Positions 1 to 64,000 of a DNA stretch of 64,000 nucleotides are shown here, one piece after another (positions within the stretch are counted from its first letter, which is position 1; the number at the start of each line of letters is the position of its first letter). A program made the translations under genes and the position numbers. The stretch is from contig NZ_CP038231.1 in assembly GCF_006542395.2 (NCBI RefSeq), forward strand, positions 1,488,001-1,552,000, written 5' to 3'. The notes beneath the pieces were generated by a model. That model was given only the letters and a program-made list of their open reading frames with translations. It had not been told where the DNA came from and searched no databases. This DNA is from Formicincola oecophyllae (GTDB lineage: Bacteria > Pseudomonadota > Alphaproteobacteria > Acetobacterales > Acetobacteraceae).

Positions 1-909
1 ATGGCCGCGCAGGAAATCATCTGTGGCCATCATGGCGCGGCCTGGCTTTTGCAGTTTGGTGAGGGCCAGCGCAGAGCCGGCGCCACACCCCACCAGAAGC
101 TGACCCCCTGCCGCCTTCAACTGCCCTGGCGCCAGGGTTGGGTGGTGTGCTGCCACCTGGGCAGCGCCGACACGCAATGTGAACAGGGGCGTGCCTATTT
201 TGTCCAGCAAGCGTGTGAAGCAGCCTGGCCAGGGGGTGTAGGCCCTGATTTGGCAATCCAGTTCAGGCGCCGGCCTGTTCCAGTCAAGTGCACCGTCATC
301 GCGGCTGATTTTGGGAGCGTGGGTGACGCCGGCAGCTGGCTGGGCCTGTGGCTGGGGCGGGTTGGTCAGAACATCCAGAAGCAAGGGCGCGCCTAGGGCC
401 GCCAACCTGTTGTGAAGGGTGGCTGCGGTATCCTGGCCTGTGATGGGCGTGGTGGCTGAAGCCAGCATGGGGCCTGTGTCCAGACCCTCATCCATCTGCA
501 TAATAGTGACGCCACTTTGGGGGTCACTATGGAGAATGGCAGATTGAATGGGCGAAGCACCCCGCCAGCGCGGCAGCAGGCTTGCATGGATGTTCAGGCA
601 GCCGCGCTTAGGCAAGCGCAGGATTTCAGCTGGCAGCAGAAGGCCATAGGCAGCCACCACGATAGCGTCAGGCTGCAAAGCTTGGAGGTGCTCCAGTTCC
701 GCCTGATTGGCGCGCAGCTTCAAAGGGGTGCGCACAGTGATGCCCAGCTTTTCAGCAGCCACATGGACTGGTTGGCGGCGCAGCTTGTTGCCGCGCCCTG
801 CTGGGCGCGGTGGCTGGCTGTAGACGGCAGCTACTTCATGGCCAGCCCCCACCAGGGCCTCTAAGGCAGGGACGGCGAAATCGGGCGAACCCATGAAGAC
901 CAGTTTCAT
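1..909 (-). CDS. fmt: Methionyl-tRNA formyltransferase, C-terminal end off the window
   Basis: Transfers a formyl group from 10-formyl-tetrahydrofolate to Met-tRNA(fMet), preparing the initiator tRNA. The minus strand is open from an ATG at 909 to the left edge (303 codons; the family is about 310), so only the last few residues are missing. The N-terminus MKLVFMGSPDFAVP is the family signature, and HASLLPRWRGASPIQ carries the catalytic formyltransferase-fold motif at about residues 110-125. A perfect AGGAGG lies 8 nt before the ATG. It is the last visible gene of the rnd-to-fmt run and follows def by 87 nt, the classical def-fmt pairing. Assignment is essentially certain. Confidence 0.96.
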   Translation of the reverse strand, partial: MKLVFMGSPDFAVPALEALVGAGHEVAAVYSQPPRPAGRGNKLRRQPVHVAAEKLGITVRTPLKLRANQAELEHLQALQPDAIVVAAYGLLLPAEILRLPKRGCLNIHASLLPRWRGASPIQSAILHSDPQSGVTIMQMDEGLDTGPMLASATTPITGQDTAATLHNRLAALGAPLLLDVLTNPPQPQAQPAAGVTHAPKISRDDGALDWNRPAPELDCQIRAYTPWPGCFTRLLDKIGTPLFTLRVGAAQVAAHHPTLAPGQLKAAGGQLLVGCGAGSALALTKLQKPGRAMMATDDFLRGH

Positions 910-996
910 GCAGGCTTCCTCCTGGCTTGAGCTTTCCGTACATGCGGGGCGCGCGCGCTCCGTGCAGCGCCAGCCCTTGGGGCTGGTGGCGTACCC

Positions 997-1554
997 TTAG
1001 CGGCGGCGCTTCTGCTCTTTCTCCAGGCGGCGCATCACCATGTTACGCTTGAGCGTTGAGAGGTGATCAACGAACAGGACGCCGTCAAGATGGTCGATTT
1101 CATGCTGAAGGCACGTTGCCAAAAGGCCGTCCGCCTCCACCTCCACAAAGGCGCCCTCCAGGTCCTGGTAGCGCACGCGCACGCGCGCAGGGCGCATGAC
1201 GTCAGCAAACTGGTTGGGCAGGGAAAGGCAGCCTTCGTGGTAGGGGGCGAGCTCCTCGCTGCTTTCAAGGATCACGGGGTTAATGAACAGGTGGGGGGCG
1301 GGGGCCTCCCCCTCATCAGGGCGGGCAAGGTCCATGATGAGGTAGCGCAGCCCTATGCCCGCCTGGGGGGCAGCCAGCCCAATGCCAGGCGCTTTGTAAA
1401 GGGCAGCAAACAGGCTGGGCAAAGCTTCCCTAATAGTGGGGAGGTCGGCTTCCTCCACCGGGCGCGCTTTGCGGCGCAGGAAGGGGTGGGGGGCCACAAG
1501 GACGGTCGCAGGCTCTGCATCCGCCACGTTTTGCAGAAGTTCAGTCAAGCTCAT
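997..1554 (-). CDS. def: Peptide deformylase
   Basis: Removes the N-formyl group from nascent proteins; metal-dependent cytoplasmic hydrolase. All three motifs are present in the 185-aa product: GIGLAAPQ (motif I), EGCLSLP (motif II, metal-binding Cys) and QHEIDHLDG (motif III, two His ligands and the catalytic Glu). The start used is MSLTELLQN at 1554; an ATG at 1566 is equally possible. The frame stays open to 1737, but that stretch is low-complexity Arg/Pro sequence overlapping the end of lptB and is unlikely to be translated. It lies between lptB and fmt on the same strand, and its partner fmt supplies the substrate group it removes. Confidence 0.95.
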   Translation of the reverse strand: MSLTELLQNVADAEPATVLVAPHPFLRRKARPVEEADLPTIREALPSLFAALYKAPGIGLAAPQAGIGLRYLIMDLARPDEGEAPAPHLFINPVILESSEELAPYHEGCLSLPNQFADVMRPARVRVRYQDLEGAFVEVEADGLLATCLQHEIDHLDGVLFVDHLSTLKRNMVMRRLEKEQKRRR

Positions 1555-1696
1555 GGCGGGCACCATAGCGGTGCTGGTGGCGCTTTGGAAGCGCCTTGGA
1601 GCCCCCCTTGGGATGGGTCGGGGAAAAGCCTGCCCAGGCCTAAGCTCCAGCCTTGGCTCAAACCTGGACTCAGGCTTGGGGCCTAGGTAAGGGGCT

Positions 1697-2584
1697 TCAA
1701 CGCGTGAAGTTTTCCCCCAGGTAGATGCGGCGCACATCAGGGTTGGCCACGATGGCCTCAGGCGTGCCCTCCATCAAGACATGGCCACTGTGGAGGATAT
1801 AGCCACGGTCGATGACCTCCAGCGTTTCCCGCACGTTGTGGTCTGTGATGAGCACCCCAATCCCCCTGTCCTTGAGGTGCTTAACGAGGTCGCGGATCTC
1901 CCCCACCGCAATGGGGTCAACGCCTGCCAGGGGTTCGTCAAGGAGGATGTAGTTAGGCTGGCTTGCTAAGGCGCGGGCGATTTCAAGGCGCCTGCGCTCA
2001 CCCCCTGAAAGCGCCAGCGAAGGGGATTGGCGCAGCCTGGTGATGCCGAACTCCGCTAAAAGGCCATCGAGCATCTCATGGCGGCGGTCTTTGTCAGGCT
2101 CCACCACCTCTAAGGCGGCCATGATGTTCTGCTCCACCGTTAGGCCACGGAAAATGCTGGCTTCCTGGGGCAGGTAGCCCACGCCCAAGCGGGCGCGGCG
2201 GTACATGGGCAGTTGGGTGATGTCGGCGCCATCAAGCATGATGGCACCCGTGTCCGCCTTCACCAGGCCAACAATCATATAGAAGCTGGTGGTTTTGCCA
2301 GCGCCATTGGGGCCGAGCAAGCCAACGGCCTCCCCCCGCTGAACGTGGAGGGAGACGTCACGCACCACTTGGCGCTTTTTGTAGAACTTGCCGATGCCGC
2401 GCGCCACCAGGCCGGTGTCGGGGTTGCTCATCTGCTCCATCATTTCAGGGCTGAGCTGGTGGGGGGGTGCTGGCTGGCTGGTGGGGGCGCTTTGCCAGCT
2501 TTCATCCTGGGCGGTGGCCGGGCTGGAAGCATCCTGGGGAGCGGCAGTTGGCGGGGCGCTTTCAGGTGGTGTGGTCATGGTCAT
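1697..2584 (-). CDS. lptB: LPS export ABC transporter ATP-binding protein LptB
   Basis: Cytoplasmic ATPase of the LptB2FGC complex, which extracts lipopolysaccharide from the inner membrane. Walker A GPNGAGKTT, signature LSGGERRRLEIARAL, Walker B ending ILLDEPLAGVDP and H-loop ITDHNVRE are all intact, and the AGVDP segment is typical of LptB. The protein is 295 aa, longer than the usual 240-250, because of an N-terminal Pro/Ala/Ser-rich extension of about 50 residues before the ABC fold. An ATG at 2584 with GAGGG 7 nt upstream is preferred over the in-frame TTG at 2587. It follows lptC and lptA in the same direction; lptF and lptG are not in this window. Confidence 0.95.
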   Translation of the reverse strand: MTMTTPPESAPPTAAPQDASSPATAQDESWQSAPTSQPAPPHQLSPEMMEQMSNPDTGLVARGIGKFYKKRQVVRDVSLHVQRGEAVGLLGPNGAGKTTSFYMIVGLVKADTGAIMLDGADITQLPMYRRARLGVGYLPQEASIFRGLTVEQNIMAALEVVEPDKDRRHEMLDGLLAEFGITRLRQSPSLALSGGERRRLEIARALASQPNYILLDEPLAGVDPIAVGEIRDLVKHLKDRGIGVLITDHNVRETLEVIDRGYILHSGHVLMEGTPEAIVANPDVRRIYLGENFTR

Positions 2585-2697
2585 CAACGTGCCCTCGGCG
2601 TGGCTTGGCGGCTGGTGTGGCGTGCTGGGAATCCCGCTGTCCAGGCAATTTATGGCGCAGCCAGGTACTAGGCCTGGCGCCCCTTACGGGCTTCCCC

Positions 2698-3825
2698 TCA
2701 AGGGTTATTGCGGCTCTCATTAGGGATGACCAGCCCTTGAACGGGGCTGTCGCGCCCAGGAAGCATGGTGGAGATACCCGTTTTCATGTTGACGAGGGCC
2801 TGGGCACCATTGTTGACGTTCTGGCCTTGCGTTACATGCACATGGCCAGCTAAGCGCGCCAGCTCCGGCCCGAAAAGGTAGACCCCCCTGTCCGAGGTCG
2901 CAACCTGCGACGGCGTCCTGACCACCACATGCCCCCAAGCAAAGGCCCTGTCCATGGTGTTGGTGTCTGGTTTGAAGGGGCGCCCGGCGCGCCGCGCCGC
3001 CCTGGCTTCACGGGCGTTCTGGGCATCGCGCGCTGCTTTCTGCGCTGCCGTCATGCCAATGGATTCAAGGATGTCGCCTGTGATGCGCTTGCCGTCATTG
3101 GTGGTGACGGTGGCCTCCCCCCTGCCAATGGAGACCTTGGTCTTGGGGTAGTATTGCAGCAGGTCGCGCGCCGTCATGACGTCCTTGGGGGTTTTGACGC
3201 GCAAATGGTCGCCTGTCATCATCATCAGGCCGCTGTCCATGTCGTAAACGCCATGGTCACCCCAGGCCTGGTCCTGGTCGTTATAGACATGAACGTGGCT
3301 GCGCGCCTCAATGCGGTAAAGCTCCAGCCCGCCTGTGGGGTCTGTGCTGGCGTCTGGCGCTGCGTCATTGGGAGCGGGGCCTTCTGGCGGGGCCTCGTCA
3401 GCGCCGTCCGCATTGCTGGGGGGGGCGCCATCTGGCGCTTCAGGCGTGGGTTCTGGGTGGTAGTTGGGGTTGGCGGTTTTGGGGCGCAGATAGCCAATCA
3501 ACATATCGGCATCAAGCGTGACGTGGTCGCGCACAGCGCGCGCGCCACCAATCAGCGTGACGGTTTGGCGGTTGCGGTCGTAAATTTCCTGGTTTTTCCA
3601 AAACAGCTGAATGGGCACGCCATGGGCCTGGTCGCCACCAGGGGCTGGTAGCTGCGCCACGGGGCTGTCTGGTTCAGTGATGTTAGCGCTGGGCGCGGTT
3701 GTGCCATCAGGCGCTGGCTGGACCTGGGCGCTTACTGGCGCAGGCTGCCAATTACTGGCCGCCAGGCAGGCCAGCAGGGCTGCGCGCTGCCACGGCCTTT
3801 TCAGTGGTGAAGGCTCAGCGGCCAT
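2698..3825 (-). CDS. lptA: LPS transport periplasmic protein LptA (OstA-like), enlarged
   Basis: Periplasmic bridge protein that carries LPS from the inner-membrane LptC to outer-membrane LptD. A signal peptide is visible (basic start, then AALLACLAASNWQPAPVSAQ). The OstA-type beta fold is recognisable in segments such as GARAVRDHVTLDADMLIGYL and AWGHVVVRTPSQVATSDRGV. At 375 aa it is about twice the E. coli length; a Pro/Asp/Ala-rich stretch of some 50 residues interrupts the repeat fold near residues 115-165, and a charged RAARRAGRPF segment sits later. The ATG at 3825 has GGAGG 6 nt upstream and overlaps the lptC stop by 11 bp, implying coupled translation; the longer in-frame start at 3894 lies inside lptC. 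Confidence 0.88.
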   Translation of the reverse strand: MAAEPSPLKRPWQRAALLACLAASNWQPAPVSAQVQPAPDGTTAPSANITEPDSPVAQLPAPGGDQAHGVPIQLFWKNQEIYDRNRQTVTLIGGARAVRDHVTLDADMLIGYLRPKTANPNYHPEPTPEAPDGAPPSNADGADEAPPEGPAPNDAAPDASTDPTGGLELYRIEARSHVHVYNDQDQAWGDHGVYDMDSGLMMMTGDHLRVKTPKDVMTARDLLQYYPKTKVSIGRGEATVTTNDGKRITGDILESIGMTAAQKAARDAQNAREARAARRAGRPFKPDTNTMDRAFAWGHVVVRTPSQVATSDRGVYLFGPELARLAGHVHVTQGQNVNNGAQALVNMKTGISTMLPGRDSPVQGLVIPNESRNNP

Positions 3826-4576
3826 GGTTTTCCTCCGCGGCAGGCTTGGGAACGGGCTTTGAAAGGTAGGGGGACGGATCGCCATTGTCATCAAAACGCC
3901 TGGTCAGGCCTGGGCCACCAAAAAGCAGGATGTTGGCTTTTTGGTCAAGGAAGGCGCCCATGGCGTCCTGCGTGCCGGAGGGGCTTTCAGCATGGACCCA
4001 ATCATGGGTGGCGAGGACGCCATGGCCAAGGTCGAGGTCAGCGCTAGGCGTGTTCAGGATGAGGCCATCATTGCGATAGAGGATGATGTGACCATCCAGG
4101 TTAAGTGTGCGCTCATGCTCCATGTAGACCCCCCTGTCAGCGCGCACCCAAGCCCATGAATGGGGGCCGAGCACAATGTCGGCAGCAGGGTTCTGCAAGT
4201 TGATGCGGTTGTCAGCCAGTTGGTGGGCATGGTCGGCGGTCAGCGTGTAGGGGCGGCCGTCATCATCCACATTGCGGTAGACCATCCTGTCCATCAAGCC
4301 TGTTTCAAGCTTCAGGCGCCCCAGCTCATGGAGGACGGCTTTGTTCTGGTGCAGCAGGTGGGTGATTTCAGGCCATGCCAGAATGCTGCCGACAAACAGC
4401 CCCCCGATGACAGGCAGCGTGATGAGGAGCAGCTTCAACCGTTCCTGACGCTTGGCCAAGGCGCTGGCAGTGGGAACAGAGCGGTTGCGCGCCAGCGCCT
4501 CCTGGCGGAGTTCATCGAGGCGCCTGATGCGCTCCTGGTGGGCGGGGTCGAAATCCTCGCGTTGGGGACTGGTCAT
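3815..4576 (-). CDS. lptC: LPS export protein LptC
   Basis: Inner-membrane anchored periplasmic component linking the LptB2FG motor to LptA. The 253-aa product has a cytoplasmic N-terminus rich in charged residues, one transmembrane helix at about residues 47-67 (LLLITLPVIGGLFVGSILAW) and a periplasmic LptC/OstA-like domain with DRMVYRNVDDDGRPYTLTAD and GLILNTPSADLDLGHGVLAT, the pattern seen in alphaproteobacterial LptC. It lies 12 nt after kdsD and overlaps lptA. The family diverges strongly in sequence, so the call rests on topology plus position between kdsD and lptA. Confidence 0.88.
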   Translation of the reverse strand: MTSPQREDFDPAHQERIRRLDELRQEALARNRSVPTASALAKRQERLKLLLITLPVIGGLFVGSILAWPEITHLLHQNKAVLHELGRLKLETGLMDRMVYRNVDDDGRPYTLTADHAHQLADNRINLQNPAADIVLGPHSWAWVRADRGVYMEHERTLNLDGHIILYRNDGLILNTPSADLDLGHGVLATHDWVHAESPSGTQDAMGAFLDQKANILLFGGPGLTRRFDDNGDPSPYLSKPVPKPAAEENHGR

Positions 4577-4588
4577 GGCTTGGGGCGC

Positions 4589-5599
4589 TCAGGCCGTGCC
4601 AGCGCGCAGGATGTCGTGCAGGTGGACAATGCCCTGGGGGCGGCCTGCCCCGTCCAGAACGAACATAGAGCTGACGGGGAAGTCCGGGTTGCTCATGAGG
4701 AGGAGAAGCTCCTCAGCTGAAGTTTCAGAGGTGGTGGTACGCGGCATAAGATTCATGATCGTCTCCGCGCATGTGCTGTCAAGGTCGCGGTCAAGCGCCT
4801 GGCGCAGGTCGCGTTCTGAGACTAGCCCTACCAGGCGGCCGCCGCTGTCAACAATGCCCACGCAGCCAAATGATTTGCTGGTCATTTCCATGATGACCTC
4901 ACGCAAGCTCATGTCAGCGGTGCCAAGGGGCATGGTCGGCCCCTTGTGCATGAATTCCCCAACAGGGCGCAGCCGCGCTCCCAGCCGCCCTGCCGGGTGC
5001 AACAGGCTGAAGTCAGAACGGCTGAAGCCGCGCTTCTCCAGCAGGGCCATGGCCAGGGCATCCCCTATGGCCAATTGCATGAGGGTGGAGGTAGTAGGTG
5101 CAAGCCCCAGAGGGCAGGCCTCAGGCGTGGCCGGCATGATAAGCGGGACCTCCGCCCAGCGCGCCAAGGTGGAATGAGGCTGGCTGGTGATAGCAAGCCG
5201 CCGCATACCAAGGCGCAACGCATGGCGCAGCACTGCTTCCAGCTCTATCGTCTCCCCAGAGTTGGAGAGCACCAGCAGAACGTCCTCAGGCTGGAGGGAG
5301 CCTAGGTCGCCGTGGGCCGCCTCAGCAGCATGGATGAAAAGCGATGGTGTGCCTGTGGAAGCAAGGGTGCTTTGAAGCTTGCGCCCCACATGGCCTGATT
5401 TGCCAATGCCGCACACAGCCAGTCGCCCCCGGCTTTGCAAGATGATGTCCACTGCTTGGCTGAAGGCGGTGCCAAGTTCCTCCCTCTCAAGGGCGTCACG
5501 CAGGGCCACAAGGCCACTGATTTGGTTATTCAGCGTGCGCACAGGGCCTGGTGGCAAGGATTGTTCAGGGGCAGGGGTGGTGGAGGGAGAAAGGGCCAT
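4589..5599 (-). CDS. kdsD: Arabinose-5-phosphate isomerase (KdsD/KpsF family)
   Basis: Converts D-ribulose 5-phosphate to D-arabinose 5-phosphate, the first step towards Kdo, the sugar joining lipid A to core LPS. The 336-aa protein has an N-terminal SIS domain at about residues 45-180 with CGIGKSGHVGRKLQSTLAS and FIHAAEAAHGDLG, and two CBS domains from about 215 to 330 (FMHKGPTMPLGTADMSLREV, then VDSGGRLVGLVSERDLRQAL). Length and domain order match the family. It sits between an RNase D-like gene and lptC, an alphaproteobacterial arrangement that ties Kdo synthesis to LPS transport. Confidence 0.95.
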   Translation of the reverse strand: MALSPSTTPAPEQSLPPGPVRTLNNQISGLVALRDALEREELGTAFSQAVDIILQSRGRLAVCGIGKSGHVGRKLQSTLASTGTPSLFIHAAEAAHGDLGSLQPEDVLLVLSNSGETIELEAVLRHALRLGMRRLAITSQPHSTLARWAEVPLIMPATPEACPLGLAPTTSTLMQLAIGDALAMALLEKRGFSRSDFSLLHPAGRLGARLRPVGEFMHKGPTMPLGTADMSLREVIMEMTSKSFGCVGIVDSGGRLVGLVSERDLRQALDRDLDSTCAETIMNLMPRTTTSETSAEELLLLMSNPDFPVSSMFVLDGAGRPQGIVHLHDILRAGTA

Positions 5600-5706
5600 G
5601 GTCGCGTGCCTTGCGTGGAAGGTTCCTTGTCAAAGCAAGTAGGCAGGGTCGGGGCAAGGGGGGTGAACGCTACGGGGCCTGGGCTGCCCAGCCCAAGCTG
5701 CCCTGC

Positions 5707-6360
5707 TTACAGGCGTGCGCTGTGGGAGAAGATGTCGGGGTGGTCGTAGCCCAGGCTGTCCAGCTCAGCGCGGGTGGGCAGGAAGTCAAAGCATTGTTGG
5801 GCCAGCTCCCGGCGCCCTTCGCGCACCAGCATGGCCTCCAGCTTTTCCCATAAAGCATGAAGGTGCAGCACGTCAGAGGCAGCGTATTGCAGCTGTTCAG
5901 GGGTGAGTTCAGGCGCCCCCCAGTCAGAGCACTGCTGCTGCTTGGACATCTCAATGCCAAGCAAATCCTTGGTGAGGAAAGCCAGCCCGTGCTTGTCTGT
6001 GAAGGTGTAGACCAGGCGGGCAGCGATCTTGGTGCAGATGACCGAAGTCATGCGCACACCCAGGGCGTGTTGAAGGATGCCAACGTCAAAGCGCGCATAA
6101 TGCATAAGCTTCTTGACGTTCGGGTTTTCAAGCATGGCTTTCAAGTTGGGGCAGTTGGCCCCTTTGCCGCCCATGGATTCAGGCTTGATTTGCACCAGGT
6201 GGGCTGTGCCGTCACCGCTGGAGATCTGCACCAGGCAAAGGCGGTCACGGCGCTGGTCAAGCCCCATGGTCTCTGTGTCGATGGCAACGACCGGGCCCAG
6301 GTCAAGGCCATCTGGCAAGTCGCCGTCATGAAGGTGAATGGCCTTGCTTTCGGAACCCAT
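5707..6360 (-). CDS. rnd: Ribonuclease D-like 3'-5' exonuclease
   Basis: DEDD-family 3'-5' exoribonuclease, probably in tRNA and small RNA maturation. Exo I VVAIDTETMGLDQRRDRLCL, Exo II LMHYARFDVGIL and Exo III QLQYAASDVLHLHALWEKL are all intact, with the Tyr of the DEDDy type. At 217 aa it has the exonuclease domain only, lacking the HRDC domains of E. coli RNase D, as is common in alphaproteobacteria. The ATG at 6360 has GGAG 8-9 nt upstream; an earlier in-frame ATG at 6381 would place that ribosome site inside the gene. It is the first gene of the minus-strand run leading through kdsD and lptCAB to fmt. Confidence 0.9.
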   Translation of the reverse strand: MGSESKAIHLHDGDLPDGLDLGPVVAIDTETMGLDQRRDRLCLVQISSGDGTAHLVQIKPESMGGKGANCPNLKAMLENPNVKKLMHYARFDVGILQHALGVRMTSVICTKIAARLVYTFTDKHGLAFLTKDLLGIEMSKQQQCSDWGAPELTPEQLQYAASDVLHLHALWEKLEAMLVREGRRELAQQCFDFLPTRAELDSLGYDHPDIFSHSARL

Positions 6361-6411
6361 CGCTCCACTCCTCAGTCTCAATGGTCAAAAAAATGGTCAT
6401 AAAAGGGCGCT

Positions 6412-6425
6412 GGAGCCGTGGCTCC
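6412..6425. repeat. Short perfect inverted repeat upstream of rnd
   Basis: GGAGCC and GGCTCC are separated by 2 nt. On the minus strand the repeat is followed by AGCGCCCTTTT, so it could be a weak terminator after the tRNA-Leu gene or a 5' leader hairpin for rnd. Nothing else supports either role. Confidence 0.35.
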
Positions 6426-6466
6426 GCTTCATGACCTTTAAAGCCCCATGATAGGGGCCAACAACA

Positions 6467-6535
6467 GCAAACGCCGCCCAGCCCACGTTCCTTGCCCGGT
6501 TTCCAGGCGAAGGTCAGGGACCGAACGGCGTTTGC
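6467..6535 (-). terminator. Inverted repeat with long loop downstream of tRNA-Leu
   Basis: GCAAACGCCG at 6467-6476 and its exact reverse complement at 6526-6535 enclose 49 nt. On the minus strand the structure begins about 12 nt after the tRNA-Leu 3' end and is followed by TGTTGTTGG. It may fold into a terminator-like or processing structure for the tRNA transcript, although there is no clean T run. A small RNA gene is an alternative. Confidence 0.35.
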
Positions 6536-6546
6536 AACGTAAATAA

Positions 6547-6633
<87 letters not shown>

Positions 6634-6897
6634 ACAGAGGCTAACCAGGTACTGCTTTCGCATCTACTTACTGAGCAGAGGCCGCACCGGGCTGGTGAGG
6701 GGATATCTAACGGGCATGGCAGCGGCGGTCAACCGCTTTTTGCGCTTGAGGGTGAAATTTTCTCCAGATTAAGCGGCGGCACTTCAAGGGGCAGCCTGCC
6801 CTGGGCAGCACGCCACTGGAACCTGGGTGGCAGGGCGGCTAGGATTGGACTGTACCCAGTGCCCCTTGCTGGGCGCCCATGGTTAGCAGGAAAATTC

Positions 6898-8718
6898 ATG
6901 ACGTCACCCACCAGTCCTGAAAACGCCCACGCGCTGCCCCCTTTGGCTTTGCCAGAAGCGCCGCCGCGCTGGGACCTTTCAGACCTCTACCCCAGCAGGC
7001 AGGACCCAGCCCTGGTGGCGGACCTGGACAAGGCCGCAACCCAGGCGCGTGCCTTCAAGGCGCGCTGGCAAGGCAAGCTTGGGGAAAGTGGCGCTGGGCT
7101 GGCCAGTGCGCTTGAAGCCTATGAAAAGCTTGATGAACTTCTAAGCCGCGCTGCCACGTACAGTTACCTGCAATTTGCTGAAGCCAGCACCGACCCTGCC
7201 GCAGGGCGCCTGCTGCAGGATGTGCGCGAGAAAATCACAGCACTTTCAGCTGACCTGCTGTTCTTCAGCCTTGAAATCAACCGGATTGAGGACGCACCTT
7301 TTGAGGTCCTCCTGGCTGACCAGGCCTTGGCTGGCTGGGCCACTTACCTGCGTGACATGCGCAGCCATCGCCCCCACCAGCTTTCAGACGAGCTTGAACA
7401 GGCCTTGATGGACATGGACGTGACAGGCCGCAGCGCCTGGGTGCGCCTTTTCGATGAGACCATGGCGGCCTTGACGGTGGAGCTGAACGGCCAGACACGG
7501 CCCCTTGATGAAGCTTTCACTCTGATGATGGATCCAGACCGCACCGTGCGCGCGAAAGCGGCCAAGGCCATCAGCGCAACGCTTGGGCGCAATAACCACC
7601 TGTTGGCCAGCATCACCAACACTTTGGCCAAAGACAAAGCCACCCGCGACAAAATGCGCAGCTTCAGCCGCCCCGTCAGCGCCCGCAACCTGGCCAACAG
7701 GGTGGAGGACGAGGTGGTTGACGCCCTCGACAGCGCTGTGGAGGCAGCCTTCCCCAGGCTTTCGCACCGCTACTACAGCTTGAAAGCTGGCTGGCTAGGG
7801 CTGGACCGCTTGGAGCACTGGGACAGGAACGCCCCCCTGCCAGGGGTGGAGGCCAGGCCGCTCAGCTGGGGGGAAGGGGCTTCCATCGTGCGGCAAGCTT
7901 ACCATGGCTTCGACCCGGAGATGGGCGCTTTGGCTGACCGTTTCCTCACCAACTCCTGGATTGACGCAGCCCCGGTGCCTGGCAAAGCCTCTGGCGCTTT
8001 CGCCCATCCTGCTGTGCCTTCAGTCCATCCCTACATCTTGATGAGCTACCGCGGGCAGCCACGTGACGTCATGACCTTGGCCCATGAAATGGGCCACGGC
8101 ATCCACCAGGTTCTGGCTGGGCAGGCGCAGGGGCACCTACGCTCCTCCACCCCTTTAACCTTGGCTGAGACGGCCTCCGTTTTTGGGGAGATGCTAACAT
8201 TCTGCTCCCTCCTGGGGCAGGCGCCCACCCTAGCGCACAGGCGCCACCTTATCGCCTCCAAAGTGGAGGACATGCTCAACACTGTTGTGCGCCAAATGGC
8301 TTTTTACCAATTTGAGTCCAAGGTCCACGCTGAACGCACTAAGGGCGAAATCCCAGCTGCCCGCCTAGGCGAGATTTGGCGTGATGTGCAGCAGCGCAGC
8401 CTGGGGCCGGCTTTCAACTTCACCCCTGACTATGATCAGTACTGGTCCTACATACCGCATTTCATCCATTCGCCGTTTTATGTTTACGCCTACGCTTTTG
8501 GCGATTGCCTGGTGAATGCGCTTTATGGCGTCTACAGCAGCCAGCCTGATGGGTTCGCGCCCCGTTATAAGGCGCTGCTCAGCGCGGGCGGCAGCAAGCG
8601 CCACCATGAGCTTCTGGCCCCCTTTGGCCTTGACGCGCGCGACCCTGCTTTTTGGAATATCGGCCTTGACGTGATCTCTGGCCTGATTGACGAGCTGGAA
8701 GCCATGCCTGCCGCTTGA
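6898..8718 (+). CDS. pepF: Oligoendopeptidase F (M3 metallopeptidase)
   Basis: Cytoplasmic zinc endopeptidase that degrades oligopeptides. The 606-aa product has the M3B zinc motif AHEMGHGIHQ with H396, E397 and H400, and a downstream Glu ligand in LAETASVFGEMLTF. The N-terminal WDLSDLYPS is the usual PepF opening, and YVYAYAFGDCLVNALY near the end is a conserved C-terminal segment. The ATG at 6898 is preceded by AGGAAA with 5 nt spacing; the frame is open from 6859 but that ATG has no ribosome site. The next gene begins about 60 nt downstream, so co-transcription is likely. Confidence 0.93.
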   Translation: MTSPTSPENAHALPPLALPEAPPRWDLSDLYPSRQDPALVADLDKAATQARAFKARWQGKLGESGAGLASALEAYEKLDELLSRAATYSYLQFAEASTDPAAGRLLQDVREKITALSADLLFFSLEINRIEDAPFEVLLADQALAGWATYLRDMRSHRPHQLSDELEQALMDMDVTGRSAWVRLFDETMAALTVELNGQTRPLDEAFTLMMDPDRTVRAKAAKAISATLGRNNHLLASITNTLAKDKATRDKMRSFSRPVSARNLANRVEDEVVDALDSAVEAAFPRLSHRYYSLKAGWLGLDRLEHWDRNAPLPGVEARPLSWGEGASIVRQAYHGFDPEMGALADRFLTNSWIDAAPVPGKASGAFAHPAVPSVHPYILMSYRGQPRDVMTLAHEMGHGIHQVLAGQAQGHLRSSTPLTLAETASVFGEMLTFCSLLGQAPTLAHRRHLIASKVEDMLNTVVRQMAFYQFESKVHAERTKGEIPAARLGEIWRDVQQRSLGPAFNFTPDYDQYWSYIPHFIHSPFYVYAYAFGDCLVNALYGVYSSQPDGFAPRYKALLSAGGSKRHHELLAPFGLDARDPAFWNIGLDVISGLIDELEAMPAA

Positions 8719-8777
8719 AGGCAGGCAGCCCTACCACTTTGCCCACACCAGCCCCCCACCTGACAAAGGCCACGGCC

Positions 8778-10196
8778 ATGAGTGATCACCACAAGCCTGC
8801 CCCCACCCCCACACCCAGCCGTGACAAGCTTGATGAGAGTGGCTTCCTGGATGGCATGGGGCGTTTGCTGCGTTCATCAGGGGCCATGGGGGGTGTTGTG
8901 GCGCGCCTGGCCGGGCAGAGGCTGGGGTTTGAAACAGGTGGCGCAGCCCACGCTGAAGCCCTCAAAAACGCCCTTGGCGGCCTTAAGGGACCGTTGATGA
9001 AGGGCGCGCAGCTTCTGGCTGCTGTGCCAGGGCTGCTGCCTGAGGAATACGCTGACACCCTGGCTGGGCTGCAGTCCAACGCGCCCCCCATGGGCTGGGG
9101 TTTTGTCGCGCGCCGCATGAAAGCGGAACTGGGGCCTGAATGGGGGCGGCATTTCAGCGCTTTTGGCCGCACGGCCGTGGCTGCGGCCTCCCTGGGGCAG
9201 GTGCACAAGGCGCGCTTGCCCGATGGGCGCTTGGTGGCGTGCAAGCTCCAGTACCCTGGGATGGACAGCGCCGTTGAAACCGACCTGGGCCAGTTGCGCG
9301 CCCTGCTTGGTGTTTACCGCAGTTTCAGCACCACCATCAGGCAGGATGAAGTTTACGCCGAGCTAGCCGAGCGCATGAGGGAGGAACTGGACTACCAACG
9401 CGAAGCCGCCAATCTGCGCTTGTACCAGCATATGCTGGGCACATCAGCGCAGGTGCGTGTGCCTAATCCCGTTGATGACCTCACAACCAAGCGGCTGCTG
9501 GTCATGGAATGGGTGGAGGGTAGCCCCGTCGGCGCTGCTTTCACCCCCGACATGGCACAGGAAGGGCGTAACCAGGTGGCATCCGCCCTTTTTAAAGCCT
9601 GGTACAAGCCCTTTTACCATTACGGCGTCATCCACGGTGACCCCCACCCTGGCAATTTCACCTTGCGTGCGGGGGAAGGGGGGGAAGGTCCTGGTATCAA
9701 CCTACTTGACCTTGGTGCCATCAGGGTATTCAGGCCACGCTTCGTCCATGGCGTTGTGGAGCTGTACCGCGCCCTCCAGGAGCAAGATGGCGAGCGTGCC
9801 TACCACGCTTATGAACTTTGGGGCTTCAAGGGCCTCTCGCGGGAGACGGCGGCCATTCTGGGCGAATGGGCCCGGTTCTTTTTCAAGCCCCTGCTGACCG
9901 ACCGTGCCGTAACCATGCGTGAGAGCAACAACCCTGAAGCAGCCCGCGCTATGCTGGAACAAGTGTTTGAAGGGCTGAAACGCACAGGCGGCGTTACGCT
10001 ACCGCGTGAATTCGTCATGCTGGACCGTTCAGCCATTGGTCTTGGCAGCGCTTTCCTGCGTCTTGACGCCAAGCTGAACTGGCACAGAATGTTTGAAGGC
10101 CTGCTGGAAGGCTACAGCCTAGCTGCTTTGGAGCGCCAGCAAGCCGCCGCTTTGCAGCAGGCTGGAGTGCCGGGCCCTGACGCGCCCACTGCTTGA
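8778..10196 (+). CDS. AarF/UbiB (ABC1/ADCK) family atypical kinase
   Basis: Member of the ABC1/UbiB protein-kinase-like family, whose best-known members assist ubiquinone biosynthesis. The 472-aa protein has the family KxGQ-type motif (here LMKGAQLLA), an Ala-rich loop in AVAAASLGQVHKARL, the invariant Lys in VACKLQYPG, the catalytic-loop segment VIHGDPHPGNFTL and LLDLGAIRVF in place of DFG. It ends without a clear C-terminal transmembrane pair, so it resembles the soluble Coq8-like group. An alternative start at 8715 overlaps the pepF stop, but the ATG at 8778 (MSDHHKP) has AAAGG upstream. The exact substrate is not deducible. Confidence 0.85.
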   Translation: MSDHHKPAPTPTPSRDKLDESGFLDGMGRLLRSSGAMGGVVARLAGQRLGFETGGAAHAEALKNALGGLKGPLMKGAQLLAAVPGLLPEEYADTLAGLQSNAPPMGWGFVARRMKAELGPEWGRHFSAFGRTAVAAASLGQVHKARLPDGRLVACKLQYPGMDSAVETDLGQLRALLGVYRSFSTTIRQDEVYAELAERMREELDYQREAANLRLYQHMLGTSAQVRVPNPVDDLTTKRLLVMEWVEGSPVGAAFTPDMAQEGRNQVASALFKAWYKPFYHYGVIHGDPHPGNFTLRAGEGGEGPGINLLDLGAIRVFRPRFVHGVVELYRALQEQDGERAYHAYELWGFKGLSRETAAILGEWARFFFKPLLTDRAVTMRESNNPEAARAMLEQVFEGLKRTGGVTLPREFVMLDRSAIGLGSAFLRLDAKLNWHRMFEGLLEGYSLAALERQQAAALQQAGVPGPDAPTA

Positions 10197-10295
10197 AGGG
10201 CAGCTGCACTTTTGAGGCCAAACCACACCCCAGTGTTGGCTAGGGCATGGCCACAGTCCCAGTAGCCGCTGGGGGACTTGCTGGTAGTGCTGGGC

Positions 10296-10760
10296 TTATT
10301 TCTTCAACAAATGCCCAAGGTACTCTTCAGCCAAACTGGCCAAGGCAGGCCCAAGGCTGCCAACGGCTGTGGGGTGGGCGGCCGCTTCCTGGGGCTGGGG
10401 AGTTGGTGCCTCTGTGCCCTGGCTGGCCTGGGCTGGTTCCTGGCTGGCTTGTGGGGCTTCAGGTGAGGCAGGGGTGGAGCTGGTTTGGGCAGGCGCTTTC
10501 TCGTCACCATGGAGGAGGTGTGCAGCAGCCCCAGCCAGCCCCAACCCCTGGAGGGCCTTGGTGACGGAACCCATGTTGGCCTCACCATTTTTGACGGCCT
10601 GGGCTAGGGTTTCCAACCGCCCTGCCCACTGGGCAGTGGTGGATTCGCCATTGCCGGCCATTTGGCGCAGGTTCTGCGCCAAGCTGTCAAGAAGGCTGGC
10701 CCCTTGCTGGGCCGTGCCTTTGAAGCCGCTCAGGGCATCCATGATTTTCTGCGTGTCCAT
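10296..10760 (-). CDS. Hypothetical protein, alpha-helical with Pro/Ala-rich tail
   Basis: No family recognised. The 154-aa product starts MDTQKIMDALSGFKG, has an amphipathic helical region to about residue 85 with a Gly/Ala-rich segment ALQGLGLAGAAAHLLHG, then a Pro/Ala/Gln-rich stretch of about 45 residues, and ends in a short helix SLAEEYLGHLLKK. No signal peptide and no clear membrane helix. The ATG at 10760 has GGAG 8 nt upstream; the open frame extends to 10883 but without a better start. It is the last gene of a three-gene minus-strand set beginning at 12186 and is convergent with the UbiB-like gene. Confidence 0.65.
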   Translation of the reverse strand: MDTQKIMDALSGFKGTAQQGASLLDSLAQNLRQMAGNGESTTAQWAGRLETLAQAVKNGEANMGSVTKALQGLGLAGAAAHLLHGDEKAPAQTSSTPASPEAPQASQEPAQASQGTEAPTPQPQEAAAHPTAVGSLGPALASLAEEYLGHLLKK

Positions 10761-10942
10761 TGACGCTTCTCCAGGGTTTGGCCCTTGGTGGGCACAGTTG
10801 TGAACTGAACGTGTGAACTCAACGGGCTTGGCGCAGCGCAAAGACTGCGGCCGACCGCCAGGGACCATCTTGGCGCATTTCACCCCACCGCCGCCAGCCC
10901 GCGCCCCTTTGAAGGGGTGAAGGGAATAAGGTGACGTGAAGC

Positions 10943-11137
10943 TCAGCTGGGCAGCTGGCTGAGCTTTTGGCTAACAGTCAGCCATTGGCTTTTGACCTCA
11001 TCGAGGCGGCGTGCCAGCGTGAATGGATCCTCCTGCTCTGCAGCGGGGCTGGTGAGGAGAGCCTGCATCTCAGCTTGCAGGGCCTCTGCTTGCGCCTGCA
11101 GGCGTGCACGTTCAGTGGTGGGGGTGGCGTTTGTCAT
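10943..11137 (-). CDS. Small hypothetical coiled-coil protein
   Basis: A 64-aa acidic, helical protein beginning MTNATPTTERARLQAQAEAL and ending VSQKLSQLPS. The heptad-like Leu/Ala spacing over residues 8-30 and 42-60 suggests a short coiled coil. The ATG at 11137 has AGGAAA with 5 nt spacing and lies only 17 nt after the stop of the exported-protein gene, which argues for a shared transcript. An ATG at 11176 would overlap that gene and lacks a ribosome site. Function unknown. Confidence 0.6.
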   Translation of the reverse strand: MTNATPTTERARLQAQAEALQAEMQALLTSPAAEQEDPFTLARRLDEVKSQWLTVSQKLSQLPS

Positions 11138-11154
11138 CGGGTTTCCTGTTGTGT

Positions 11155-12186
11155 TCAGCGGTCCGCATTGTGCCAACGCATCTGGGTGTAGGGGGCTGGC
11201 TGGTACGTTCCCATGGGGCGCCCCGCTGGCGGTATCGCTGTAGCCTTGCCTTGCGTGGGGGGGAGGTAGGTGAATTCGTAATCCGTTAGCGCCCAGCCAG
11301 GCATGTCAGCGAAAAAGCGTGTGTTCTGGCTGGGGTCGTTGGCTTTGCGGAAATCCGTGATGGCTTTCTGCGACCCTGGGTCAGCCTGCAGTTCAAGCGC
11401 TTGGCCGCCCTGCACCAGGGCTGCCAGCCATGATTGCTGCACAGCGGCGCCAAAGCGGCGTTCATCCAGAGGGTTGAGTTCCGTCACCACCTGGTCGCCA
11501 CGGCAGCGCCCCGCTGTGGGCAGCCAGAATGTCTGGCCGTTAGCGAACCACAGCGCCAGAGGGCCCTTGGTGCAGTCAAACCATTGCCTGCTGGCGATGA
11601 CGCGCGCCGTATCCTCCAGCCCTTGGCGTTCACGCGGCACGGGTTCAATCATGATGGCGTTGTTGCCAGAGAGGTCATCACCAGTGAACTGCAGCATGGG
11701 GATGGGCACGCGGCGCGCGAAATCCTGCGCCAAACCCCATTGCCCTGAAATCCTACCCATGGTGCGGGTGGGGCGCGCCATGGTGGGGGGTTGGCTTTTC
11801 GAAGGGGCGTCAGGATTGGTTTGCAAGCTGTAGCCTGGATCGTAGGTGGCAGTAATGGCGTGGCGCACAACCAGGCAGTTGATGAGCCTAACATCCCTGG
11901 CTGGGTAGAGCAGCCCGCTTGGGCCCTCGTAATAAGTGGGGTTGGAGGCGTCATCCCCCCGCCCCGCTGAAAGGTAGGGCAGCTGTTGCCCTGCCTGGAG
12001 TGCGCCTGTGCCATCCTGGGGTTGGGGGGCGTGGCTGGCCACCGCCACGCCTTCACAGGTGTCAGCGCGCATCTGGGCCTGGGCTGAGGCCAGGCCCAGC
12101 GCGCTGGCCATGCCCCCCCACAGTGCCAGCGCCGCCATTCTGCTGCCCGCCATCCTGGGGGTGGACCCTTTCCGCTTGTTGACCAT
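11155..12186 (-). CDS. Hypothetical exported protein
   Basis: Family not recognised. The 343-aa protein has a signal peptide (basic MVNKRKGSTPRM, then hydrophobic AALALWGGMASALGLASAQA, cleavage after AQA). The mature part has a few Cys residues that could form disulphides (in DTCEGV, INCLVV, WFDCTKG and GRCRGD), and blocks such as WFANGQTFWLPTAGRC and MPGWALTDYEFTYLPP suggesting a globular beta-rich periplasmic domain. GGAGGGGGG lies just before the ATG at 12186; an upstream in-frame ATG at 12207 would encode that ribosome site. It leads the three-gene unit 12186-10296. It could be a lineage-specific periplasmic protein; no enzymatic motif was seen. Confidence 0.75.
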   Translation of the reverse strand: MVNKRKGSTPRMAGSRMAALALWGGMASALGLASAQAQMRADTCEGVAVASHAPQPQDGTGALQAGQQLPYLSAGRGDDASNPTYYEGPSGLLYPARDVRLINCLVVRHAITATYDPGYSLQTNPDAPSKSQPPTMARPTRTMGRISGQWGLAQDFARRVPIPMLQFTGDDLSGNNAIMIEPVPRERQGLEDTARVIASRQWFDCTKGPLALWFANGQTFWLPTAGRCRGDQVVTELNPLDERRFGAAVQQSWLAALVQGGQALELQADPGSQKAITDFRKANDPSQNTRFFADMPGWALTDYEFTYLPPTQGKATAIPPAGRPMGTYQPAPYTQMRWHNADR

Positions 12187-12482
12187 GAAGCAACCCCCCT
12201 CCTTCATTGTGCCATTCTGCCACGCATTTTGGCCAGCTGTGCCTGACCATCCCCTGCAAAGGGGTGGCAGAAAGCGACTGCCGGTTAGCCAACCGCTTAC
12301 TGGTTCTTACACCTTGCCCCCAACCAAAGCCACCAACCCCAGTTGGCCTGGCGCTGGCCTTGATGGGGCCGGGGCATTGCAGGCGCAGGGCCGAATGCTG
12401 TTACTGTTGTCCCAGCAACCCCAGGACAGCCGCAATTCCAAAATCTAACTGAACAACCCAACCCCATGAAGGAGCCTTGCCT

Positions 12483-12923
12483 GTGAAGTCATCCGACACC
12501 GCTTCTGCCAATCCCAGCCAGCCATCATCCCAGCCTGAACCTGACCCACGTGTTTGTGTGCGCATGATGGTCATTACCGGCACGGCCTGTTTGTGGTGCG
12601 CCATTTTGGTTTTGGGCAGCCTTGGGGCGCTTTTAGCCCGCCATGGTGCGGCCAAAGTTATTCCACTGCTGTGCGTTGGGGGCTTTACTTACGTGGGGGT
12701 GGGGGCCTGGCGTTGCTTGCGCCAGGTGATGGCGACCCGCAGCGAGGCGGTACAGGGGCAGGACATGCGCCTTTACGACAAAGGCATGCGCCTTCCGCCA
12801 GAACGTGCCCAGCGCCTGGGGATTGCCATGGCGGCCATCAGGCGGGACTGGCGCCAGGTCCTGCTTTCAGGCGGGGGGATTTTCGTTTTGGCTGGGTTGC
12901 TGGCGCTACTGCTTAACCATTGA
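12483..12923 (+). CDS. Small integral membrane protein, unknown function
   Basis: The 146-aa product has a polar N-terminus, three predicted membrane helices (roughly residues 28-53, 58-76 and 122-144) and a basic cytoplasmic segment with MRLYDKGMRLPPERAQRLG. GTG at 12483 is preferred because AAGGAG ends 8 nt upstream; the in-frame TTG at 12477 is too close to that site. It is divergent from the exported protein at 12186, with a 296-bp spacer containing no other gene, and convergent with the nucleotidyltransferase-fold gene. No family recognised. Confidence 0.65.
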   Translation: MKSSDTASANPSQPSSQPEPDPRVCVRMMVITGTACLWCAILVLGSLGALLARHGAAKVIPLLCVGGFTYVGVGAWRCLRQVMATRSEAVQGQDMRLYDKGMRLPPERAQRLGIAMAAIRRDWRQVLLSGGGIFVLAGLLALLLNH

Positions 12924-12972
12924 TGTTCCCATAAGCTGGGCTCCAATGCCTTGGTGACCAGCGTGTTCGCCT

Positions 12973-13476
12973 TCAGGGGCGGGCTGGCTTCTGCCCTTGG
13001 TGCGCCGGGGGCCAGATGACCACTAGGTCGGGCCAGATGCGTTCGCGGACAGCGGCAGACAGCCTGTCCCAGCTGTGCAGGTCTACCGTCCAGGGCAGGG
13101 CTGTATCGGTTAGGGCGGCGTTGAGTTCAGCATAGCGCGCTGGCGGCGGTGGCAGGGGGGCCATCACCACCATGTTGAGGTTTGAGCGCTCGCGCGCTTC
13201 ATGCCGCGCACGGGAACCATAGGCACACACTGTCCAGCTGGCTGCAAAATCAGCCAGGATGGTCTGAATGATGGCCCAGTGGACAAGAGAGATTTCCAAA
13301 GGGGGCGCGCCTGGCGCAGGCGCTTTGGAATGACCTGCTGGGATGATTTCTGGCAGGCCGTCTTCGTCCAGGACCACTTCCTCCCAGCGGGCTGGATCCC
13401 CCATGCGGTCGCGGGCGTGGCTGGGGGCGTTGTCAGCATAGTCATGCTTATGGTCATGGTCGTTGGGGTTATGCAC
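12973..13476 (-). CDS. Nucleotidyltransferase-fold protein lacking catalytic aspartates
   Basis: The C-terminal half carries the minimal nucleotidyltransferase signature: helix, then AYGSRARHEARERSNLNMVV at about residues 85-104, then WTVDLHSWDRLSAAVRERIW, the usual closing pattern of MNT-domain proteins. The family motif is GSxAR...S-D-x-D; here it reads S-N-L-N (N99, N101), so both metal-binding Asp are Asn and transferase activity is doubtful. The N-terminus is rich in His and Asp (HNPNDHDHKHDYAD). GTG at 13476 has GGGAGG about 8 nt upstream; the frame is open from a TTG at 13539, which overlaps the asparaginase stop. No HEPN-type partner lies beside it. It may be a regulatory pseudoenzyme. 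Confidence 0.7.
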   Translation of the reverse strand: MHNPNDHDHKHDYADNAPSHARDRMGDPARWEEVVLDEDGLPEIIPAGHSKAPAPGAPPLEISLVHWAIIQTILADFAASWTVCAYGSRARHEARERSNLNMVVMAPLPPPPARYAELNAALTDTALPWTVDLHSWDRLSAAVRERIWPDLVVIWPPAHQGQKPARP

Positions 13477-13525
13477 GGCACTGGCCTCCCGTTCTGTTGT
13501 GTTCTTTGGCAGGGTGGGCGCGCGC

Positions 13526-14761
13526 TCACTCCGCGTCAAAAGCGCGCTGGACTTCCCCCACCCCCTTGGGGCCCGTGGCGATGATAAGCTGTGCTAACAA
13601 GCGTGCCTGAACAGGGCTGAGCCGCCCAGCGGCCACGAAGCCACGCGCGCTGTCATTGACCTCCACATCGCGGTTGGTGAAGCCCTCCGCTGGGCGGCGT
13701 GAACGCACAACCAAAACGCCCTTGGCGCGGGCTTTGTCTAGGGCCTCCAGCACGGCCTTGGGGGCGTTGCCATCGCCAACGCCTGCCAGCACTAGCCCTT
13801 GCGCGCCACGCGCCACGGCGTCCTCAACGGGTTGGGCGTCCAGCCCAGCGTGAACATAGATAATGTCCACCCGCGGCAGGTCATGGCCAGGCAAGTCGTA
13901 AAGGGGGTCATGGTCTGGCGTGCGGGTGTCTGGGGCCTGCGCGAAGCGCACTTGGTCGTCATCCACCCAGCCTGCCACGCCGCCATTGAGTGAGCGAAAC
14001 GTTTGCAACGCTGTGGTGTGGGTTTTGCTGACGTTGCGCGCGCTGTGGATTTGGTCGTTCATCACCACAAGGACGCCACGCCCATCCGCCTGGGGCGCCA
14101 GGGCTGTGCGCGCTGCTGCCAGCAAGTTGGCTGGGCCATCAGCACTGGTGGCGCTAGCTGGGCGCATGGCGCCCGTTATGACGACAGGTGTGTGCCCACC
14201 ATAGGTTTTGTGGAGGAAATAGGCGCTTTCCTCCATGGTGTCCGTGCCATGGGTGATGACGATGCCGCAGGCCTCATGGTGGATGTCCGCTTGGTGGATG
14301 CGCGCTGCCAAATGGCGCCATACGGCCTCGTTCATGTCTTGGCTTGGAATGTTGGCGATCTGCTCCACCCGCAGCTGCGCCAAATGCCCTAAGGCGGGCA
14401 CGCTGGCCACCAAATCAGCCCCTGAAAGGCTGCCTGCCTTGTAGCCGACCGCTGAAAAGCCATTGGGCTGCCCAGCGATGGTGCCCCCTGTGGCCAGGAC
14501 AAGCAGTGTGCAGCGCTTGCCGCCTGAGCTTGAAGGCTGGTTGCCGCCTGTGTTTGGGGCGCTGGTAGCGGCGTTGGCGCCCCCTGGCTGGATGGCCGCC
14601 AGCCCAGCAGCTAGTGAAAGCGCCAAGCCCACGCCGCGCCCCACATGGCGCCATGATTTTCCACACTCTGTGCCGCCTGGCTGCATAAGGCGCTCTGAAT
14701 TGGCGGGAGCTGGGGCCTGCCACAAGGAGTGTAGGGGGCTTGAGGGGTTGTGGGGCTGCAT
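13526..14761 (-). CDS. ansB: Type II L-asparaginase, exported
   Basis: Hydrolyses L-asparagine (and often glutamine) to aspartate and ammonia in the periplasm. The motif LLVLATGGTIAG supplies the catalytic Thr (T94), and THGTDTMEESAYFL the second conserved Thr-Asp pair. The 411-aa product is longer than the E. coli enzyme because of an unusually long N-terminus with a hydrophobic export segment GLALSLAAGLAAIQPGGANA at about residues 44-64 and a Ser/Gly linker. The ATG at 14761 (MQPHNPSS) is chosen over an earlier in-frame start at 14791. It lies 72 nt after the AspT-like exchanger on the same strand, suggesting linked asparagine/aspartate use. The symbol follows the family; substrate preference is untested. 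Confidence 0.88.
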   Translation of the reverse strand: MQPHNPSSPLHSLWQAPAPANSERLMQPGGTECGKSWRHVGRGVGLALSLAAGLAAIQPGGANAATSAPNTGGNQPSSSGGKRCTLLVLATGGTIAGQPNGFSAVGYKAGSLSGADLVASVPALGHLAQLRVEQIANIPSQDMNEAVWRHLAARIHQADIHHEACGIVITHGTDTMEESAYFLHKTYGGHTPVVITGAMRPASATSADGPANLLAAARTALAPQADGRGVLVVMNDQIHSARNVSKTHTTALQTFRSLNGGVAGWVDDDQVRFAQAPDTRTPDHDPLYDLPGHDLPRVDIIYVHAGLDAQPVEDAVARGAQGLVLAGVGDGNAPKAVLEALDKARAKGVLVVRSRRPAEGFTNRDVEVNDSARGFVAAGRLSPVQARLLAQLIIATGPKGVGEVQRAFDAE

Positions 14762-14833
14762 GTTTGTTCTTTCAATCAGGGTTAAGAGCACGGTGGGGGC
14801 TGGTTGGCTGGTGTAGGGGATCCTGGTGCGCCC

Positions 14834-16552
14834 TCACCGCAGCAGCCCTACGATCAAGGGCCCCAAAAGGGTGAGGAGCACATTGGCCATGGCGTAGGTG
14901 ACGACAAAGGAGCGCGCCGGCACCATGTTGCCGGCCTGGGTCAGGGCTTCGCCAAAAGTTGGGTTGGAACTGCGCGCCCCCGCCAGGGCGCCCGCCAGCA
15001 GGGCGCTGTTGCGGTACTTCAGGACTTTGAGCGCGAACAGGGTGGCCACCGTGACGGGCACCACCGTTACCACCAGGCCGGCTGCAAACATGCTGGCGCC
15101 ATGGGCCAGCAGCGCGCCCACCATCTGCCGCCCTGCGTTGAGGCCCGTTACGGCCACAAAGCCTGGCAGGCCAAGGTCAACCATCAGGCTGGCGGCTGGC
15201 GCTGGCAAATTGCCGACATGGGGATGGCGCCCATGCCACCAACCCATCCCAAGCCCAGCCACCAAGCAGCCACCCCCTGTGCCGAGCGTCAGCGGCACGG
15301 GGCCCACATGCAGCGTCAACGTCCCGAGTGCCAGCCCGAGTGCCAGCCCAGCGCCATGGTAGGCCAGGGCTGATTTCTGCCCAGCTGCCAGCAAGACGCC
15401 AAGCTGCTGGGCTGCACGGCGTACGTCCCCAGGCAGGCCGTACAGGGTGATGATGTCGCCTGTGCGCGCTTTGTGGGCGTTTGGCGCCAAGGCCTTGCCG
15501 TTGCGGCTGACGCCCTGCAGGTGAACGCGCAGCCCCGTGACGGGCGCAATGTCCGCCAGAAGGGCCGCATGGCTGTGGCCGAACAACCCAGCATCCTTGC
15601 CAAGGCGCACGCGGCCCCGCATCAGGACGGTGTCCATGCAGAAGGCGTCTGCCGCCTCAGGCCCGATGCGCCGCCCAGCCGAAGCCACATGCCCCCGCGG
15701 CCCCAGGAGCATCACTAGGTCGCCTTCCAGCAAAGGGGCGTCAGGCGCTGGCGTGACGATGTGGCCTTCAAGGCGGGCGCGCGGTACGCTCACCCCCATG
15801 GCCTCCACGCTGCCCACCGTCAGCCCTGGCTGGGCCACCCTGTAAACCCGGCTGAGAAGTTCAGGCAGGGCGCCATTCGGATTGGAGGTGTGCAAGGGGG
15901 CTGGTTGGCCTGGCGCGCCTGCGCGCCCCGCCTCCAGCGCAGCTTCCCTGATGCTGCGCCCTGCTAAGCGCGGCATCACCTGGCATATCAGGAACAAGGT
16001 GCCAACAAGACCGAAAATGTAGGTCACGGCAAAGCCGACAGCCACATTGGCTTGCCAGAGCGCCACTTGGGCAGGAGGCAGGCCGAGGCGCTCTATGGCT
16101 GTGTCTGCAGTGCCGATGATGTCTGATTGCGTCAATGCACCTGAGGCGATGCCAGCTGCCGTTCCAGGGTCGAACCCCCACCACCAAGCGCAGGCCAGGA
16201 CGCACAGCAAGCTGGTCAGCGCCAGCACCACAGCGATGCTGACCTCACGCAGGCTTGAGCGCCCAAGGGAGCCGAAGAACTCTGGCCCAGAGCCAAAGCC
16301 GATGGCGTAGATGAACAGGGCGAACAGGACCATGCCCACTTGGGGCGCCACTGTGACACCGCACTGCGACAGGAGCACGGCCACCAAAAGGGCGCCTGCC
16401 ACATCCCCTGGGCGGAAGCCACCCACGCGCACGCGCCCCACCAAGGCCCCCAGCCCCATGGCCAGGAACAGCGCCACCAGGGGGAACTGGCGCAGGAAGC
16501 ACCCCCCCTGCACCCAACCGTGCTGCAGGAGGTGTAGTGCCGTGGCCGTCAC
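14834..16552 (-). CDS. AspT-family aspartate:alanine antiporter-like transporter
   Basis: Inner-membrane exchanger of the AAE family (YidE/YbjL/AspT). The 572-aa protein has two blocks of hydrophobic helices (about residues 10-190 and 395-572) separated by a cytoplasmic region holding two TrkA-C/RCK-C-like domains (VSVPRARLEGHIVTPAPDAP... and HLQGVSRNGKALAPNAHKAR...), exactly the family layout. Conserved GFGSGPEFFGSL and GARSSNPTFGEALTQ lie in the helices. The start is GTG at 16552. The neighbouring periplasmic asparaginase makes aspartate, so aspartate uptake or aspartate/alanine exchange is a reasonable role, but the substrate is inferred from family and context only. Confidence 0.85.
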   Translation of the reverse strand: MTATALHLLQHGWVQGGCFLRQFPLVALFLAMGLGALVGRVRVGGFRPGDVAGALLVAVLLSQCGVTVAPQVGMVLFALFIYAIGFGSGPEFFGSLGRSSLREVSIAVVLALTSLLCVLACAWWWGFDPGTAAGIASGALTQSDIIGTADTAIERLGLPPAQVALWQANVAVGFAVTYIFGLVGTLFLICQVMPRLAGRSIREAALEAGRAGAPGQPAPLHTSNPNGALPELLSRVYRVAQPGLTVGSVEAMGVSVPRARLEGHIVTPAPDAPLLEGDLVMLLGPRGHVASAGRRIGPEAADAFCMDTVLMRGRVRLGKDAGLFGHSHAALLADIAPVTGLRVHLQGVSRNGKALAPNAHKARTGDIITLYGLPGDVRRAAQQLGVLLAAGQKSALAYHGAGLALGLALGTLTLHVGPVPLTLGTGGGCLVAGLGMGWWHGRHPHVGNLPAPAASLMVDLGLPGFVAVTGLNAGRQMVGALLAHGASMFAAGLVVTVVPVTVATLFALKVLKYRNSALLAGALAGARSSNPTFGEALTQAGNMVPARSFVVTYAMANVLLTLLGPLIVGLLR

Positions 16553-16823
16553 AAAGCCCCCATGCGGATTGGTTGCGCGCTAGCAGGATTGGCGCTCACA
16601 TGTTCAAAGCCCATTCTGGCCCTTGCCGTCCCAGCCCCAGCCAAGGGCCGGGGCGTAAAGGTTGCCTCATACTCAAAGTTCCACAGGCGCCGGTATTGCG
16701 CCCGGTCCCGCGCAGGCAGGGCAAACCCTGCCAAGGGCCTTCTTTAAGGGGGGCGGGCGCAGCTGTAAAACGCGCACCCCCTCCCCTGTTGAAGCAGGGC
16801 TTGGCAAGACCCATATTCAGGCC

Positions 16824-19037
16824 ATGCCAGCACCAGAGACACCCCCCGAAAACATCACTCCAAACACGCTTCAAGCCACGCAAAGCACCGTTCCAGCCAG
16901 CGCGTCCCCAGCCCGGAAATCAACCGCCAAACCAGCACGCCCTGTTGAAGCCAAGCAAACCGACTTCATGCCAGAGCGGATGCCCGCACGCCCCCTCGTC
17001 AAGCCATTCAAGCTTCACGCTGGCTTCACCCCCTCAGGTGACCAGCCAGAGGCCATCAAAGAACTGGTCAAGGGGCTTGAGGACGGCGAGCGTGACCAGG
17101 TCCTGCTGGGGGTGACGGGTTCTGGCAAAACCTTCACCATGGCCAGCGTAATTGAGAAGGCCCAGCGCCCAACGCTTCTCATGGCGCCCAATAAAACGTT
17201 GGCAGCCCAGCTCTACCAGGAAATGAAGCAGTTCTTCCCTGAAAACGCGGTTGAGTACTTCGTCTCCTACTATGATTTCTACCAGCCCGAAGCCTACGTG
17301 CCGCGCACGGACACCTTCATTGAGAAGGACAGCCAGCGCAATGAGCGCATCGACCGTATGCGCCACGCCGCTACCCAGGCCCTTCTGGAGCGCAACGACG
17401 TCATCATCGTGGCTTCCGTCTCCAGCATCTACGGCATTGGGTCGCCTGAATCCTACGCCCGCATGACGGTGGAGATGAAGCCGGGCCTTGACCTCAGCCG
17501 TGACGATCTGGTGCGCTCGCTTGTGGAACTGCAATATGAGCGCAACGACATGGCCTTTGAGCGCGGGCGCTTCCGCGTGCGTGGCGACAGCATCGACATC
17601 TTCCCCGTCCAGAACGAGGACCGCGCCTGGCGTGTGGCCTTTTTCGGTGACGAGATCGAATCCATTATTGAGTTCGACCCCCTGACAGGCGAGAAGACTG
17701 CCACGCGTGAGCGCGCCATCCTCTACCCCAATTCCCATTACGTCACCCCCCGCCCCACCTTGAACCAGGCCATGAAGGGCATCACGGTGGAGCTGGGAGA
17801 CCGCCTGGCCGAGCTCAAAGGCCAGAATAAGCTCCTGGAGGCCCAGCGCCTGGAGCAGCGCACCAACTTCGACCTGGAAATGATCGAGACGGCAGGCGTC
17901 TGCAAAGGGATTGAGAACTATTCGCGCTACCTTTCAGGGCGCAGGCCAGGGGACCCGCCCCCAACGCTTTTCGAGTACCTGCCTGAAAACGCCTTGCTGA
18001 TCGTTGATGAGAGCCACGTCGCCGTGCCGCAGATTGGCGGCATGGCGCGCGGTGACCAGGCGCGCAAATCCACCCTTGCCGAACACGGCTTCAGGCTGCC
18101 TTCCTGCCTGGACAACCGCCCCCTTTCCTTTGCTGAATGGGACGCTTTCAGGCCGCAGACGGTTTTCGTCTCAGCAACGCCTGGCCCTTGGGAGATGGAG
18201 CGCACGGAAGGCGCCTTCGCTGAGCAGCTCATCAGGCCAACGGGGCTTCTTGACCCCATTACGGTGGTCAAGCCCGTTGAAGGGCAGGTGGATGATTTGT
18301 TCCATGAAGCGCGTGAGACCATCGCCCAAGGTGGGCGGGTGCTCGTCACCACTTTAACCAAGCGCATGGCTGAGGACTTGACAGAGTACCTTTCAGAGCA
18401 TGGTGTCAAGGTGCGCTACCTCCATTCCGACATCGACACGCTGGAGCGCATCGAGATCATCCGTGACCTGCGCTTGGGCGTGTTTGACGTCCTGGTGGGC
18501 ATCAATTTGCTGAGGGAAGGGCTGGACATCCCCGAATGCGCGCTTGTCGCCATCCTGGATGCTGATAAGGAGGGCTTCCTACGCTCGCGCACGTCTTTGG
18601 TGCAGACCATTGGCCGGGCGGCGCGCAATGAGAATGGGCGCGTCATCCTCTATGCTGACACCATGACGGGCAGCTTGAAGGAGGCGCTTGAGGAGACAGC
18701 GCGCCGCCGCGCCAAGCAAATGGCCTGGAATGAGGCCCACAATATCACGCCTAAGAGCGTTTCAAGCCGCATCAACGACAGCGCCTTCCCAGAGCGGGAG
18801 GAGGAAGGGCAAGACCAGCAGGCGCAAACCCCTGAGCCCCAGGTGGACGCTGGACCACCCTTGGAGAAGCTGCGCCAGCAAATGCGTGAGGCCGCCGTGG
18901 CGCTGGAGTTTGAGGAGGCTGCGCGCCTGCGCGATGAGATCGCCCGCAGGGAGGCCCTTGAGCTTGGGCTGGCCGTGCCCCAGCTTGCAGCGCCGCCAGG
19001 GGCTGCGGCGCGCCCCAAGCGGCGGCGCAGAAGTTAA
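16824..19037 (+). CDS. uvrB: Excinuclease ABC subunit B
   Basis: Damage-verifying helicase-like subunit of UvrABC nucleotide excision repair. Walker A GVTGSGKT, the beta-hairpin region [36 protein letters not shown]-like VDESHV, motif [11 protein letters not shown] and a C-terminal UVR domain ([20 protein letters not shown]) are all present. The start used is the ATG at 16824, giving 737 aa with a Thr/Pro-rich N-terminal tail of about 60 residues before the conserved core. The frame is open from an ATG at 16662, but that stretch looks non-coding. No strong ribosome site precedes either, so the start is uncertain. greB follows 88 nt later. Confidence 0.95.
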
Positions 19038-19125
19038 AGCAGATGCTGAACTTGCCAGAGGGCCGCCAGGCCGGTGTTCCTTGGGGTGGCTAGACGCATG
19101 GACTGAAAGGCAGGAGAATGGGCCC

Positions 19126-19683
19126 ATGCCACCCTCACGCCAACCCTCACGCTCCACCCCAAGCAGCCAATCTGGCCAAGGGGGCAAGCCAGCTTTGCAC
19201 CGCTACCTCTCCCCCCAAGGCCATGAGCGTTTCAAGCGGGAGCTGGAGGAGCTGACGCGGGTTGAGCGCCCCAAGGTCGTTGAGGTCGTCTCCTGGGCGG
19301 CCTCCAATGGCGACCGCTCTGAAAACGCTGATTACCACTACGGCAAGCGCCGCCTGCGCGAAATTGACAGGCGCATCCGCTTTCTGGTCAGGAAGCTTGA
19401 TGAGGCCATCATCGTTGATCCAGCCGCCCAAACTAACCGCGGGCGCGCTTTCTTCGGCGCCACGGTGCGCTACGTTGACGAAAACGATGTTGAAGCCACA
19501 GCAACCCTCATGGGCGTTGATGAAGCCGATACAGTGCGTGGCGAGATCAGCCTCCTCTCCCCCTTGGCCCGCGCGCTGCTTGGCACCAAGGTGGGTGATG
19601 AGGTGACGGTCGCTACCCCCAAGGGCCCCCGCTTGCTGGAAGTGCTGGCCATCACCTACCCCCCTGCCAGGCCTGTTGGCTGA
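19126..19683 (+). CDS. greB: Transcription elongation factor GreB
   Basis: Reactivates backtracked RNA polymerase by stimulating transcript cleavage. The N-terminal coiled coil carries GDRSENADYHYGKRRLREIDRR, the acidic tip and the GreB-specific Y-x-YGK-RLREIDRR; the C-terminal FKBP-like domain ends SPLARALLGTKVGDEVTVATP. The product is 185 aa, with about 20 extra Ser/Gln-rich residues at the N-terminus. The ATG at 19126 has AGGAG 8-9 nt upstream. The frame runs upstream into uvrB in another reading frame and is not coding there. It follows uvrB on the same strand, probably co-transcribed. Confidence 0.93.
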   Translation: MPPSRQPSRSTPSSQSGQGGKPALHRYLSPQGHERFKRELEELTRVERPKVVEVVSWAASNGDRSENADYHYGKRRLREIDRRIRFLVRKLDEAIIVDPAAQTNRGRAFFGATVRYVDENDVEATATLMGVDEADTVRGEISLLSPLARALLGTKVGDEVTVATPKGPRLLEVLAITYPPARPVG

Positions 19684-19777
19684 AGCGCCCAGCCCCGCTA
19701 TCTTCCGCTCGTCCCCCAGCCGCAGCCAGGCTGCCCCACCACGCCCACGCTAGAGAACCATGCCAGGAAACCACGCT

Positions 19778-20794
19778 ATGAACAGCCCCCGCCGCCTGGT
19801 CGCCGTCCAGATGGACCCCCTTGAACAGGTCGACATCAAGGGCGACACCACATTCGCCCTGATGCTCGAAGCCCAGCGGCGTGGCCATGAGTTGATGGTC
19901 TATAACCCTAGCGACCTAGCGCTGGAGGTGGGCGGCACCCCCAACCCTGGACTGCTGTCAGCCCAAGTGCGCCCTGTGCAAGTGCAGCGCGTGGCAGGCG
20001 CCCATGCGACATTTGGCCCTGCGCGCGCCATCGACCTGGACGGGGCGGACGTCATCCTGATGCGCCAAGACCCCCCTTTCGACATGGCCTACATCACAGC
20101 CACTTTCCTGCTGGAGCACGTCCATGGCGCAAGCAAGCGCAGCGCCTCTGGCCAGACATTGGTGGTGAATAACCCCACCGCTGTGCGCAACGCACCTGAG
20201 AAGCTCCTCGTCACACAGTTCCCGCAGTTCATGCCGCCCACGCTGGTCACCGCTGACCGCAGCGCTATGGAGATATTTCGCAAGCGCCATGGCGACATCA
20301 TCGTTAAGCCACTTTACGGCAATGGCGGCGCTGGCGTGTTCCGCGTCCGCCCTGACGATGGCAACTGGAAGGCCCTTTTGGAACTGTTCGCCGCCCACAG
20401 CCGCGAACCCTTAATGCTGCAGCGCTACGAGCCTGCAGTGACCAAAGGGGACAAGCGCATCATCTTGGTGGATGGCGAACCCATTGGCGCCATCAACCGC
20501 GTTCCGCAAGAGGGGGAGACGCGCTCCAACATGCATGTGGGCGGTGTGGCGGAGAAAGCCACCCTAACAGCGCGTGACCGCGCCATCTGCGCTGGCATCG
20601 GCCCTTACCTGCGCGAGCATGGGCTGATTTTGACGGGCATTGACGTCATCGGCGACTGGTTGACGGAAATCAACGTCACCTCCCCCACTGGCCTGCAGGA
20701 GCTGGACCGTTTCGATGGCATCAACAGCGCAGCCTTGGTGTGGGACGCCATTGAAAGGCGCCTGGCAGCGGGCGCCTCCCCAAAGGCAGCCTGA
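19778..20794 (+). CDS. gshB: Glutathione synthase
   Basis: Joins gamma-glutamylcysteine and glycine with ATP to make glutathione. The 338-aa protein has the ATP-grasp fold typical of Gsh[21 protein letters not shown] near the N-terminus, [28 protein letters not shown] (the ATP-binding loop) and ITGIDVIG-type [20 protein letters not shown]. The ATG at 19778 has AGGAAA 8 nt upstream; an in-frame ATG at 19760 is possible but encodes that site. It lies about 95 nt after greB on the same strand. gshA is not in this window. Confidence 0.95.
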
Positions 20795-20955
20795 AAGGCG
20801 CTGGCGGAACGGCGGTGCAACCCCATTTTGCAAGTGCCAGGAGGCCTTGGCGCGTGAAAGAGTTGAAATCCGCAACAAAGGGTGGTTGAACAGGGAACCA
20901 TCACTGAAAAAAGCTTCTTGATGCGAAGCGCTCCAGCAGAGGTGTCGCCAATCTG

Positions 20956-21612
20956 ATGAGTTCCACTACCGAGCCACGGTTTCCACTGGATGCCGAAGGG
21001 GTCAAGGCCGCCTATCACCGCTGGGCACGTTTTTACGACATTGTTTTTGGCACCGTCTCCTCCTGGGGGCGGCGCAGTGCGGTGGACCGCGTCAACACCC
21101 TCCCTGGTGATAGGGTGCTGGAAGTGGGCGTGGGGACCGGCCTAGCGCTGCCACACTATAGGCGGCGGAAGAAAATAACGGGCATCGATCTTTCAGGTGA
21201 CATGCTCGCCCACGCCCGCGAGCGCGTCAACAAGCTGCGCCTTTCCAACGTGGAACGGCTGGCGGAGATGGACGCTGAGGCAACCGACTTTCCCGAGAAC
21301 AGCTTTGACATCGCTGTTGCCATGTATGTGGCGTCCGTGGTGCCGCACCCACGCCGCCTGCTGGCGGAACTCAAACGCGTGGTCAAGCCTGGTGGGCATA
21401 TTCTGTTCATCAACCATTTTGAGGCCAAGCACGGTTGGCGCCGCACAGTGGAACAGCTAATGGCCAAAAACTCCCGCACGCTGGGGTGGCACCCTGACTT
21501 CGCTATGGAAAGCTTGCTGCCGCCTGAAGATATGGCGCGCGCCACCATCACCCCCATGCACCCCATGGGGCTGTTCACCCTTGTAACCATGCCCAATTCC
21601 AAGAAGGACTGA
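20956..21612 (+). CDS. pmtA: Phosphatidylethanolamine N-methyltransferase (PmtA-like)
   Basis: Class I S-adenosylmethionine methyltransferase that probably methylates phosphatidylethanolamine to phosphatidylcholine at the inner membrane. The SAM-binding motif LEVGVGTGLALPHY is at about residues 54-67, followed by ITGIDLSGDML and the post-motif PGGHILFINHFEA. The N-terminal AAYHRWARFYDIVFGTVSSWGRR matches the Rhodobacter-type Pmt rather than generic UbiE proteins. The 218-aa length fits. It follows gshB by about 160 nt. Assignment to phospholipid methylation rests on family resemblance; another small methyltransferase is the alternative. Confidence 0.8.
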   Translation: MSSTTEPRFPLDAEGVKAAYHRWARFYDIVFGTVSSWGRRSAVDRVNTLPGDRVLEVGVGTGLALPHYRRRKKITGIDLSGDMLAHARERVNKLRLSNVERLAEMDAEATDFPENSFDIAVAMYVASVVPHPRRLLAELKRVVKPGGHILFINHFEAKHGWRRTVEQLMAKNSRTLGWHPDFAMESLLPPEDMARATITPMHPMGLFTLVTMPNSKKD

Positions 21613-21661
21613 AGGGCCGTTGGACAAGGGGGCGTTCCCCTAAACGCCTTTAGACGTCTTA

Positions 21662-21685
21662 GCACCTGGGTCTGAATCCAGGTGC
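21662..21685. terminator. Perfect hairpin between convergent pmtA and wrbA
   Basis: GCACCTGG and CCAGGTGC form an 8-bp perfect stem around an 8-nt loop, 50 nt after the pmtA stop and beyond the wrbA stop on the other strand. There is no T run, so it could be a bidirectional stem assisting termination. Confidence 0.4.
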
Positions 21686-21700
21686 CCAGGCAGCAAAACG

Positions 21701-21734
21701 CCCTGGCACCCTTTGCTTGAAGGGCGCGCCAGGG
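21701..21734 (+). terminator. Second hairpin between convergent pmtA and wrbA
   Basis: Nested arms CCCTGGC/GCCAGGG and CCCTT/AAGGG form an interrupted stem, followed by CTTTGCGTTTGC on the plus strand. This makes it a plausible terminator for the uvrB-to-pmtA run. Confidence 0.45.
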
Positions 21735-21828
21735 CTTTGCGTTTGCACTTATGGGGAAAGAGGGACGTGGGGCGTGGGACTGTTTTTAGTTCACAGTTCC
21801 CAACCTTTGTACCCTATCCCTTTGGGCG

Positions 21829-22437
21829 TCAATCTTTGAGCTTGGCAGCAAGCTTAGCAACATGCGCCCCCAGGAATGACGCCCCCTCAAGCTCATTAGC
21901 TATAGGCTGGCGCTTGCCGTCTGCGCCAGCGCTGGTCCCAGCACCCCAAGGTGCACCGCCAGAAACCGTGCCGTCCTCAAGCAGGCCTTTGTAGCTGTAG
22001 GGCAGGCCTGCCACCACCATGCCATGGGCCATGAGGTTGATGGCCAGTGAAAACAGCGTGGTTTCCTGCCCGCCATGCTGGGTACCTGTGGAGGTGAACA
22101 CGGCACCCACTTTGCCAATCAGCTTGCCTTGCAGCCATTCCTGGCCGGTGCGTTCCCAAAAGCTGGCCATCTGCGAAGGCAGCCGCCCAAAGCGTGTTGG
22201 CGCCCCGATGATGATGCCGTCATAGCTTGGCAGTTCTTCAGGCACGGCCAGGGGGGCAGGCTGGTCCAGTTTGAAACCATGGCTTTCCGCCACTTTTTCA
22301 GGCACCAGCTCTGGCACGCGCCGCAGGTCGCACTGCGCGCCAGCCTGGCGTGCACCTTCTGCCACTGCTTGGGCCATTTTCTCCGTGTGGCCATAGGTGG
22401 AATAGTAAAGGACAAGGATGCGTGGTGCCTGGGTCAT
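21829..22437 (-). CDS. wrbA: NAD(P)H:quinone oxidoreductase, WrbA family
   Basis: FMN-binding flavodoxin-like enzyme that performs two-electron reduction of quinones, limiting semiquinone and oxygen-radical formation. The 202-aa product has the FMN phosphate loop [12 protein letters not shown], the WrbA-specific [34 protein letters not shown] and [29 protein letters not shown] lies just upstream of the ATG at 22437. It is convergent with pmtA and 39 nt after the Tim44-like gene on the same strand. Confidence 0.95.
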
Positions 22438-22476
22438 GGTCGTTCTCTCCTGCTTCCAGTCAAAAAGGGTTGGGCT

Positions 22477-23460
22477 TCAGCCAGCCTGCTGGATGGCTGA
22501 AAGGCGCCACGTCCCACCTGCGGCCGGGCGGACGAACGTCCAGTCCTCCGTCACGGTCTGTGGCGCTGTGCGGCTGCCGTCCACCACAGTGCCACCAGCG
22601 TCCACAGTGTAGTCAAGCAGGCTGTACTGCATGGCCACGGTGGCGTAGGCCTGGCCGTTCTCAATCCAGGCTTCTGAAAGGTCGCCATGGATGAAGCGCA
22701 CGTCGCCTGTGTGGTTGCGCAGGCCTTTCTGGCTCAGCTCGTCCAGCTGCTCTGAGAAGTACTGGTACATCTCAGGCGTAGTCAGGCGCTGAAGGGTGTT
22801 CATGTCCAGCTGGCCCCAGGCGGTCTCCACCTGGACCAACATGGCGGAGAACGCGTTGTAATCAGCTGGAGTGGGGGTGAAGGGCTGCTGCGCAGGCGCC
22901 TGCTGGGCAGGGGCCAACTGGCCCTGCGCTTGATTTTCCTGGCTCACGGCACCCAGGTTGCGCCCTTGCCACAGCTTGATGAGCCAACGGATGATCAGCG
23001 CCAGGATGAGGACCTGCAGCAGGAACCCAAACAGGGAACTGCCCCCTGTGAAGCCACTCAGGATGCCGTGGCCTGAAAGCATCCCGAACAGCCCCGCCCC
23101 CAGCAGCCCCCCCATGAAGCCTGTCATAAAGGGGTGGCGCGAAACGAATCCGGGGCGCTGTGCCATGGTCATAGGTCTGTTTCCCATCAGGGGGCGCTGC
23201 ATGGAGGGTGCTTGGGCGGGGCGATCGAACTGCGGGCGGGGGGTGTAGGTGCGGTCCATTGGGCGCGCCCAATGGGGGGTCAGGCTGGTGCGCGGCGGCG
23301 CGCTCCAGGTGTGGGAGCCGCGACTGCCCATGGAGAAGCCGCGCCCTGCGCGTGCCTCCGCAGCGCTAGGCGCCAGAAGCGAAAGGCCTGTCACCGCAAT
23401 GAGCAGAGATGCCATGAAGGGGTGGGCACGCCTATGGGAAAGGGTGTGGGTGGTGGTCAT
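22477..23460 (-). CDS. Tim44-like domain membrane protein
   Basis: A 327-aa exported or membrane-anchored protein: N-terminal signal sequence (MASLLIAVTGLSLLAPSAAEA), an Arg/Pro/Met-rich linker, two closely spaced hydrophobic helices (FMTGFMGGLLGAGLFGMLSG and LFGFLLQVLILALIIRWLIK, about residues 130-190), then a soluble C-terminal Tim44-like domain from about residue 225 (DYNAFSAMLVQVETAWGQLD to the end). Proteins with this layout are annotated as Tim44-like transporters in proteobacteria, with unproven function. The ATG at 23460 has GGGAGAAG upstream; the longer frame to 23565 overlaps the peptidase gene. It lies between the M16 peptidase and wrbA. Confidence 0.8.
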   Translation of the reverse strand: MTTTHTLSHRRAHPFMASLLIAVTGLSLLAPSAAEARAGRGFSMGSRGSHTWSAPPRTSLTPHWARPMDRTYTPRPQFDRPAQAPSMQRPLMGNRPMTMAQRPGFVSRHPFMTGFMGGLLGAGLFGMLSGHGILSGFTGGSSLFGFLLQVLILALIIRWLIKLWQGRNLGAVSQENQAQGQLAPAQQAPAQQPFTPTPADYNAFSAMLVQVETAWGQLDMNTLQRLTTPEMYQYFSEQLDELSQKGLRNHTGDVRFIHGDLSEAWIENGQAYATVAMQYSLLDYTVDAGGTVVDGSRTAPQTVTEDWTFVRPAAGGTWRLSAIQQAG

Positions 23461-23561
23461 GACGGCTTCTCCCTGCTTGGTGGGTGACGTGGGGTGCGTG
23501 ACATGGGCAGCGTTCAGGAATGGCGCTGAGGGGCTTTGCGCCAGCTTCACCCAGCCCATGC

Positions 23562-24833
23562 TCAACGTTTGAGGGCCTGGCTGATGGTCTCAGGGGCGAA
23601 CTCCCCTTCCGCCATGCCCACAGTGCTGACAACAGGGCTTGATGACAACATCTTTTGCGCAATGGCGATGATGTCATCAGCCGTCACGGCCTCAATACGC
23701 GCCACCGTCTCCTCCACGGGGATGGGGCGGCCGTGCACCTGGATCTGCCGCGCCAGCTGGCCGCAGCGGCTGCCTGTGCTCTCACGCGCCATCAGGAGGG
23801 ATGCTTTGAGCTGGGCGCGGGCACGGGCGAGTTCATCAGCCTGGACGGGTTGGTCAAGGCGCCTGAGCTCATCAATCAGCACAGGCACCAGCTCAGCCAG
23901 CTTTTCTGGCCCCGTCCCAGCGTGAATGCCGAAAACGCCGCTGTCCTCATAAGGGCTAACAAAGCTGTAAACACTGTAGACCAGGCCGCGCTTTTCGCGG
24001 ATTTCCTGGAACAGGCGCGATGACATCCCCCCACCCAGAAGGGTGGAGAGCACCATGGCGGCGTAGTAGGTGTCGTCACGGTAGCTGGGGGCTTCAAACC
24101 CCAGCATGAAATGGACTTGGTCGAGGTCACGCGGGGTGTGGACGCGCCCACCAACGTAGCGTGCCGGCATGGCCTTGGGCACTTCCGCGCTGGGCAAGCT
24201 TGCGAACGCTTGCGCCACGTGGCGCACAAGCTCGTCATGGTCCAGGTTGCCGGCGGCAGCTATCACAGTGTTGCGCGTGCTGTAATGGCGCTTCATATAG
24301 CCTGTTAGGGCATCGCGCCCCATGGCAGCGATGGTAGCAGCAGGCCCCAGCGTGGGCCAGCCCATTGGCTGGCTGGGGTAGGCTGTGGCCTGGAAGGTGT
24401 CGAAGGCCACATCGTCTGGCATGTCGTTGGCTTGGCCAATCTCCTGGAGGATGACGCCGCGCTCGCGCTCGATTTCCTCAGGGGCGAAGAGGCTGCCCGT
24501 CAGGATATCGCCGATAATGTCCACCCCCAGCGCCAAATCCCCCTTGAGGAGCTTGACGTAGTAAGCTGTGTTCTCGCGCGCTGTGTAGGCGTTGATAGCA
24601 CCCCCCACATTCTCCACCACCTCAGCGATGGCAGCACTGCTGCGCTTAGCTGTACCTTTGAAGGCCATGTGCTCCAGGAAATGGGCCACGCCATTATGGG
24701 CCTCCTCCTCATGGCGCGTGCCAGCGGCCACATAGGCACCAAAGGAGACGGTCTCCACCCCTGGCATGTGGTCAGTGGCGATTTCAAGACCGTTGGGCAG
24801 GGTGGTGCGCTTGATGGAAGGGGTGTCAGTCAT
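23562..24833 (-). CDS. M16 family zinc peptidase (processing-peptidase-like)
   Basis: Bacterial homologue of the mitochondrial processing peptidase beta subunit (insulinase family). The inverted zinc motif is HFLEH at residues 51-55 (catalytic E54), with the distal Glu in NAYTARENTAYYVKLLKGDL. A second M16-type domain follows with the glycine-rich LGGGMSSRLFQEIREKRGLVY (written here to its core SSRLFQEIREKRG). At 423 aa it is a normal single-chain homodimer-forming length. It follows thrC by about 110 nt in the same direction, an arrangement common in alphaproteobacteria. The physiological substrate is unknown. Confidence 0.92.
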   Translation of the reverse strand: MTDTPSIKRTTLPNGLEIATDHMPGVETVSFGAYVAAGTRHEEEAHNGVAHFLEHMAFKGTAKRSSAAIAEVVENVGGAINAYTARENTAYYVKLLKGDLALGVDIIGDILTGSLFAPEEIERERGVILQEIGQANDMPDDVAFDTFQATAYPSQPMGWPTLGPAATIAAMGRDALTGYMKRHYSTRNTVIAAAGNLDHDELVRHVAQAFASLPSAEVPKAMPARYVGGRVHTPRDLDQVHFMLGFEAPSYRDDTYYAAMVLSTLLGGGMSSRLFQEIREKRGLVYSVYSFVSPYEDSGVFGIHAGTGPEKLAELVPVLIDELRRLDQPVQADELARARAQLKASLLMARESTGSRCGQLARQIQVHGRPIPVEETVARIEAVTADDIIAIAQKMLSSSPVVSTVGMAEGEFAPETISQALKR

Positions 24834-24946
24834 GGGTTGTGGAATGTCCTAGGGTGATGCCAAAAGCCAGCGCTCGCGCAGGCGGTTGGGGCCGGCATAG
24901 CAGGAAAAGGCCGTAGCTGGGAAACCGCCCCCTTATGAAAGTCCCT

Positions 24947-26368
24947 TCAGCTATCACGCCTGCTGAAGGTGGCCACAGCCTGCTTCACCTTTGCCAGGTC
25001 GGCTGGCAAGGTCAGGCAGCGCTCTGGCCGCTGCCACAGCCCTTCCAGCTGCGCTGGCTGGGCTGGGCGCTGGCCGGTGGCTTTGTGGACGGCGTCAGGG
25101 AATTTGGCAGGGTGGGCGGTGGCCGCCACGATCATGGGCACGCCAGGCTCCAGCCCCCCTTCCCCAGCCACCAGACCAATAGCTGTGTGGGGGTCGGCGA
25201 CATAGCCCCCATCCGCAAAGCGCTTCATGGCGTTCAGTGTTGCGCCATCATCAAGGGAGCGGCCCATGAAATGCGCCGTGATGCGTTGCCACGCCTGCTC
25301 AGGCACAGCCATGGCGCCTGTCTGGGCGAAGCTTTCCATGGTGGCTTTGCAGGCTTCCCCATCACGCCCCAGGCTTTCATGAAGGAGGCGCTCGAAATTG
25401 GAGGAAACCTGAATGTCCATGGAGGGGGAGAGACTGGGCGCCACAGGGCTGCGGCTCATGTCATTGTTGTGGAGGAACCGCGTAAGGATGTCATTCTGGT
25501 TAGACCCAACGCAGAGCCTGCTGACAGGCACCCCCATTTGCTTGGCCCCCCAGGCCGCCAGGACGTTGCCGAAATTGCCTGTGGGTACAGCGAATGAAAC
25601 AGGCCTGTCAGGCGCACCGAGCTTCAAGGCGGCGTGGATGAAATAGGCCACTTGGGCTGCGATGCGCGCCCAGTTGATAGAATTGACGGCTGAAAGGTGC
25701 ACCTCCTCCCTGAAGGCGCTGTCAGCGAACATGGCTTTGACCATAGCCTGGCAGTCGTCAAAGTCCCCTTCAATAGCGATGTTGAGGACATTGGGCGCTT
25801 GAACGCTCGTCATCTGCCGGCGCTGCACTTCAGAGGTGCGGCCCAACGGGTGCAGAATAACGATATTGACGTTTTCCTTGCCTTTGAAGGCCTCCAGCGC
25901 AGCGGAGCCTGTATCGCCGGAGGTGGCGCCAACAATGGTGACATGGGCGTTGCGGCGCTTCAGGGCTTCCTCAAACAGCTCCCCCAGCATCTGCATGGCC
26001 ATGTCTTTGAAGGCCAAGGTGGGGCCGTGGAAAAGTTCCAGGGCGTAAAGCCCTGGGCTGACTTCCACTAGGGGGACGATGGCGCTGTGGCCAAAGCGGC
26101 TGTAGGCGCGCTTTGTCATGGCCTCCAAAGTGGGCAAGGGGATGTCCTCGCCTGCGAACAGGCTGATGGTGCGTGCTGCCAGGGCTGGGTAGTCCAGCTT
26201 GCGCCAGGCGCGCAGCGTTTCCTTGTCCAGCTTGGGCCATTGGCTGGGCACGTAAAGGCCGCCATCGGGTGCCAGCCCGCCAAGGAGGACATCTGTAAAG
26301 GTGGCTGGGGCGCCTTGGCTGGCAGCAAATTGGCTGGATGGCGCAGAACGGGTGGAATGGTAATGCAT
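24947..26368 (-). CDS. thrC: Threonine synthase
   Basis: PLP enzyme converting O-phosphohomoserine to threonine. The 473-aa protein has the family N-terminal layout (MHYHSTRS, GLAPDGGLYVP), the PLP-binding lysine K121 in FHGPTLAFKDMAMQ, the cofactor phosphate loop VGATSGDTGSAALEAF and VPTGNFGNVLAAWGA. Length fits the enteric/alphaproteobacterial type that lacks an N-terminal SAM-binding domain. It is followed on the same strand by the M16 peptidase. No attenuator or strong ribosome site was seen upstream. Confidence 0.96.
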   Translation of the reverse strand: MHYHSTRSAPSSQFAASQGAPATFTDVLLGGLAPDGGLYVPSQWPKLDKETLRAWRKLDYPALAARTISLFAGEDIPLPTLEAMTKRAYSRFGHSAIVPLVEVSPGLYALELFHGPTLAFKDMAMQMLGELFEEALKRRNAHVTIVGATSGDTGSAALEAFKGKENVNIVILHPLGRTSEVQRRQMTSVQAPNVLNIAIEGDFDDCQAMVKAMFADSAFREEVHLSAVNSINWARIAAQVAYFIHAALKLGAPDRPVSFAVPTGNFGNVLAAWGAKQMGVPVSRLCVGSNQNDILTRFLHNNDMSRSPVAPSLSPSMDIQVSSNFERLLHESLGRDGEACKATMESFAQTGAMAVPEQAWQRITAHFMGRSLDDGATLNAMKRFADGGYVADPHTAIGLVAGEGGLEPGVPMIVAATAHPAKFPDAVHKATGQRPAQPAQLEGLWQRPERCLTLPADLAKVKQAVATFSRRDS

Positions 26369-26509
26369 GGGACGTGGTGCCTGGACTGGTGGAGGGGACG
26401 TTCGCGCGGGGCACGTGGTGGCATAGCGGGGCCGGGCATGGATGGGGCAGCATCACCCTTGGCTGGTGGCTTGACAACCCTTCAGCCTAGCCGCGCTTTA
26501 GTGTCGTGG

Positions 26510-29500
26510 TTAAGCCGTGATGCGTTCCTGGGTAGGGGTGGTTGATGTGTGACCCTGCTGGTTGAAGCGCGCCACTGTTTTCAGCAACGCCATGCGCAGG
26601 CGCTCAATGGCGATAATGTCCGTCAAGGGGGCGCCTTCGCTTGTCACGTGGAAAACATCCACCACTTGCTGGCCGTAAGTGGTGATGAAGGCGGCCTCCA
26701 CGTAAAGCCCGGCTTGGTGGAGGTCGCGTGCCACGCAGTTCAGGAAGCCTGGTCCATCGGGGGCGTCCACCTCTATTACGGTGTGGCGGCTTGAGAGGCG
26801 GTTGTCGATGGCCACCCGCCTGAACAGCGCTTCTCCGCATAGCCCAGGCCCTGACGCATGGTGGGTTGGGGCGGTATCGCAGGCACAGCCAGGGGCCAGG
26901 ACGCCATCAGGTTGGGCTAAGGCCGTGCGCAGACCACGCGCCACCCTCTCCAGCGTGGCGGGGTTGGGGCGCTGGCCCTGGCCATCCTCCAGCCAGAAGG
27001 TAGCCAGCACTTTGGAGAGCTTGCGTCCAGGCGCCAGGAAGTGATCCGTGAGTTGGAAACCGTGCAAGCGCGCATCCACCACATGAAGGCCATTTTGGGC
27101 GATCAGCCCACTGACCAGAACCAGGAAGCCGTCACGGTCGGGGCACATGATGGTCAGCTCCGCCAAGTCGGAGGAAGGGTCAGACTGGATCTCCACCAAA
27201 GCTGGCCTGGGTAGTTTCTGGGCTGCGCCTTTTCCCCCGTCATGGCCGTTGCTTTCCTCGCCAGGAGGGTGGGCAAGTGCCTGGTAGCGCCTATAGACCA
27301 GGCCATGGCGCACATGGGTGTTTGTGTCCATGGAAAGCCAGTAAGCATCGCTGCCCATGGCCAGGAAATTGGTCAGCGTGGCTGACGGCAGGTGCCCTTG
27401 CAGCGCCTGGCGCACATCCAAGCCGGTTTGGGCTACGTCCTGGCGGGCGGCGCGGGCGCTTTTGTGGTGGATGAGGTTCAGCCCCCCTTCCAAAAGGGTG
27501 GCCAGGCGCCCGTAAAGCCTGTCCAGGGCGATGGTCTCAAAGATGTTCCAGTCATCAGGGCTGATGGCCATCAGGTCCGCCATGGTGAGGATGGTCAGGT
27601 GGCGCAACCTTTCTGGCGATTGGATGGTATCAGCCAGGGCCAGGATGGTGGCGTTGTCACCGTCCAGGCCCTGCAGGGCAGCGTTGGCCAGCAAACCGTG
27701 ATGTTGGATCAGCCAGCAGATTTCCTCCACCACATTCTGCTCCATGTCCAGCCTGGCGCACAGCGTGCGGGCCGTGCGGGCGCTGCGGTTGGCGTGGCGG
27801 GCAATGCCGCGCGTTTTTCCCATGTCGTGGAACAGGGCTGCCATGGCTAGGAGGGTGGCTGTGCCGCCTACCTCCAGGCAATCATGGCCAGCACCATTGC
27901 CCCCAGAGGGCCTTGCGGGGGAGAGAAGGCGGCACAGCGCCACCAGTCCTGGGGGAAGGTGTGTGGTTTTGGCTTGCTCCCCATCCCTGTGCTGCTGCCC
28001 AGCATGAAGGGTGCTATCCACATCCACAGGTTGGACATGCAGCAGCTGGTGGACAAGGCGCGCTGTGACCAAGCCGTGGTGGTCCACCGTGCGCCGCAAC
28101 CCTGGCCCTGGGTAAGGCAGCGCTGTGACGGGGCGCCATTCAGGCAGCAAGGCTGCTAGAAGGCCCGATAGTTCCAGCTTTTGCAGGGCGTGGGGGCAAA
28201 GCGTGACCAGTTCCTGCAGGATCATGCCGCCATGGCAGCGCAGGTGGCGCGCTGTTGGGCTGTCCTGGATGGCGGCGCGCGCTAGTGCCCTGGCGCTGCG
28301 CGTCATACGGGTGAACAGGCCTGCTGGCAGCGCTGGCACGCTGAGCGTTGCCCCAGGGTGCGGCGGCATGGTGGGGTCTTTTTTGGGGCCAGCGGCAGAA
28401 GTGCCCATGATGGCGTTGCGGTAGTCCATCAAAGGCTGGAGAAGCCAACTGCCGGCGCCAGGTACTTTAGGCATGCCTTGGGGCGGGAGGGTGAATGGCC
28501 TTTCAGCTGCGCCGTCATGCACAAGCATGGCAAGTTGGCGCCCGCCACGCAGCATGAGGTGCACTTGCCGCATGAAGTGAAGCGCCTTGGCGTCCGCCGT
28601 GCTGCCGCCATAGCGCAGGAACGTGGCCAATACGGGTTGGCTTTCAAGCGTCAGCCTGTCCCCTGGGCGGCCAGCAACGTAGTGGAGGTGGAACCGCACC
28701 TGCCACAGGAAGCGCAGAATCTTGCGCCCGCGCTTCATCAAGGGCGCACCTGGCCAGGCTTGCCTTGGATGGGTGGCCAGCCAACGCTGGCGGGAGGCGC
28801 CCAACTGCGCCGTTAAAGCTGATAGCGCCAAAATGCCGCCAGGGTGGTGCAGCAGGTCTGGTTCGGCCATAGTATCTGGGTTGAAAGGGTCAGCCCCCCT
28901 GCCCGGAACGCCCGTTGCCCCAGCTACCTCGTGCTGGGGGGGGTGGCGTGATGGCGTGCCGTAAATCAGCTGCGCCCCTTTGAGGGGGCTTGCCATGATA
29001 GCGCTGACCTGAATGCCCGCTTCGCGCAAGGTGCGCGTGATGAAGCGCATAGCGCGCTTGGTGGCAGCTACGGCGTTGGCCTTCCAGTTTGCCGCTGGCC
29101 CTTCCCATCGTTCATCCAGGACAGGGCTGAACAACAATTGCACCGTGCTGAACGGGGCCAGCCTGTCATGGGCCAGTTCACCGCTAGCATGGATGCGGAA
29201 CCAGGGCTGGGGGGGGAGGGTGGCGCCATCCGCGCTGGCTGGGCTTGCCCCCCATGGGGTGCGGTGCTCGGTCAAGGCTGCCAACATGCTGATGGTCGCG
29301 TTGATGAGCCGCCCATAGGAACGCGCTGCCTTAAAGCCGCTGATCTGCCCTTCCTTGAAGGCTTGGCGCAAAGCGGCGCGCTCGCTTGAAAAGCGTTGCC
29401 GCAAACCATTGAGGGCCTCATTCACGCTAGCTTGGCCTGGCCATGCTGGCGGGTTGGGGGAAAAGGCGGGTGTGAATGACAAAGGTTCAGTGCCTGCCAT
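26510..29500 (-). CDS. glnD: GlnD-like PII uridylyltransferase with eroded transferase site
   Basis: By overall layout this is the bifunctional PII uridylyltransferase/uridylyl-removing enzyme of nitrogen control: N-terminal nucleotidyltransferase region, central HD domain (FHDMGKTRG, H558-D559) and two C-terminal ACT domains (CPDRDGFLVLVSGLIAQNGL and DAPDGPGFLNCVARDLHQAG). The transferase signature, normally GGYGRGxLxPxSDxDLL, here reads ASGELAHDRLAPFSTVQLLF at about residues 105-124: the glycine loop is altered and both catalytic Asp are Thr119 and Gln121. The first HD-domain His (family VDEH-T) also seems replaced (VDVDST). No frameshift; 996 aa. The ATG at 29500 has AAGGA 4-5 nt upstream; the frame is open to 29632. 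Confidence 0.85.
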   Translation of the reverse strand: MAGTEPLSFTPAFSPNPPAWPGQASVNEALNGLRQRFSSERAALRQAFKEGQISGFKAARSYGRLINATISMLAALTEHRTPWGASPASADGATLPPQPWFRIHASGELAHDRLAPFSTVQLLFSPVLDERWEGPAANWKANAVAATKRAMRFITRTLREAGIQVSAIMASPLKGAQLIYGTPSRHPPQHEVAGATGVPGRGADPFNPDTMAEPDLLHHPGGILALSALTAQLGASRQRWLATHPRQAWPGAPLMKRGRKILRFLWQVRFHLHYVAGRPGDRLTLESQPVLATFLRYGGSTADAKALHFMRQVHLMLRGGRQLAMLVHDGAAERPFTLPPQGMPKVPGAGSWLLQPLMDYRNAIMGTSAAGPKKDPTMPPHPGATLSVPALPAGLFTRMTRSARALARAAIQDSPTARHLRCHGGMILQELVTLCPHALQKLELSGLLAALLPEWRPVTALPYPGPGLRRTVDHHGLVTARLVHQLLHVQPVDVDSTLHAGQQHRDGEQAKTTHLPPGLVALCRLLSPARPSGGNGAGHDCLEVGGTATLLAMAALFHDMGKTRGIARHANRSARTARTLCARLDMEQNVVEEICWLIQHHGLLANAALQGLDGDNATILALADTIQSPERLRHLTILTMADLMAISPDDWNIFETIALDRLYGRLATLLEGGLNLIHHKSARAARQDVAQTGLDVRQALQGHLPSATLTNFLAMGSDAYWLSMDTNTHVRHGLVYRRYQALAHPPGEESNGHDGGKGAAQKLPRPALVEIQSDPSSDLAELTIMCPDRDGFLVLVSGLIAQNGLHVVDARLHGFQLTDHFLAPGRKLSKVLATFWLEDGQGQRPNPATLERVARGLRTALAQPDGVLAPGCACDTAPTHHASGPGLCGEALFRRVAIDNRLSSRHTVIEVDAPDGPGFLNCVARDLHQAGLYVEAAFITTYGQQVVDVFHVTSEGAPLTDIIAIERLRMALLKTVARFNQQGHTSTTPTQERITA

Positions 29501-29926
29501 GCTGTCCTTGGACGTGACGAACTGCCGGGTGGTTCCAATAGGGGGCAGGGGCAGGCAAGCTTTGTAGAAAGCTTTGCCGCTGGGCGCGCCCCCAGCCTTG
29601 GCACGCTTGATTAAAGGCGCCCCTAAGGCCACAGCTTTACGAACTGGTAAGAATCACAGTGCCCCATCCATAATGAAAATCAACCGATAACAGGTCGATT
29701 AAAGGACACTTTAAAGTGTCCTTTGGCTGCAACCCTGCCCCAGTCCCAGTTTTGCCGTTTCAGGTAGAGTGGAAATATTTTTCAAAAACCAAGTGAACGG
29801 CCGCGCTTATCAGGCGTGCTTTTGTCGGCGGGGGCGCCCGGTTAGGTAGGGTGCCAGGGGGCGTCCCTTAAAGAGGTAAAGGTTTTGGGGCTGTTTGGCG
29901 CTATTCTCTCTTGTTTACTGCAGTGT
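29501..29926. other. Intergenic region between mutS and glnD with palindromes
   Basis: A 426-bp stretch of lower GC than its surroundings. It holds an imperfect inverted repeat at 29678-29700 (AATCAACC and GGTCGATT), directly abutted by the 24-bp perfect palindrome listed separately, and an A/T-rich patch at 29769-29792. CAGTAAACA is repeated in tandem across the mutS stop on the minus strand. The glnD promoter should lie here, but no convincing -35/-10 pair could be picked. No small ORF with a ribosome site was found. Confidence 0.5.
29701..29724. promoter_or_regulatory. Perfect 24-bp palindrome upstream of glnD
   Basis: The arm AAAGGACACTTT is followed immediately by its exact reverse complement AAAGTGTCCTTT. 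It lies about 200 bp upstream of the glnD start and about 200 bp beyond the mutS stop, both on the minus strand. In RNA it would give a 9-bp stem with a UUUAAA loop. It could be a dimeric-regulator operator for glnD or a terminator of mutS; the short T tail makes the operator slightly more attractive. Confidence 0.55.
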
Positions 29927-32887
29927 TTACTGCGGTTTTTTCAAAAGGTCGCCTAACTCGTAAAGCAGCGCGTGGGCTTGGCGCGGTGAAAGGCTGTCGG
30001 GGTCGGGGTTTTTCAAGAAAGCGCGCAAGGCTGGCGCCGTGTCAGCGCTGGCGTTTTCAGTGGGTAGCGTCAGGGTGAAGGTGGGTTTGGCAAGGGGGTT
30101 TAGGCTGCCGCCTTCGGCAACGCTTGAGGCTTGGGGTGGCATTTCAGATGCTTCTTTAACGCCGCTTGCAGTACGGCCAGTCCGGGAGCTTTCCGCTGTT
30201 GGGCTGAGCGTGGCCTGATTGGTGAACAGGTCTGAAGCGCCCACCCCCTGCGCCTGCCAGGTGGCTGGTGGGTGTTCAGGCTGGTGGGGCGTGCGCGCTG
30301 GTTTCCGGCGTGCCTGCATTTGGTTGAGCAAAGCCTGGGCGCGTTCCAGGATCGGGGCAGGCACCCCAGCCAGGCGCGCCACGTGAATGCCCCAGCTGCG
30401 CCCAGCCACGCCAGGCGCCACTTCATGCTGGAACACCAGCTGGCCCTCCCATTCGCGCACTTTCATGGCCCAGGGGCGCATGGCGGGCAGTTCAGCGGTC
30501 AAATTGGCCAAAGCGTGGAAATGGGTGGCGAAGATCGTCCGCGCCCTGATGCTGTCATGAAGGGCCTCCAGGGAAGCGCGCGCCAGCGCCAGACCATCCA
30601 GTGGGGCGGTGCCACGGCCTAGCTCGTCAACGATGACGAAGGAACGCGGCCCAGCCTGGTTGAGGAGGGCTGCAGTCTCCGTCATTTCCACCATGAAGGT
30701 GGATTGGCCGCGCGCCAGGTCGTCTGCGCTGCCCACGCGTGAAAACAGCCTGTCTACCAAGCCGATGCGCGCGCTCAAGGCTGGCACGGGCAAGCCGGCC
30801 TGCGCCATGATGATGGCCAGCGCGTTCTGCCGCAGGAAAGTGGACTTGCCAGCCATGTTGGGGCCGGTCAGCAGCATGACACGCTCTGTGGGGGGTAGGG
30901 CGCATGAATTGGGGGTGAAGGGCGCGCCACCGCCGCCTTTGGCGCGTTGGCCCTCCATAGCGCGCTCCACAACGGGGTGGCGGCACTGACGCAGGTCAAA
31001 GCTCGCGTCCTCAGTCAGTTCAGGGATGCACCAGCGCCCTGTGCGCGCCAAGGCCGCGCAGCTTTGGGCCACGTCAAGGGCTGCCATGTTCTGGATGAGG
31101 GCGGGCAGCGCCTCCAAAGCCATGATGGCCTCAACCAGTTTCTGGACCAGGCCCTGCTCGCGCTCAGTGCTGAGCTCAGCAGCTTCAGCCAAGGTGCTGT
31201 TAAGCTCGTCAAGAGCTTGGTTGCTGAAGCGGGCCAGGTTGGCAGTACCTTGCCTGATGTGCAGTTCAGGGTGGGCGCGCAGGCGTTCGCCCTCGCGCGC
31301 GGGCACCTCAATGACATGGCCCAGTTGGCTGTGGTGGCGCACGCGCAGTCTTGGCGCACCGTAACGTTCCGCCAAGCCGGCCTGCATGGTCATGATGGCT
31401 TGCTGGCTGTCATCACGTAGGGTGCGCAGGCGGTCCAGCTCAACATCGAAACCGCTGGCGATGACGCCGTCCTCCGTGGCGCGGGCGGGCAGTTCCTCAG
31501 CCAAGGCTTGGGCCAGCATGGCGTGAAGGCTGGCCAGCCTGGCTGCCAGGGCGGGTTCAGGCGCAGCCCAAGGGGTTTGGGGGGCACGCCCCAGGAGGAC
31601 ATGGAGCGCCATCAGGGCGGCCAGCGTGTCCCTGATGGCAGCCAGGTCGCGCGGTAGGGCGCGGTTGCTGGCAATGCGCCCCAAGGCCCGGCTTGCGTCT
31701 GGCAGCCCTTTGAGGTGCGCGCGCACCTGTTCAGCCAGGTTGTCGTTCTCAGCAAGCCATGCCCAATCGCGCTGGCGCTGCTGAATGGTAGCCAGATAGG
31801 TGAGGGGGTTGGCGATGCGCTCAGCAAGGAGGCGCCCGCCCCCTGCCGTCAAAGTGTTGTCGAGGGCTTCGAACAAGGTGTTGGCCGTGCTGCCGTCACG
31901 CCCTTCCAGCAGGTCCAGGCTGGCCCTGGTGGCACTGTCGAGGCCCATGGCGTGCCCTTCCCGGTGCACGACAGGCGGCGCCAGGCGCGGCAGGGTGCCA
32001 GCCTGGCTCATGCGGGCGTAGTCCAGCATCATGGCGCAGGCGATGGCTTGGTTGTCCGTCACCGCCCCTAGGGAGGCTGCGTCATGGACATGCCATGCCT
32101 GGGCCATGGTGGTACGCGCGCGCGCCGCGTTCAGGGCGCTGCGCCGCCCACGCGCGCCGCCGTCAGGTGCCTGGGCATAAGGACGCCACGCCGCAGGCAG
32201 CGCTTCACGGTCGTGGATGATGATCTCAGCTGGTTTGAGGCGCCCCAAGAGCTCATCAAGGCCAAGGGCTGTGGTGCTCTGCACATCCACTGTGCCTGTG
32301 GAGAAATCCATCCACGCCACGCCCCATTCACCCCCCTGTCCCTGGACGTGGGCTGGCGGGGGGGCCAGGGCCATCAAAAGGTTGGGGCGTGCACTTTCAA
32401 GCAGTTCATCCTCCGTCAAGGTGCCAGGGGTGAGGATGCGCACAATGCTGCGCGGCAAGGGCCCTTTACGGCCTTTGCTGGGCTTTTCCGTCTGCTCTGC
32501 CAAAGCAACGCGGAAACCGCGCTGGATAAGCCTGCGCAGGTAAGCGTCCACGGAATGAAAAGGAACGCCACACATGGGGATGGGTGAATCACTGTGCTTG
32601 CCGCGCGCCGTTAAGGCGATGTCAAGCGCTGTGGCCGCTGTGTGGGCGTCCTCATAGAACAGTTCATAGAAATCCCCCATGCGGAACAGCAGGAGCGTGT
32701 CGGGCACTTGCTCCTTGAGGGTAAACCACTGTGCCATGGCAGGGGAGGCCTGTGCGGCCCTTTCAGCCCAGCTGGACTGTGTGGGCCCCTCAGTACCAGC
32801 GCCTTGGTTGGCCTTGCCTGCGTCAGCCTGCCCTGGCCCAGGGGCACTGGTTGGTGTCTTGACGAAGGGGGCTTGGTGGTCAGTCAT
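29927..32887 (-). CDS. mutS: DNA mismatch repair protein MutS
   Basis: Recognises mismatches and recruits MutL. The 986-aa product has the mismatch-contacting FRMGDFYELFYEDA near residues 68-81 (Phe-x-Glu included), connector and clamp domains, Walker A GPNMAGKSTFLRQ at about residue 670, Walker B FVIVDELGRGTAPLDG and the ATHFHAL switch. It is longer than the usual 850-900 aa, with an N-terminal Ala/Pro/Gln-rich tail of about 50 residues and a low-complexity stretch of some 90 residues near the end before the C-terminal dimerisation helix. MAQWFTLKEQ at residue 51 is an alternative start. murJ lies upstream... that is, murJ follows 69 bp to the right and is transcribed first. Confidence 0.96.
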   Translation of the reverse strand: MTDHQAPFVKTPTSAPGPGQADAGKANQGAGTEGPTQSSWAERAAQASPAMAQWFTLKEQVPDTLLLFRMGDFYELFYEDAHTAATALDIALTARGKHSDSPIPMCGVPFHSVDAYLRRLIQRGFRVALAEQTEKPSKGRKGPLPRSIVRILTPGTLTEDELLESARPNLLMALAPPPAHVQGQGGEWGVAWMDFSTGTVDVQSTTALGLDELLGRLKPAEIIIHDREALPAAWRPYAQAPDGGARGRRSALNAARARTTMAQAWHVHDAASLGAVTDNQAIACAMMLDYARMSQAGTLPRLAPPVVHREGHAMGLDSATRASLDLLEGRDGSTANTLFEALDNTLTAGGGRLLAERIANPLTYLATIQQRQRDWAWLAENDNLAEQVRAHLKGLPDASRALGRIASNRALPRDLAAIRDTLAALMALHVLLGRAPQTPWAAPEPALAARLASLHAMLAQALAEELPARATEDGVIASGFDVELDRLRTLRDDSQQAIMTMQAGLAERYGAPRLRVRHHSQLGHVIEVPAREGERLRAHPELHIRQGTANLARFSNQALDELNSTLAEAAELSTEREQGLVQKLVEAIMALEALPALIQNMAALDVAQSCAALARTGRWCIPELTEDASFDLRQCRHPVVERAMEGQRAKGGGGAPFTPNSCALPPTERVMLLTGPNMAGKSTFLRQNALAIIMAQAGLPVPALSARIGLVDRLFSRVGSADDLARGQSTFMVEMTETAALLNQAGPRSFVIVDELGRGTAPLDGLALARASLEALHDSIRARTIFATHFHALANLTAELPAMRPWAMKVREWEGQLVFQHEVAPGVAGRSWGIHVARLAGVPAPILERAQALLNQMQARRKPARTPHQPEHPPATWQAQGVGASDLFTNQATLSPTAESSRTGRTASGVKEASEMPPQASSVAEGGSLNPLAKPTFTLTLPTENASADTAPALRAFLKNPDPDSLSPRQAHALLYELGDLLKKPQ

Positions 32888-32956
32888 GGCAAGGGCCTGT
32901 TAGTCGCATAGTCAGAACGGAATCTTGAAAGGGCCAGGGGGTTTTGCTGTGGGGTT

Positions 32957-34522
32957 TCAGGGCGCGCGCTTGCGCCCCAGCCGTGCGCGGACCATCCCCA
33001 CAAGGCCTGGCAGCGTCACCACGCCAAGGCCAAGCAGGAACAAGGCGTAGAGAACCGCGCCAAGCCCCACCAGCGCACCAAGCCCCAGCACGCGCAGCGG
33101 CAGGTGCCAGCTGGGGAACGTCCCCGCCACCTGCCCCGCAGCCCAGGCCGTCAGGCAGCCCATGGCCAGGGCGGCCAGGGTGATGCGCGCCATCCTGCCT
33201 AGAACGGCCCTTGTGGGCTTGAACAGGGCGCGCCTGCGCAGCACAGCGAGCATCAACCCCAAATTGACTATGGCTGCAAGGGCGCTGGCCAAGGGCGGCC
33301 CCATGAAGGCCAGTGGCTTAAGGAAAAGCAGGTTGAGGCCAAGGTTGAGCGCAAGCGTCACCATGCTGATCTTAACAGGTGTTGCCGTGTCCCCCTCAGC
33401 GAAGAAAGCTGGGGCGTAAAGCTTAATGAGGACAAAGGCAGGCAGCCCCACAGCATAGGCAAGCAGGGCCTGGGCAGCGTGGTTGACGTCACTTGGGCCG
33501 AAGCGCCCATAACCGAAAAGGGCGCTCATGATTTCAGGGGCCACGGCCATCAGCCCCGCTGTGGCAGGCAGCGTTAACAGCAGGGCGTAATCGCTGGCCC
33601 TGTCCATGGCGCCACGCATGGCCGCCTTGTCCTGTTGGGCAGCGTGGCGGCTGAGCAGCGGCAGGAGCGTTGTCCCCAGGGCAGCTCCCAACACCCCAAG
33701 GGGCAGCTGGTTGATGCGGTCAGCGAAATAAAGCCAGGAGATGGAGCCAGTCGGCAGCAAGGTGGCGATGATGGTGTCGATGGTGAGGTTGAGCTGGGTA
33801 ACCCCAGACCCCACCAACCCAGGCCCCATGCGCGCCAGAAGCCGCCTGATGGCAGGTGTTAGCGCAGGCCTGGCCAAATGGGGCATCATGCCGTGGCGGG
33901 CTGCCGCCCACATCAGCAGCGCGAACTGCACCACCCCTGAAAGCGTGATGCCCCAGGCGCTGGCCACGGCCACATCGTGGTGGCCAGCCACAGCCCAGCC
34001 AATGGCAGCAATGCCAACGATGTTGAAGGAAACATAGGCCGCTGCCGCCGCGCTGAAGCGCCCAAGGCCGTTCAACATGCCTGCCACCAGCGCCGCCGCG
34101 CAGATGAACACCATGTAAGGCAGCGTGATGCGCGTGTAAGTGACAGCCAGCAGGAAGCGTTCAGGGTTACCGTGGCTGAAGCCAGGGGCCATCACGTGGA
34201 TGACCGCTGGCATGAACACCTCCCCAAGGAGGGTCAGCCCCACAAGGAGCAGCACAAGCATGGTCAGCGCGCGGCTGGCGAAGGTGACGGCCGCCTGCTT
34301 GCCGTCACGTTCATGGATGGTGGTGAAAAGCGGCACGAAGGCGGCGTTGAAGGCCCCTTCCCCAAAAAGCCGCCTGAACATGTTGGGCAGCCTGAAGGCG
34401 ATCTGGTAAGCGTCCTGCACCATGCCAGCCCCCATCAGGGCAGCCAGCAGCTGGTCGCGCACCAACCCCAGGAAGCGTGAAAGCATGGTCCAGCTGCCAA
34501 CGGTCAGCAGATTGCGCAACAT
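32957..34522 (-). CDS. murJ: Lipid II flippase MurJ (MviN)
   Basis: Polytopic inner-membrane protein that moves lipid II outward for peptidoglycan synthesis. The N-terminus LLTVGSWTMLSRFLGLVRDQ and FRLPNMFRRLFGEGAFNAAFVP is diagnostic for MviN, and 13-14 hydrophobic helices are spread over 521 aa. The ATG at 34522 (MLRNLLTV) has AAGGGG about 9 nt upstream and gives the normal start; an in-frame ATG at 34540 is possible. It lies between gpsA and mutS in a minus-strand run, with 69 bp to mutS. Confidence 0.95.
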   Translation of the reverse strand: MLRNLLTVGSWTMLSRFLGLVRDQLLAALMGAGMVQDAYQIAFRLPNMFRRLFGEGAFNAAFVPLFTTIHERDGKQAAVTFASRALTMLVLLLVGLTLLGEVFMPAVIHVMAPGFSHGNPERFLLAVTYTRITLPYMVFICAAALVAGMLNGLGRFSAAAAAYVSFNIVGIAAIGWAVAGHHDVAVASAWGITLSGVVQFALLMWAAARHGMMPHLARPALTPAIRRLLARMGPGLVGSGVTQLNLTIDTIIATLLPTGSISWLYFADRINQLPLGVLGAALGTTLLPLLSRHAAQQDKAAMRGAMDRASDYALLLTLPATAGLMAVAPEIMSALFGYGRFGPSDVNHAAQALLAYAVGLPAFVLIKLYAPAFFAEGDTATPVKISMVTLALNLGLNLLFLKPLAFMGPPLASALAAIVNLGLMLAVLRRRALFKPTRAVLGRMARITLAALAMGCLTAWAAGQVAGTFPSWHLPLRVLGLGALVGLGAVLYALFLLGLGVVTLPGLVGMVRARLGRKRAP

Positions 34523-34619
34523 GGCGTGCGGCCCCTTCATGGTGGTGTGGTCAAGTGTGGCGCGTTACCCAGGCGCGCCTGGCGCTGGCTTTGCCCAGCT
34601 GCCTTGGGGAGGTCAGGCC

Positions 34620-35645
34620 TCACTCAGCAGCGGTGGGGCGGCCGAAAAGCTCCGCCCTGGCGCGCTCTGGGGTCAGCTCCCCCGCCAGCAAGCGCGAGAC
34701 GGCCTCGATGATGGGTGTTTCCACACCATAGCGCGGGCCGACCTGGCGCAGGGTTGGGGCTGTCAGCACCCCTTCAGCCACGGTGGTGCGCTGCCCCAGG
34801 ATGGTTTCAAGGGGGGTGCCGCGCCCCAGCTCCACCCCCAGGCTGTAATTGCGCGACCCAGCGCCCGTGCAGGTCAAAATGAGGTCGCCTGCGCCAGCCA
34901 AGCCGTAGACGCTGCGCGCGTTCTCCCCCATGGCCTCCACCAGGCGCGCCAGCTCAGCCAAGGCGCGGGTGATGAGGGCGGCGCGCGCGTTCTCCCCCAT
35001 GCCTGCCCCTATGCAGATGCCAGCGCCGATGGCGATGACGTTCTTGGCCGCGCTGACAAGCTGCACCCCAAGGGGATCTGTGCTGACATAAAGCCTGAAG
35101 TCAGGGGTGCTGAGGCGCGTCACCATCTCCTGCGCGAAAACGCGGCTGCTGGCGGCTAGTGTGGCGGCCGCTGGCAGGCCCTTGGCGACCTCAATGGCGA
35201 AATTGGGCCCTGAGAGCACAGCGCGCTTGCGGTCTGGCATGGTCTCGGCCAGTACCTCCAGCGGCAGTAGGGCCGTTCCTTGCTCCAGCCCTTTGCAGCA
35301 GGTGATGACGGGGCATTCAGCCGCCAAAATGGGATGGAGGGTGCGGCTTGCCGTGCGCAGGGCCTGGGTTGGCACCACCAAAAGCGCGCAGTCGGCCTCA
35401 TGGGGCAGATCCACAACAGGCTGCACGCGCGCTGGCAAAGTGACCGAGGGCAGGCGCGGCGCCGTGCGGCTGCCAGGCGGAATGGGCGTGCGCCCCCACA
35501 GCGAAACCCGCGCGATGGACGCCATAGCGCAAGCAAGCGCCACCCCCCACGCCCCTGCCCCGATCACGGCGATGTGGGGCAGGTGTGCGTCGTCAACAGG
35601 GGGCAATTGCGGTTGTGTGGCAGGCATGGGGAAGGCCAGGCTCAT
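34620..35645 (-). CDS. gpsA: NAD(P)-dependent glycerol-3-phosphate dehydrogenase
   Basis: Reduces dihydroxyacetone phosphate to sn-glycerol 3-phosphate for phospholipid synthesis. The Rossmann loop IAVIGAGAWGVALA is at about residues 25-38; SGPNFAIEVAKGLPAAAT carries the NAD-binding region, and LVSAAKNVIAIGAGI includes the catalytic Lys. GLAGAGDLILTCTGAGSRNY is the substrate-binding block. The 341-aa length matches, with a short Pro-rich N-terminal tail. It follows tsaD and precedes murJ on the minus strand, an order frequent in Acetobacteraceae-like genomes. Confidence 0.96.
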   Translation of the reverse strand: MSLAFPMPATQPQLPPVDDAHLPHIAVIGAGAWGVALACAMASIARVSLWGRTPIPPGSRTAPRLPSVTLPARVQPVVDLPHEADCALLVVPTQALRTASRTLHPILAAECPVITCCKGLEQGTALLPLEVLAETMPDRKRAVLSGPNFAIEVAKGLPAAATLAASSRVFAQEMVTRLSTPDFRLYVSTDPLGVQLVSAAKNVIAIGAGICIGAGMGENARAALITRALAELARLVEAMGENARSVYGLAGAGDLILTCTGAGSRNYSLGVELGRGTPLETILGQRTTVAEGVLTAPTLRQVGPRYGVETPIIEAVSRLLAGELTPERARAELFGRPTAAE

Positions 35646-35751
35646 GGGCGTGACTCCTTGAAAACAGGCTGGCAGGCACTATGCGGGCCCATGGGGCGGG
35701 GGCCGGCTTTTTCTGATGTCATCTTAGGTGATGTCAACTTTGGTGGCGGCA

Positions 35752-36894
35752 TCATGGGCCCTCTGGCCCCCGCTCTTCAAGCGGCCAGCGCGGGCGCGCA
35801 GGCGTGGTTAGCTCATCAACCACCGTAAGGGCGGCGGTAGCGCGTTGGCCCCACCCCCTGGCGCGCAGGCGCTCTAGTGCAGCCCAGCCAATCATGGCGG
35901 CGTTGTCGGTGCAGTGGCGCAGAGGGGGTGCTTCAAAACGCACATGGTGGCGCTCAGCACAGCCAGCCAGCCTGGCGCGCAGGTTCTGGTTGGCTGCCAC
36001 GCCGCCAGCCACCACCAGGGTTGTCAGGGGGATGTTGTTTGCAGCGCACTGGGCGAAGGCGTGATTGAGGCGGTCCACCAGGCAATCGCCCACAGCTTGC
36101 TGGAAGCTGGCTGCTATGTCGGCAGCTGCAGCCTGGGGCAGCGCTTGGAGCCCATCAGGCCCATTCCACGGTTCCAGCAGGCGCGCCACCGCCGTCTTCA
36201 AGCCTGAGAAGGAGAAGTCACATCCCGCCCGCCCCAAAAGGGGCCTGGGCAGCGCGTGGGCGCGCGGGTCGCCCTGGCGCGCCAGGACCTCCAGCGCAGG
36301 GCCGCCAGGCCAGCCAAGGCCCAGCATCTTGGCGGCTTTGTCGAAGGCCTCGCCAGCAGCATCATCAATGGTGCCACCCAAAACCTTGTAGCGCCCCACC
36401 CCCATGACCAGAACGCACTGGCTGTGGCCACCTGACATCAGCAGCGCCAGGTAAGGGAAGGCAGGGGGCGTGTCCCCTGCCAAATGCGCGGCCAAGCGCG
36501 GCGCTAAGACGTGCCCTTCAATGTGGTTGATGGCCATGAAGGGCTTGCCCAGCGCCAACGCCATGCCTTTGGCGTAAGTGGAGCCCACAACAACGCCGCC
36601 AATCAACCCAGGGCCAGTCGTGGCCGCGAAAATGCTGACGTCCCTCAATCCCAGACCGGCATCCGCCAGGGTTTGGGCCACCAGGCCTGGCAGGATGGCC
36701 AAGTGGGCGCGCGCGGCGATCTCAGGCACGACGCCACCCAAAGCGGCATGGCTTTGCTGGGTGTGCAGCCCCTCCGCCAGGATAGTGCCGTTGCCATCGA
36801 GGATGGCACAGCCTGTGTCGTCACAGGAGCTCTCAATGGCCAGCACCCTCAGGGTGGATGGAGATGGGGAAGGCTCGGTGGGGGTTGTCGTCAT
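35752..36894 (-). CDS. tsaD: tRNA N6-adenosine threonylcarbamoyltransferase TsaD
   Basis: Catalytic subunit that transfers threonylcarbamoyl to A37 of ANN-reading tRNAs (t6A). The protein starts with the usual LAIESSCDDTGCAILDG, has the metal-binding INHIEGHVLAPRL, the glycine-rich LLMSGGHSQCVLV and VVAGGVAANQNLRARL, and DNAAMIGWAALERL near the end. The ATG at 36894 gives 380 aa; the frame is open to 37002 but the conserved region begins just after 36894. It diverges from hemC across 228 bp and precedes gpsA on the minus strand. Confidence 0.96.
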   Translation of the reverse strand: MTTTPTEPSPSPSTLRVLAIESSCDDTGCAILDGNGTILAEGLHTQQSHAALGGVVPEIAARAHLAILPGLVAQTLADAGLGLRDVSIFAATTGPGLIGGVVVGSTYAKGMALALGKPFMAINHIEGHVLAPRLAAHLAGDTPPAFPYLALLMSGGHSQCVLVMGVGRYKVLGGTIDDAAGEAFDKAAKMLGLGWPGGPALEVLARQGDPRAHALPRPLLGRAGCDFSFSGLKTAVARLLEPWNGPDGLQALPQAAAADIAASFQQAVGDCLVDRLNHAFAQCAANNIPLTTLVVAGGVAANQNLRARLAGCAERHHVRFEAPPLRHCTDNAAMIGWAALERLRARGWGQRATAALTVVDELTTPARPRWPLEERGPEGP

Positions 36895-37122
36895 AAGTGC
36901 CACATGCAGCACAAAGCGGCCTTGATGAAAAGGCACAGCCCCCTTCCAGGCCTGGAAAACCTTGCCGCCCCCGCACGGCTTTGGTAGGCCAGGCCTGACC
37001 AAGTGGGTTGGCCTTTAGCTGCTGTGGCAATCCTGCCATGGTTGGCGCAGACCTGGCCGTGCCTGGCGCGCCGTTATCAGCTGGCACATGACAAGCGCTT
37101 TAGGTGGGTTTAAAGATTCATT

Positions 37123-38214
37123 ATGAATACATCATTACCTGAGGACGTGCAGTCATTCCAGATTTCAGAGGCACTGCTGCACGTTGCCGCTGAAGCCCTC
37201 CTGCGTGGCCACGGTCACGGCCGCGCACGCCACAGCAGCTTGAAGCTGCCTTTGCGCGTGGGCACGCGCGCCTCCCCCCTGGCGCTGGTGCAAACACGTG
37301 CCTTCGTAGCGCGCCTGACCAGGTTCTGCCCGCGCCTGCGGGATATGGGCGCCATTAAGGAAGTGCAGATGACCACCATCGCCGACCGCAACCAGGTGGC
37401 GCGCCTGGCGGACATCGGCGGCAAGGGCCTGTTCTCGCGTGAGATCCACGACGTCCTCCTTGAAGGCAAAATCGATCTGGCCGTCCACAGCCTCAAGGAT
37501 TTGGAAACGGAGTTGCCGCCTGGCATCGTCCTGGGGTGCACGTTGCGGCGGGAGGATGCGCGTGACGCCCTCCTCCTGCGTGACCGTTCCAAAGCCGCGC
37601 GCGCCAAGGCTGGCAGCGTTGGGGATCTTCTGGCGTGCCTGCCTGAGGGGGCGATGATTGGCTGCTCCTCAGTGCGCAGGCAGGCACAGCTTCTCCACGC
37701 TAGGCCAGATCTGCGCTTCTGCCTGCTGCGCGGCAATGTGCAAACGCGCATCGACAAGCTGCAGGCGGGTGCGTGCGATGCCACGCTGCTGGCTCTGGCG
37801 GGGCTGCGCCGCCTGGACATGGCGGACCGCGCTGACGTTATCCTGCCACCAGACGTCATGGTGCCGGCATCTGGCCAGGGCATCGTTGGGGTGACGGTGC
37901 GCGAATCAGACCATGAGTTGCGTGAGCTCCTGGCGGCGGTGGAAGACCCTGAATCGCGCGCAGTCGCCACAGCTGAGCGCGCTTTCCTGGCGGAGCTTGA
38001 CGGTTCCTGCCGCACCCCTGTGGGCGCTTATGCGGTTATGGAGCGGGGGCGGTTGCACATGGAAAGCGTCCTTTCCACCCCAGATGGTCGCTTTGAACGC
38101 CGCGCCCATGCGCAATCCACCTTGCGTGAGGCCGCAGCCCTGGGCCGCAGCTTGGCGGCGCGCCTGCGGGCGGAGACGCCGCCAGCGCAGTTCGCTGCCA
38201 TTACCGCCCCTTGA
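37123..38214 (+). CDS. hemC: Hydroxymethylbilane synthase (porphobilinogen deaminase)
   Basis: Polymerises four porphobilinogens into hydroxymethylbilane for heme synthesis. Conserved blocks are VGTRASPLALVQT, IGGKGLFSREI, DLAVHSLKD (Asp of the active site), GCSSVRRQAQLL and GSCRTPVGAYA, where C296 attaches the dipyrromethane cofactor. At 363 aa it is about 50 longer than usual: some 40 residues precede the conserved core, with a His/Arg-rich run before it, so a later start cannot be excluded. It is divergent from tsaD and 62 nt before hemD. Confidence 0.95.
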   Translation: MNTSLPEDVQSFQISEALLHVAAEALLRGHGHGRARHSSLKLPLRVGTRASPLALVQTRAFVARLTRFCPRLRDMGAIKEVQMTTIADRNQVARLADIGGKGLFSREIHDVLLEGKIDLAVHSLKDLETELPPGIVLGCTLRREDARDALLLRDRSKAARAKAGSVGDLLACLPEGAMIGCSSVRRQAQLLHARPDLRFCLLRGNVQTRIDKLQAGACDATLLALAGLRRLDMADRADVILPPDVMVPASGQGIVGVTVRESDHELRELLAAVEDPESRAVATAERAFLAELDGSCRTPVGAYAVMERGRLHMESVLSTPDGRFERRAHAQSTLREAAALGRSLAARLRAETPPAQFAAITAP

Positions 38215-38276
38215 AGTACCCTTGGGTAAGCGTCCTTGGGTTGGTGCCGCCTTCCTGGTGCCCACTCTAGGTAACC

Positions 38277-39071
38277 ATGCAAAACCGCGCTGAAGCTGAA
38301 AAGCAACGCCAACCCCCATCAGGCCAGGAGGGCTGGGGATGGGTGAACCCCCTTGCAGGGCCTGAGGACTTCCTTGCTGGGCAGGGGCGTCATGTGTTGG
38401 TTACCAGGCCCCAGCCAGGGCTGGGGCGCACCATGGCGGCCTTGAAGGGGGCTGGTTGGCAGGCCGTGGCTGCACCAGCTTTGGCCATTACGCCCGTACC
38501 GGCCCCAGGGGAGGGCTTTTGGCGCACCCTCCTGGCTGCGGGCTGTAAAGCTGTGGCCCTGACCAGCGCCCAGGCGCTGCCTTTCCTGGCCAACGCCCCC
38601 CGCACGCTGCCGCTGTGGGTGGTAGGGGTCAAAACCGCCTATCAAGCGCGCCAAGCTGGCTTTGGCGCGGTGGTCACGGCCAGTGGCACCGCCCAGGCGT
38701 TGGCCCAGCTATGCCGCCAGCATGGGCTGGTGGGCGGCAGAGTGCGCCTGCTGACTGGGCGCGGTGATGATGGCACCCTTTACAACAGCGCGCTGGCTGG
38801 GGAGCTGCAGGCGGAGCGGTTGCTGGCTTATAGCGTCAGCCATGCCCAAGCCCTGCCAGAACGTGCCTTAGCGTTGGCTAGGGCACGGCAGGTGCACGCG
38901 GCTGTGTTTTACTCAAGCGAAAGCGTGCGCGCCTTCCTCAAGGCTTGGCCTGGGGGGGAGAGCGCGCTGCTGAGGGGGGTGGAAGCTTGGTGCCTCTCCT
39001 CCGCCATTGCTGGTGTTGCCGCCCCAAACGCGCCCTGGGGCCAGGTCGCGGTGATGACGGACGCCCCCTAG
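38277..39071 (+). CDS. hemD: Uroporphyrinogen-III synthase
   Basis: Closes hydroxymethylbilane into uroporphyrinogen III, inverting ring D. The 264-aa protein shows the family pattern of two alternating alpha/beta lobes: HVLVTRPQPGLGRTMAALKG at the N-terminus, VALTSAQALPFL, VVGVKTAYQARQAGFGAVV and FYSSESVRAFLKAW towards the end. The family is weakly conserved, so the immediately preceding hemC supports the call. About 35 extra N-terminal residues precede the first strand. It is convergent with secB, with no obvious terminator between them. Confidence 0.88.
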   Translation: MQNRAEAEKQRQPPSGQEGWGWVNPLAGPEDFLAGQGRHVLVTRPQPGLGRTMAALKGAGWQAVAAPALAITPVPAPGEGFWRTLLAAGCKAVALTSAQALPFLANAPRTLPLWVVGVKTAYQARQAGFGAVVTASGTAQALAQLCRQHGLVGGRVRLLTGRGDDGTLYNSALAGELQAERLLAYSVSHAQALPERALALARARQVHAAVFYSSESVRAFLKAWPGGESALLRGVEAWCLSSAIAGVAAPNAPWGQVAVMTDAP

Positions 39072-39167
39072 GGGGAAGAACCTCCTAGGAAGGCCGCGTT
39101 GTGTGGGCTGCGCCCACACCGTGCCCCAAGGCCCAGCTTCAGACCTAAGGAGTACGGCTTGGTGGAA

Positions 39168-39746
39168 TCAGGCTTCGCCCTTGGTGTCAGGGAAGTTCTG
39201 GTTTTGGGCCTGGCGGGCCTGCCACATAGCCACAAAGTCAATGGGCTGCAGCGTGATGGGCGGGAAGCTGCCTTCACGCGTTACGTCACTGATGATGGCG
39301 CGGGCGAAGGGGAACAGCAGGCGCGGCACCTCAACCAGCAGGATGGGCTCAATGGCCTGCTGGGGGGCGCCTTCAAGGGTGACCACGGCTGCGTAGTTCA
39401 GTTCAGCGATGAACACGGGCGCGGCGTTGGGGTCAGGCGCCTGGCCCATTGTCTGCTCGGTGGATTCATTGGCCGTCACGCGGATGATGAGGCAGACCTC
39501 AAATACGGGGCGGTCCTTTTCCAGGCGGTTGGCCTGGACATCGATGTTCACACCGACATTAGGGGGGGTTGTCATGCGCGCAAAAGTGGCAGCGCCCTGG
39601 GGCACTTCAAAGGAAAGGTCCTTGAGGTACTGCAGATTGACGGCCAGCGGCATGACGGGGGGCAGTGGCATGTCGCTGTTGGCGCCTTCAGCGCCAGTGG
39701 GGTTGGCGCCCTGGTTTTGTTCAGGGGTTTGGTCGTTGTCAGCCAT
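39168..39746 (-). CDS. secB: Protein-export chaperone SecB
   Basis: Tetrameric cytosolic chaperone that keeps preproteins unfolded and delivers them to SecA. The 192-aa product has the conserved core AVNLQYLKDLSFEVPQGA, VFIAELNYAAVVTLEG and LLVEVPRLLFPFARAIISDV, followed by GSFPPITLQPIDFVAMW. An Asn/Gly/Glu-rich N-terminal tail of about 30 residues is typical of alphaproteobacteria. The ATG at 39746 has AAGGAG 6 nt upstream, so the much longer open frame to 40088 is not used. It is divergent from the Tim44-like gene. Confidence 0.95.
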   Translation of the reverse strand: MADNDQTPEQNQGANPTGAEGANSDMPLPPVMPLAVNLQYLKDLSFEVPQGAATFARMTTPPNVGVNIDVQANRLEKDRPVFEVCLIIRVTANESTEQTMGQAPDPNAAPVFIAELNYAAVVTLEGAPQQAIEPILLVEVPRLLFPFARAIISDVTREGSFPPITLQPIDFVAMWQARQAQNQNFPDTKGEA

Positions 39747-40182
39747 GGTTGGCTCCTTCAAGTTGAGGCCGCATCGCAGGCTAGGTTGGCGCAGGCCTAG
39801 TAGCAGTCCAGATTGCGGCCTTGCAGGTAGGCAAAAGGCAGTGCAGAGCACCAGTTCCGCAGGCTTGGCGCGCTGGACCTTTGGGGTGGCACACCAGGCT
39901 TCGGGCCTGGAAAGGTTCTGGGCAAGTGCTTTGCCGCACTGGCGCCACCATGGCCCAGCCTTGCCCCCAATGCCATACCTCACCCCCAAACACCCCTCAT
40001 CTAGCCAGCTGTTGGGGTGGGTGTGGGTGCAGGGTGCCCGCAGTGTCGCCAGGATGTATGCCCTGGCAGGCGGGACTTGGCGCCACACGGGGTGTTGGTG
40101 TTATGAACAAAGCTGACAAAGCCAATTCCAGTGTCAGCTGCTGGCCCTGGAACCGGTCAGCCAGAATGGGGGACGAACTGTC
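39747..40182. other. Intergenic region between divergent secB and Tim44-like gene
   Basis: A 436-bp spacer that must hold promoters for both genes. No gene with a ribosome site was seen, and the fxsA gene often found next to secB in related bacteria is absent. Scattered short repeats of CCCCAA/TTGGGG type occur at 39970-40020. No convincing promoter or operator could be chosen by eye. Confidence 0.5.
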
Positions 40183-40977
40183 ATGGACAACATGGGACAC
40201 ATGGCCAGCCATGTTCATTGGGACCTGGTGGTGCTGGCTGTTCTGGCCTCCGTTCTTGTGGTGTGCCTCTACAGGGTGCTGGGCAAGCGCATTGGCGCCC
40301 AAGGCCTGCCCCAGCAACGCCCCTTGGCAAGCCTCGCCCCCCAGGGGCCGGACGCGCCCAAGGGCGTTCTGCAGCCACCCCCCCTGCCCACCACGCGCCC
40401 TGAGGCAGCGCCCCCGACAGAGCATGTCCTGCCTGACGCAGGCGTTAGCTTTGCCGCTACGCTGGCTGAAATGGCTCAATACATTCCTGGCTTTAGCCCC
40501 AGCGCCTTCCTCAACCAGGCGGAGGAAATCATCGCTGCCGTCCTAGCCGCCTACAGCGCTGGCGACAGGAAGGCCCTTCAAGCGTTACTGACGCCGCAGG
40601 TGTTCGCTGCCTTCACCGCCCAGCTGGACAGCCTTGCCAAGGAAGGGCTGAAGCCGCGCATCGCCCTCAAACGCATTGAGAAGCTCACTGTGGTTAATGC
40701 TCTGGTGGAAAACCCCAGTGAAGCTACAGGTGCTGAGGTTGAGGGTGGCAAGGGCGCGCCAGCCGGGCAGGGCTCCTTCTGCCGCATTGATGTCGATGTC
40801 GTCTCGTGGCAGGTCAGCTGCATTGTCAATGAGCAGGGCCAGCTGACTGAAGGCACAGAGGCCCTGACGGAATTCCATGAATGCTGGGGGTTTTTCCACA
40901 GCCCAGGCCAAAGCGCCATCGTGCCTGGTGTGGGGCTAGGCCCCACATGGCGCGTGGGCGAAACGCGCGCCCTTTGA
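40183..40977 (+). CDS. Tim44-like protein (TimA)
   Basis: A 264-aa protein with one N-terminal membrane anchor (LVVLAVLASVLVVCLYRVLG, about residues 15-34), a Pro/Ala-rich linker to about residue 85 and a C-terminal Tim44-like domain (SPSAFLNQAEEIIAAVLAAY onward). Such genes sit opposite secB in alphaproteobacteria and are called TimA or Tim44-like; a role in envelope protein handling is suspected but unproven. The ATG at 40183 has GGGGGA about 10 nt upstream. It is followed by a Smr-domain gene 78 nt later; the mltA gene usually between them is missing. Confidence 0.85.
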   Translation: MDNMGHMASHVHWDLVVLAVLASVLVVCLYRVLGKRIGAQGLPQQRPLASLAPQGPDAPKGVLQPPPLPTTRPEAAPPTEHVLPDAGVSFAATLAEMAQYIPGFSPSAFLNQAEEIIAAVLAAYSAGDRKALQALLTPQVFAAFTAQLDSLAKEGLKPRIALKRIEKLTVVNALVENPSEATGAEVEGGKGAPAGQGSFCRIDVDVVSWQVSCIVNEQGQLTEGTEALTEFHECWGFFHSPGQSAIVPGVGLGPTWRVGETRAL

Positions 40978-41055
40978 GGGGCTGGTTTGGCCACCCCCAG
41001 GACTTTTCTTTATCGTTATTTGTGACAACACCAACCTTCAGGCAGGAAGTGCGCC

Positions 41056-41874
41056 ATGGCTCAGGGCCGCGATGAGGAAGCGAAGCTCTGGCGGCATTAC
41101 GTGCGCCGCAGTGGCACGGCGCCTGCGCCTGAAACGGGGCTTGGGGGGCGCTTCCTGCCTGAGGTGATGTTGGGCGCCACGTCCCGCAGCGCCCTGGCCA
41201 CCCATTTGCTTGGCCCCAAGGAAGGCCCAAAGGCTGGCGGCAGGGGAGGAGTGCGCGCGCAGAGCCGTGCCCGCACAGCCCGGCGCCCTTCCAAGGCGCG
41301 TTTGAACAGCCCTTTAAACAATCCTGACAACCACCATGGCCAGGCTCAGCTTAGCAGCCCCCCACCCTCTTCGCAGGCCCCACAAACGGCCTTGGTGGAA
41401 GGGGCATGGCTGCAGTTCAAGGCAGGCTTGGCGGCAGGGCCACAACCAGCCTGGCAGTCACTGGCTAGTTTGCGGCCAGCGCGCCACCACCAAGGGCGGC
41501 GCGAACGTTTGGCGCGCTTTCAGACTGAACAGGCACGCCGCCAAGCTGAACGCCAACAGGTTCACAACAACCTGGCCTTGGTGCGCCATGTCAGCAGCGC
41601 CAAGCGGGCTGTGGACGCACGCTGTGACCTGCATGGATTAAGCGTTGCTGATGCTTACTGGGTGTTTTGCGCTTTTATGCGCCGCGCACTGGAGCAGGGG
41701 ATGCGCTGCGTTGAAATCATCACGGGGATTGGGCGCTTCAGCGGGGGGCAAATCAAGCATGAGGCGCGCCATTGGCTGGAGAACTCCGAGTTCCGCCAAC
41801 ACGTGCAGATTTCAGTCCACCCCGACCCTGGCAACAAGGGCGCCATCAAGGTCCTCCTCAAGCGGCGGCGCTGA
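41056..41874 (+). CDS. Smr domain protein
   Basis: A 272-aa protein whose C-terminal third is a Smr (small MutS-related) domain: RCDLHGLSVADAYWVFCAFM, then VEIITGIGRFSGGQIKHEAR, then IKVLLKRRR. The DLHG and TGxG motifs of these nucleases are present, although the usual TGKG is TGIG. The first 170 residues are Ala/Pro/Gln-rich with LARFQTEQARRQAERQQVHN, probably disordered or helical. The ATG at 41056 has AGGAAG about 6 nt upstream. It follows the Tim44-like gene, as in the secB-timA-mltA-smr clusters of alphaproteobacteria. Nuclease substrate unknown. Confidence 0.85.
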   Translation: MAQGRDEEAKLWRHYVRRSGTAPAPETGLGGRFLPEVMLGATSRSALATHLLGPKEGPKAGGRGGVRAQSRARTARRPSKARLNSPLNNPDNHHGQAQLSSPPPSSQAPQTALVEGAWLQFKAGLAAGPQPAWQSLASLRPARHHQGRRERLARFQTEQARRQAERQQVHNNLALVRHVSSAKRAVDARCDLHGLSVADAYWVFCAFMRRALEQGMRCVEIITGIGRFSGGQIKHEARHWLENSEFRQHVQISVHPDPGNKGAIKVLLKRRR

Positions 41875-42197
41875 AGGGATGCGCTGGGTGATACCGGGGC
41901 GTGCAAACTTTGACTGGACGCTGGCCTGTTACTGCTTGTAGAATGCGAACCATTCGCAACAAGCTGGGCTTCCAGGCACTGCCCTGCAACCACCCACACT
42001 GAACCCCCACACTGCTTGGGCTGTTGATTGCGGGGCCTTGGCGCACCCCTGGCCCTGGTCCTGTGTCTGGCCCCAGCGCCCCTCAACACCTTTAGCTTAT
42101 CTGCATCTTATCTGTGCGCCTTCAATCCCCTTCACGTCCCTGTGCCCTTGCCGCTAGGGTGCCCTTGAAGGCAGGCCAAAGCCCCTGGAGCATTCCC
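41875..42197. other. Leader region of the iron-type ABC importer operon
   Basis: A 323-bp spacer between the Smr gene and the substrate-binding protein. Its notable content is the Fur-like box at 41944-41958, abutted by a -10-like TAGAAT at 41939-41944, and TTGACT at 41911-41916, which is too far (about 23 nt) for a normal -35. The frame of the next gene is open from 42114, but the ribosome site points to 42198. Confidence 0.5.
41944..41958. promoter_or_regulatory. Putative Fur-type iron box
   Basis: TGCGAA-CCA-TTCGCA is a perfect 6-3-6 inverted repeat that fits alphaproteobacterial Fur/Mur-type operators of the TGCRA...YGCA form. It overlaps the end of a -10-like TAGAAT, the position expected of a repressor site, and lies upstream of a FecB/FecCD/FecE-type importer. 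Regulation by iron is inferred. Confidence 0.6.
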
Positions 42198-43376
42198 ATG
42201 GTCACATCACCCCATCCTCGCCCCGCCAAGCGGGCAGGGCGCCTTTTTGCAGCGTTTCTGGCTGGGGCTGGCCTGTGGTGGAGTGGTGCCAGCACCCTGC
42301 AAGCGCGCGAGGTGACCGACATCTTGGGCCGCCATGTGCAGGTGCCAGACCATCCCCAGCGCATCGTCCTGGGGGAAGGGCGGCTGATTTACGCCCTGGA
42401 GCCCCTGGAGGGGGAAGGCCTGTTCAAGCGCGTTGTGGGTTGGCAGGGGGAGTTCCGCAGCTCTGACGCCCAGAATTACAACGCCCTTAAAGCCATCCAC
42501 CCTGAGGCCGAACGCGTTGCCGTGATTGGCCGCAACTCAGCTGACACCATCAGCCCTGAGAAAATCCTGCAGTTGCGCCCAGACGTCGCTATTTTCAGCA
42601 CAACAGGCCATGGCCCAGGCCAATCTGGCCCTGTGACGCAGCGCTTGGCTGAAGCCCACATCCCCGTTGTGTTCGTTGATTTCAGGGCTGACCCTGTGAA
42701 GAACACCGTCCCCTCCATGCTCGTCCTGGGACAGACGCTTGACCGCCAGCGGGAGGCCAAAGCCTACGCTGACTTCTACCAGGACCGCTTGTCCGCTGTG
42801 CGCAAAGCTGTAGCTGAGGACAAACACCCAGCGCCGCGCGTCTTCATCGACATGCTGGGCGGCCAGCGCCCTAATTGCTGCCACACGGCTGGCAACGGCA
42901 ACATGGGCGCCTTCATTGAAGTCGCTGGGGGTGACAATTTGGCCGCCAAGTTGCTGCCAGGCTTCATGGGGGAGGTCACGCCGGAATGGCTGATGGCCGC
43001 CCAGCCTGATGCCCTCATCCTGGACGGCACGCGCCCTGGCGGCAGCACGGGCCCTGGTGTGCAGATGGGCGCTATGGTTAGCGCGGAGCAAGCGCGCGCC
43101 TCCATGGAGCGGTTGCTGGAAAGTGCTGACCTCACCCCCCTCAAAGCAGCCCATGACGGCCATACATGGGGTGTGTGGCATGCTTTCTACGACAACCCCT
43201 TCAACATCCTGGCCATTGAGGCCATGGCGACCTGGTTCCACCCCAGCACCACGGCTTCCATCCACCCTGAGGCCGATCTGCGCACCATCCAGGCGCGCTT
43301 CCATGGGCTGCCTGGCCCTGGCACCTACTGGGCTGGCCCTGTGAGCTTGCCTGCTAAGCAGGGCGCCCAGCCGTGA
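42198..43376 (+). CDS. Periplasmic substrate-binding protein of iron/cobalamin-type ABC importer
   Basis: FecB/BtuF-type binding protein: signal peptide from MVTSPHPRPAKRAGRLF with hydrophobic LFAAFLAGAGLWWSGA and cleavage near LQA, then DILGRHVQVPDHPQRIVLGE, the usual opening of the class III fold. Conserved later parts include EKILQLRPDVAIFSTTG and TPEWLMAAQPDALILDG. A Cys pair in PNCCHTAGNGN is unusual. The ATG at 42198 has GGAG 7 nt upstream, giving 392 aa. It is the first of three overlapping or closely spaced transporter genes behind a Fur-like box, so a ferric siderophore or heme is the likeliest cargo; cobalamin is possible. Confidence 0.85.
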   Translation: MVTSPHPRPAKRAGRLFAAFLAGAGLWWSGASTLQAREVTDILGRHVQVPDHPQRIVLGEGRLIYALEPLEGEGLFKRVVGWQGEFRSSDAQNYNALKAIHPEAERVAVIGRNSADTISPEKILQLRPDVAIFSTTGHGPGQSGPVTQRLAEAHIPVVFVDFRADPVKNTVPSMLVLGQTLDRQREAKAYADFYQDRLSAVRKAVAEDKHPAPRVFIDMLGGQRPNCCHTAGNGNMGAFIEVAGGDNLAAKLLPGFMGEVTPEWLMAAQPDALILDGTRPGGSTGPGVQMGAMVSAEQARASMERLLESADLTPLKAAHDGHTWGVWHAFYDNPFNILAIEAMATWFHPSTTASIHPEADLRTIQARFHGLPGPGTYWAGPVSLPAKQGAQP

Positions 43377-44479
43377 CGGCAGCTTTGCAGGACCCAGTCA
43401 CAGCCAGCCCCAGCACGGCCAAACTAAATACAGGTGCTGGCGAAAGCGCGCTGGCCTCCATGCAGCGCCGCTACCGCCAGCTTGCGCGCAGGCGCAGCGC
43501 CATTTTGCTGGTTCTGGGTGGGTTGATTGCTTGTTCCATGCTGGTGGACTTCTCCCTTGGGGCGGCAGGGCTGGGGCCTGGTGCATTAGCGCAGGCGCTG
43601 CTGCACCCCCATGCTGGCGGGATGGACAGCGTCATCGTGTGGCACTTGCGCCTGCCTTACGCGCTGATGGCGGTTCTGGTGGGGCTAGCCTTGGGCGCTT
43701 CTGGCGCTGAAATGCAAACCATCCTGGACAATCCCCTGGCTAGCCCCTTCACGCTGGGGGTATCGGCTGCTGCCGCTTTTGGGGCTTCGCTTTCCATCGT
43801 TCTGGGGTGGCACTTCCCAGGCCTGCCTGAAAGCTGGGCTGTGCCGTGCGCGGCCTTCGTCACTGCTATGGGTTCGGCGTTGCTGCTGGAGGTTGTTTCC
43901 CGCTTGCGTGGGCACAGCGCCTCCATGGTTATTTTATTTGGCATTGCGCTTGTGTTCACGTTCCAGGCCCTGGTTTCGCTGATGCAGTTCATGGCTGACC
44001 AAGACGCCCTCCAGGAGCTGGTGTTCTGGACCATGGGCAATTTGACCCGCGCCGACTGGGGCAAAATCGCCATCCTGGGTGGTGGCTGCGCGTTGATGCT
44101 GCCTTGGGCTTGGTCCCAGGCCCCCGCCCTGACCGCCCTGCGCCTGGGGGAGGACAGGGCGGCCAGCTACGGCGTTGACGTGCGCAGGCTGCGCCTGGGC
44201 GCTTTAGTGCGCATCAGCGTTCTGTCATCGTTGGCGGTGGCCTTTGTTGGCACCATTGGCTTTGTGGGGCTGGTGGCGCCCCACATCGCCCGCCGCCTTC
44301 TGGGGGAGGACCACCGGTTCTACCTGCCTGGCGCTGCGCTTTGCGGGGCGCTCATCATGTCGCTGGCCTCCATCCTGGCTAAGAACATCATGCCAGGGGT
44401 GCAAATCCCGGTTGGCATCGTCACAGCGCTGGTGGGGATTCCGTTCTTTATGGCCATTGTTCTGAAGCGGCCTTCCTGA
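43373..44479 (+). CDS. FecCD-family ABC transporter permease
   Basis: Inner-membrane permease of the iron-chelate/B12 importer family, with about ten hydrophobic helices over 368 aa. Family motifs are VIVWHLRLPYALMAVLVGLA, GAEMQTILDNPLASPFTLGV and, near the end, GTIGFVGLVAPHIARRLLGEDHR (the EAA-like coupling loop). GTG at 43373 overlaps the TGA of the binding-protein gene (GTGA), so translation is coupled. About 45 mostly polar residues precede the first helix. A single permease gene implies a homodimer, as in BtuC. Confidence 0.92.
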   Translation: MTAALQDPVTASPSTAKLNTGAGESALASMQRRYRQLARRRSAILLVLGGLIACSMLVDFSLGAAGLGPGALAQALLHPHAGGMDSVIVWHLRLPYALMAVLVGLALGASGAEMQTILDNPLASPFTLGVSAAAAFGASLSIVLGWHFPGLPESWAVPCAAFVTAMGSALLLEVVSRLRGHSASMVILFGIALVFTFQALVSLMQFMADQDALQELVFWTMGNLTRADWGKIAILGGGCALMLPWAWSQAPALTALRLGEDRAASYGVDVRRLRLGALVRISVLSSLAVAFVGTIGFVGLVAPHIARRLLGEDHRFYLPGAALCGALIMSLASILAKNIMPGVQIPVGIVTALVGIPFFMAIVLKRPS

Positions 44480-44576
44480 AGTCTCCCCTTAAATTGCCCT
44501 CGAAAAGGCCCAGAACACGGCCTACGCCCAACGCGCAACGAATCTTAAACAAGTTCCAGAGCGAGGTCTCCACAGC

Positions 44577-45389
44577 ATGGCACCACCCACTATCCCTGCC
44601 CCTGATGGCGCCAGCGCCAACGCGCTTCTGGTGCGCGACCTCACTGTGCGTTATGGGCGCAAGCCACCTGTTATTAACCAACTGACCCTCAAGCCTGTTC
44701 TGCCTGGGGTGGTGACGGCGCTCCTGGGGCCCAATGGCTGTGGCAAGTCCACTTTGCTGCGTGCTTTGGCGGGGCTTGTGCCAGCTTTAGGGCAGGTTTG
44801 GCTGGGTGGGCAGGATTTCGGCGCCCTGGCGCCAGCCCAGCGCGCGCGCGAATGTGCTTACCTGCCCCAAAGCCTGCCGCCGCCCATCCACCTCCAGGTG
44901 CTGGAGGCCGTCATGGTGGCGCGGCGCGCAGGAAGCACGCTCAGCGCTGGGGAAGCCATGGCCCAGTCCCTGGCCATGCTGGAGAAGCTGGGCATCGGCG
45001 CCCTGGCTGGCTGCTGGCTTGACGAGCTTTCAGGTGGCCAGCGCCAGCTTGTGGGCCTGGCCCAGGCCCTTGTGCGCCAGCCCCGCATGTTGCTTCTGGA
45101 TGAACCCCTCAGCGCCCTTGACCTGCGCCACCAGGTGGCCGTGATGGAAGCGGTGCGCGCTGAGACGGCGGCACGCACTATGGTTACCCTCATCGTCATG
45201 CATGACCTCAACATTGCCCTTCAACGTGCTGATGACGGCATCTACCTCAAAAAGGGCGCCCTGGTGGCGCAAGGGCCTTTGTGCAGCGTTACCACCCCAG
45301 CCGTCCTGGAGGAGGTCTACGGCGTTAGGAGCAGCGTTCATCTGCCTGAAGGGGGGCGCCCCCACATCATGGTGGAAGGGGTGGCTTGA
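44577..45389 (+). CDS. Iron/cobalamin-type ABC transporter ATP-binding protein
   Basis: ATPase of the same importer. Walker A GPNGCGKSTLLR, Q-loop YLPQSLPPP, signature LSGGQRQLVGLAQAL, Walker B MLLLDEPLSALD and H-loop VMHDLNIAL are intact, and the sequence resembles FecE/BtuD. Length 270 aa is normal. It lies 97 nt after the permease; the intervening sequence holds no gene. Completes a three-gene importer with no TonB-dependent receptor in the window. Confidence 0.92.
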   Translation: MAPPTIPAPDGASANALLVRDLTVRYGRKPPVINQLTLKPVLPGVVTALLGPNGCGKSTLLRALAGLVPALGQVWLGGQDFGALAPAQRARECAYLPQSLPPPIHLQVLEAVMVARRAGSTLSAGEAMAQSLAMLEKLGIGALAGCWLDELSGGQRQLVGLAQALVRQPRMLLLDEPLSALDLRHQVAVMEAVRAETAARTMVTLIVMHDLNIALQRADDGIYLKKGALVAQGPLCSVTTPAVLEEVYGVRSSVHLPEGGRPHIMVEGVA

Positions 45390-45526
45390 AACCCAAGGCG
45401 TTTTGCAAGGCACGCGCGCAGCCGCTAGGGTGCGCCACCACATGCCTGGCCATGGCCCCGCCCGCCACCAGGGGCGCTGGCCAGTGACCAGGCACACAAC
45501 CGCAGAACACGCAGGAGTTGGATGAG

Positions 45527-46435
45527 ATGAGCGCGCAGAACAGTGTTCAGCCGGTGATCGGCGTTATTGGTGGGTCAGGCCTTTATGAAATCGAAGGCCT
45601 GCAGAACAAGGAATGGCGCGTTTGCGAAACCCCCTGGGGCACCCCATCTGACGCGCTGCTTTTCGGCACGCTGGAAGGCGTGCAGTGCGTTTTCCTGCCG
45701 CGCCACGGCCGTGGTCACCCCTTGCCACCCTCCCGGTTGAACTACAGGGCCAACATTGACGCCCTCAAGCGTGCTGGCGTCACGGACATCCTCTCCCTTT
45801 CAGCGGTCGGTTCCTTGAAGGAGGAGCTGGCGCCAGGCACGTTCGTTATTGTCGACCAGTTCATCGACCAGACGCAGGGCCGCCCACGCACTTTCTTTGA
45901 GGAGGGCTGTGTCGCCCACGTCTCCATGGCTGAACCAGTGAGCGCGCGCCTAGGCAAAGCGCTGGCAGACGCTGCTGAGGAGGAGGGCATCAAAGTCAGC
46001 CGCGGCGGCACCTATGTGGTGATTGAGGGGCCGCAATTCTCCACCAGGGCTGAAAGCGAGCTTTACCGTTCCTGGAACGGTGCCGTCATCGGCATGACCA
46101 ACATGCCTGAGGCCCGCCTGGCCCGCGAGGCGGAGATGAACTATGCCACCGTGGCCATGGTGACCGATTACGATTGCTGGCACGACAGCCACGGCGACGT
46201 GACCGTGGACATGGTGGTGGCCGCCATGAAGGAGAACACACGCAAAGCCGCGGCCCTTGTGCGCAGGGCGATTCCGCGCTTGGGCAAGGAGCGCCCGTTG
46301 GACAAGGCCGAACGCGCGCTCGACAACGCCATCATCACCCCGCCAGACGCCCGCCGGCCTGACATGCTGGCCAGGCTGGACGCCGTGGCAGGGCGCGTCC
46401 TAGGCCTGGCAGACAGCGACTGGGGTCCTTACTGA
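45527..46435 (+). CDS. mtnP: S-methyl-5'-thioadenosine phosphorylase
   Basis: Phosphorolyses methylthioadenosine to adenine and methylthioribose 1-phosphate, part of methionine salvage and purine recovery. The 302-aa protein is a trimeric-type purine phosphorylase: IGVIGGSGLYEIEGL at the N-terminus, FLPRHGRGHPLPPSRLNYRA, the phosphate/base site SLSAVGSLKEELAPG and GMTNMPEARLAREAEM with ATVAMVTDYDCWH. The ATG at 45527 has AGGAG 9 nt upstream; TTG at 45518 directly abuts that site and is not used. It follows the ABC importer by about 137 nt. Confidence 0.94.
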   Translation: MSAQNSVQPVIGVIGGSGLYEIEGLQNKEWRVCETPWGTPSDALLFGTLEGVQCVFLPRHGRGHPLPPSRLNYRANIDALKRAGVTDILSLSAVGSLKEELAPGTFVIVDQFIDQTQGRPRTFFEEGCVAHVSMAEPVSARLGKALADAAEEEGIKVSRGGTYVVIEGPQFSTRAESELYRSWNGAVIGMTNMPEARLAREAEMNYATVAMVTDYDCWHDSHGDVTVDMVVAAMKENTRKAAALVRRAIPRLGKERPLDKAERALDNAIITPPDARRPDMLARLDAVAGRVLGLADSDWGPY

Positions 46436-46485
46436 CCTGGCCTAGCTGAACTGACCTGGCTGGGCGCACTTGGGTGCTGGGCCCC

Positions 46486-47229
46486 TCAGCTGTTAGGCTG
46501 GCTTTGCCCAAGCAGGTGGTGCTTAAAGAAAGCGTCAGTGCGTTCCCAGGCCAGTTTGGCAGCAGCTGGGACGTAATCACTGCGTGACGTGCAGCCAAAG
46601 CCGTGGCCAGCTTCGTAGAGGTGGATTTCGGCCTCCGGGCAGCCTTGGCGCACAGCGGCGCGCTGGGCAGGGGGGGCGAAGCTGTCCTCTTTGCCGTAAT
46701 GAAGCTGCACAGGGGCTTTGGGCAGTGGGTCCAGGTCTTGGTCAATGCCAACGCCATACCAGCCTGAAACCGCCTGGACAGGCAGATGCTGGGCAGCCTG
46801 CCAGGCCAGGCGTCCACCCCAGCAGAACCCAACCACCCCCACCTTGGCGCAACCTTCCTTGTGGAGGGCCGCAACGCAGGCGCCAATTTCAGCGAGCGCC
46901 GCACCCGCTGGCAGCTTAGCGCGGTAGGCCATGCCTTGGCGCAGCCCTGTTTGGTCATAGCCCAGCACGATGCCGGGGCGGATGGGGTCGTAAAGCGCCG
47001 GCGCCAAGACCTTGTAGCCTTGGCTGGCTAGGCGCTGGCAAACATCTTTGATGAAATCGGTCAGACCGAAGATCTCTTGAACCACCACAATGCCAGCGCC
47101 ATTGGCCTTGCCAGGCAGCGGGGTGGCGGACCAAGCCTCAAAAGGCTTGCCAGCCACAGGGCCTGTGGTGGAAGCCAACTGCAAGCGTTGGCCATGGGGG
47201 GCGGCGGTGGCTGAGTTCTTGGCGGGCAT
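46486..47229 (-). CDS. Dienelactone hydrolase family protein
   Basis: Alpha/beta hydrolase of the dienelactone hydrolase family, 247 aa. The nucleophile elbow is GFCWGGRLAWQAA (Cys nucleophile), the Asp lies in HYGKEDSFAPP and the His in YEAGHGFGC, completing the Cys-Asp-His triad. IVVVQEIFGLTDFIKDVCQR near the N-terminus is the other family block. No chlorocatechol genes are nearby, so this is probably one of the general-purpose bacterial members rather than an aromatic-degradation enzyme. It is convergent with mtnP and divergent from groES. Confidence 0.9.
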   Translation of the reverse strand: MPAKNSATAAPHGQRLQLASTTGPVAGKPFEAWSATPLPGKANGAGIVVVQEIFGLTDFIKDVCQRLASQGYKVLAPALYDPIRPGIVLGYDQTGLRQGMAYRAKLPAGAALAEIGACVAALHKEGCAKVGVVGFCWGGRLAWQAAQHLPVQAVSGWYGVGIDQDLDPLPKAPVQLHYGKEDSFAPPAQRAAVRQGCPEAEIHLYEAGHGFGCTSRSDYVPAAAKLAWERTDAFFKHHLLGQSQPNS

Positions 47230-47547
47230 AGGGCGTTCTCCTTAACGGGGTAGACTGTGCAAGGGCCCTGAAGGGGTGCTGGCAGGAGCGCCAGTCAAAG
47301 GAGCCCAGGGTTAAAATCCCAGCCTTTTTCAGCCCCCGGGGCAAGGGTGCGCGTTTTTTTCTGAGGCGGAGGTGAAAAATTCTCGCTCCCACCCCCCAAG
47401 GGTTCTTGACGCCTGCCAAGGGCAGCACCATTTCCACTGACAGAAGGCCGGATGGCCTAGATTGATTTGATGGGGCGGCGCTGTGGCGCTGCCATAGACC
47501 GCGGCGCTAAGGCCACAGGCCAGCGCCCTTACAGCAGGGAGTGTTCC
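47230..47547. other. Divergent control region of groESL
   Basis: A 318-bp spacer between the hydrolase gene and groES. No CIRCE element (TTAGCACTC-N9-GAGTGCTAA) was found on either strand. A heat-shock sigma-factor-like promoter is listed separately. GCGCCGC/GCGGCGC-type repeats and a GGCC-GGAT-GGCC element at 47448-47457 are present, of unknown meaning. Confidence 0.5.
47405..47433 (+). promoter_or_regulatory. Putative heat-shock (RpoH) promoter of groESL
   Basis: CTTGAC at 47405-47410 and CACCATTT at 47426-47433, 15 nt apart, resemble the RpoH pattern CTTGAA / CCCCAT. The site lies about 115 nt upstream of the groES start. By-eye match only. Confidence 0.35.
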
Positions 47548-47838
47548 ATGACGAAATTCCGTCCCCTTCACGACCGTGTCCTCCTCCGCCGCCTGGACAG
47601 CCAAGACAAGACGGTTGGTGGCATCATCATCCCCGACACGGCCAAGGAAAAACCCATGGAGGGTGAGGTCGTGGCCGTTGGTCCCGGCACCCGTGACGAG
47701 CAAGGCAAGCTCATCCCCCTGGAGGTGAAGCCTGGTGACAAGGTGTTGTTTGGCAAATGGTCCGGCACTGAGGTCAAGCTGGATGGCGGCGAGCTCGTCA
47801 TCATGAAGGAAAGCGACATCCTGGGCATCCTGGGCTGA
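47548..47838 (+). CDS. groES: Co-chaperonin GroES
   Basis: Seven-subunit lid of the GroEL chaperonin. The 96-aa product begins [19 protein letters not shown], contains the mobile-loop stretch [20 protein letters not shown] and ends [15 protein letters not shown], matching the family over its full length. The ATG at 47548 has GGGAG about 6 nt upstream. groEL follows 104 nt later on the same strand. Confidence 0.98.
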
Positions 47839-47927
47839 GGCAGGCCTTGGGCTGCATCGCCCCAGCACCCTAGAGGGCGGGCGCCTTGCCAAAACGCCTT
47901 TTCATCATTTTGAACTACCACTTCTAA

Positions 47928-49592
<1,665 letters not shown>

Positions 49593-49903
49593 GCTCAGGC
49601 CAAACCCAGGAGCGTTAAGCGCTGCTTTGGTGGGGGCATGGCCACGCCCCTGCCAGCTGCGTTCCGCACGCCAAAACGCCTGCTGCCCCTATACAGGGGG
49701 TGGCAGGCTTTTTTATGCCTGCTTCAGGGGCACGCCTTGAGAAGCCCCTGGTGGTGCCTGTTATGCAGCCCCTATGAAAGCTGTGATGATGGTGGCAGTT
49801 GTTGCGCGCCTGCCCAGGCCCCTTCGAAGAAGGTTGGGCTGGTTAGGTTAGCTTTTGCCCAATCCAACTTAACTTAAACCAACCCCAACCCTAGGCCACA
49901 TGG
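49593..49903. other. Spacer between convergent groEL and helicase genes
   Basis: Besides the terminator at 49678-49714 there is a second stem at 49725-49750 (CAGGGGC / GCCCCTG, 12-nt loop). From 49840 to 49895 the sequence is a low-complexity run of AACC/TTAA-like words between the two converging genes. No ORF with a ribosome site. Confidence 0.5.
49678..49714 (+). terminator. Rho-independent terminator of groESL
   Basis: GCCTGCTGCCCCT pairs with AGGGGGTGGCAGGC around a short loop and is followed by TTTTTT at 49709-49714. Classic strong intrinsic terminator about 85 nt after the groEL stop. Confidence 0.9.
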
Positions 49904-52900
49904 TTAGGGGTTCAGGAACTGCTGGGTTTTCACCAGGGCCTCCGCCAGGGGCAGGCGCTCAATGGGCACAGTGGGTGGGAAGGCCGTCAGCAGGCGGCTT
50001 GGTGTGCGCCTGTCCAACAGGGCGAACACGCCCTTGTCCGTGCCACGCCTAATCAGACGCCCAAAAGCTTGGCGCAGCTTCATGCGCGCCAGCCTGTCCT
50101 CATAATCACGGGGGCTGCCTGGCAGCAGCTTTTTGCGTGCCCTGTGCAGGATGTCTGGCCGCGCCCAGGGGGTGCGTTCAAACACCACCAGGCGCAAAGC
50201 GTCCCCTGGCACGTCAACGCCATCGCGCATGGCGTCTGTTCCTAGCAGGCAACTCTTGATGTCTTCCCTGAACACATCCACCAAGGTTTGGTTGCCCATG
50301 GCACTGACATGCTGGGCGTGGAGGGGGATGCCAGCCGCCCCCAAAGGCCCCTTGATGCGTTCATAAACGCCGCGCAGGCGCGCAATGGCTGTGAACAGCC
50401 CCAGTCCACCCCCTTGGGATGCCATGAAAAACCGTTGGTAAGCCTGGGCCAGCGCCTCCATCCCAGGTGCCATGTCGGTGATGATGAAAACGCGCGCCTG
50501 GGCGCTGTAGTCAAAGGGACTTGCGACTGCGCCATGAAGGGCACTGGTTTTAAAATGGCAAGCGCCTGTGGCCCGTTCCGCTTGTTGCCATGCTGTTACC
50601 CCAGGCGCTGGCAAGGGGGTTGGGTGCGGCGTGGAATGTGTCCCCTCCGCAGGCGCAGGTTCTGGCTTACCGTCACGCAGCGTGGCTGAGGTCATCAAAA
50701 CGCCATGGGCGCTTTTGCCCAGCACCTGCGCCATGGGCACTGTCGGGTCCAGCCAATGGCGCTTCACCCCCACGTCATGCTCAGCTGTGCGGCGCACGTA
50801 ACCTATGCGCGCTGTGGGGGCACTTTCCTCCCCCTCCGTCTCCTCCAAACCAGGTGGATGGGCGATGGCCTTCATGATGGCCAGCCATTCCGTCAGCGGT
50901 CCCAAGGCGCGCTGGGCCAGGCTACGCCTGATACTGGCCACAAGCTGCAACGTAGCCATGTCCAAAGGGGGATCAGGCGTGGGACTTGGCGCGCTATCCT
51001 GGCCAGGTTGGGGGGCATCACCCACCCCTTCCTGCCCCTGAGGCTTTTGGCGCGCGCCCTCCAGCTTGGCCCCCAAAACGGCCAGCAGGCGGTTGACGTG
51101 CGCCAAAAGGGTGGAGAGCTCCTCCGCCAGCCAAGGCGCCACGCGTGCAAGTTCATCTGTCGCGGGGTGGAGTTCGCACTGGCTGTCCTGGCCGTGGTCG
51201 CCCTGGCCTTTGCCCGGCTTCTGGCTGGCCTCGCGCAGCAGCAATTGGCGTGCCAAGGCGTGCAGCACGGTTTCAGCGGGGTTGTTGACGGCCATCCCGC
51301 CATCCACCCCTGGCAGGGGCAGACTTTCCGCCAAAGGGGTGGCAGGGTTTCCAGGGTCTGTTTCCCCAGTGGCAAGGACGGTGGCAGGCCCTGGGGCGGG
51401 TTCCTCAGGCGCCAGGATCTGGGCTAGGCGTTCCTGCCAGCCAGGCAGGGGCAAGGTTGCTTGCGCAGCCAGCAAAAGCGCGTTGAGGGGCGCTGCTGCT
51501 TCAGGCACCGCTTGGAGGATGGTTTCCATGCGTTGCCTGAGGCCACGCCCGCGGGCGCGTCCTTGTTCGCGCCCCAAAAGCCAGCGCCGCAGCTCGTATG
51601 CCTCCACACCAGAGAACAGAAGTCCAAACACGCTGTCAGCTGCCTGAGCAAGGTGGTGGGCCTCATCGAAAACATAGCGCGTGGGGCTGCCGTTCTCATC
51701 CATGCCGTAAGCTTCCCCCTGCGCTTGCCAGAACGCCAGGTTAAGGGTCAAGGCATGGTTGGCAATCACCAGTTCCGCCTGGCGGGCGCGGCGCACGCTG
51801 TGTTCAATGAAGCAGCATTGGTAGAAGGGGCAGGCACTGTGCAGGCATTCACCGCGCCTGTCAGCCATGGTCCGCACCCAGGCGGGGCGGAACAGCTCGC
51901 TGAACCAACCTGGCAGGTCGCCGCCATGCAGGTCCCCTTCCGTGCCGCTTTCAGCCCAACGCGCAAGTAGTACCAGCGCCACCATCAAGCTGCCTTGCTG
52001 GTTGGGTTGGCGCGCTTGGAGGGCCTGGGCGATTTCCGTGAAGTTCAGAAGGCAGAAGTAATTCTCGCGCCCTTTGCGCACCACCACTTTGCGTTGGCGT
52101 TCGGCCTTGTCGGGGTAGAGGCGGGCCAGTTCAGCAGCCACTTGGCCCTGCAGGTGCCGCGTGAAGGTGCTGATCCACACCGTGCCGCTGTTGCGCGCAG
52201 CCCAAAGCGATGCTGGCGCCAGGTAACCCAGCGTTTTGCCCGTTCCTGTGCCGGCTTCCGCCAGGACGAGGGCTGGGCCCTCTGGGCTAGGGCGTTCGCT
52301 GAAAGCATGGGCGGCTAGTTCAGCGTAGGCCTCCTGCCCTGGGCGGGGCTCAAAGCCAGGGCCGCGCATTTTGGCCAGGCGTTTGGTGGCTTCCCCTGGC
52401 AGGAGTGGCTGTGTACCTGGAACGGGGCGTGGCGGCTCATCCTCCCATTCAGGCAGCCGGTCAGCAACAGCCAGGGCGCTGCCAGGGCGCGCTGGCTGGG
52501 GCAGGGTTACGCCCAGGCTCGTTGCCTGCATGAGCAGATCCGCCAAAACGGGGCCCCAGCTCCAGCCTGCCTGGTCAAGTTGGCGCAGGCAGTCCTGGAA
52601 AATCGGCCCGCGCTGTGGGTCCAGCGCCAGCTGCAAAGCCTCCCCCAGCAAAGTGGCTGCCAGTTCAAGGAGGCCCTCAGGGCCAGCGGCGCCCCCCACC
52701 CCTAGCATTGCCGCCAGGGCCTGGGCCGTTGGGGCTGGGCTTTGGCCAGGGCGCACCAGTAGGAACAGCTCCAGTACATCCAGCCAGGGAACGGGCTGGG
52801 GTTCTGGCGGCAAGCCAAGCATGCGCAACGTGGCAGGCCCGTGCAGAAGCACGGGGGGCGTCATGGTGCGCAGCAAGGGGTTGATGGTGCTGGATGGTCC

Positions 52901-53092
52901 CTCCACCACCTCCCCATCCGCTGTGAGCAAGGCAGCGCCAGCGTGGCCCGCCACCAGGGCTGGCAGCCCCTCAAGGGCGCCCAAAGCGCATTGCCGCTTG
53001 ATGTCGTCTGGCAAGGTCTGGCCAGCGCTGGCAGCCTGAGTTGGGGCTGCCTGAACGGGGTCCTTTTTCGCAGGGGTGGTGTTTTCTGGCAC
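49904..53092 (-). CDS. DinG-type Fe-S ATP-dependent DNA helicase
   Basis: XPD/DinG-family superfamily 2 helicase of 1062 aa. Walker A is LAEAGTGTGKTLGYLAP; the Fe-S cluster cysteines are in GRENYFCLLN and GECLHSACPFYQCCF; the DEAH box is YVFDEAHHLAQAA; motif VI lies in LRQAFGRLIRRGTDKG. About 270 residues precede the helicase core, mostly Pro/Ala/Leu-rich with no recognised domain (no exonuclease motifs), and a low-complexity insertion of about 90 residues follows the arch region. GTG at 53092 has GGGAAA upstream. It diverges from lysK. The role in genome maintenance (R-loops, DNA damage) is inferred from the family. Confidence 0.88.
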   Translation of the reverse strand: MPENTTPAKKDPVQAAPTQAASAGQTLPDDIKRQCALGALEGLPALVAGHAGAALLTADGEVVEGPSSTINPLLRTMTPPVLLHGPATLRMLGLPPEPQPVPWLDVLELFLLVRPGQSPAPTAQALAAMLGVGGAAGPEGLLELAATLLGEALQLALDPQRGPIFQDCLRQLDQAGWSWGPVLADLLMQATSLGVTLPQPARPGSALAVADRLPEWEDEPPRPVPGTQPLLPGEATKRLAKMRGPGFEPRPGQEAYAELAAHAFSERPSPEGPALVLAEAGTGTGKTLGYLAPASLWAARNSGTVWISTFTRHLQGQVAAELARLYPDKAERQRKVVVRKGRENYFCLLNFTEIAQALQARQPNQQGSLMVALVLLARWAESGTEGDLHGGDLPGWFSELFRPAWVRTMADRRGECLHSACPFYQCCFIEHSVRRARQAELVIANHALTLNLAFWQAQGEAYGMDENGSPTRYVFDEAHHLAQAADSVFGLLFSGVEAYELRRWLLGREQGRARGRGLRQRMETILQAVPEAAAPLNALLLAAQATLPLPGWQERLAQILAPEEPAPGPATVLATGETDPGNPATPLAESLPLPGVDGGMAVNNPAETVLHALARQLLLREASQKPGKGQGDHGQDSQCELHPATDELARVAPWLAEELSTLLAHVNRLLAVLGAKLEGARQKPQGQEGVGDAPQPGQDSAPSPTPDPPLDMATLQLVASIRRSLAQRALGPLTEWLAIMKAIAHPPGLEETEGEESAPTARIGYVRRTAEHDVGVKRHWLDPTVPMAQVLGKSAHGVLMTSATLRDGKPEPAPAEGTHSTPHPTPLPAPGVTAWQQAERATGACHFKTSALHGAVASPFDYSAQARVFIITDMAPGMEALAQAYQRFFMASQGGGLGLFTAIARLRGVYERIKGPLGAAGIPLHAQHVSAMGNQTLVDVFREDIKSCLLGTDAMRDGVDVPGDALRLVVFERTPWARPDILHRARKKLLPGSPRDYEDRLARMKLRQAFGRLIRRGTDKGVFALLDRRTPSRLLTAFPPTVPIERLPLAEALVKTQQFLNP

Positions 53093-53319
53093 TGGCTTTT
53101 CCCGTCAGGGGTGATGGGCTATGGACATCGCCCCCCATGATAGCGGAAAACAATCCTGTGCCGGGTGCCAATTTCAACCCCTGGCCACAAGGGGCCTGTT
53201 TGGCTTGCTGGGCGCACTTGCCCACGCCACCGGTCCTCCACCCTGGCGGGGGCGCAAGCGCTGCCTGCGCGCGCCAGACCAGCCAGTGCCACTTTACAGA
53301 CGTTGACGTTGCCAACCCC

Positions 53320-54993
53320 ATGACAGACCATTCCCAAGCGAACGTTTCCAAAGCCCTTGGCGCTGCCCAGGCTGGGTTCCCCAACCTCTGGCCCTATGCT
53401 GAGGCGCGAAAACTTGTGGAACGTCTGGAGGGGAAACCGAAGGACGGCCCCCTCCTGTTCGAGACGGGCTACGGCCCCTCTGGCTTGCCCCATATCGGCA
53501 CGTTTGGGGAGGTCGCCCGCACCACCTGGGTGCGCAAAGCTTTTACGGAGATGACGGGCCTTCCCAGCCGCCTGCTGGCTTTCTCTGATGATATGGACGC
53601 CTTGCGCAAAGTGCCAGGCAACGTGCCCAACCAGGAAATGCTGGCCAAGCATCTGGGCCAGCCGCTTTCACGCATCCCCGATCCCTTCGGCACGCATGAG
53701 AGCTTTGCTGCCCATAACAACGCCATGCTGCGCGACTTCCTGGACGCGTTCGGCTTTGACTACGAATTCGCTTCTGCCTCAGATTACTATGCTTCAGGCC
53801 GCTTTGACGTTGCCCTCAAGCGCGTGCTGGAGGTGCATGACGACATCGTTAAGGTCATCGCCCCCACATTGCGTGAGGAACGCCGCGCCACTTATTCCCC
53901 TGTGCTGCCCATCCACCCAGAGACGGGAGAGGTCATGCAGGTGCCCATCATCAAGGCGGACCCAGAAGCTGGCACGGTGGTCTGGAAAGACCCTGCCACC
54001 GGCAAAACGCACGAGACAAGCGTTTATGGCGGCCACGCCAAAATGCAGTGGAAAGCCGACTGGGCCATGCGCTGGTACGCCCTAGGCGTTGATTATGAGA
54101 TGTCAGGCAAAGACTTGACGGACAGCGTGAAGCTTTCATCGCGCATTTGCCGCCTCCTGGGGGGGAATCCCCCTGAGAACCTCACCTACGAGCTGTTCCT
54201 GGACGCTGAGGGGCGCAAAATCAGCAAGTCTAAGGGCAATGGCCTGTCTGTGGAGGAATGGCTGCGCTACGGCACGCCTGAAAGCCTGGGCCAGTTCATG
54301 TTCCAAGCGCCGACACGCGCCAAGCGGCTTCATTTTGACGTTATCCCCAAAGCCACGGATGAGTATTTGGGCTTGATTGAGCGCAGCCGCACCCAAGAGG
54401 GCGCTGCCTACCATGCCAATCCCGTGCGCTTTGTCCACGGCCAGCTGGACCAGCAGGGCCGCGTGCCAGAGGGGGCGGGGAGCCCTGTCGCCTTCAGTAC
54501 GTTGCTGAACCTGGCTGGCGTGGCCAATGCCAGCGAGGCGGCCACGTTGTGGAAGTTCATCCGCCGTTATGACAGCGCCCTTTCGCCAGAAAGCCAGCCT
54601 TACCTGGCGGCCTTGGTGGAGCGCGCCGTGGCCTATTACAATGAGCGCGTCAAGCCAGGCAAGCGCTACCGCGCCCCAGACGCGCGCGAACGCCAGGCCT
54701 TGGCGGAACTGGCTGACGCGCTTGAGGCCCTGCCAGCCACCACCACTCCTGAGGCAGTGCAGAACACAGTGTTTGAAATCGGCAAACGCCACTTTGACAA
54801 AAAGGAACTGCGCGCCTGGTTTGGCTGCCTTTACGAGGTTCTGCTAGGGCAAAGCGATGGGCCGCGCTTTGGCGTGTTCGCAGCCCTTTACGGCCTGCCT
54901 GAAACCGTCCAGCTGATCAGGGGGGGGCTGGCTGGCACGCTGGGCGCCCCCGCTACCCCTGAAGCCCCCAGCCAGGAAGGCACCGCGCCCTGA
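53320..54993 (+). CDS. lysK: Lysyl-tRNA synthetase, class I
   Basis: Charges tRNA-Lys with lysine using the class I (Rossmann) fold found in archaea and many alphaproteobacteria, rather than the class II LysS. Family signatures are GYGPSGLPHIGTFGEV (HIGH box) at about residues 48-63, SDDMDALRKVPGNVPN, AYGG-type VYGGHAKMQWKADWAMRW and KISKSKGNG (KMSKS box) near residue 298. The ATG at 53320 gives 557 aa; the frame is open back to 53041 but the conserved part starts just after 53320. The MprF-like gene overlaps its stop codon, and MprF enzymes use Lys-tRNA as donor. Confidence 0.96.
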   Translation: MTDHSQANVSKALGAAQAGFPNLWPYAEARKLVERLEGKPKDGPLLFETGYGPSGLPHIGTFGEVARTTWVRKAFTEMTGLPSRLLAFSDDMDALRKVPGNVPNQEMLAKHLGQPLSRIPDPFGTHESFAAHNNAMLRDFLDAFGFDYEFASASDYYASGRFDVALKRVLEVHDDIVKVIAPTLREERRATYSPVLPIHPETGEVMQVPIIKADPEAGTVVWKDPATGKTHETSVYGGHAKMQWKADWAMRWYALGVDYEMSGKDLTDSVKLSSRICRLLGGNPPENLTYELFLDAEGRKISKSKGNGLSVEEWLRYGTPESLGQFMFQAPTRAKRLHFDVIPKATDEYLGLIERSRTQEGAAYHANPVRFVHGQLDQQGRVPEGAGSPVAFSTLLNLAGVANASEAATLWKFIRRYDSALSPESQPYLAALVERAVAYYNERVKPGKRYRAPDARERQALAELADALEALPATTTPEAVQNTVFEIGKRHFDKKELRAWFGCLYEVLLGQSDGPRFGVFAALYGLPETVQLIRGGLAGTLGAPATPEAPSQEGTAP

Positions 54994-57212
54994 GCGCACA
55001 GCCAAACCCTGGGCCAGGGTGGCGCACCCTTGCCCTGCGCCGCCTGCCAGCGCTTTTCGGGCTGCTGCTGCTGGGAGCTGCTGTGTGGGTCATCTGGCAT
55101 GAAGCCAGGAGCCTCTCCCCCCATGACATCATGGCTAGCTTGCGCGCCATCCCCACCAGTGCGCTGTGGGCGGGGGTGGGGGCCACCGTCCTGTCTTACA
55201 TAGTGCTGGCCTTCTACGACATCCTGGCTTGCCGCAGCATCAAGGCGCAGGTGGGGTGGCCGCGCGCGGCGTTCGCAGCCTTCTGCTCCTACGTGCTTTC
55301 GCACAATCTGGGGTGCTCGGCTATTTCGGGGGCAGCGGTGCGTTACCGCCTCTACCAGGGTTGGGGGGTTGGGGGGCAAGGCATCGCCTCCATCATCGCT
55401 TTCTGCTCCATCATGTATATTTTGGGGCTTTTGGGGTTGGTGGGGTTCCTGTGCCTAACGCACCCCCACAGCCTGCCCCACCTGGGCCAGGTCCCAACCC
55501 CCTTAGTGATGATGGCTGGTCTTCTGTGCGTGGCTGTGCTGGGGGGGTATATCTTCATAGCGTCCCGCCAGCGGGAGCTGCGCTGGGGGCGGTGGCGCCT
55601 CACCATGCCAAGCGCCCCCCTAGCTGTGGGGCAGATCGCCGTTAGCATGGCGGACATGACGGCCACTGCCCTGATCGCCTGGTGCGTGCTGGGCCCCTTG
55701 CCTGAAGGCAGCACGCTGACGTTCTGCAGCTTTCTGGCCATTTACCTGGCCTCCTATAGTGCTGGGCTTCTGGCCAGCGTGCCAGGGGGGCTTGGGGTGT
55801 TTGAAAGCACGCTCCTCATTGCCTTGGGGGGGGAGCTAAGCGCGTCTCGCATTCTAGGTTCAGCGCTGGTTTTCAGGTTATTTTACTATGTGGTGCCCTT
55901 GTTCATGGCGGGCGGCACCTTTGGTTTCCATGAGCTGTGGGTGCGCCTGCGCGGGGCCAAGGCCATAGTAGGCCCAGCAGCGCGCGCCCAGGACTGCCAG
56001 GAGGAAGGCGCTTGCGCCCTGCCCGCCCCCCAGCAAGCGGCCGCGCCAGAAGGGGTGGAAGGTCCCCCCACCACCAAGGCTGCAGTCACCAGCACAGCCC
56101 CTGGTTCAGCGCACTCCGCAGGTCTCATTCGCCAGTCAGAGGCCACGTTCTCCGTTGGCATCGCCACAGGGCTTCAAACCCTCCTGGGGTGTGTGTTGGC
56201 GCTTTACGCCGTGTTGGCGCCACCAGCCACCCATGTCTACCGCCACAGCACAGCTGGTTCTGCACTGTGGATGGCACTAGGGCAGGGGGGTGACTTCCTG
56301 CTGTTCACATTGGGCATCGTTCTGGTGGCGCTGGCCACAGGCCTGCACAGGCGCATCAAGCAGGCCAGGCTGCAGTCGCTTGGGGTGCTGGTGGTGGTTG
56401 CCCTACTGGTGCCGGCCTTGGGTGCGCCATGGCAAATCTGGCTTGCTGACCTTGGGGTGTTTGTGGTGCTTCTGCCTTTTGGGCCTTGCTATTACCGCAA
56501 GCCCAGCTGGCGGGCGGAGCCGTTCTCCCTGGCGCACATCGCCCCCCTGCTGCTGTGGCTGGGCGCCATCGCCCTGATGACGGCAAGCTTGCTGAGCCAC
56601 CATGTGGGGGCGCTGTGGTGGCAAGCGCTGACACGCGGCGCCGATAGCACGGTGGGCCGCTGGTGCCTGGGGTTGGGGGCGCTTGGGGTGTTCGGGGCGC
56701 TGTGGGGCGCTATGCGGCGCAGCTGGATAAGCCCTGTTCCCTGGGACAGTGCGCAGGCGCAGCACTGCCGCCAATTGCGTGATGGTGATGGGCTGGAACG
56801 CGTGATGGGCCTTTTGGGGCTGCGCCCAGACGCCGTTCTTTATGACGATGACGGACGCGCGGCCATGCTGTGCGCTCATGTGGGGCCATATTTGGTGTTA
56901 GTGGGGCCAGTGGGCCGGCGTAAAGGGCGCGTTCCCATGCTGTGGCGCGCTTGCGATTACGCCCTGCAGGAACAGGTGCCCTGCGCCTACGTGCAGGATT
57001 CGCTGTGCTACCGCCCTGTGTGCGAGGACCTGGGCGCTGAACACGCCCAGCCACTTGGCCAGGGGCTATTCCTGTTCCAGCCCCTGGGGGCTGGGGGGCA
57101 ATTGGCTGCCCTCCTCAAAGGGCGCATCAGGCAGCGGGTGAAGGTAGCCTCCCAACCAGCCATGCAAACTGGTGTGGTGGACACCGACCACAGCAAGGCC
57201 CCTGCCGCCTGA
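54990..57212 (+). CDS. mprF: MprF-like lysylphosphatidylglycerol flippase/synthase, C-terminally short
   Basis: MprF enzymes add lysine from Lys-tRNA to phosphatidylglycerol and flip it, lowering surface charge. The N-terminal flippase half is intact: many helices with SHNLGCSAISGAAVRYRLY and ASVPGGLGVFESTLLIALGG. A second membrane block follows from about residue 390. The cytosolic DUF2156 synthase part begins RDGDGLERVMGLLGL and reaches YVQDSLCYRPVCEDLGAEHA but stops about 120 residues in, so the second GNAT-like lobe is missing; total 740 aa versus about 850. The frame has no ATG or GTG before 55083 that would include the first helix (RRLPALFGLLLLGAAVWVIW); CTG at 54990, overlapping the lysK stop and with AGGAAGG upstream, is the probable start. 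Confidence 0.8.
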   Translation: MSAQPNPGPGWRTLALRRLPALFGLLLLGAAVWVIWHEARSLSPHDIMASLRAIPTSALWAGVGATVLSYIVLAFYDILACRSIKAQVGWPRAAFAAFCSYVLSHNLGCSAISGAAVRYRLYQGWGVGGQGIASIIAFCSIMYILGLLGLVGFLCLTHPHSLPHLGQVPTPLVMMAGLLCVAVLGGYIFIASRQRELRWGRWRLTMPSAPLAVGQIAVSMADMTATALIAWCVLGPLPEGSTLTFCSFLAIYLASYSAGLLASVPGGLGVFESTLLIALGGELSASRILGSALVFRLFYYVVPLFMAGGTFGFHELWVRLRGAKAIVGPAARAQDCQEEGACALPAPQQAAAPEGVEGPPTTKAAVTSTAPGSAHSAGLIRQSEATFSVGIATGLQTLLGCVLALYAVLAPPATHVYRHSTAGSALWMALGQGGDFLLFTLGIVLVALATGLHRRIKQARLQSLGVLVVVALLVPALGAPWQIWLADLGVFVVLLPFGPCYYRKPSWRAEPFSLAHIAPLLLWLGAIALMTASLLSHHVGALWWQALTRGADSTVGRWCLGLGALGVFGALWGAMRRSWISPVPWDSAQAQHCRQLRDGDGLERVMGLLGLRPDAVLYDDDGRAAMLCAHVGPYLVLVGPVGRRKGRVPMLWRACDYALQEQVPCAYVQDSLCYRPVCEDLGAEHAQPLGQGLFLFQPLGAGGQLAALLKGRIRQRVKVASQPAMQTGVVDTDHSKAPAA

Positions 57213-57261
57213 AAAGCCTCACGCGGGGGGGAAGGGCCGTGCGTGCCTAGGGGCTGGCGGC

Positions 57262-57969
57262 TCAGCCGCCCTGACTGGCGCTAGTTCCGCCAAGCTCTTC
57301 CCCATCACGCCCTTCCCCGCCAAGCGTTGCCAGAAAATCATCATCAGCGATGCCGTCTTCGCCGTAGATGTCGTCATCCTCATCAGGCAAGGGGTCTTCC
57401 AGGTCCAGCGGACGCCCATCATGGCTGAACACACCGGCAAGCTCCATCTGGGCGCCAGGACCTTCCGGATCTGGCCAGGTCTCGGCGATGAAGAAGCGGT
57501 CCACCCGCATGGGCAAGCTGCGGAACAAATTGTGGCGCTGCATCCAGCGCACAGCGTCATCAAGGTACCCTTCAGGGATGGCCCCCAGGTGGAGCCTGGG
57601 CTGCCAGCGGCTTTTGCGGGGAGGCAAGCCTGCGCTCCTGACGGCGTTCTCCACTTTTTTTTGCAGCGCTTCAAGGGGGCCTGGGGGGGCAGCGCCTACT
57701 TCAAGCCCCAGTTCAGGGTTGGGGGCATGGGGGGGTGGGGGGGTGATGAAAACCTCCCTCAGCGTCATGTCAAACGCTTTCCAGCGCACATGTTCCAACG
57801 CGCTGTCGAGGGCAGCGGCCTCATGCCGACCTGGCAGGGTGAAGCTGCGCAATGGCAGGTGCAGGCTTTCCAGCCTGGCCCAGCGGGCCTTGGGCAGGAC
57901 GCCACGCATCAGCCCCAATTCACCAAGGAGGGAGGGGGGGGGAAGGAGAAGGGCAGTGTAACGCTTCAT
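57262..57969 (-). CDS. ThpR/LigT-like 2H phosphoesterase-fold protein, degenerate motifs
   Basis: The 235-aa protein matches the RNA 2',3'-cyclic phosphodiesterase (ThpR) layout: ARWARLESLHLPLRSF aligns with the family WVxxENLHLTLxFLG, WQPRLHLGAI with FxPHLTLAR, and RVDRFFIAETWPDPEGPGA with the family VDxFxLxxSxLGPxGPxY. Both catalytic motifs (H-x-T) are altered: the first is H37-L-P, the second R125-L-H, so phosphodiesterase activity is doubtful. The C-terminus is acidic (DEDDDIYGEDGIADDD). GAGG lies just before the ATG at 57969. It is convergent with the MprF-like gene. Function unknown. Confidence 0.6.
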   Translation of the reverse strand: MKRYTALLLPPPSLLGELGLMRGVLPKARWARLESLHLPLRSFTLPGRHEAAALDSALEHVRWKAFDMTLREVFITPPPPHAPNPELGLEVGAAPPGPLEALQKKVENAVRSAGLPPRKSRWQPRLHLGAIPEGYLDDAVRWMQRHNLFRSLPMRVDRFFIAETWPDPEGPGAQMELAGVFSHDGRPLDLEDPLPDEDDDIYGEDGIADDDFLATLGGEGRDGEELGGTSASQGG

Positions 57970-58200
57970 GCTCCCTCAATGGCAGGCCAATGCCCCCATG
58001 GCCAGCCCCCTTGCACAGGTTGCGCTGGCGGTGGTGCGCCCTGGTTCGGGGTGGGTTGCACAAAACACTTCCCCACCCCATGTTGGAAACCTATGCCGGC
58101 TTTGCGCCAGAACCCTGTGGGGCAGCCGTGGCAACGGCGTTTTCAGGTGTGGTAAAACATCTTCACCGCTTTCTCACGCTCTCAACATGGACGATACTTC

Positions 58201-58980
58201 ATGGACAATCAGTTCAACCAGTTCAATGGCGGCATGGCCCAGCCTGCTGCCGTCCCCTTTGATGAAGGACTGCGCCTTTATCTGGTGCGCGTCTTCAACT
58301 GGATGGCCGCAGGGCTGGCTTTGACGGGCCTCACCTCCTGGGCGGTTATCCACACGTCTCTGGCTGGGGCGTTCTTCAAGCTTGTGATGACGCAGGGCGG
58401 CCTGTTCCCCGTTGGGCTGACCGGGCTTGGCTGGGTGGCCGTCCTGGCGCCGCTGGCTTTCGTGCTGGTGCTTTCCTTCGGCCTCAACAGGCTTTCGCGC
58501 CAGGCAGTCCAAGGGCTGTTCCTGCTGTTCAGCGTGGTGATGGGCGTCAGCATGGCCAGCTTGGTGATGTGCTACACGGGCGTTTCCGTTGCGCGCACCT
58601 TCTTTGTCTGCGCTGCGCTTTACGCAGCTGTGGCTTTTTGGGGCTACACCACTAAGCGTTCACTGGCCAGCATGGGCTCTTTTCTGTTCATGGGTATGAT
58701 TGGGCTTCTGATTGCCATGGTGGTAAACCTGATTTGGCCGTCAGGCATGATGTCTATGGTCATTTCCTGCGTGGGCGTTGTGCTGTTCACGGCTTTCACG
58801 GCTTATGACATGCAAAGCATCAAGATCGGCTACCAGGAGATGAGCGCCGTCCTCCCGCCTGATGAACTGGGCAAGCGCAGCGTTTACGATGCCCTGTCGC
58901 TTTACCTGGACTTCATCAACCTGTTCCAGTTCCTGCTCTCGCTGATGGGGCAGAACAGCTCTAGCTCCAACAACAACTGA
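58201..58980 (+). CDS. Bax inhibitor-1/YccA family membrane protein
   Basis: Seven-helix inner-membrane protein of the BI-1 (TMBIM/YccA/YbhL) family, 259 aa. Family features are the cytoplasmic N-terminus followed by LVRVFNWMAAGLALTGLTSW, FGLNRLSRQAVQGLFLLFS, FVCAALYAAVAFWGYTTKRS and the C-terminal FTAFTAYDMQSIKIGYQEMS with the conserved Tyr-Asp pair, then LYLDFINLFQFLL. The ATG at 58201 lacks an obvious ribosome site. Bacterial members are linked to membrane protein quality control (YccA inhibits FtsH in E. coli); the role here is inferred. A strong terminator follows. Confidence 0.93.
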   Translation: MDNQFNQFNGGMAQPAAVPFDEGLRLYLVRVFNWMAAGLALTGLTSWAVIHTSLAGAFFKLVMTQGGLFPVGLTGLGWVAVLAPLAFVLVLSFGLNRLSRQAVQGLFLLFSVVMGVSMASLVMCYTGVSVARTFFVCAALYAAVAFWGYTTKRSLASMGSFLFMGMIGLLIAMVVNLIWPSGMMSMVISCVGVVLFTAFTAYDMQSIKIGYQEMSAVLPPDELGKRSVYDALSLYLDFINLFQFLLSLMGQNSSSSNNN

Positions 58981-59021
58981 GCGCACAGGTGGGGCCAGCC
59001 CCACTAGCGAAAACCCATTAG

Positions 59022-59053
59022 AAAAAGGCGCCCTCCCAGGGGGGCGCCTTTTT
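59022..59053. terminator. Bidirectional intrinsic terminator between BI-1 gene and fdxA
   Basis: AAAAAGGCGCC pairs with GGCGCCTTTTT around a CTCCCAGGGG loop, giving A and T runs on the two sides, so it can terminate both the plus-strand BI-1 gene and the minus-strand fdxA transcript. Confidence 0.9.
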
Positions 59054-59174
59054 GCTGGCCTTTGTGCAAGCTGCGCTGCTTTTAAGCCTATGCCAACCGG
59101 AGCTGAGACCCAAAACGTGAAGCCACCAAGGCCCAGGGCGCCAAAACCAGGGCCAGAGCCAAGGTCGGTCTCGC

Positions 59175-59507
59175 TCAGCCCTGCTGTGGCTTGGGAGAAA
59201 GCAGGGGGGTTTTATCAGGCTTGCCGTCCCATTCGTCAGCCTCTGCCATAGCGGGGATCTTCTGGGTGATTTTGGGCCACTGGGAAGCATACTTGGCGTT
59301 GGTCTCAAGCCAGCCAGCGGAACGCTCGTCCGTGTCAGGGAAAATGGCCTCCGCTGGGCATTCAGGCTCGCACACACCGCAATCGATGCATTCATCAGGG
59401 TTGATGACGAGGAAGTTCTCCCCGGCATAGAAACAGTCAACAGGGCACACTTCCACGCAATCGGTGAACTTGCAGTTGATGCAGTTTTCCGTGACCACAT
59501 AGGTCAT
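59175..59507 (-). CDS. fdxA: 7Fe ferredoxin FdxA
   Basis: Small electron carrier with one 3Fe-4S and one 4Fe-4S cluster, 110 aa. The opening [21 protein letters not shown] and the second cluster [14 protein letters not shown] match the FdxA family cysteine spacing exactly, followed by the C-terminal helix [16 protein letters not shown]. The ATG at 59507 has GGAG about 8 nt upstream. It is the third gene of a minus-strand helicase-S4-fdxA set, an arrangement shared with other alphaproteobacteria; in many of them carD follows, but here the next gene is the convergent BI-1. Confidence 0.95.
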
Positions 59508-59646
59508 GACTTGATCTCCGAAGCAGGGGCGGCTGGGCTGGAAGCAGCCATTGGGAGTGCCGCCGGGAAATGGGCTGGTTATGGCCCAATCCCCTCCAGC
59601 CTGCAAGGGCGCGGCCAGATGGCCCGCAGCCCCCAGTGGCAACCCT

Positions 59647-60033
59647 TCAGCTTGGGTTTGGGGGCAGCGCAGCATAAAGGCGCTGGGCTAACTTGGCTGG
59701 GCCGCGCCGTTCCACGCAAGCGCGCACACGCCACACCAGAACCTTCGCTTCCCGCGAGTTGCCTGGGGCGGGGAAAGTCAGCACGTCCCCAGGGCGCACT
59801 TTGGCGTGGGCCTTGGTCAGCCTGCGCCCGTTGAGGCGCACTTTGCCGCTGCCTGCCAGTTTGGCCGTCAAGGCGCGCGTCTTAGCTAGGCGCGCATTGT
59901 AGAACCAAACGTCAAGGCGCTGTTCAGGCAGCTGGTCGGGCAGTTGGTCAAGCTGGGCTTCATCAGGCCCCTCCTGCTGGGAGGTGGGCTTGTTCATGGC
60001 TTGATCTGCGTTGGGGCTGGGGGCATCAGGCAT
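59647..60033 (-). CDS. S4-domain RNA-binding protein (Hsp15-like)
   Basis: A 128-aa protein with a polar Gln/Asp-rich N-terminus of about 40 residues and an S4 RNA-binding domain: [40 protein letters not shown] and [20 protein letters not shown], resembling Hsp15 and the RluD-family S4 fold. Start choice is uncertain: ATG at 60033 (used), 60048 or 59997 are all in frame and none has a clear ribosome site. The first two overlap the end of the helicase gene, suggesting coupled translation. It probably binds rRNA or stalled 50S subunits, by family inference. Confidence 0.82.
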
Positions 60034-62869
60034 GGCGTTTGGAGTCATGGCGTTTGGCGTGGCTTGCTGAAGGAGCCTGGGCAGGCTTGCGCTTGCTGGC
60101 TGGGCGGTTTTGAAGATTGGATGGCTTGCGCGCCCCCTTTCCAGGGGCAGTTTTGAGGGTAAGCCCAGCCAAGGCCGCAAAAGGGCTGGCAGGATCATGA
60201 CCTTCAAGGCGCCCCTGGCTTCCACGGCGCTTGGCGGGGGGGTGTGCGTTGCTATGCCGCGCCCTGCCCTCAGCTTGGCCTGGGTGGCTGGAACCTGGCC
60301 TTGAGGGCTTGATGCGGATGAGGGGCGGCGCTGGCGCGCCAAGCGCGCCAACTGGCAGATCACCAAGCAGGCGCAACGGCACGCCAAGCCCTGCCAGGAC
60401 ATCTGGCGCCATGGTGGCTTTGAGCGCCAGGCGCCTGGTGATGTCAGCAGGCAAGGGCACATGGCGCTGCCCAGGCTGGGGCCGCAACTTGGCAACGGCT
60501 TGCAGGACCCTCTCCGCCTGGTCAAGGCGCAGGGCGACAGGGCCAGCCTTAACCCACCCAGGCCAAGGTGGCCTTTGGGCTTCCTCCACCCAAAAGCGCC
60601 CAGGCGCCATGGGCTGGGGCGCTGTGCCTGCCCCTTCCCACACGCAGCCCAAAAGGGACATCAGCCCAGCTACCGCTGGCTTGAGCAAGCTTTCATGCCA
60701 CACAAGCCCCTGCCCCTCCACGCCAAGAGCTGTTGAAAAAGCAAAGCCATGGCTTTTCAAAGCACGCGCCTGGGTGCGCAGGTTGGTACCCTCCCCCCCA
60801 AGCAACACGGTGACGCCGCCATCCTCAGCCAGCCTGTGGGCCAGGCCACGGGTCATGCTTTGCTGGCGCAGTTGCTCTAACCCCTGCCAGAAAAGGCGCA
60901 GGCGCTGGCGCACATAGTCAGCCAGCCAGCCCTGAAGGCGCTCGCGCACGGGCACCTCCTGCTGGGGATCGCTGAAATCCCCCCGCAGCAGCTTGATGGT
61001 GGGGGCAAAGAAACCCTCCCCCTTGACTAGGCGCGCCACAGGGGCGCCGCGCCATGTCAGCGTGCCAGGGGGGATGGGTTGTTCCTGCAAGGCGCTTGCG
61101 CCATTTTCTGGCCCCGCGCCAGGCACCCTGTCTGCGCCGCTTTCAACAAGGGCGATCGTTTCTCCCCCATCCTCCAGGAAGCGCTTGATGATGCCTCCCA
61201 TGGCCTCACGTGCGGCCCTGTGGCCAGCTTTGGCGATGGCGTCATGCTCTGAGCGGCTTTGGGCGTTGGCCGCATTGAAGGCGAACCCCTCCAACTGGCC
61301 AATCTCGTGTCCTTCCACCACCACAGCGCCTGTGGCGGTGACAGCATGAAGCATGGCCGCATCATCATGGCCTTCACGGCGCATCAGCACAGCGGCGCGG
61401 CGGTTGACGAAGCGCGCTGTTAACCTTTCATGCAAAGCGTCTGAAAGGCGCTCCTCCACAGCTTGGCTTTGCGCGCCTAAGGCGCTGCCTGGAGCGGTCC
61501 AGCCAGCGCGCGCTGTGACATAGGCCCACACACGCACCCCTGAAAGACGGTTCATCAACATGTCGATGTCGCCTTCCGTTTGGTCAAGGGCCTTCAAGTG
61601 GCCCTGGATCCAAGCTGTTGGCAGGCGCCCCTTCTCCAGCAGTTCCTTGAAAATGCGCCCGCAAAGCTGCGCGTGGCTTTGGTCGCCCATTTTCCTGAAA
61701 TCAGGTATTTGGCATGCCTCCCACAGCAAGGCCGTTTCGCGCCTGCCACGCGCGCGCTCCATGATGGCCTGCTCACGGGCCAGGGTTTGCAGCACCTCCA
61801 AGTCAGAGCCAGGGCGCCCTGGTTTCAGCTCTGGCCTGGGTGGCTTGGCGCGCAGGCTGCGCAGAAGGGCTTGGGGGTTGGCGAACTCAAGCGCGCTTTG
61901 GCGCCAATGGAGCTTCTCCACCGCTTCAAAGCGGTGCTCCTCAATGGTATCAGCCAAGCTGGGGGCCATGGGGGGGCATGTGTGGGTGGTGCCGAAGGTG
62001 CCATCCTTCATGCCACGCCCAGCGCGCCCGGCAATCTGGGCGATCTCCTGCGCGCTCAAATGGCGGGGGAACTGGCCGTCAAATTTGCGCATGGAAGCCA
62101 GGGCCACATGGTCCACATCCATGTTGAGACCCATGCCGATGGCGTCTGTCGCCACCAGGTAGTCAACGTCACGGTTCTGGTAGAGCTCTATCTGGGCGTT
62201 GCGCGTGCGCGGGCTCAACCGTCCCATGATGACGGCACAACCGCCGCGCCTCTGCCTGATGGCCTCAGCCAGGCTGTAGACCTCATGGGCGGAGAACGCG
62301 ACAATGGCCGAACGCGCAGGTAGCCGCCCCAAATTGCTGTGGCCAGCATGGACAAGCTGCGACAGGCGCGGCCTGGTCTCAACCGTGATGCCTGGTATGA
62401 GCTTCTGCAGCATGGGGCGCATAGTCTCAGCGCCAAGGAACAACGTTTCGCTGCGCCCGCGCGCATGGAGGAGGCGGTCAGTGAAAACATGGCCGCGCTC
62501 TGGGTCGGCAGCTAGCTGGATCTCGTCAATGCCGATGAAATCCACCGCGCGCTCCAGGGGCATGGCCTCCACCGTGCAAGCGAACCACTGCGCGCCTGGG
62601 GGGACGATCTTCTCCTCCCCCGTCAGCAGCGCCACCTTGCCAGCGCCTTTGACCGCTTTGAGGCGCTCGTAATTTTCTCGTGCTAGAAGGCGCAGGGGAA
62701 AACCCATGATGCCGCTTTTGTGCGCCATCATGCGGCTGAGCGCATGATGGGTCTTGCCTGTGTTAGTGGGGCCCAGAATGGCGGTGACAGCGCTGTTGCG
62801 GCGCTGGGCCAGCTCCTCAAGGGCGCTGCCCGCCAGGGCGCGGAACTGATGTGCGTTGCGTTGTGCCAT
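60026..62869 (-). CDS. Suv3-type DExH RNA helicase
   Basis: Homologue of the mitochondrial RNA helicase SUPV3L1, widespread in alphaproteobacteria as a large helicase next to S4 and FdxA genes. Walker A is LGPTNTGKTHHAL at about residues 32-44; the DExH box is IGIDEIQLAADP; motif III LGAETMRPML; motif VI QIAGRAGRGMKDG. After the helicase core come C-terminal domains and a long basic, low-complexity tail (KPSNLQNRPASKRKPAQAPS) likely to bind RNA. The ATG at 62869 has GGGAGAGCC directly upstream, giving 947 aa; the frame is open to 62947. RNA turnover partner is unknown here. Confidence 0.9.
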   Translation of the reverse strand: MAQRNAHQFRALAGSALEELAQRRNSAVTAILGPTNTGKTHHALSRMMAHKSGIMGFPLRLLARENYERLKAVKGAGKVALLTGEEKIVPPGAQWFACTVEAMPLERAVDFIGIDEIQLAADPERGHVFTDRLLHARGRSETLFLGAETMRPMLQKLIPGITVETRPRLSQLVHAGHSNLGRLPARSAIVAFSAHEVYSLAEAIRQRRGGCAVIMGRLSPRTRNAQIELYQNRDVDYLVATDAIGMGLNMDVDHVALASMRKFDGQFPRHLSAQEIAQIAGRAGRGMKDGTFGTTHTCPPMAPSLADTIEEHRFEAVEKLHWRQSALEFANPQALLRSLRAKPPRPELKPGRPGSDLEVLQTLAREQAIMERARGRRETALLWEACQIPDFRKMGDQSHAQLCGRIFKELLEKGRLPTAWIQGHLKALDQTEGDIDMLMNRLSGVRVWAYVTARAGWTAPGSALGAQSQAVEERLSDALHERLTARFVNRRAAVLMRREGHDDAAMLHAVTATGAVVVEGHEIGQLEGFAFNAANAQSRSEHDAIAKAGHRAAREAMGGIIKRFLEDGGETIALVESGADRVPGAGPENGASALQEQPIPPGTLTWRGAPVARLVKGEGFFAPTIKLLRGDFSDPQQEVPVRERLQGWLADYVRQRLRLFWQGLEQLRQQSMTRGLAHRLAEDGGVTVLLGGEGTNLRTQARALKSHGFAFSTALGVEGQGLVWHESLLKPAVAGLMSLLGCVWEGAGTAPQPMAPGRFWVEEAQRPPWPGWVKAGPVALRLDQAERVLQAVAKLRPQPGQRHVPLPADITRRLALKATMAPDVLAGLGVPLRLLGDLPVGALGAPAPPLIRIKPSRPGSSHPGQAEGRARHSNAHPPAKRRGSQGRLEGHDPASPFAALAGLTLKTAPGKGARKPSNLQNRPASKRKPAQAPSASHAKRHDSKRHA

Positions 62870-63053
62870 GGCTCTCCCTGCTTGGGTCCTAAATCGGTGC
62901 GGCGGGCCTGGAAAGCAAGGGGTGGGGTGGCAATGGGGGATTGGCACACCATCTTTGGAGCATCAGTGCCTGGCACGTGCCAGCAGCCAAGCCGTGCCAC
63001 CAACGCCCCAGCAACCCACACCTAGTACTCCACACAAGAGCGGAAGATCGTCT

Positions 63054-64000
63054 ATGCAATCCCCTTCCAACCAGCTCGCCCCTTCACTGCCTTTGGTTGA
63101 AGCTGTGCTCCGCCAAGCTGCCAGCCTGCCTTTGGTTGGGCTGGATGGCGATCCAGGCACCATGGTGGGCACTCTTATCCTTGTGCCAGCCCAGCCTGAT
63201 GGGGCAGCGCCCACAGCATGGGAAGTGGCCTGCGGCGCGTCCTTGGGCTATGCGCGCCAGCTTGGATTGGCTGGTGTAGCAGGCGATTTCCTGCTGCTGC
63301 CAACGTTGCCGCCTCTTTCAGGGAGCGAAGATCAGGTTAAGGAAACCCAGCCCCGCCTGCCTCAAGCCCCTGTGGCGCTTTACTGCTACCAACCAGGTGC
63401 TGGGCCTGATGAATTCGGCGCCCTGGCCCAGAAGTTACCGCCCGGCCCCTGGCGGCTGGAAGCCCCTTTCACTGAGGGGGAGGAAGATGAAGGTAGGGAA
63501 AGTAATGAAGGGGCTGCGGCGCCAGCGCGCCTGATGGCTGATGCGCTGCTGGGCTTTTGCTTGGGCAGCCCGTCCTGCACCCTAAAGGGCCATGACCTGG
63601 CACAGTTGAGGGCGCGTGAAGGGGACGCCGGCCCTGCAGCGCCCGTTCATAAGCGTGCCTGCCTGGTCACGCCACCACCCCATGTGGTGCCAGAGGTCAT
63701 GTTGGCTGAAGTGCGGGCAACAGCGCGCGCCATGCGCCTGGGGCGGGCGCTCATCAATGTGCCAGCCAACCTCCTGGGGCCTGCGGAGCTGGCCAGGGCG
63801 GCGGCTACACTGCTTGCAGACCAGGGCGCCAAGGTAACCTTGGTGGAGGGGGCGATGGTGGCAGCTGATTATCCCTGCTTGGCTGCTGTGGGCGCTGGAA
63901 GCCAGCGCGGCCCTGTGGTGGTGAAGGCCAGCTGGGGCCACCCTGAAGCCCCCCTTGTGGCGCTGTGCGGCAAAGGCGTGTGCTTTGACACAGGCGGCTA
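63054..64000 (+). CDS. Leucyl aminopeptidase (M17), C-terminal part off the window
   Basis: Zinc-dependent aminopeptidase of the M17 family, open from ATG 63054 (GGAAG 9 nt upstream) to the right edge, 315 codons visible. The linker INVPANLLGPAELARAAATL and YPCLAAVGAGSQRGP are conserved, and the metal-binding GKGVCFDTGG begins just before the window ends, so the catalytic domain continues beyond. The N-terminal domain is long and less conserved, with an acidic stretch EGEEDEGRESNEG. It diverges from the Suv3-like helicase across 184 bp. Confidence 0.9.
   Translation, partial: MQSPSNQLAPSLPLVEAVLRQAASLPLVGLDGDPGTMVGTLILVPAQPDGAAPTAWEVACGASLGYARQLGLAGVAGDFLLLPTLPPLSGSEDQVKETQPRLPQAPVALYCYQPGAGPDEFGALAQKLPPGPWRLEAPFTEGEEDEGRESNEGAAAPARLMADALLGFCLGSPSCTLKGHDLAQLRAREGDAGPAAPVHKRACLVTPPPHVVPEVMLAEVRATARAMRLGRALINVPANLLGPAELARAAATLLADQGAKVTLVEGAMVAADYPCLAAVGAGSQRGPVVVKASWGHPEAPLVALCGKGVCFDTGG

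Follow-up and report, generated by a model that had tools for sequence, protein, structure and literature searches.

A full-length GlnD with a destroyed main active site in Formicincola oecophyllae, a genome in which PII was not detected, may have a PII-independent role

GlnD is treated as both the sensor and the writer for PII. What, then, might a GlnD do when it remains full length in a genome where its uridylyltransferase (UTase) site is destroyed and PII goes undetected? The question is raised by a gene of Formicincola oecophyllae that lies in the window, the 64,000-nucleotide stretch of contig NZ_CP038231.1 analyzed here (positions 1,488,001 to 1,552,000, forward strand). The genome (1.96 Mb, 3 contigs, rated 100% complete) is the sole representative of its genus in our comparison.

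The gene is an unbroken open reading frame of 1,040 codons (26510-29632, reverse strand, as are all features within it) with a GTG start; an alternative ATG start at 29500 gives a protein of 996 aa. Residues are numbered here from the 1,040-codon frame, and subtracting 44 yields the number used in a first-pass annotation, which counted from the ATG at 29500 and had described the gene as full length and unbroken, as it proved to be over all 1,040 codons. The conserved upstream neighbor, mutS (29927..32887, reverse strand), was used for orthology and for rate comparison; among 103 loci examined in relatives, 99 have it beside glnD, 97 of them with both genes on one strand, and the relatives with names that bear these loci are Acetobacteraceae. 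Because mutS adjoins the window gene as it does in those loci, and the protein has the full-length GlnD domain order, the frame is a glnD ortholog. The downstream neighbor is thrC (24947..26368, reverse strand), which nearly abuts glnD in the window (26368-26510) and is about 3 kb away in, for example, Gluconobacter albidus (locus L097). Elsewhere in the window, a frame of 973 codons (60026-62947, reverse strand) gave helicase matches that were weak and partial only.

The encoded protein is 29 to 31% identical to seven intact relatives and 21% identical to both GlnDs of another genus, g30, and its matches to NF003467 (266.6 bits; curated cut-off, 959) and TIGR01693 (239.8 bits; curated cut-off, 519.4) fall far below the curated scores. 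No close named relative was found by the GlnD protein alone. A second, intact glnD, which the first-pass annotation had named as a finding that would count against its reading, was sought in the genome, and the gene proved to be single copy.

For the active sites, we aligned 104 rows, comprising the window GlnD, 23 GlnDs from a family sample, and another 80 from named genome loci, kept as the best of 415 in an alignment-based scan; removal of the window row and the two rows of g30 left 101 rows (95 different sequences). A simple motif pattern missed the UTase site in 9 of the 80 named loci and the HD site in 6; by alignment columns, SDxD and the HD site were intact in 80/80. Both catalytic Asp columns held D in 101/101 rows (95 distinct), and the window GlnD has Thr and Gln there, so that SDxD reads STVQ (29138..29149; residues 118-121 in the earlier count). 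The (T)GGYGx loop is replaced by SGELAH (29168..29185), with GELA where relatives have GGYG, and two further stretches, WDLG..GHATRS and VEPNIKEGRGGLRDLQ, have been lost as well. The loss of the transferase signature that the first-pass annotation had read from these two motifs is thus borne out. A catalytic Asp elsewhere in the N-terminal domain, which would have spoken against that reading, was also sought, and residues 45-372 contained no other DxD.

The surroundings of the site have changed too. The former nucleotidyltransferase core (residues 140-216; 28985..29215) retains 10 of 26 near-invariant columns. Pfam NTP_transf_2 had no match in the window GlnD or in the two g30 GlnDs and was present in both intact relatives scanned (Bombella intestini and genome G069); a GlnD_UR_UTase region was still matched further along (residues 303-362; 28547..28726; PF08335, 37.1 bits; cut-off, 21). 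AlphaFold2 models of the window and B. intestini GlnDs shared one input set of 33 sequences. In the window model (996-aa form), block means for residues 131-210 were 29 to 53 pLDDT, and the B. intestini region reached 92 to 95 over most of its length, with four strands; overall model confidence was 70.8 versus 84.3, and the pLDDT comparison is therefore a relative one. By structure comparison of the model, the N-terminal region still aligned with the GlnE N-domain 1v4a (Z, 16.4; rmsd, 4.4; 284 aligned), and the gross fold is therefore not erased. Judged from its residues, the UTase active site of the window GlnD is destroyed, and the changes there exceed chance, as the columns are invariant across the family, yet the frame is open. 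Such a protein cannot be expected to uridylylate PII.

The HD (phosphohydrolase/uridylyl-removing) region fared differently at its metal site. It spans residues 510-720 (27473..28105; Pfam HD, 26.2 bits; cut-off, 22), and alignment showed all six metal-site residues, each invariant in 101/101 rows, to be retained: H519 (28076..28078), the doublet H602-D603 (27824..27829), H613 (27794..27796), H645 (27698..27700), and the distal D686 (27575..27577), which were H475, H558-D559, H569, H601, and D642 in the earlier numbering. The HD pair reported previously is thus confirmed, and the accompanying statement that the first HD histidine appeared replaced does not hold, since H475 aligns with the invariant His. 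Across the region, 31 of 55 near-invariant columns were kept, which gives P = 0.025 (hypergeometric) for keeping six of six site residues, these having been chosen after the alignment was seen. Non-catalytic invariant columns of the HD and ACT regions were also changed (e.g., G607, P660, D665, and N956-G957-R958), and the HD region carries two insertions found in the window GlnD only, 21 and 19 residues long; block means were 73 to 92 pLDDT in the modeled HD core and below 50 in the inserted stretches. The modeled region aligned with the HD part of the CCA-adding enzyme 3wfr_E (VIA-align Z, 17.2; rmsd, 3.2; 245 aligned), followed by other HD phosphohydrolases at Z values of 8 to 12 (PPX/GppA 6pc0_B, 11.7; SAMHD1 4bzc_A, 9.2), values that the tool describes as common among helical folds. 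When solved structures were searched by profile, the matches were the HD part of the CCA enzyme (poly A polymerase), a GTP pyrophosphokinase ACT domain, and GlnE, and no GlnD was among them. The window GlnD thus has both the H...HD...H...H...D residues and the HD fold by which HD-superfamily phosphohydrolases are recognized.

Two C-terminal ACT-like regions were distinguished by alignment and model. ACT-like domain 1 (26828..27187) has 2- and 9-residue insertions seen only in the window GlnD, and its modeled strands and helices were mostly at 83 to 91 pLDDT, with lower loops; ACT-like domain 2 (26558..26827) was seen in the model and had a weak Pfam ACT match (15.7 bits; cut-off, 27). What the earlier claim called two ACT domains are here two ACT-like regions, with Pfam ACT under its cut-off.

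The partner protein of GlnD was not found by our searches. The first-pass annotation had proposed looking for glnB/glnK and glnE, and neither PII (PF00543) nor GlnE was detected in the window genome. No PII was found at an E value of ≤0.001, and at a limit of 10 the best match (E, 0.154) lay inside an 830-codon frame; the same search detected the divergent PIIs of g30 at about 8e-15. The ammonium transporter gene amtB is present, and the C-terminal tail of its product still resembles the tails of relatives, but no PII lies at the amtB locus, where the neighbor, by sequence, is a divergently placed permease; of the 11 genomes with PII that were compared, 9 have it no more than 1.6 kb from amtB. 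A divergent PII of the window genome was accordingly rejected as a candidate, as neither the search with a limit of 10 nor the amtB locus provided one. Downstream of amtB are two adjoining, similar lipoprotein-like genes (L092, 5989-6906 and 6818-7927), of MetQ/NlpA type by eye.

In the family sample, PII was detected in 196 of 200 genomes; the other four were the window genome and three drafts (95, 73, and 77% completeness). GlnE was found in only 162 of the 200, so its absence is not rare; among the 20 listed of the 38 genomes in which it was not detected, 19 have PII and 19 have a GlnD match. A class-wide alphaproteobacterial draw (241 genomes; completeness floor, 95%; GlnD scored by NF003467 at an E value of ≤1e-15) gave PII in 182 genomes and GlnD in 173, and 3 of these 173 lacked a detected PII: the window genome, G276 (2.0 Mb, rated 95% complete), and G369 (460 contigs). 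In G276 and G369, the missing PII may reflect assembly gaps. Four further genomes (G298, G301, G307, and G432) had PII matches far below the usual strength (E, 5e-12 to 1e-19), and these may be further degenerate PIIs.

A comparable GlnD occurs in g30 (Acetobacteraceae), represented by genomes G115 and G029, whose GlnD frames encode 890 and 897 residues (L071, 1475-4144, and L072, 1457-4147, respectively, both reverse strand). Like the window GlnD, these have a destroyed UTase site, in which the loop is gone and the two Asp columns hold P (first) and D or N (second), and a long open frame, in a small genome of the same family; unlike it, they have also lost the HD site (5 of 6 residues gone), and their genomes keep a degenerate PII near amtB (L085 and L086), which retains the Tyr51 equivalent and has lost both its TGxIGDGKI loop and the RTGE tail at the C terminus. 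Between the two species, GlnD is 63% identical, with a dN of 0.289, a saturated dS of 2.8, and a resulting ratio of about 0.10, which indicates purifying selection. Intact GlnDs of two Bombella pairs, used as controls, gave 0.088 and 0.093 (dS could not be computed for a third pair), and the g30 MutS pair was more constrained (79% identical; ratio, 0.043). By part, the HD-like region was the most conserved (72%) and the nucleotidyltransferase-like region the least (46%). The g30 GlnD, with neither active site, is thus maintained by selection, an argument for a conserved role there of some part of the protein, at least a non-catalytic one. Whether the UTase site was lost once or twice reads differently by gene: the GlnD tree joins the window and g30 (support, 97; flagged as long branches meeting), and the MutS tree does not; a single window plus g30 clade was not rejected by the AU test (p, 0.41).

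Three other accounts have to be weighed against a retained, PII-independent function in the window lineage. The serious rival is that glnD is a late-stage relic which, after loss of PII and GlnE, is unconstrained and drifting, its frame open by chance and its HD residues mere leftovers. The missing partner genes fit this, as does the acceleration of the window branch, at 3.26 changes per column for GlnD versus 0.94 for MutS (about 3.5 times; 4.38 with g30 left out), and many invariant columns have changed, including the non-catalytic ones of the HD and ACT regions named above, alongside 15 window-only insertions. The state of the frame speaks against it, though. We made a minimal count, restricted to columns in which the window departs from a residue shared by eight near relatives, and obtained 148 changes on the branch; at 0.035 nonsense per missense change about 5.2 stops would be expected under neutrality; none was seen (P, 0.006). 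Over the 1,040 codons there were no stops, frameshifts, or loss of coding composition, and GC at the three codon positions (0.673/0.510/0.727) fell inside or close to the values spanned by nine other window genes. The open frame and codon-position GC favor a translated protein under changed constraint; the complete HD site and the purifying selection on the g30 GlnD also speak against a relic, which we regard as doubtful, while part of the branch may be neutral change.

If the protein is kept, it could be a non-catalytic scaffold or an ACT sensor only, in which neither UTase nor HD chemistry matters and which binds an amino acid and another regulator. The constraint on the doubly dead GlnD of g30 would suit such a role, and passages of a study of Sinorhizobium meliloti (PMC3596328) provide evidence that GlnD has effects for which neither GlnB nor GlnK is required, describing an N-terminally truncated GlnD-sm2 without UTase activity whose influence on genes persists and is independent of PII. 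The six HD-site residues that the window GlnD keeps, while neighboring invariant ones are lost, would be superfluous in a pure scaffold, and we consider this account unlikely. More improbable still, to the point of being hard to entertain, is an enzyme that removes uridylyl groups from a PII so divergent that it escaped detection. It would draw on the intact HD-site residues and on the great divergence that PII can reach, as in g30, but the best PF00543 match is the one within the 830-codon frame, the amtB locus is without PII, the search was sensitive enough for the g30 proteins, and without UTase there would be nothing to remove. As no PII substrate was detected, a PII-uridylyl-removing role is unlikely. 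The options raised in the first-pass annotation (glutamine sensor, uridylyl-removing enzyme only, or nothing) were reasonable ones, but its suggestion that PII/GlnE nitrogen control was left rewired does not suit a genome in which neither partner was found.

Since the UTase site reads as dead and no PII was detected for deuridylylation, the role of the window GlnD is best read as PII-independent. Our main reading, to which we give a probability of about one-half, is that this ortholog has turned into a UTase-dead protein working without PII, most likely as an ACT-responsive HD phosphohydrolase or a regulatory scaffold. After the loss of the UTase site, the protein would still be translated and useful; it would respond through its ACT regions to glutamine or another amino acid, and as a hydrolase or scaffold it would have a target other than PII. 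Because the HD-site residues are kept, an ACT-regulated HD hydrolase is our first choice over a scaffold or sensor; that g30 keeps a GlnD without an HD site weakens the hydrolase part. A broader version, which we offer tentatively, is that GlnD has an old PII-independent job to which the protein was stripped down in small-genome relatives of Bombella and Saccharibacter, leaving an ACT-controlled HD hydrolase without PII in the window genome and a doubly dead signaling pseudoenzyme in g30.

The window GlnD shares with the bifunctional GlnD of Acetobacteraceae (NF003467, TIGR01693) the mutS neighborhood, the domain order, the HD-site residues, and a whole-length alignment; it differs in its lost UTase residues, its scores below the curated cut-offs, and the lack of a detected PII or GlnE in the genome. 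Plant ACR proteins, to our knowledge, are without the HD and N-terminal GlnD regions. They are plant, not bacterial, proteins, and their ACT repeats are described in passages such as those of PMC12702975 as structurally similar to GlnD. Another parallel is GlnD-sm2 of S. meliloti, a GlnD without UTase activity as predicted for the window from the lost residues, but there, in the passages cited, both PII proteins are present and the truncation is a constructed mutation. Among the titles and abstracts listed by searches of the open-licence GlnD literature, none dealt with a GlnD that in nature lacks PII or has a dead UTase site, which is weak evidence of absence.

The PII-independent function reported for S. 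meliloti GlnD would, on our main reading, be the sole function left in the window GlnD. The retained function could then not be the known one in the window lineage, nor could it be catalysis in g30. If this is true, nature would offer examples of the unexplained PII-independent action of GlnD on its own, and a GlnD kept after the loss of PII, GlnE, and the UTase site, together with the doubly dead yet conserved GlnD of g30, would make a PII-independent role testable.
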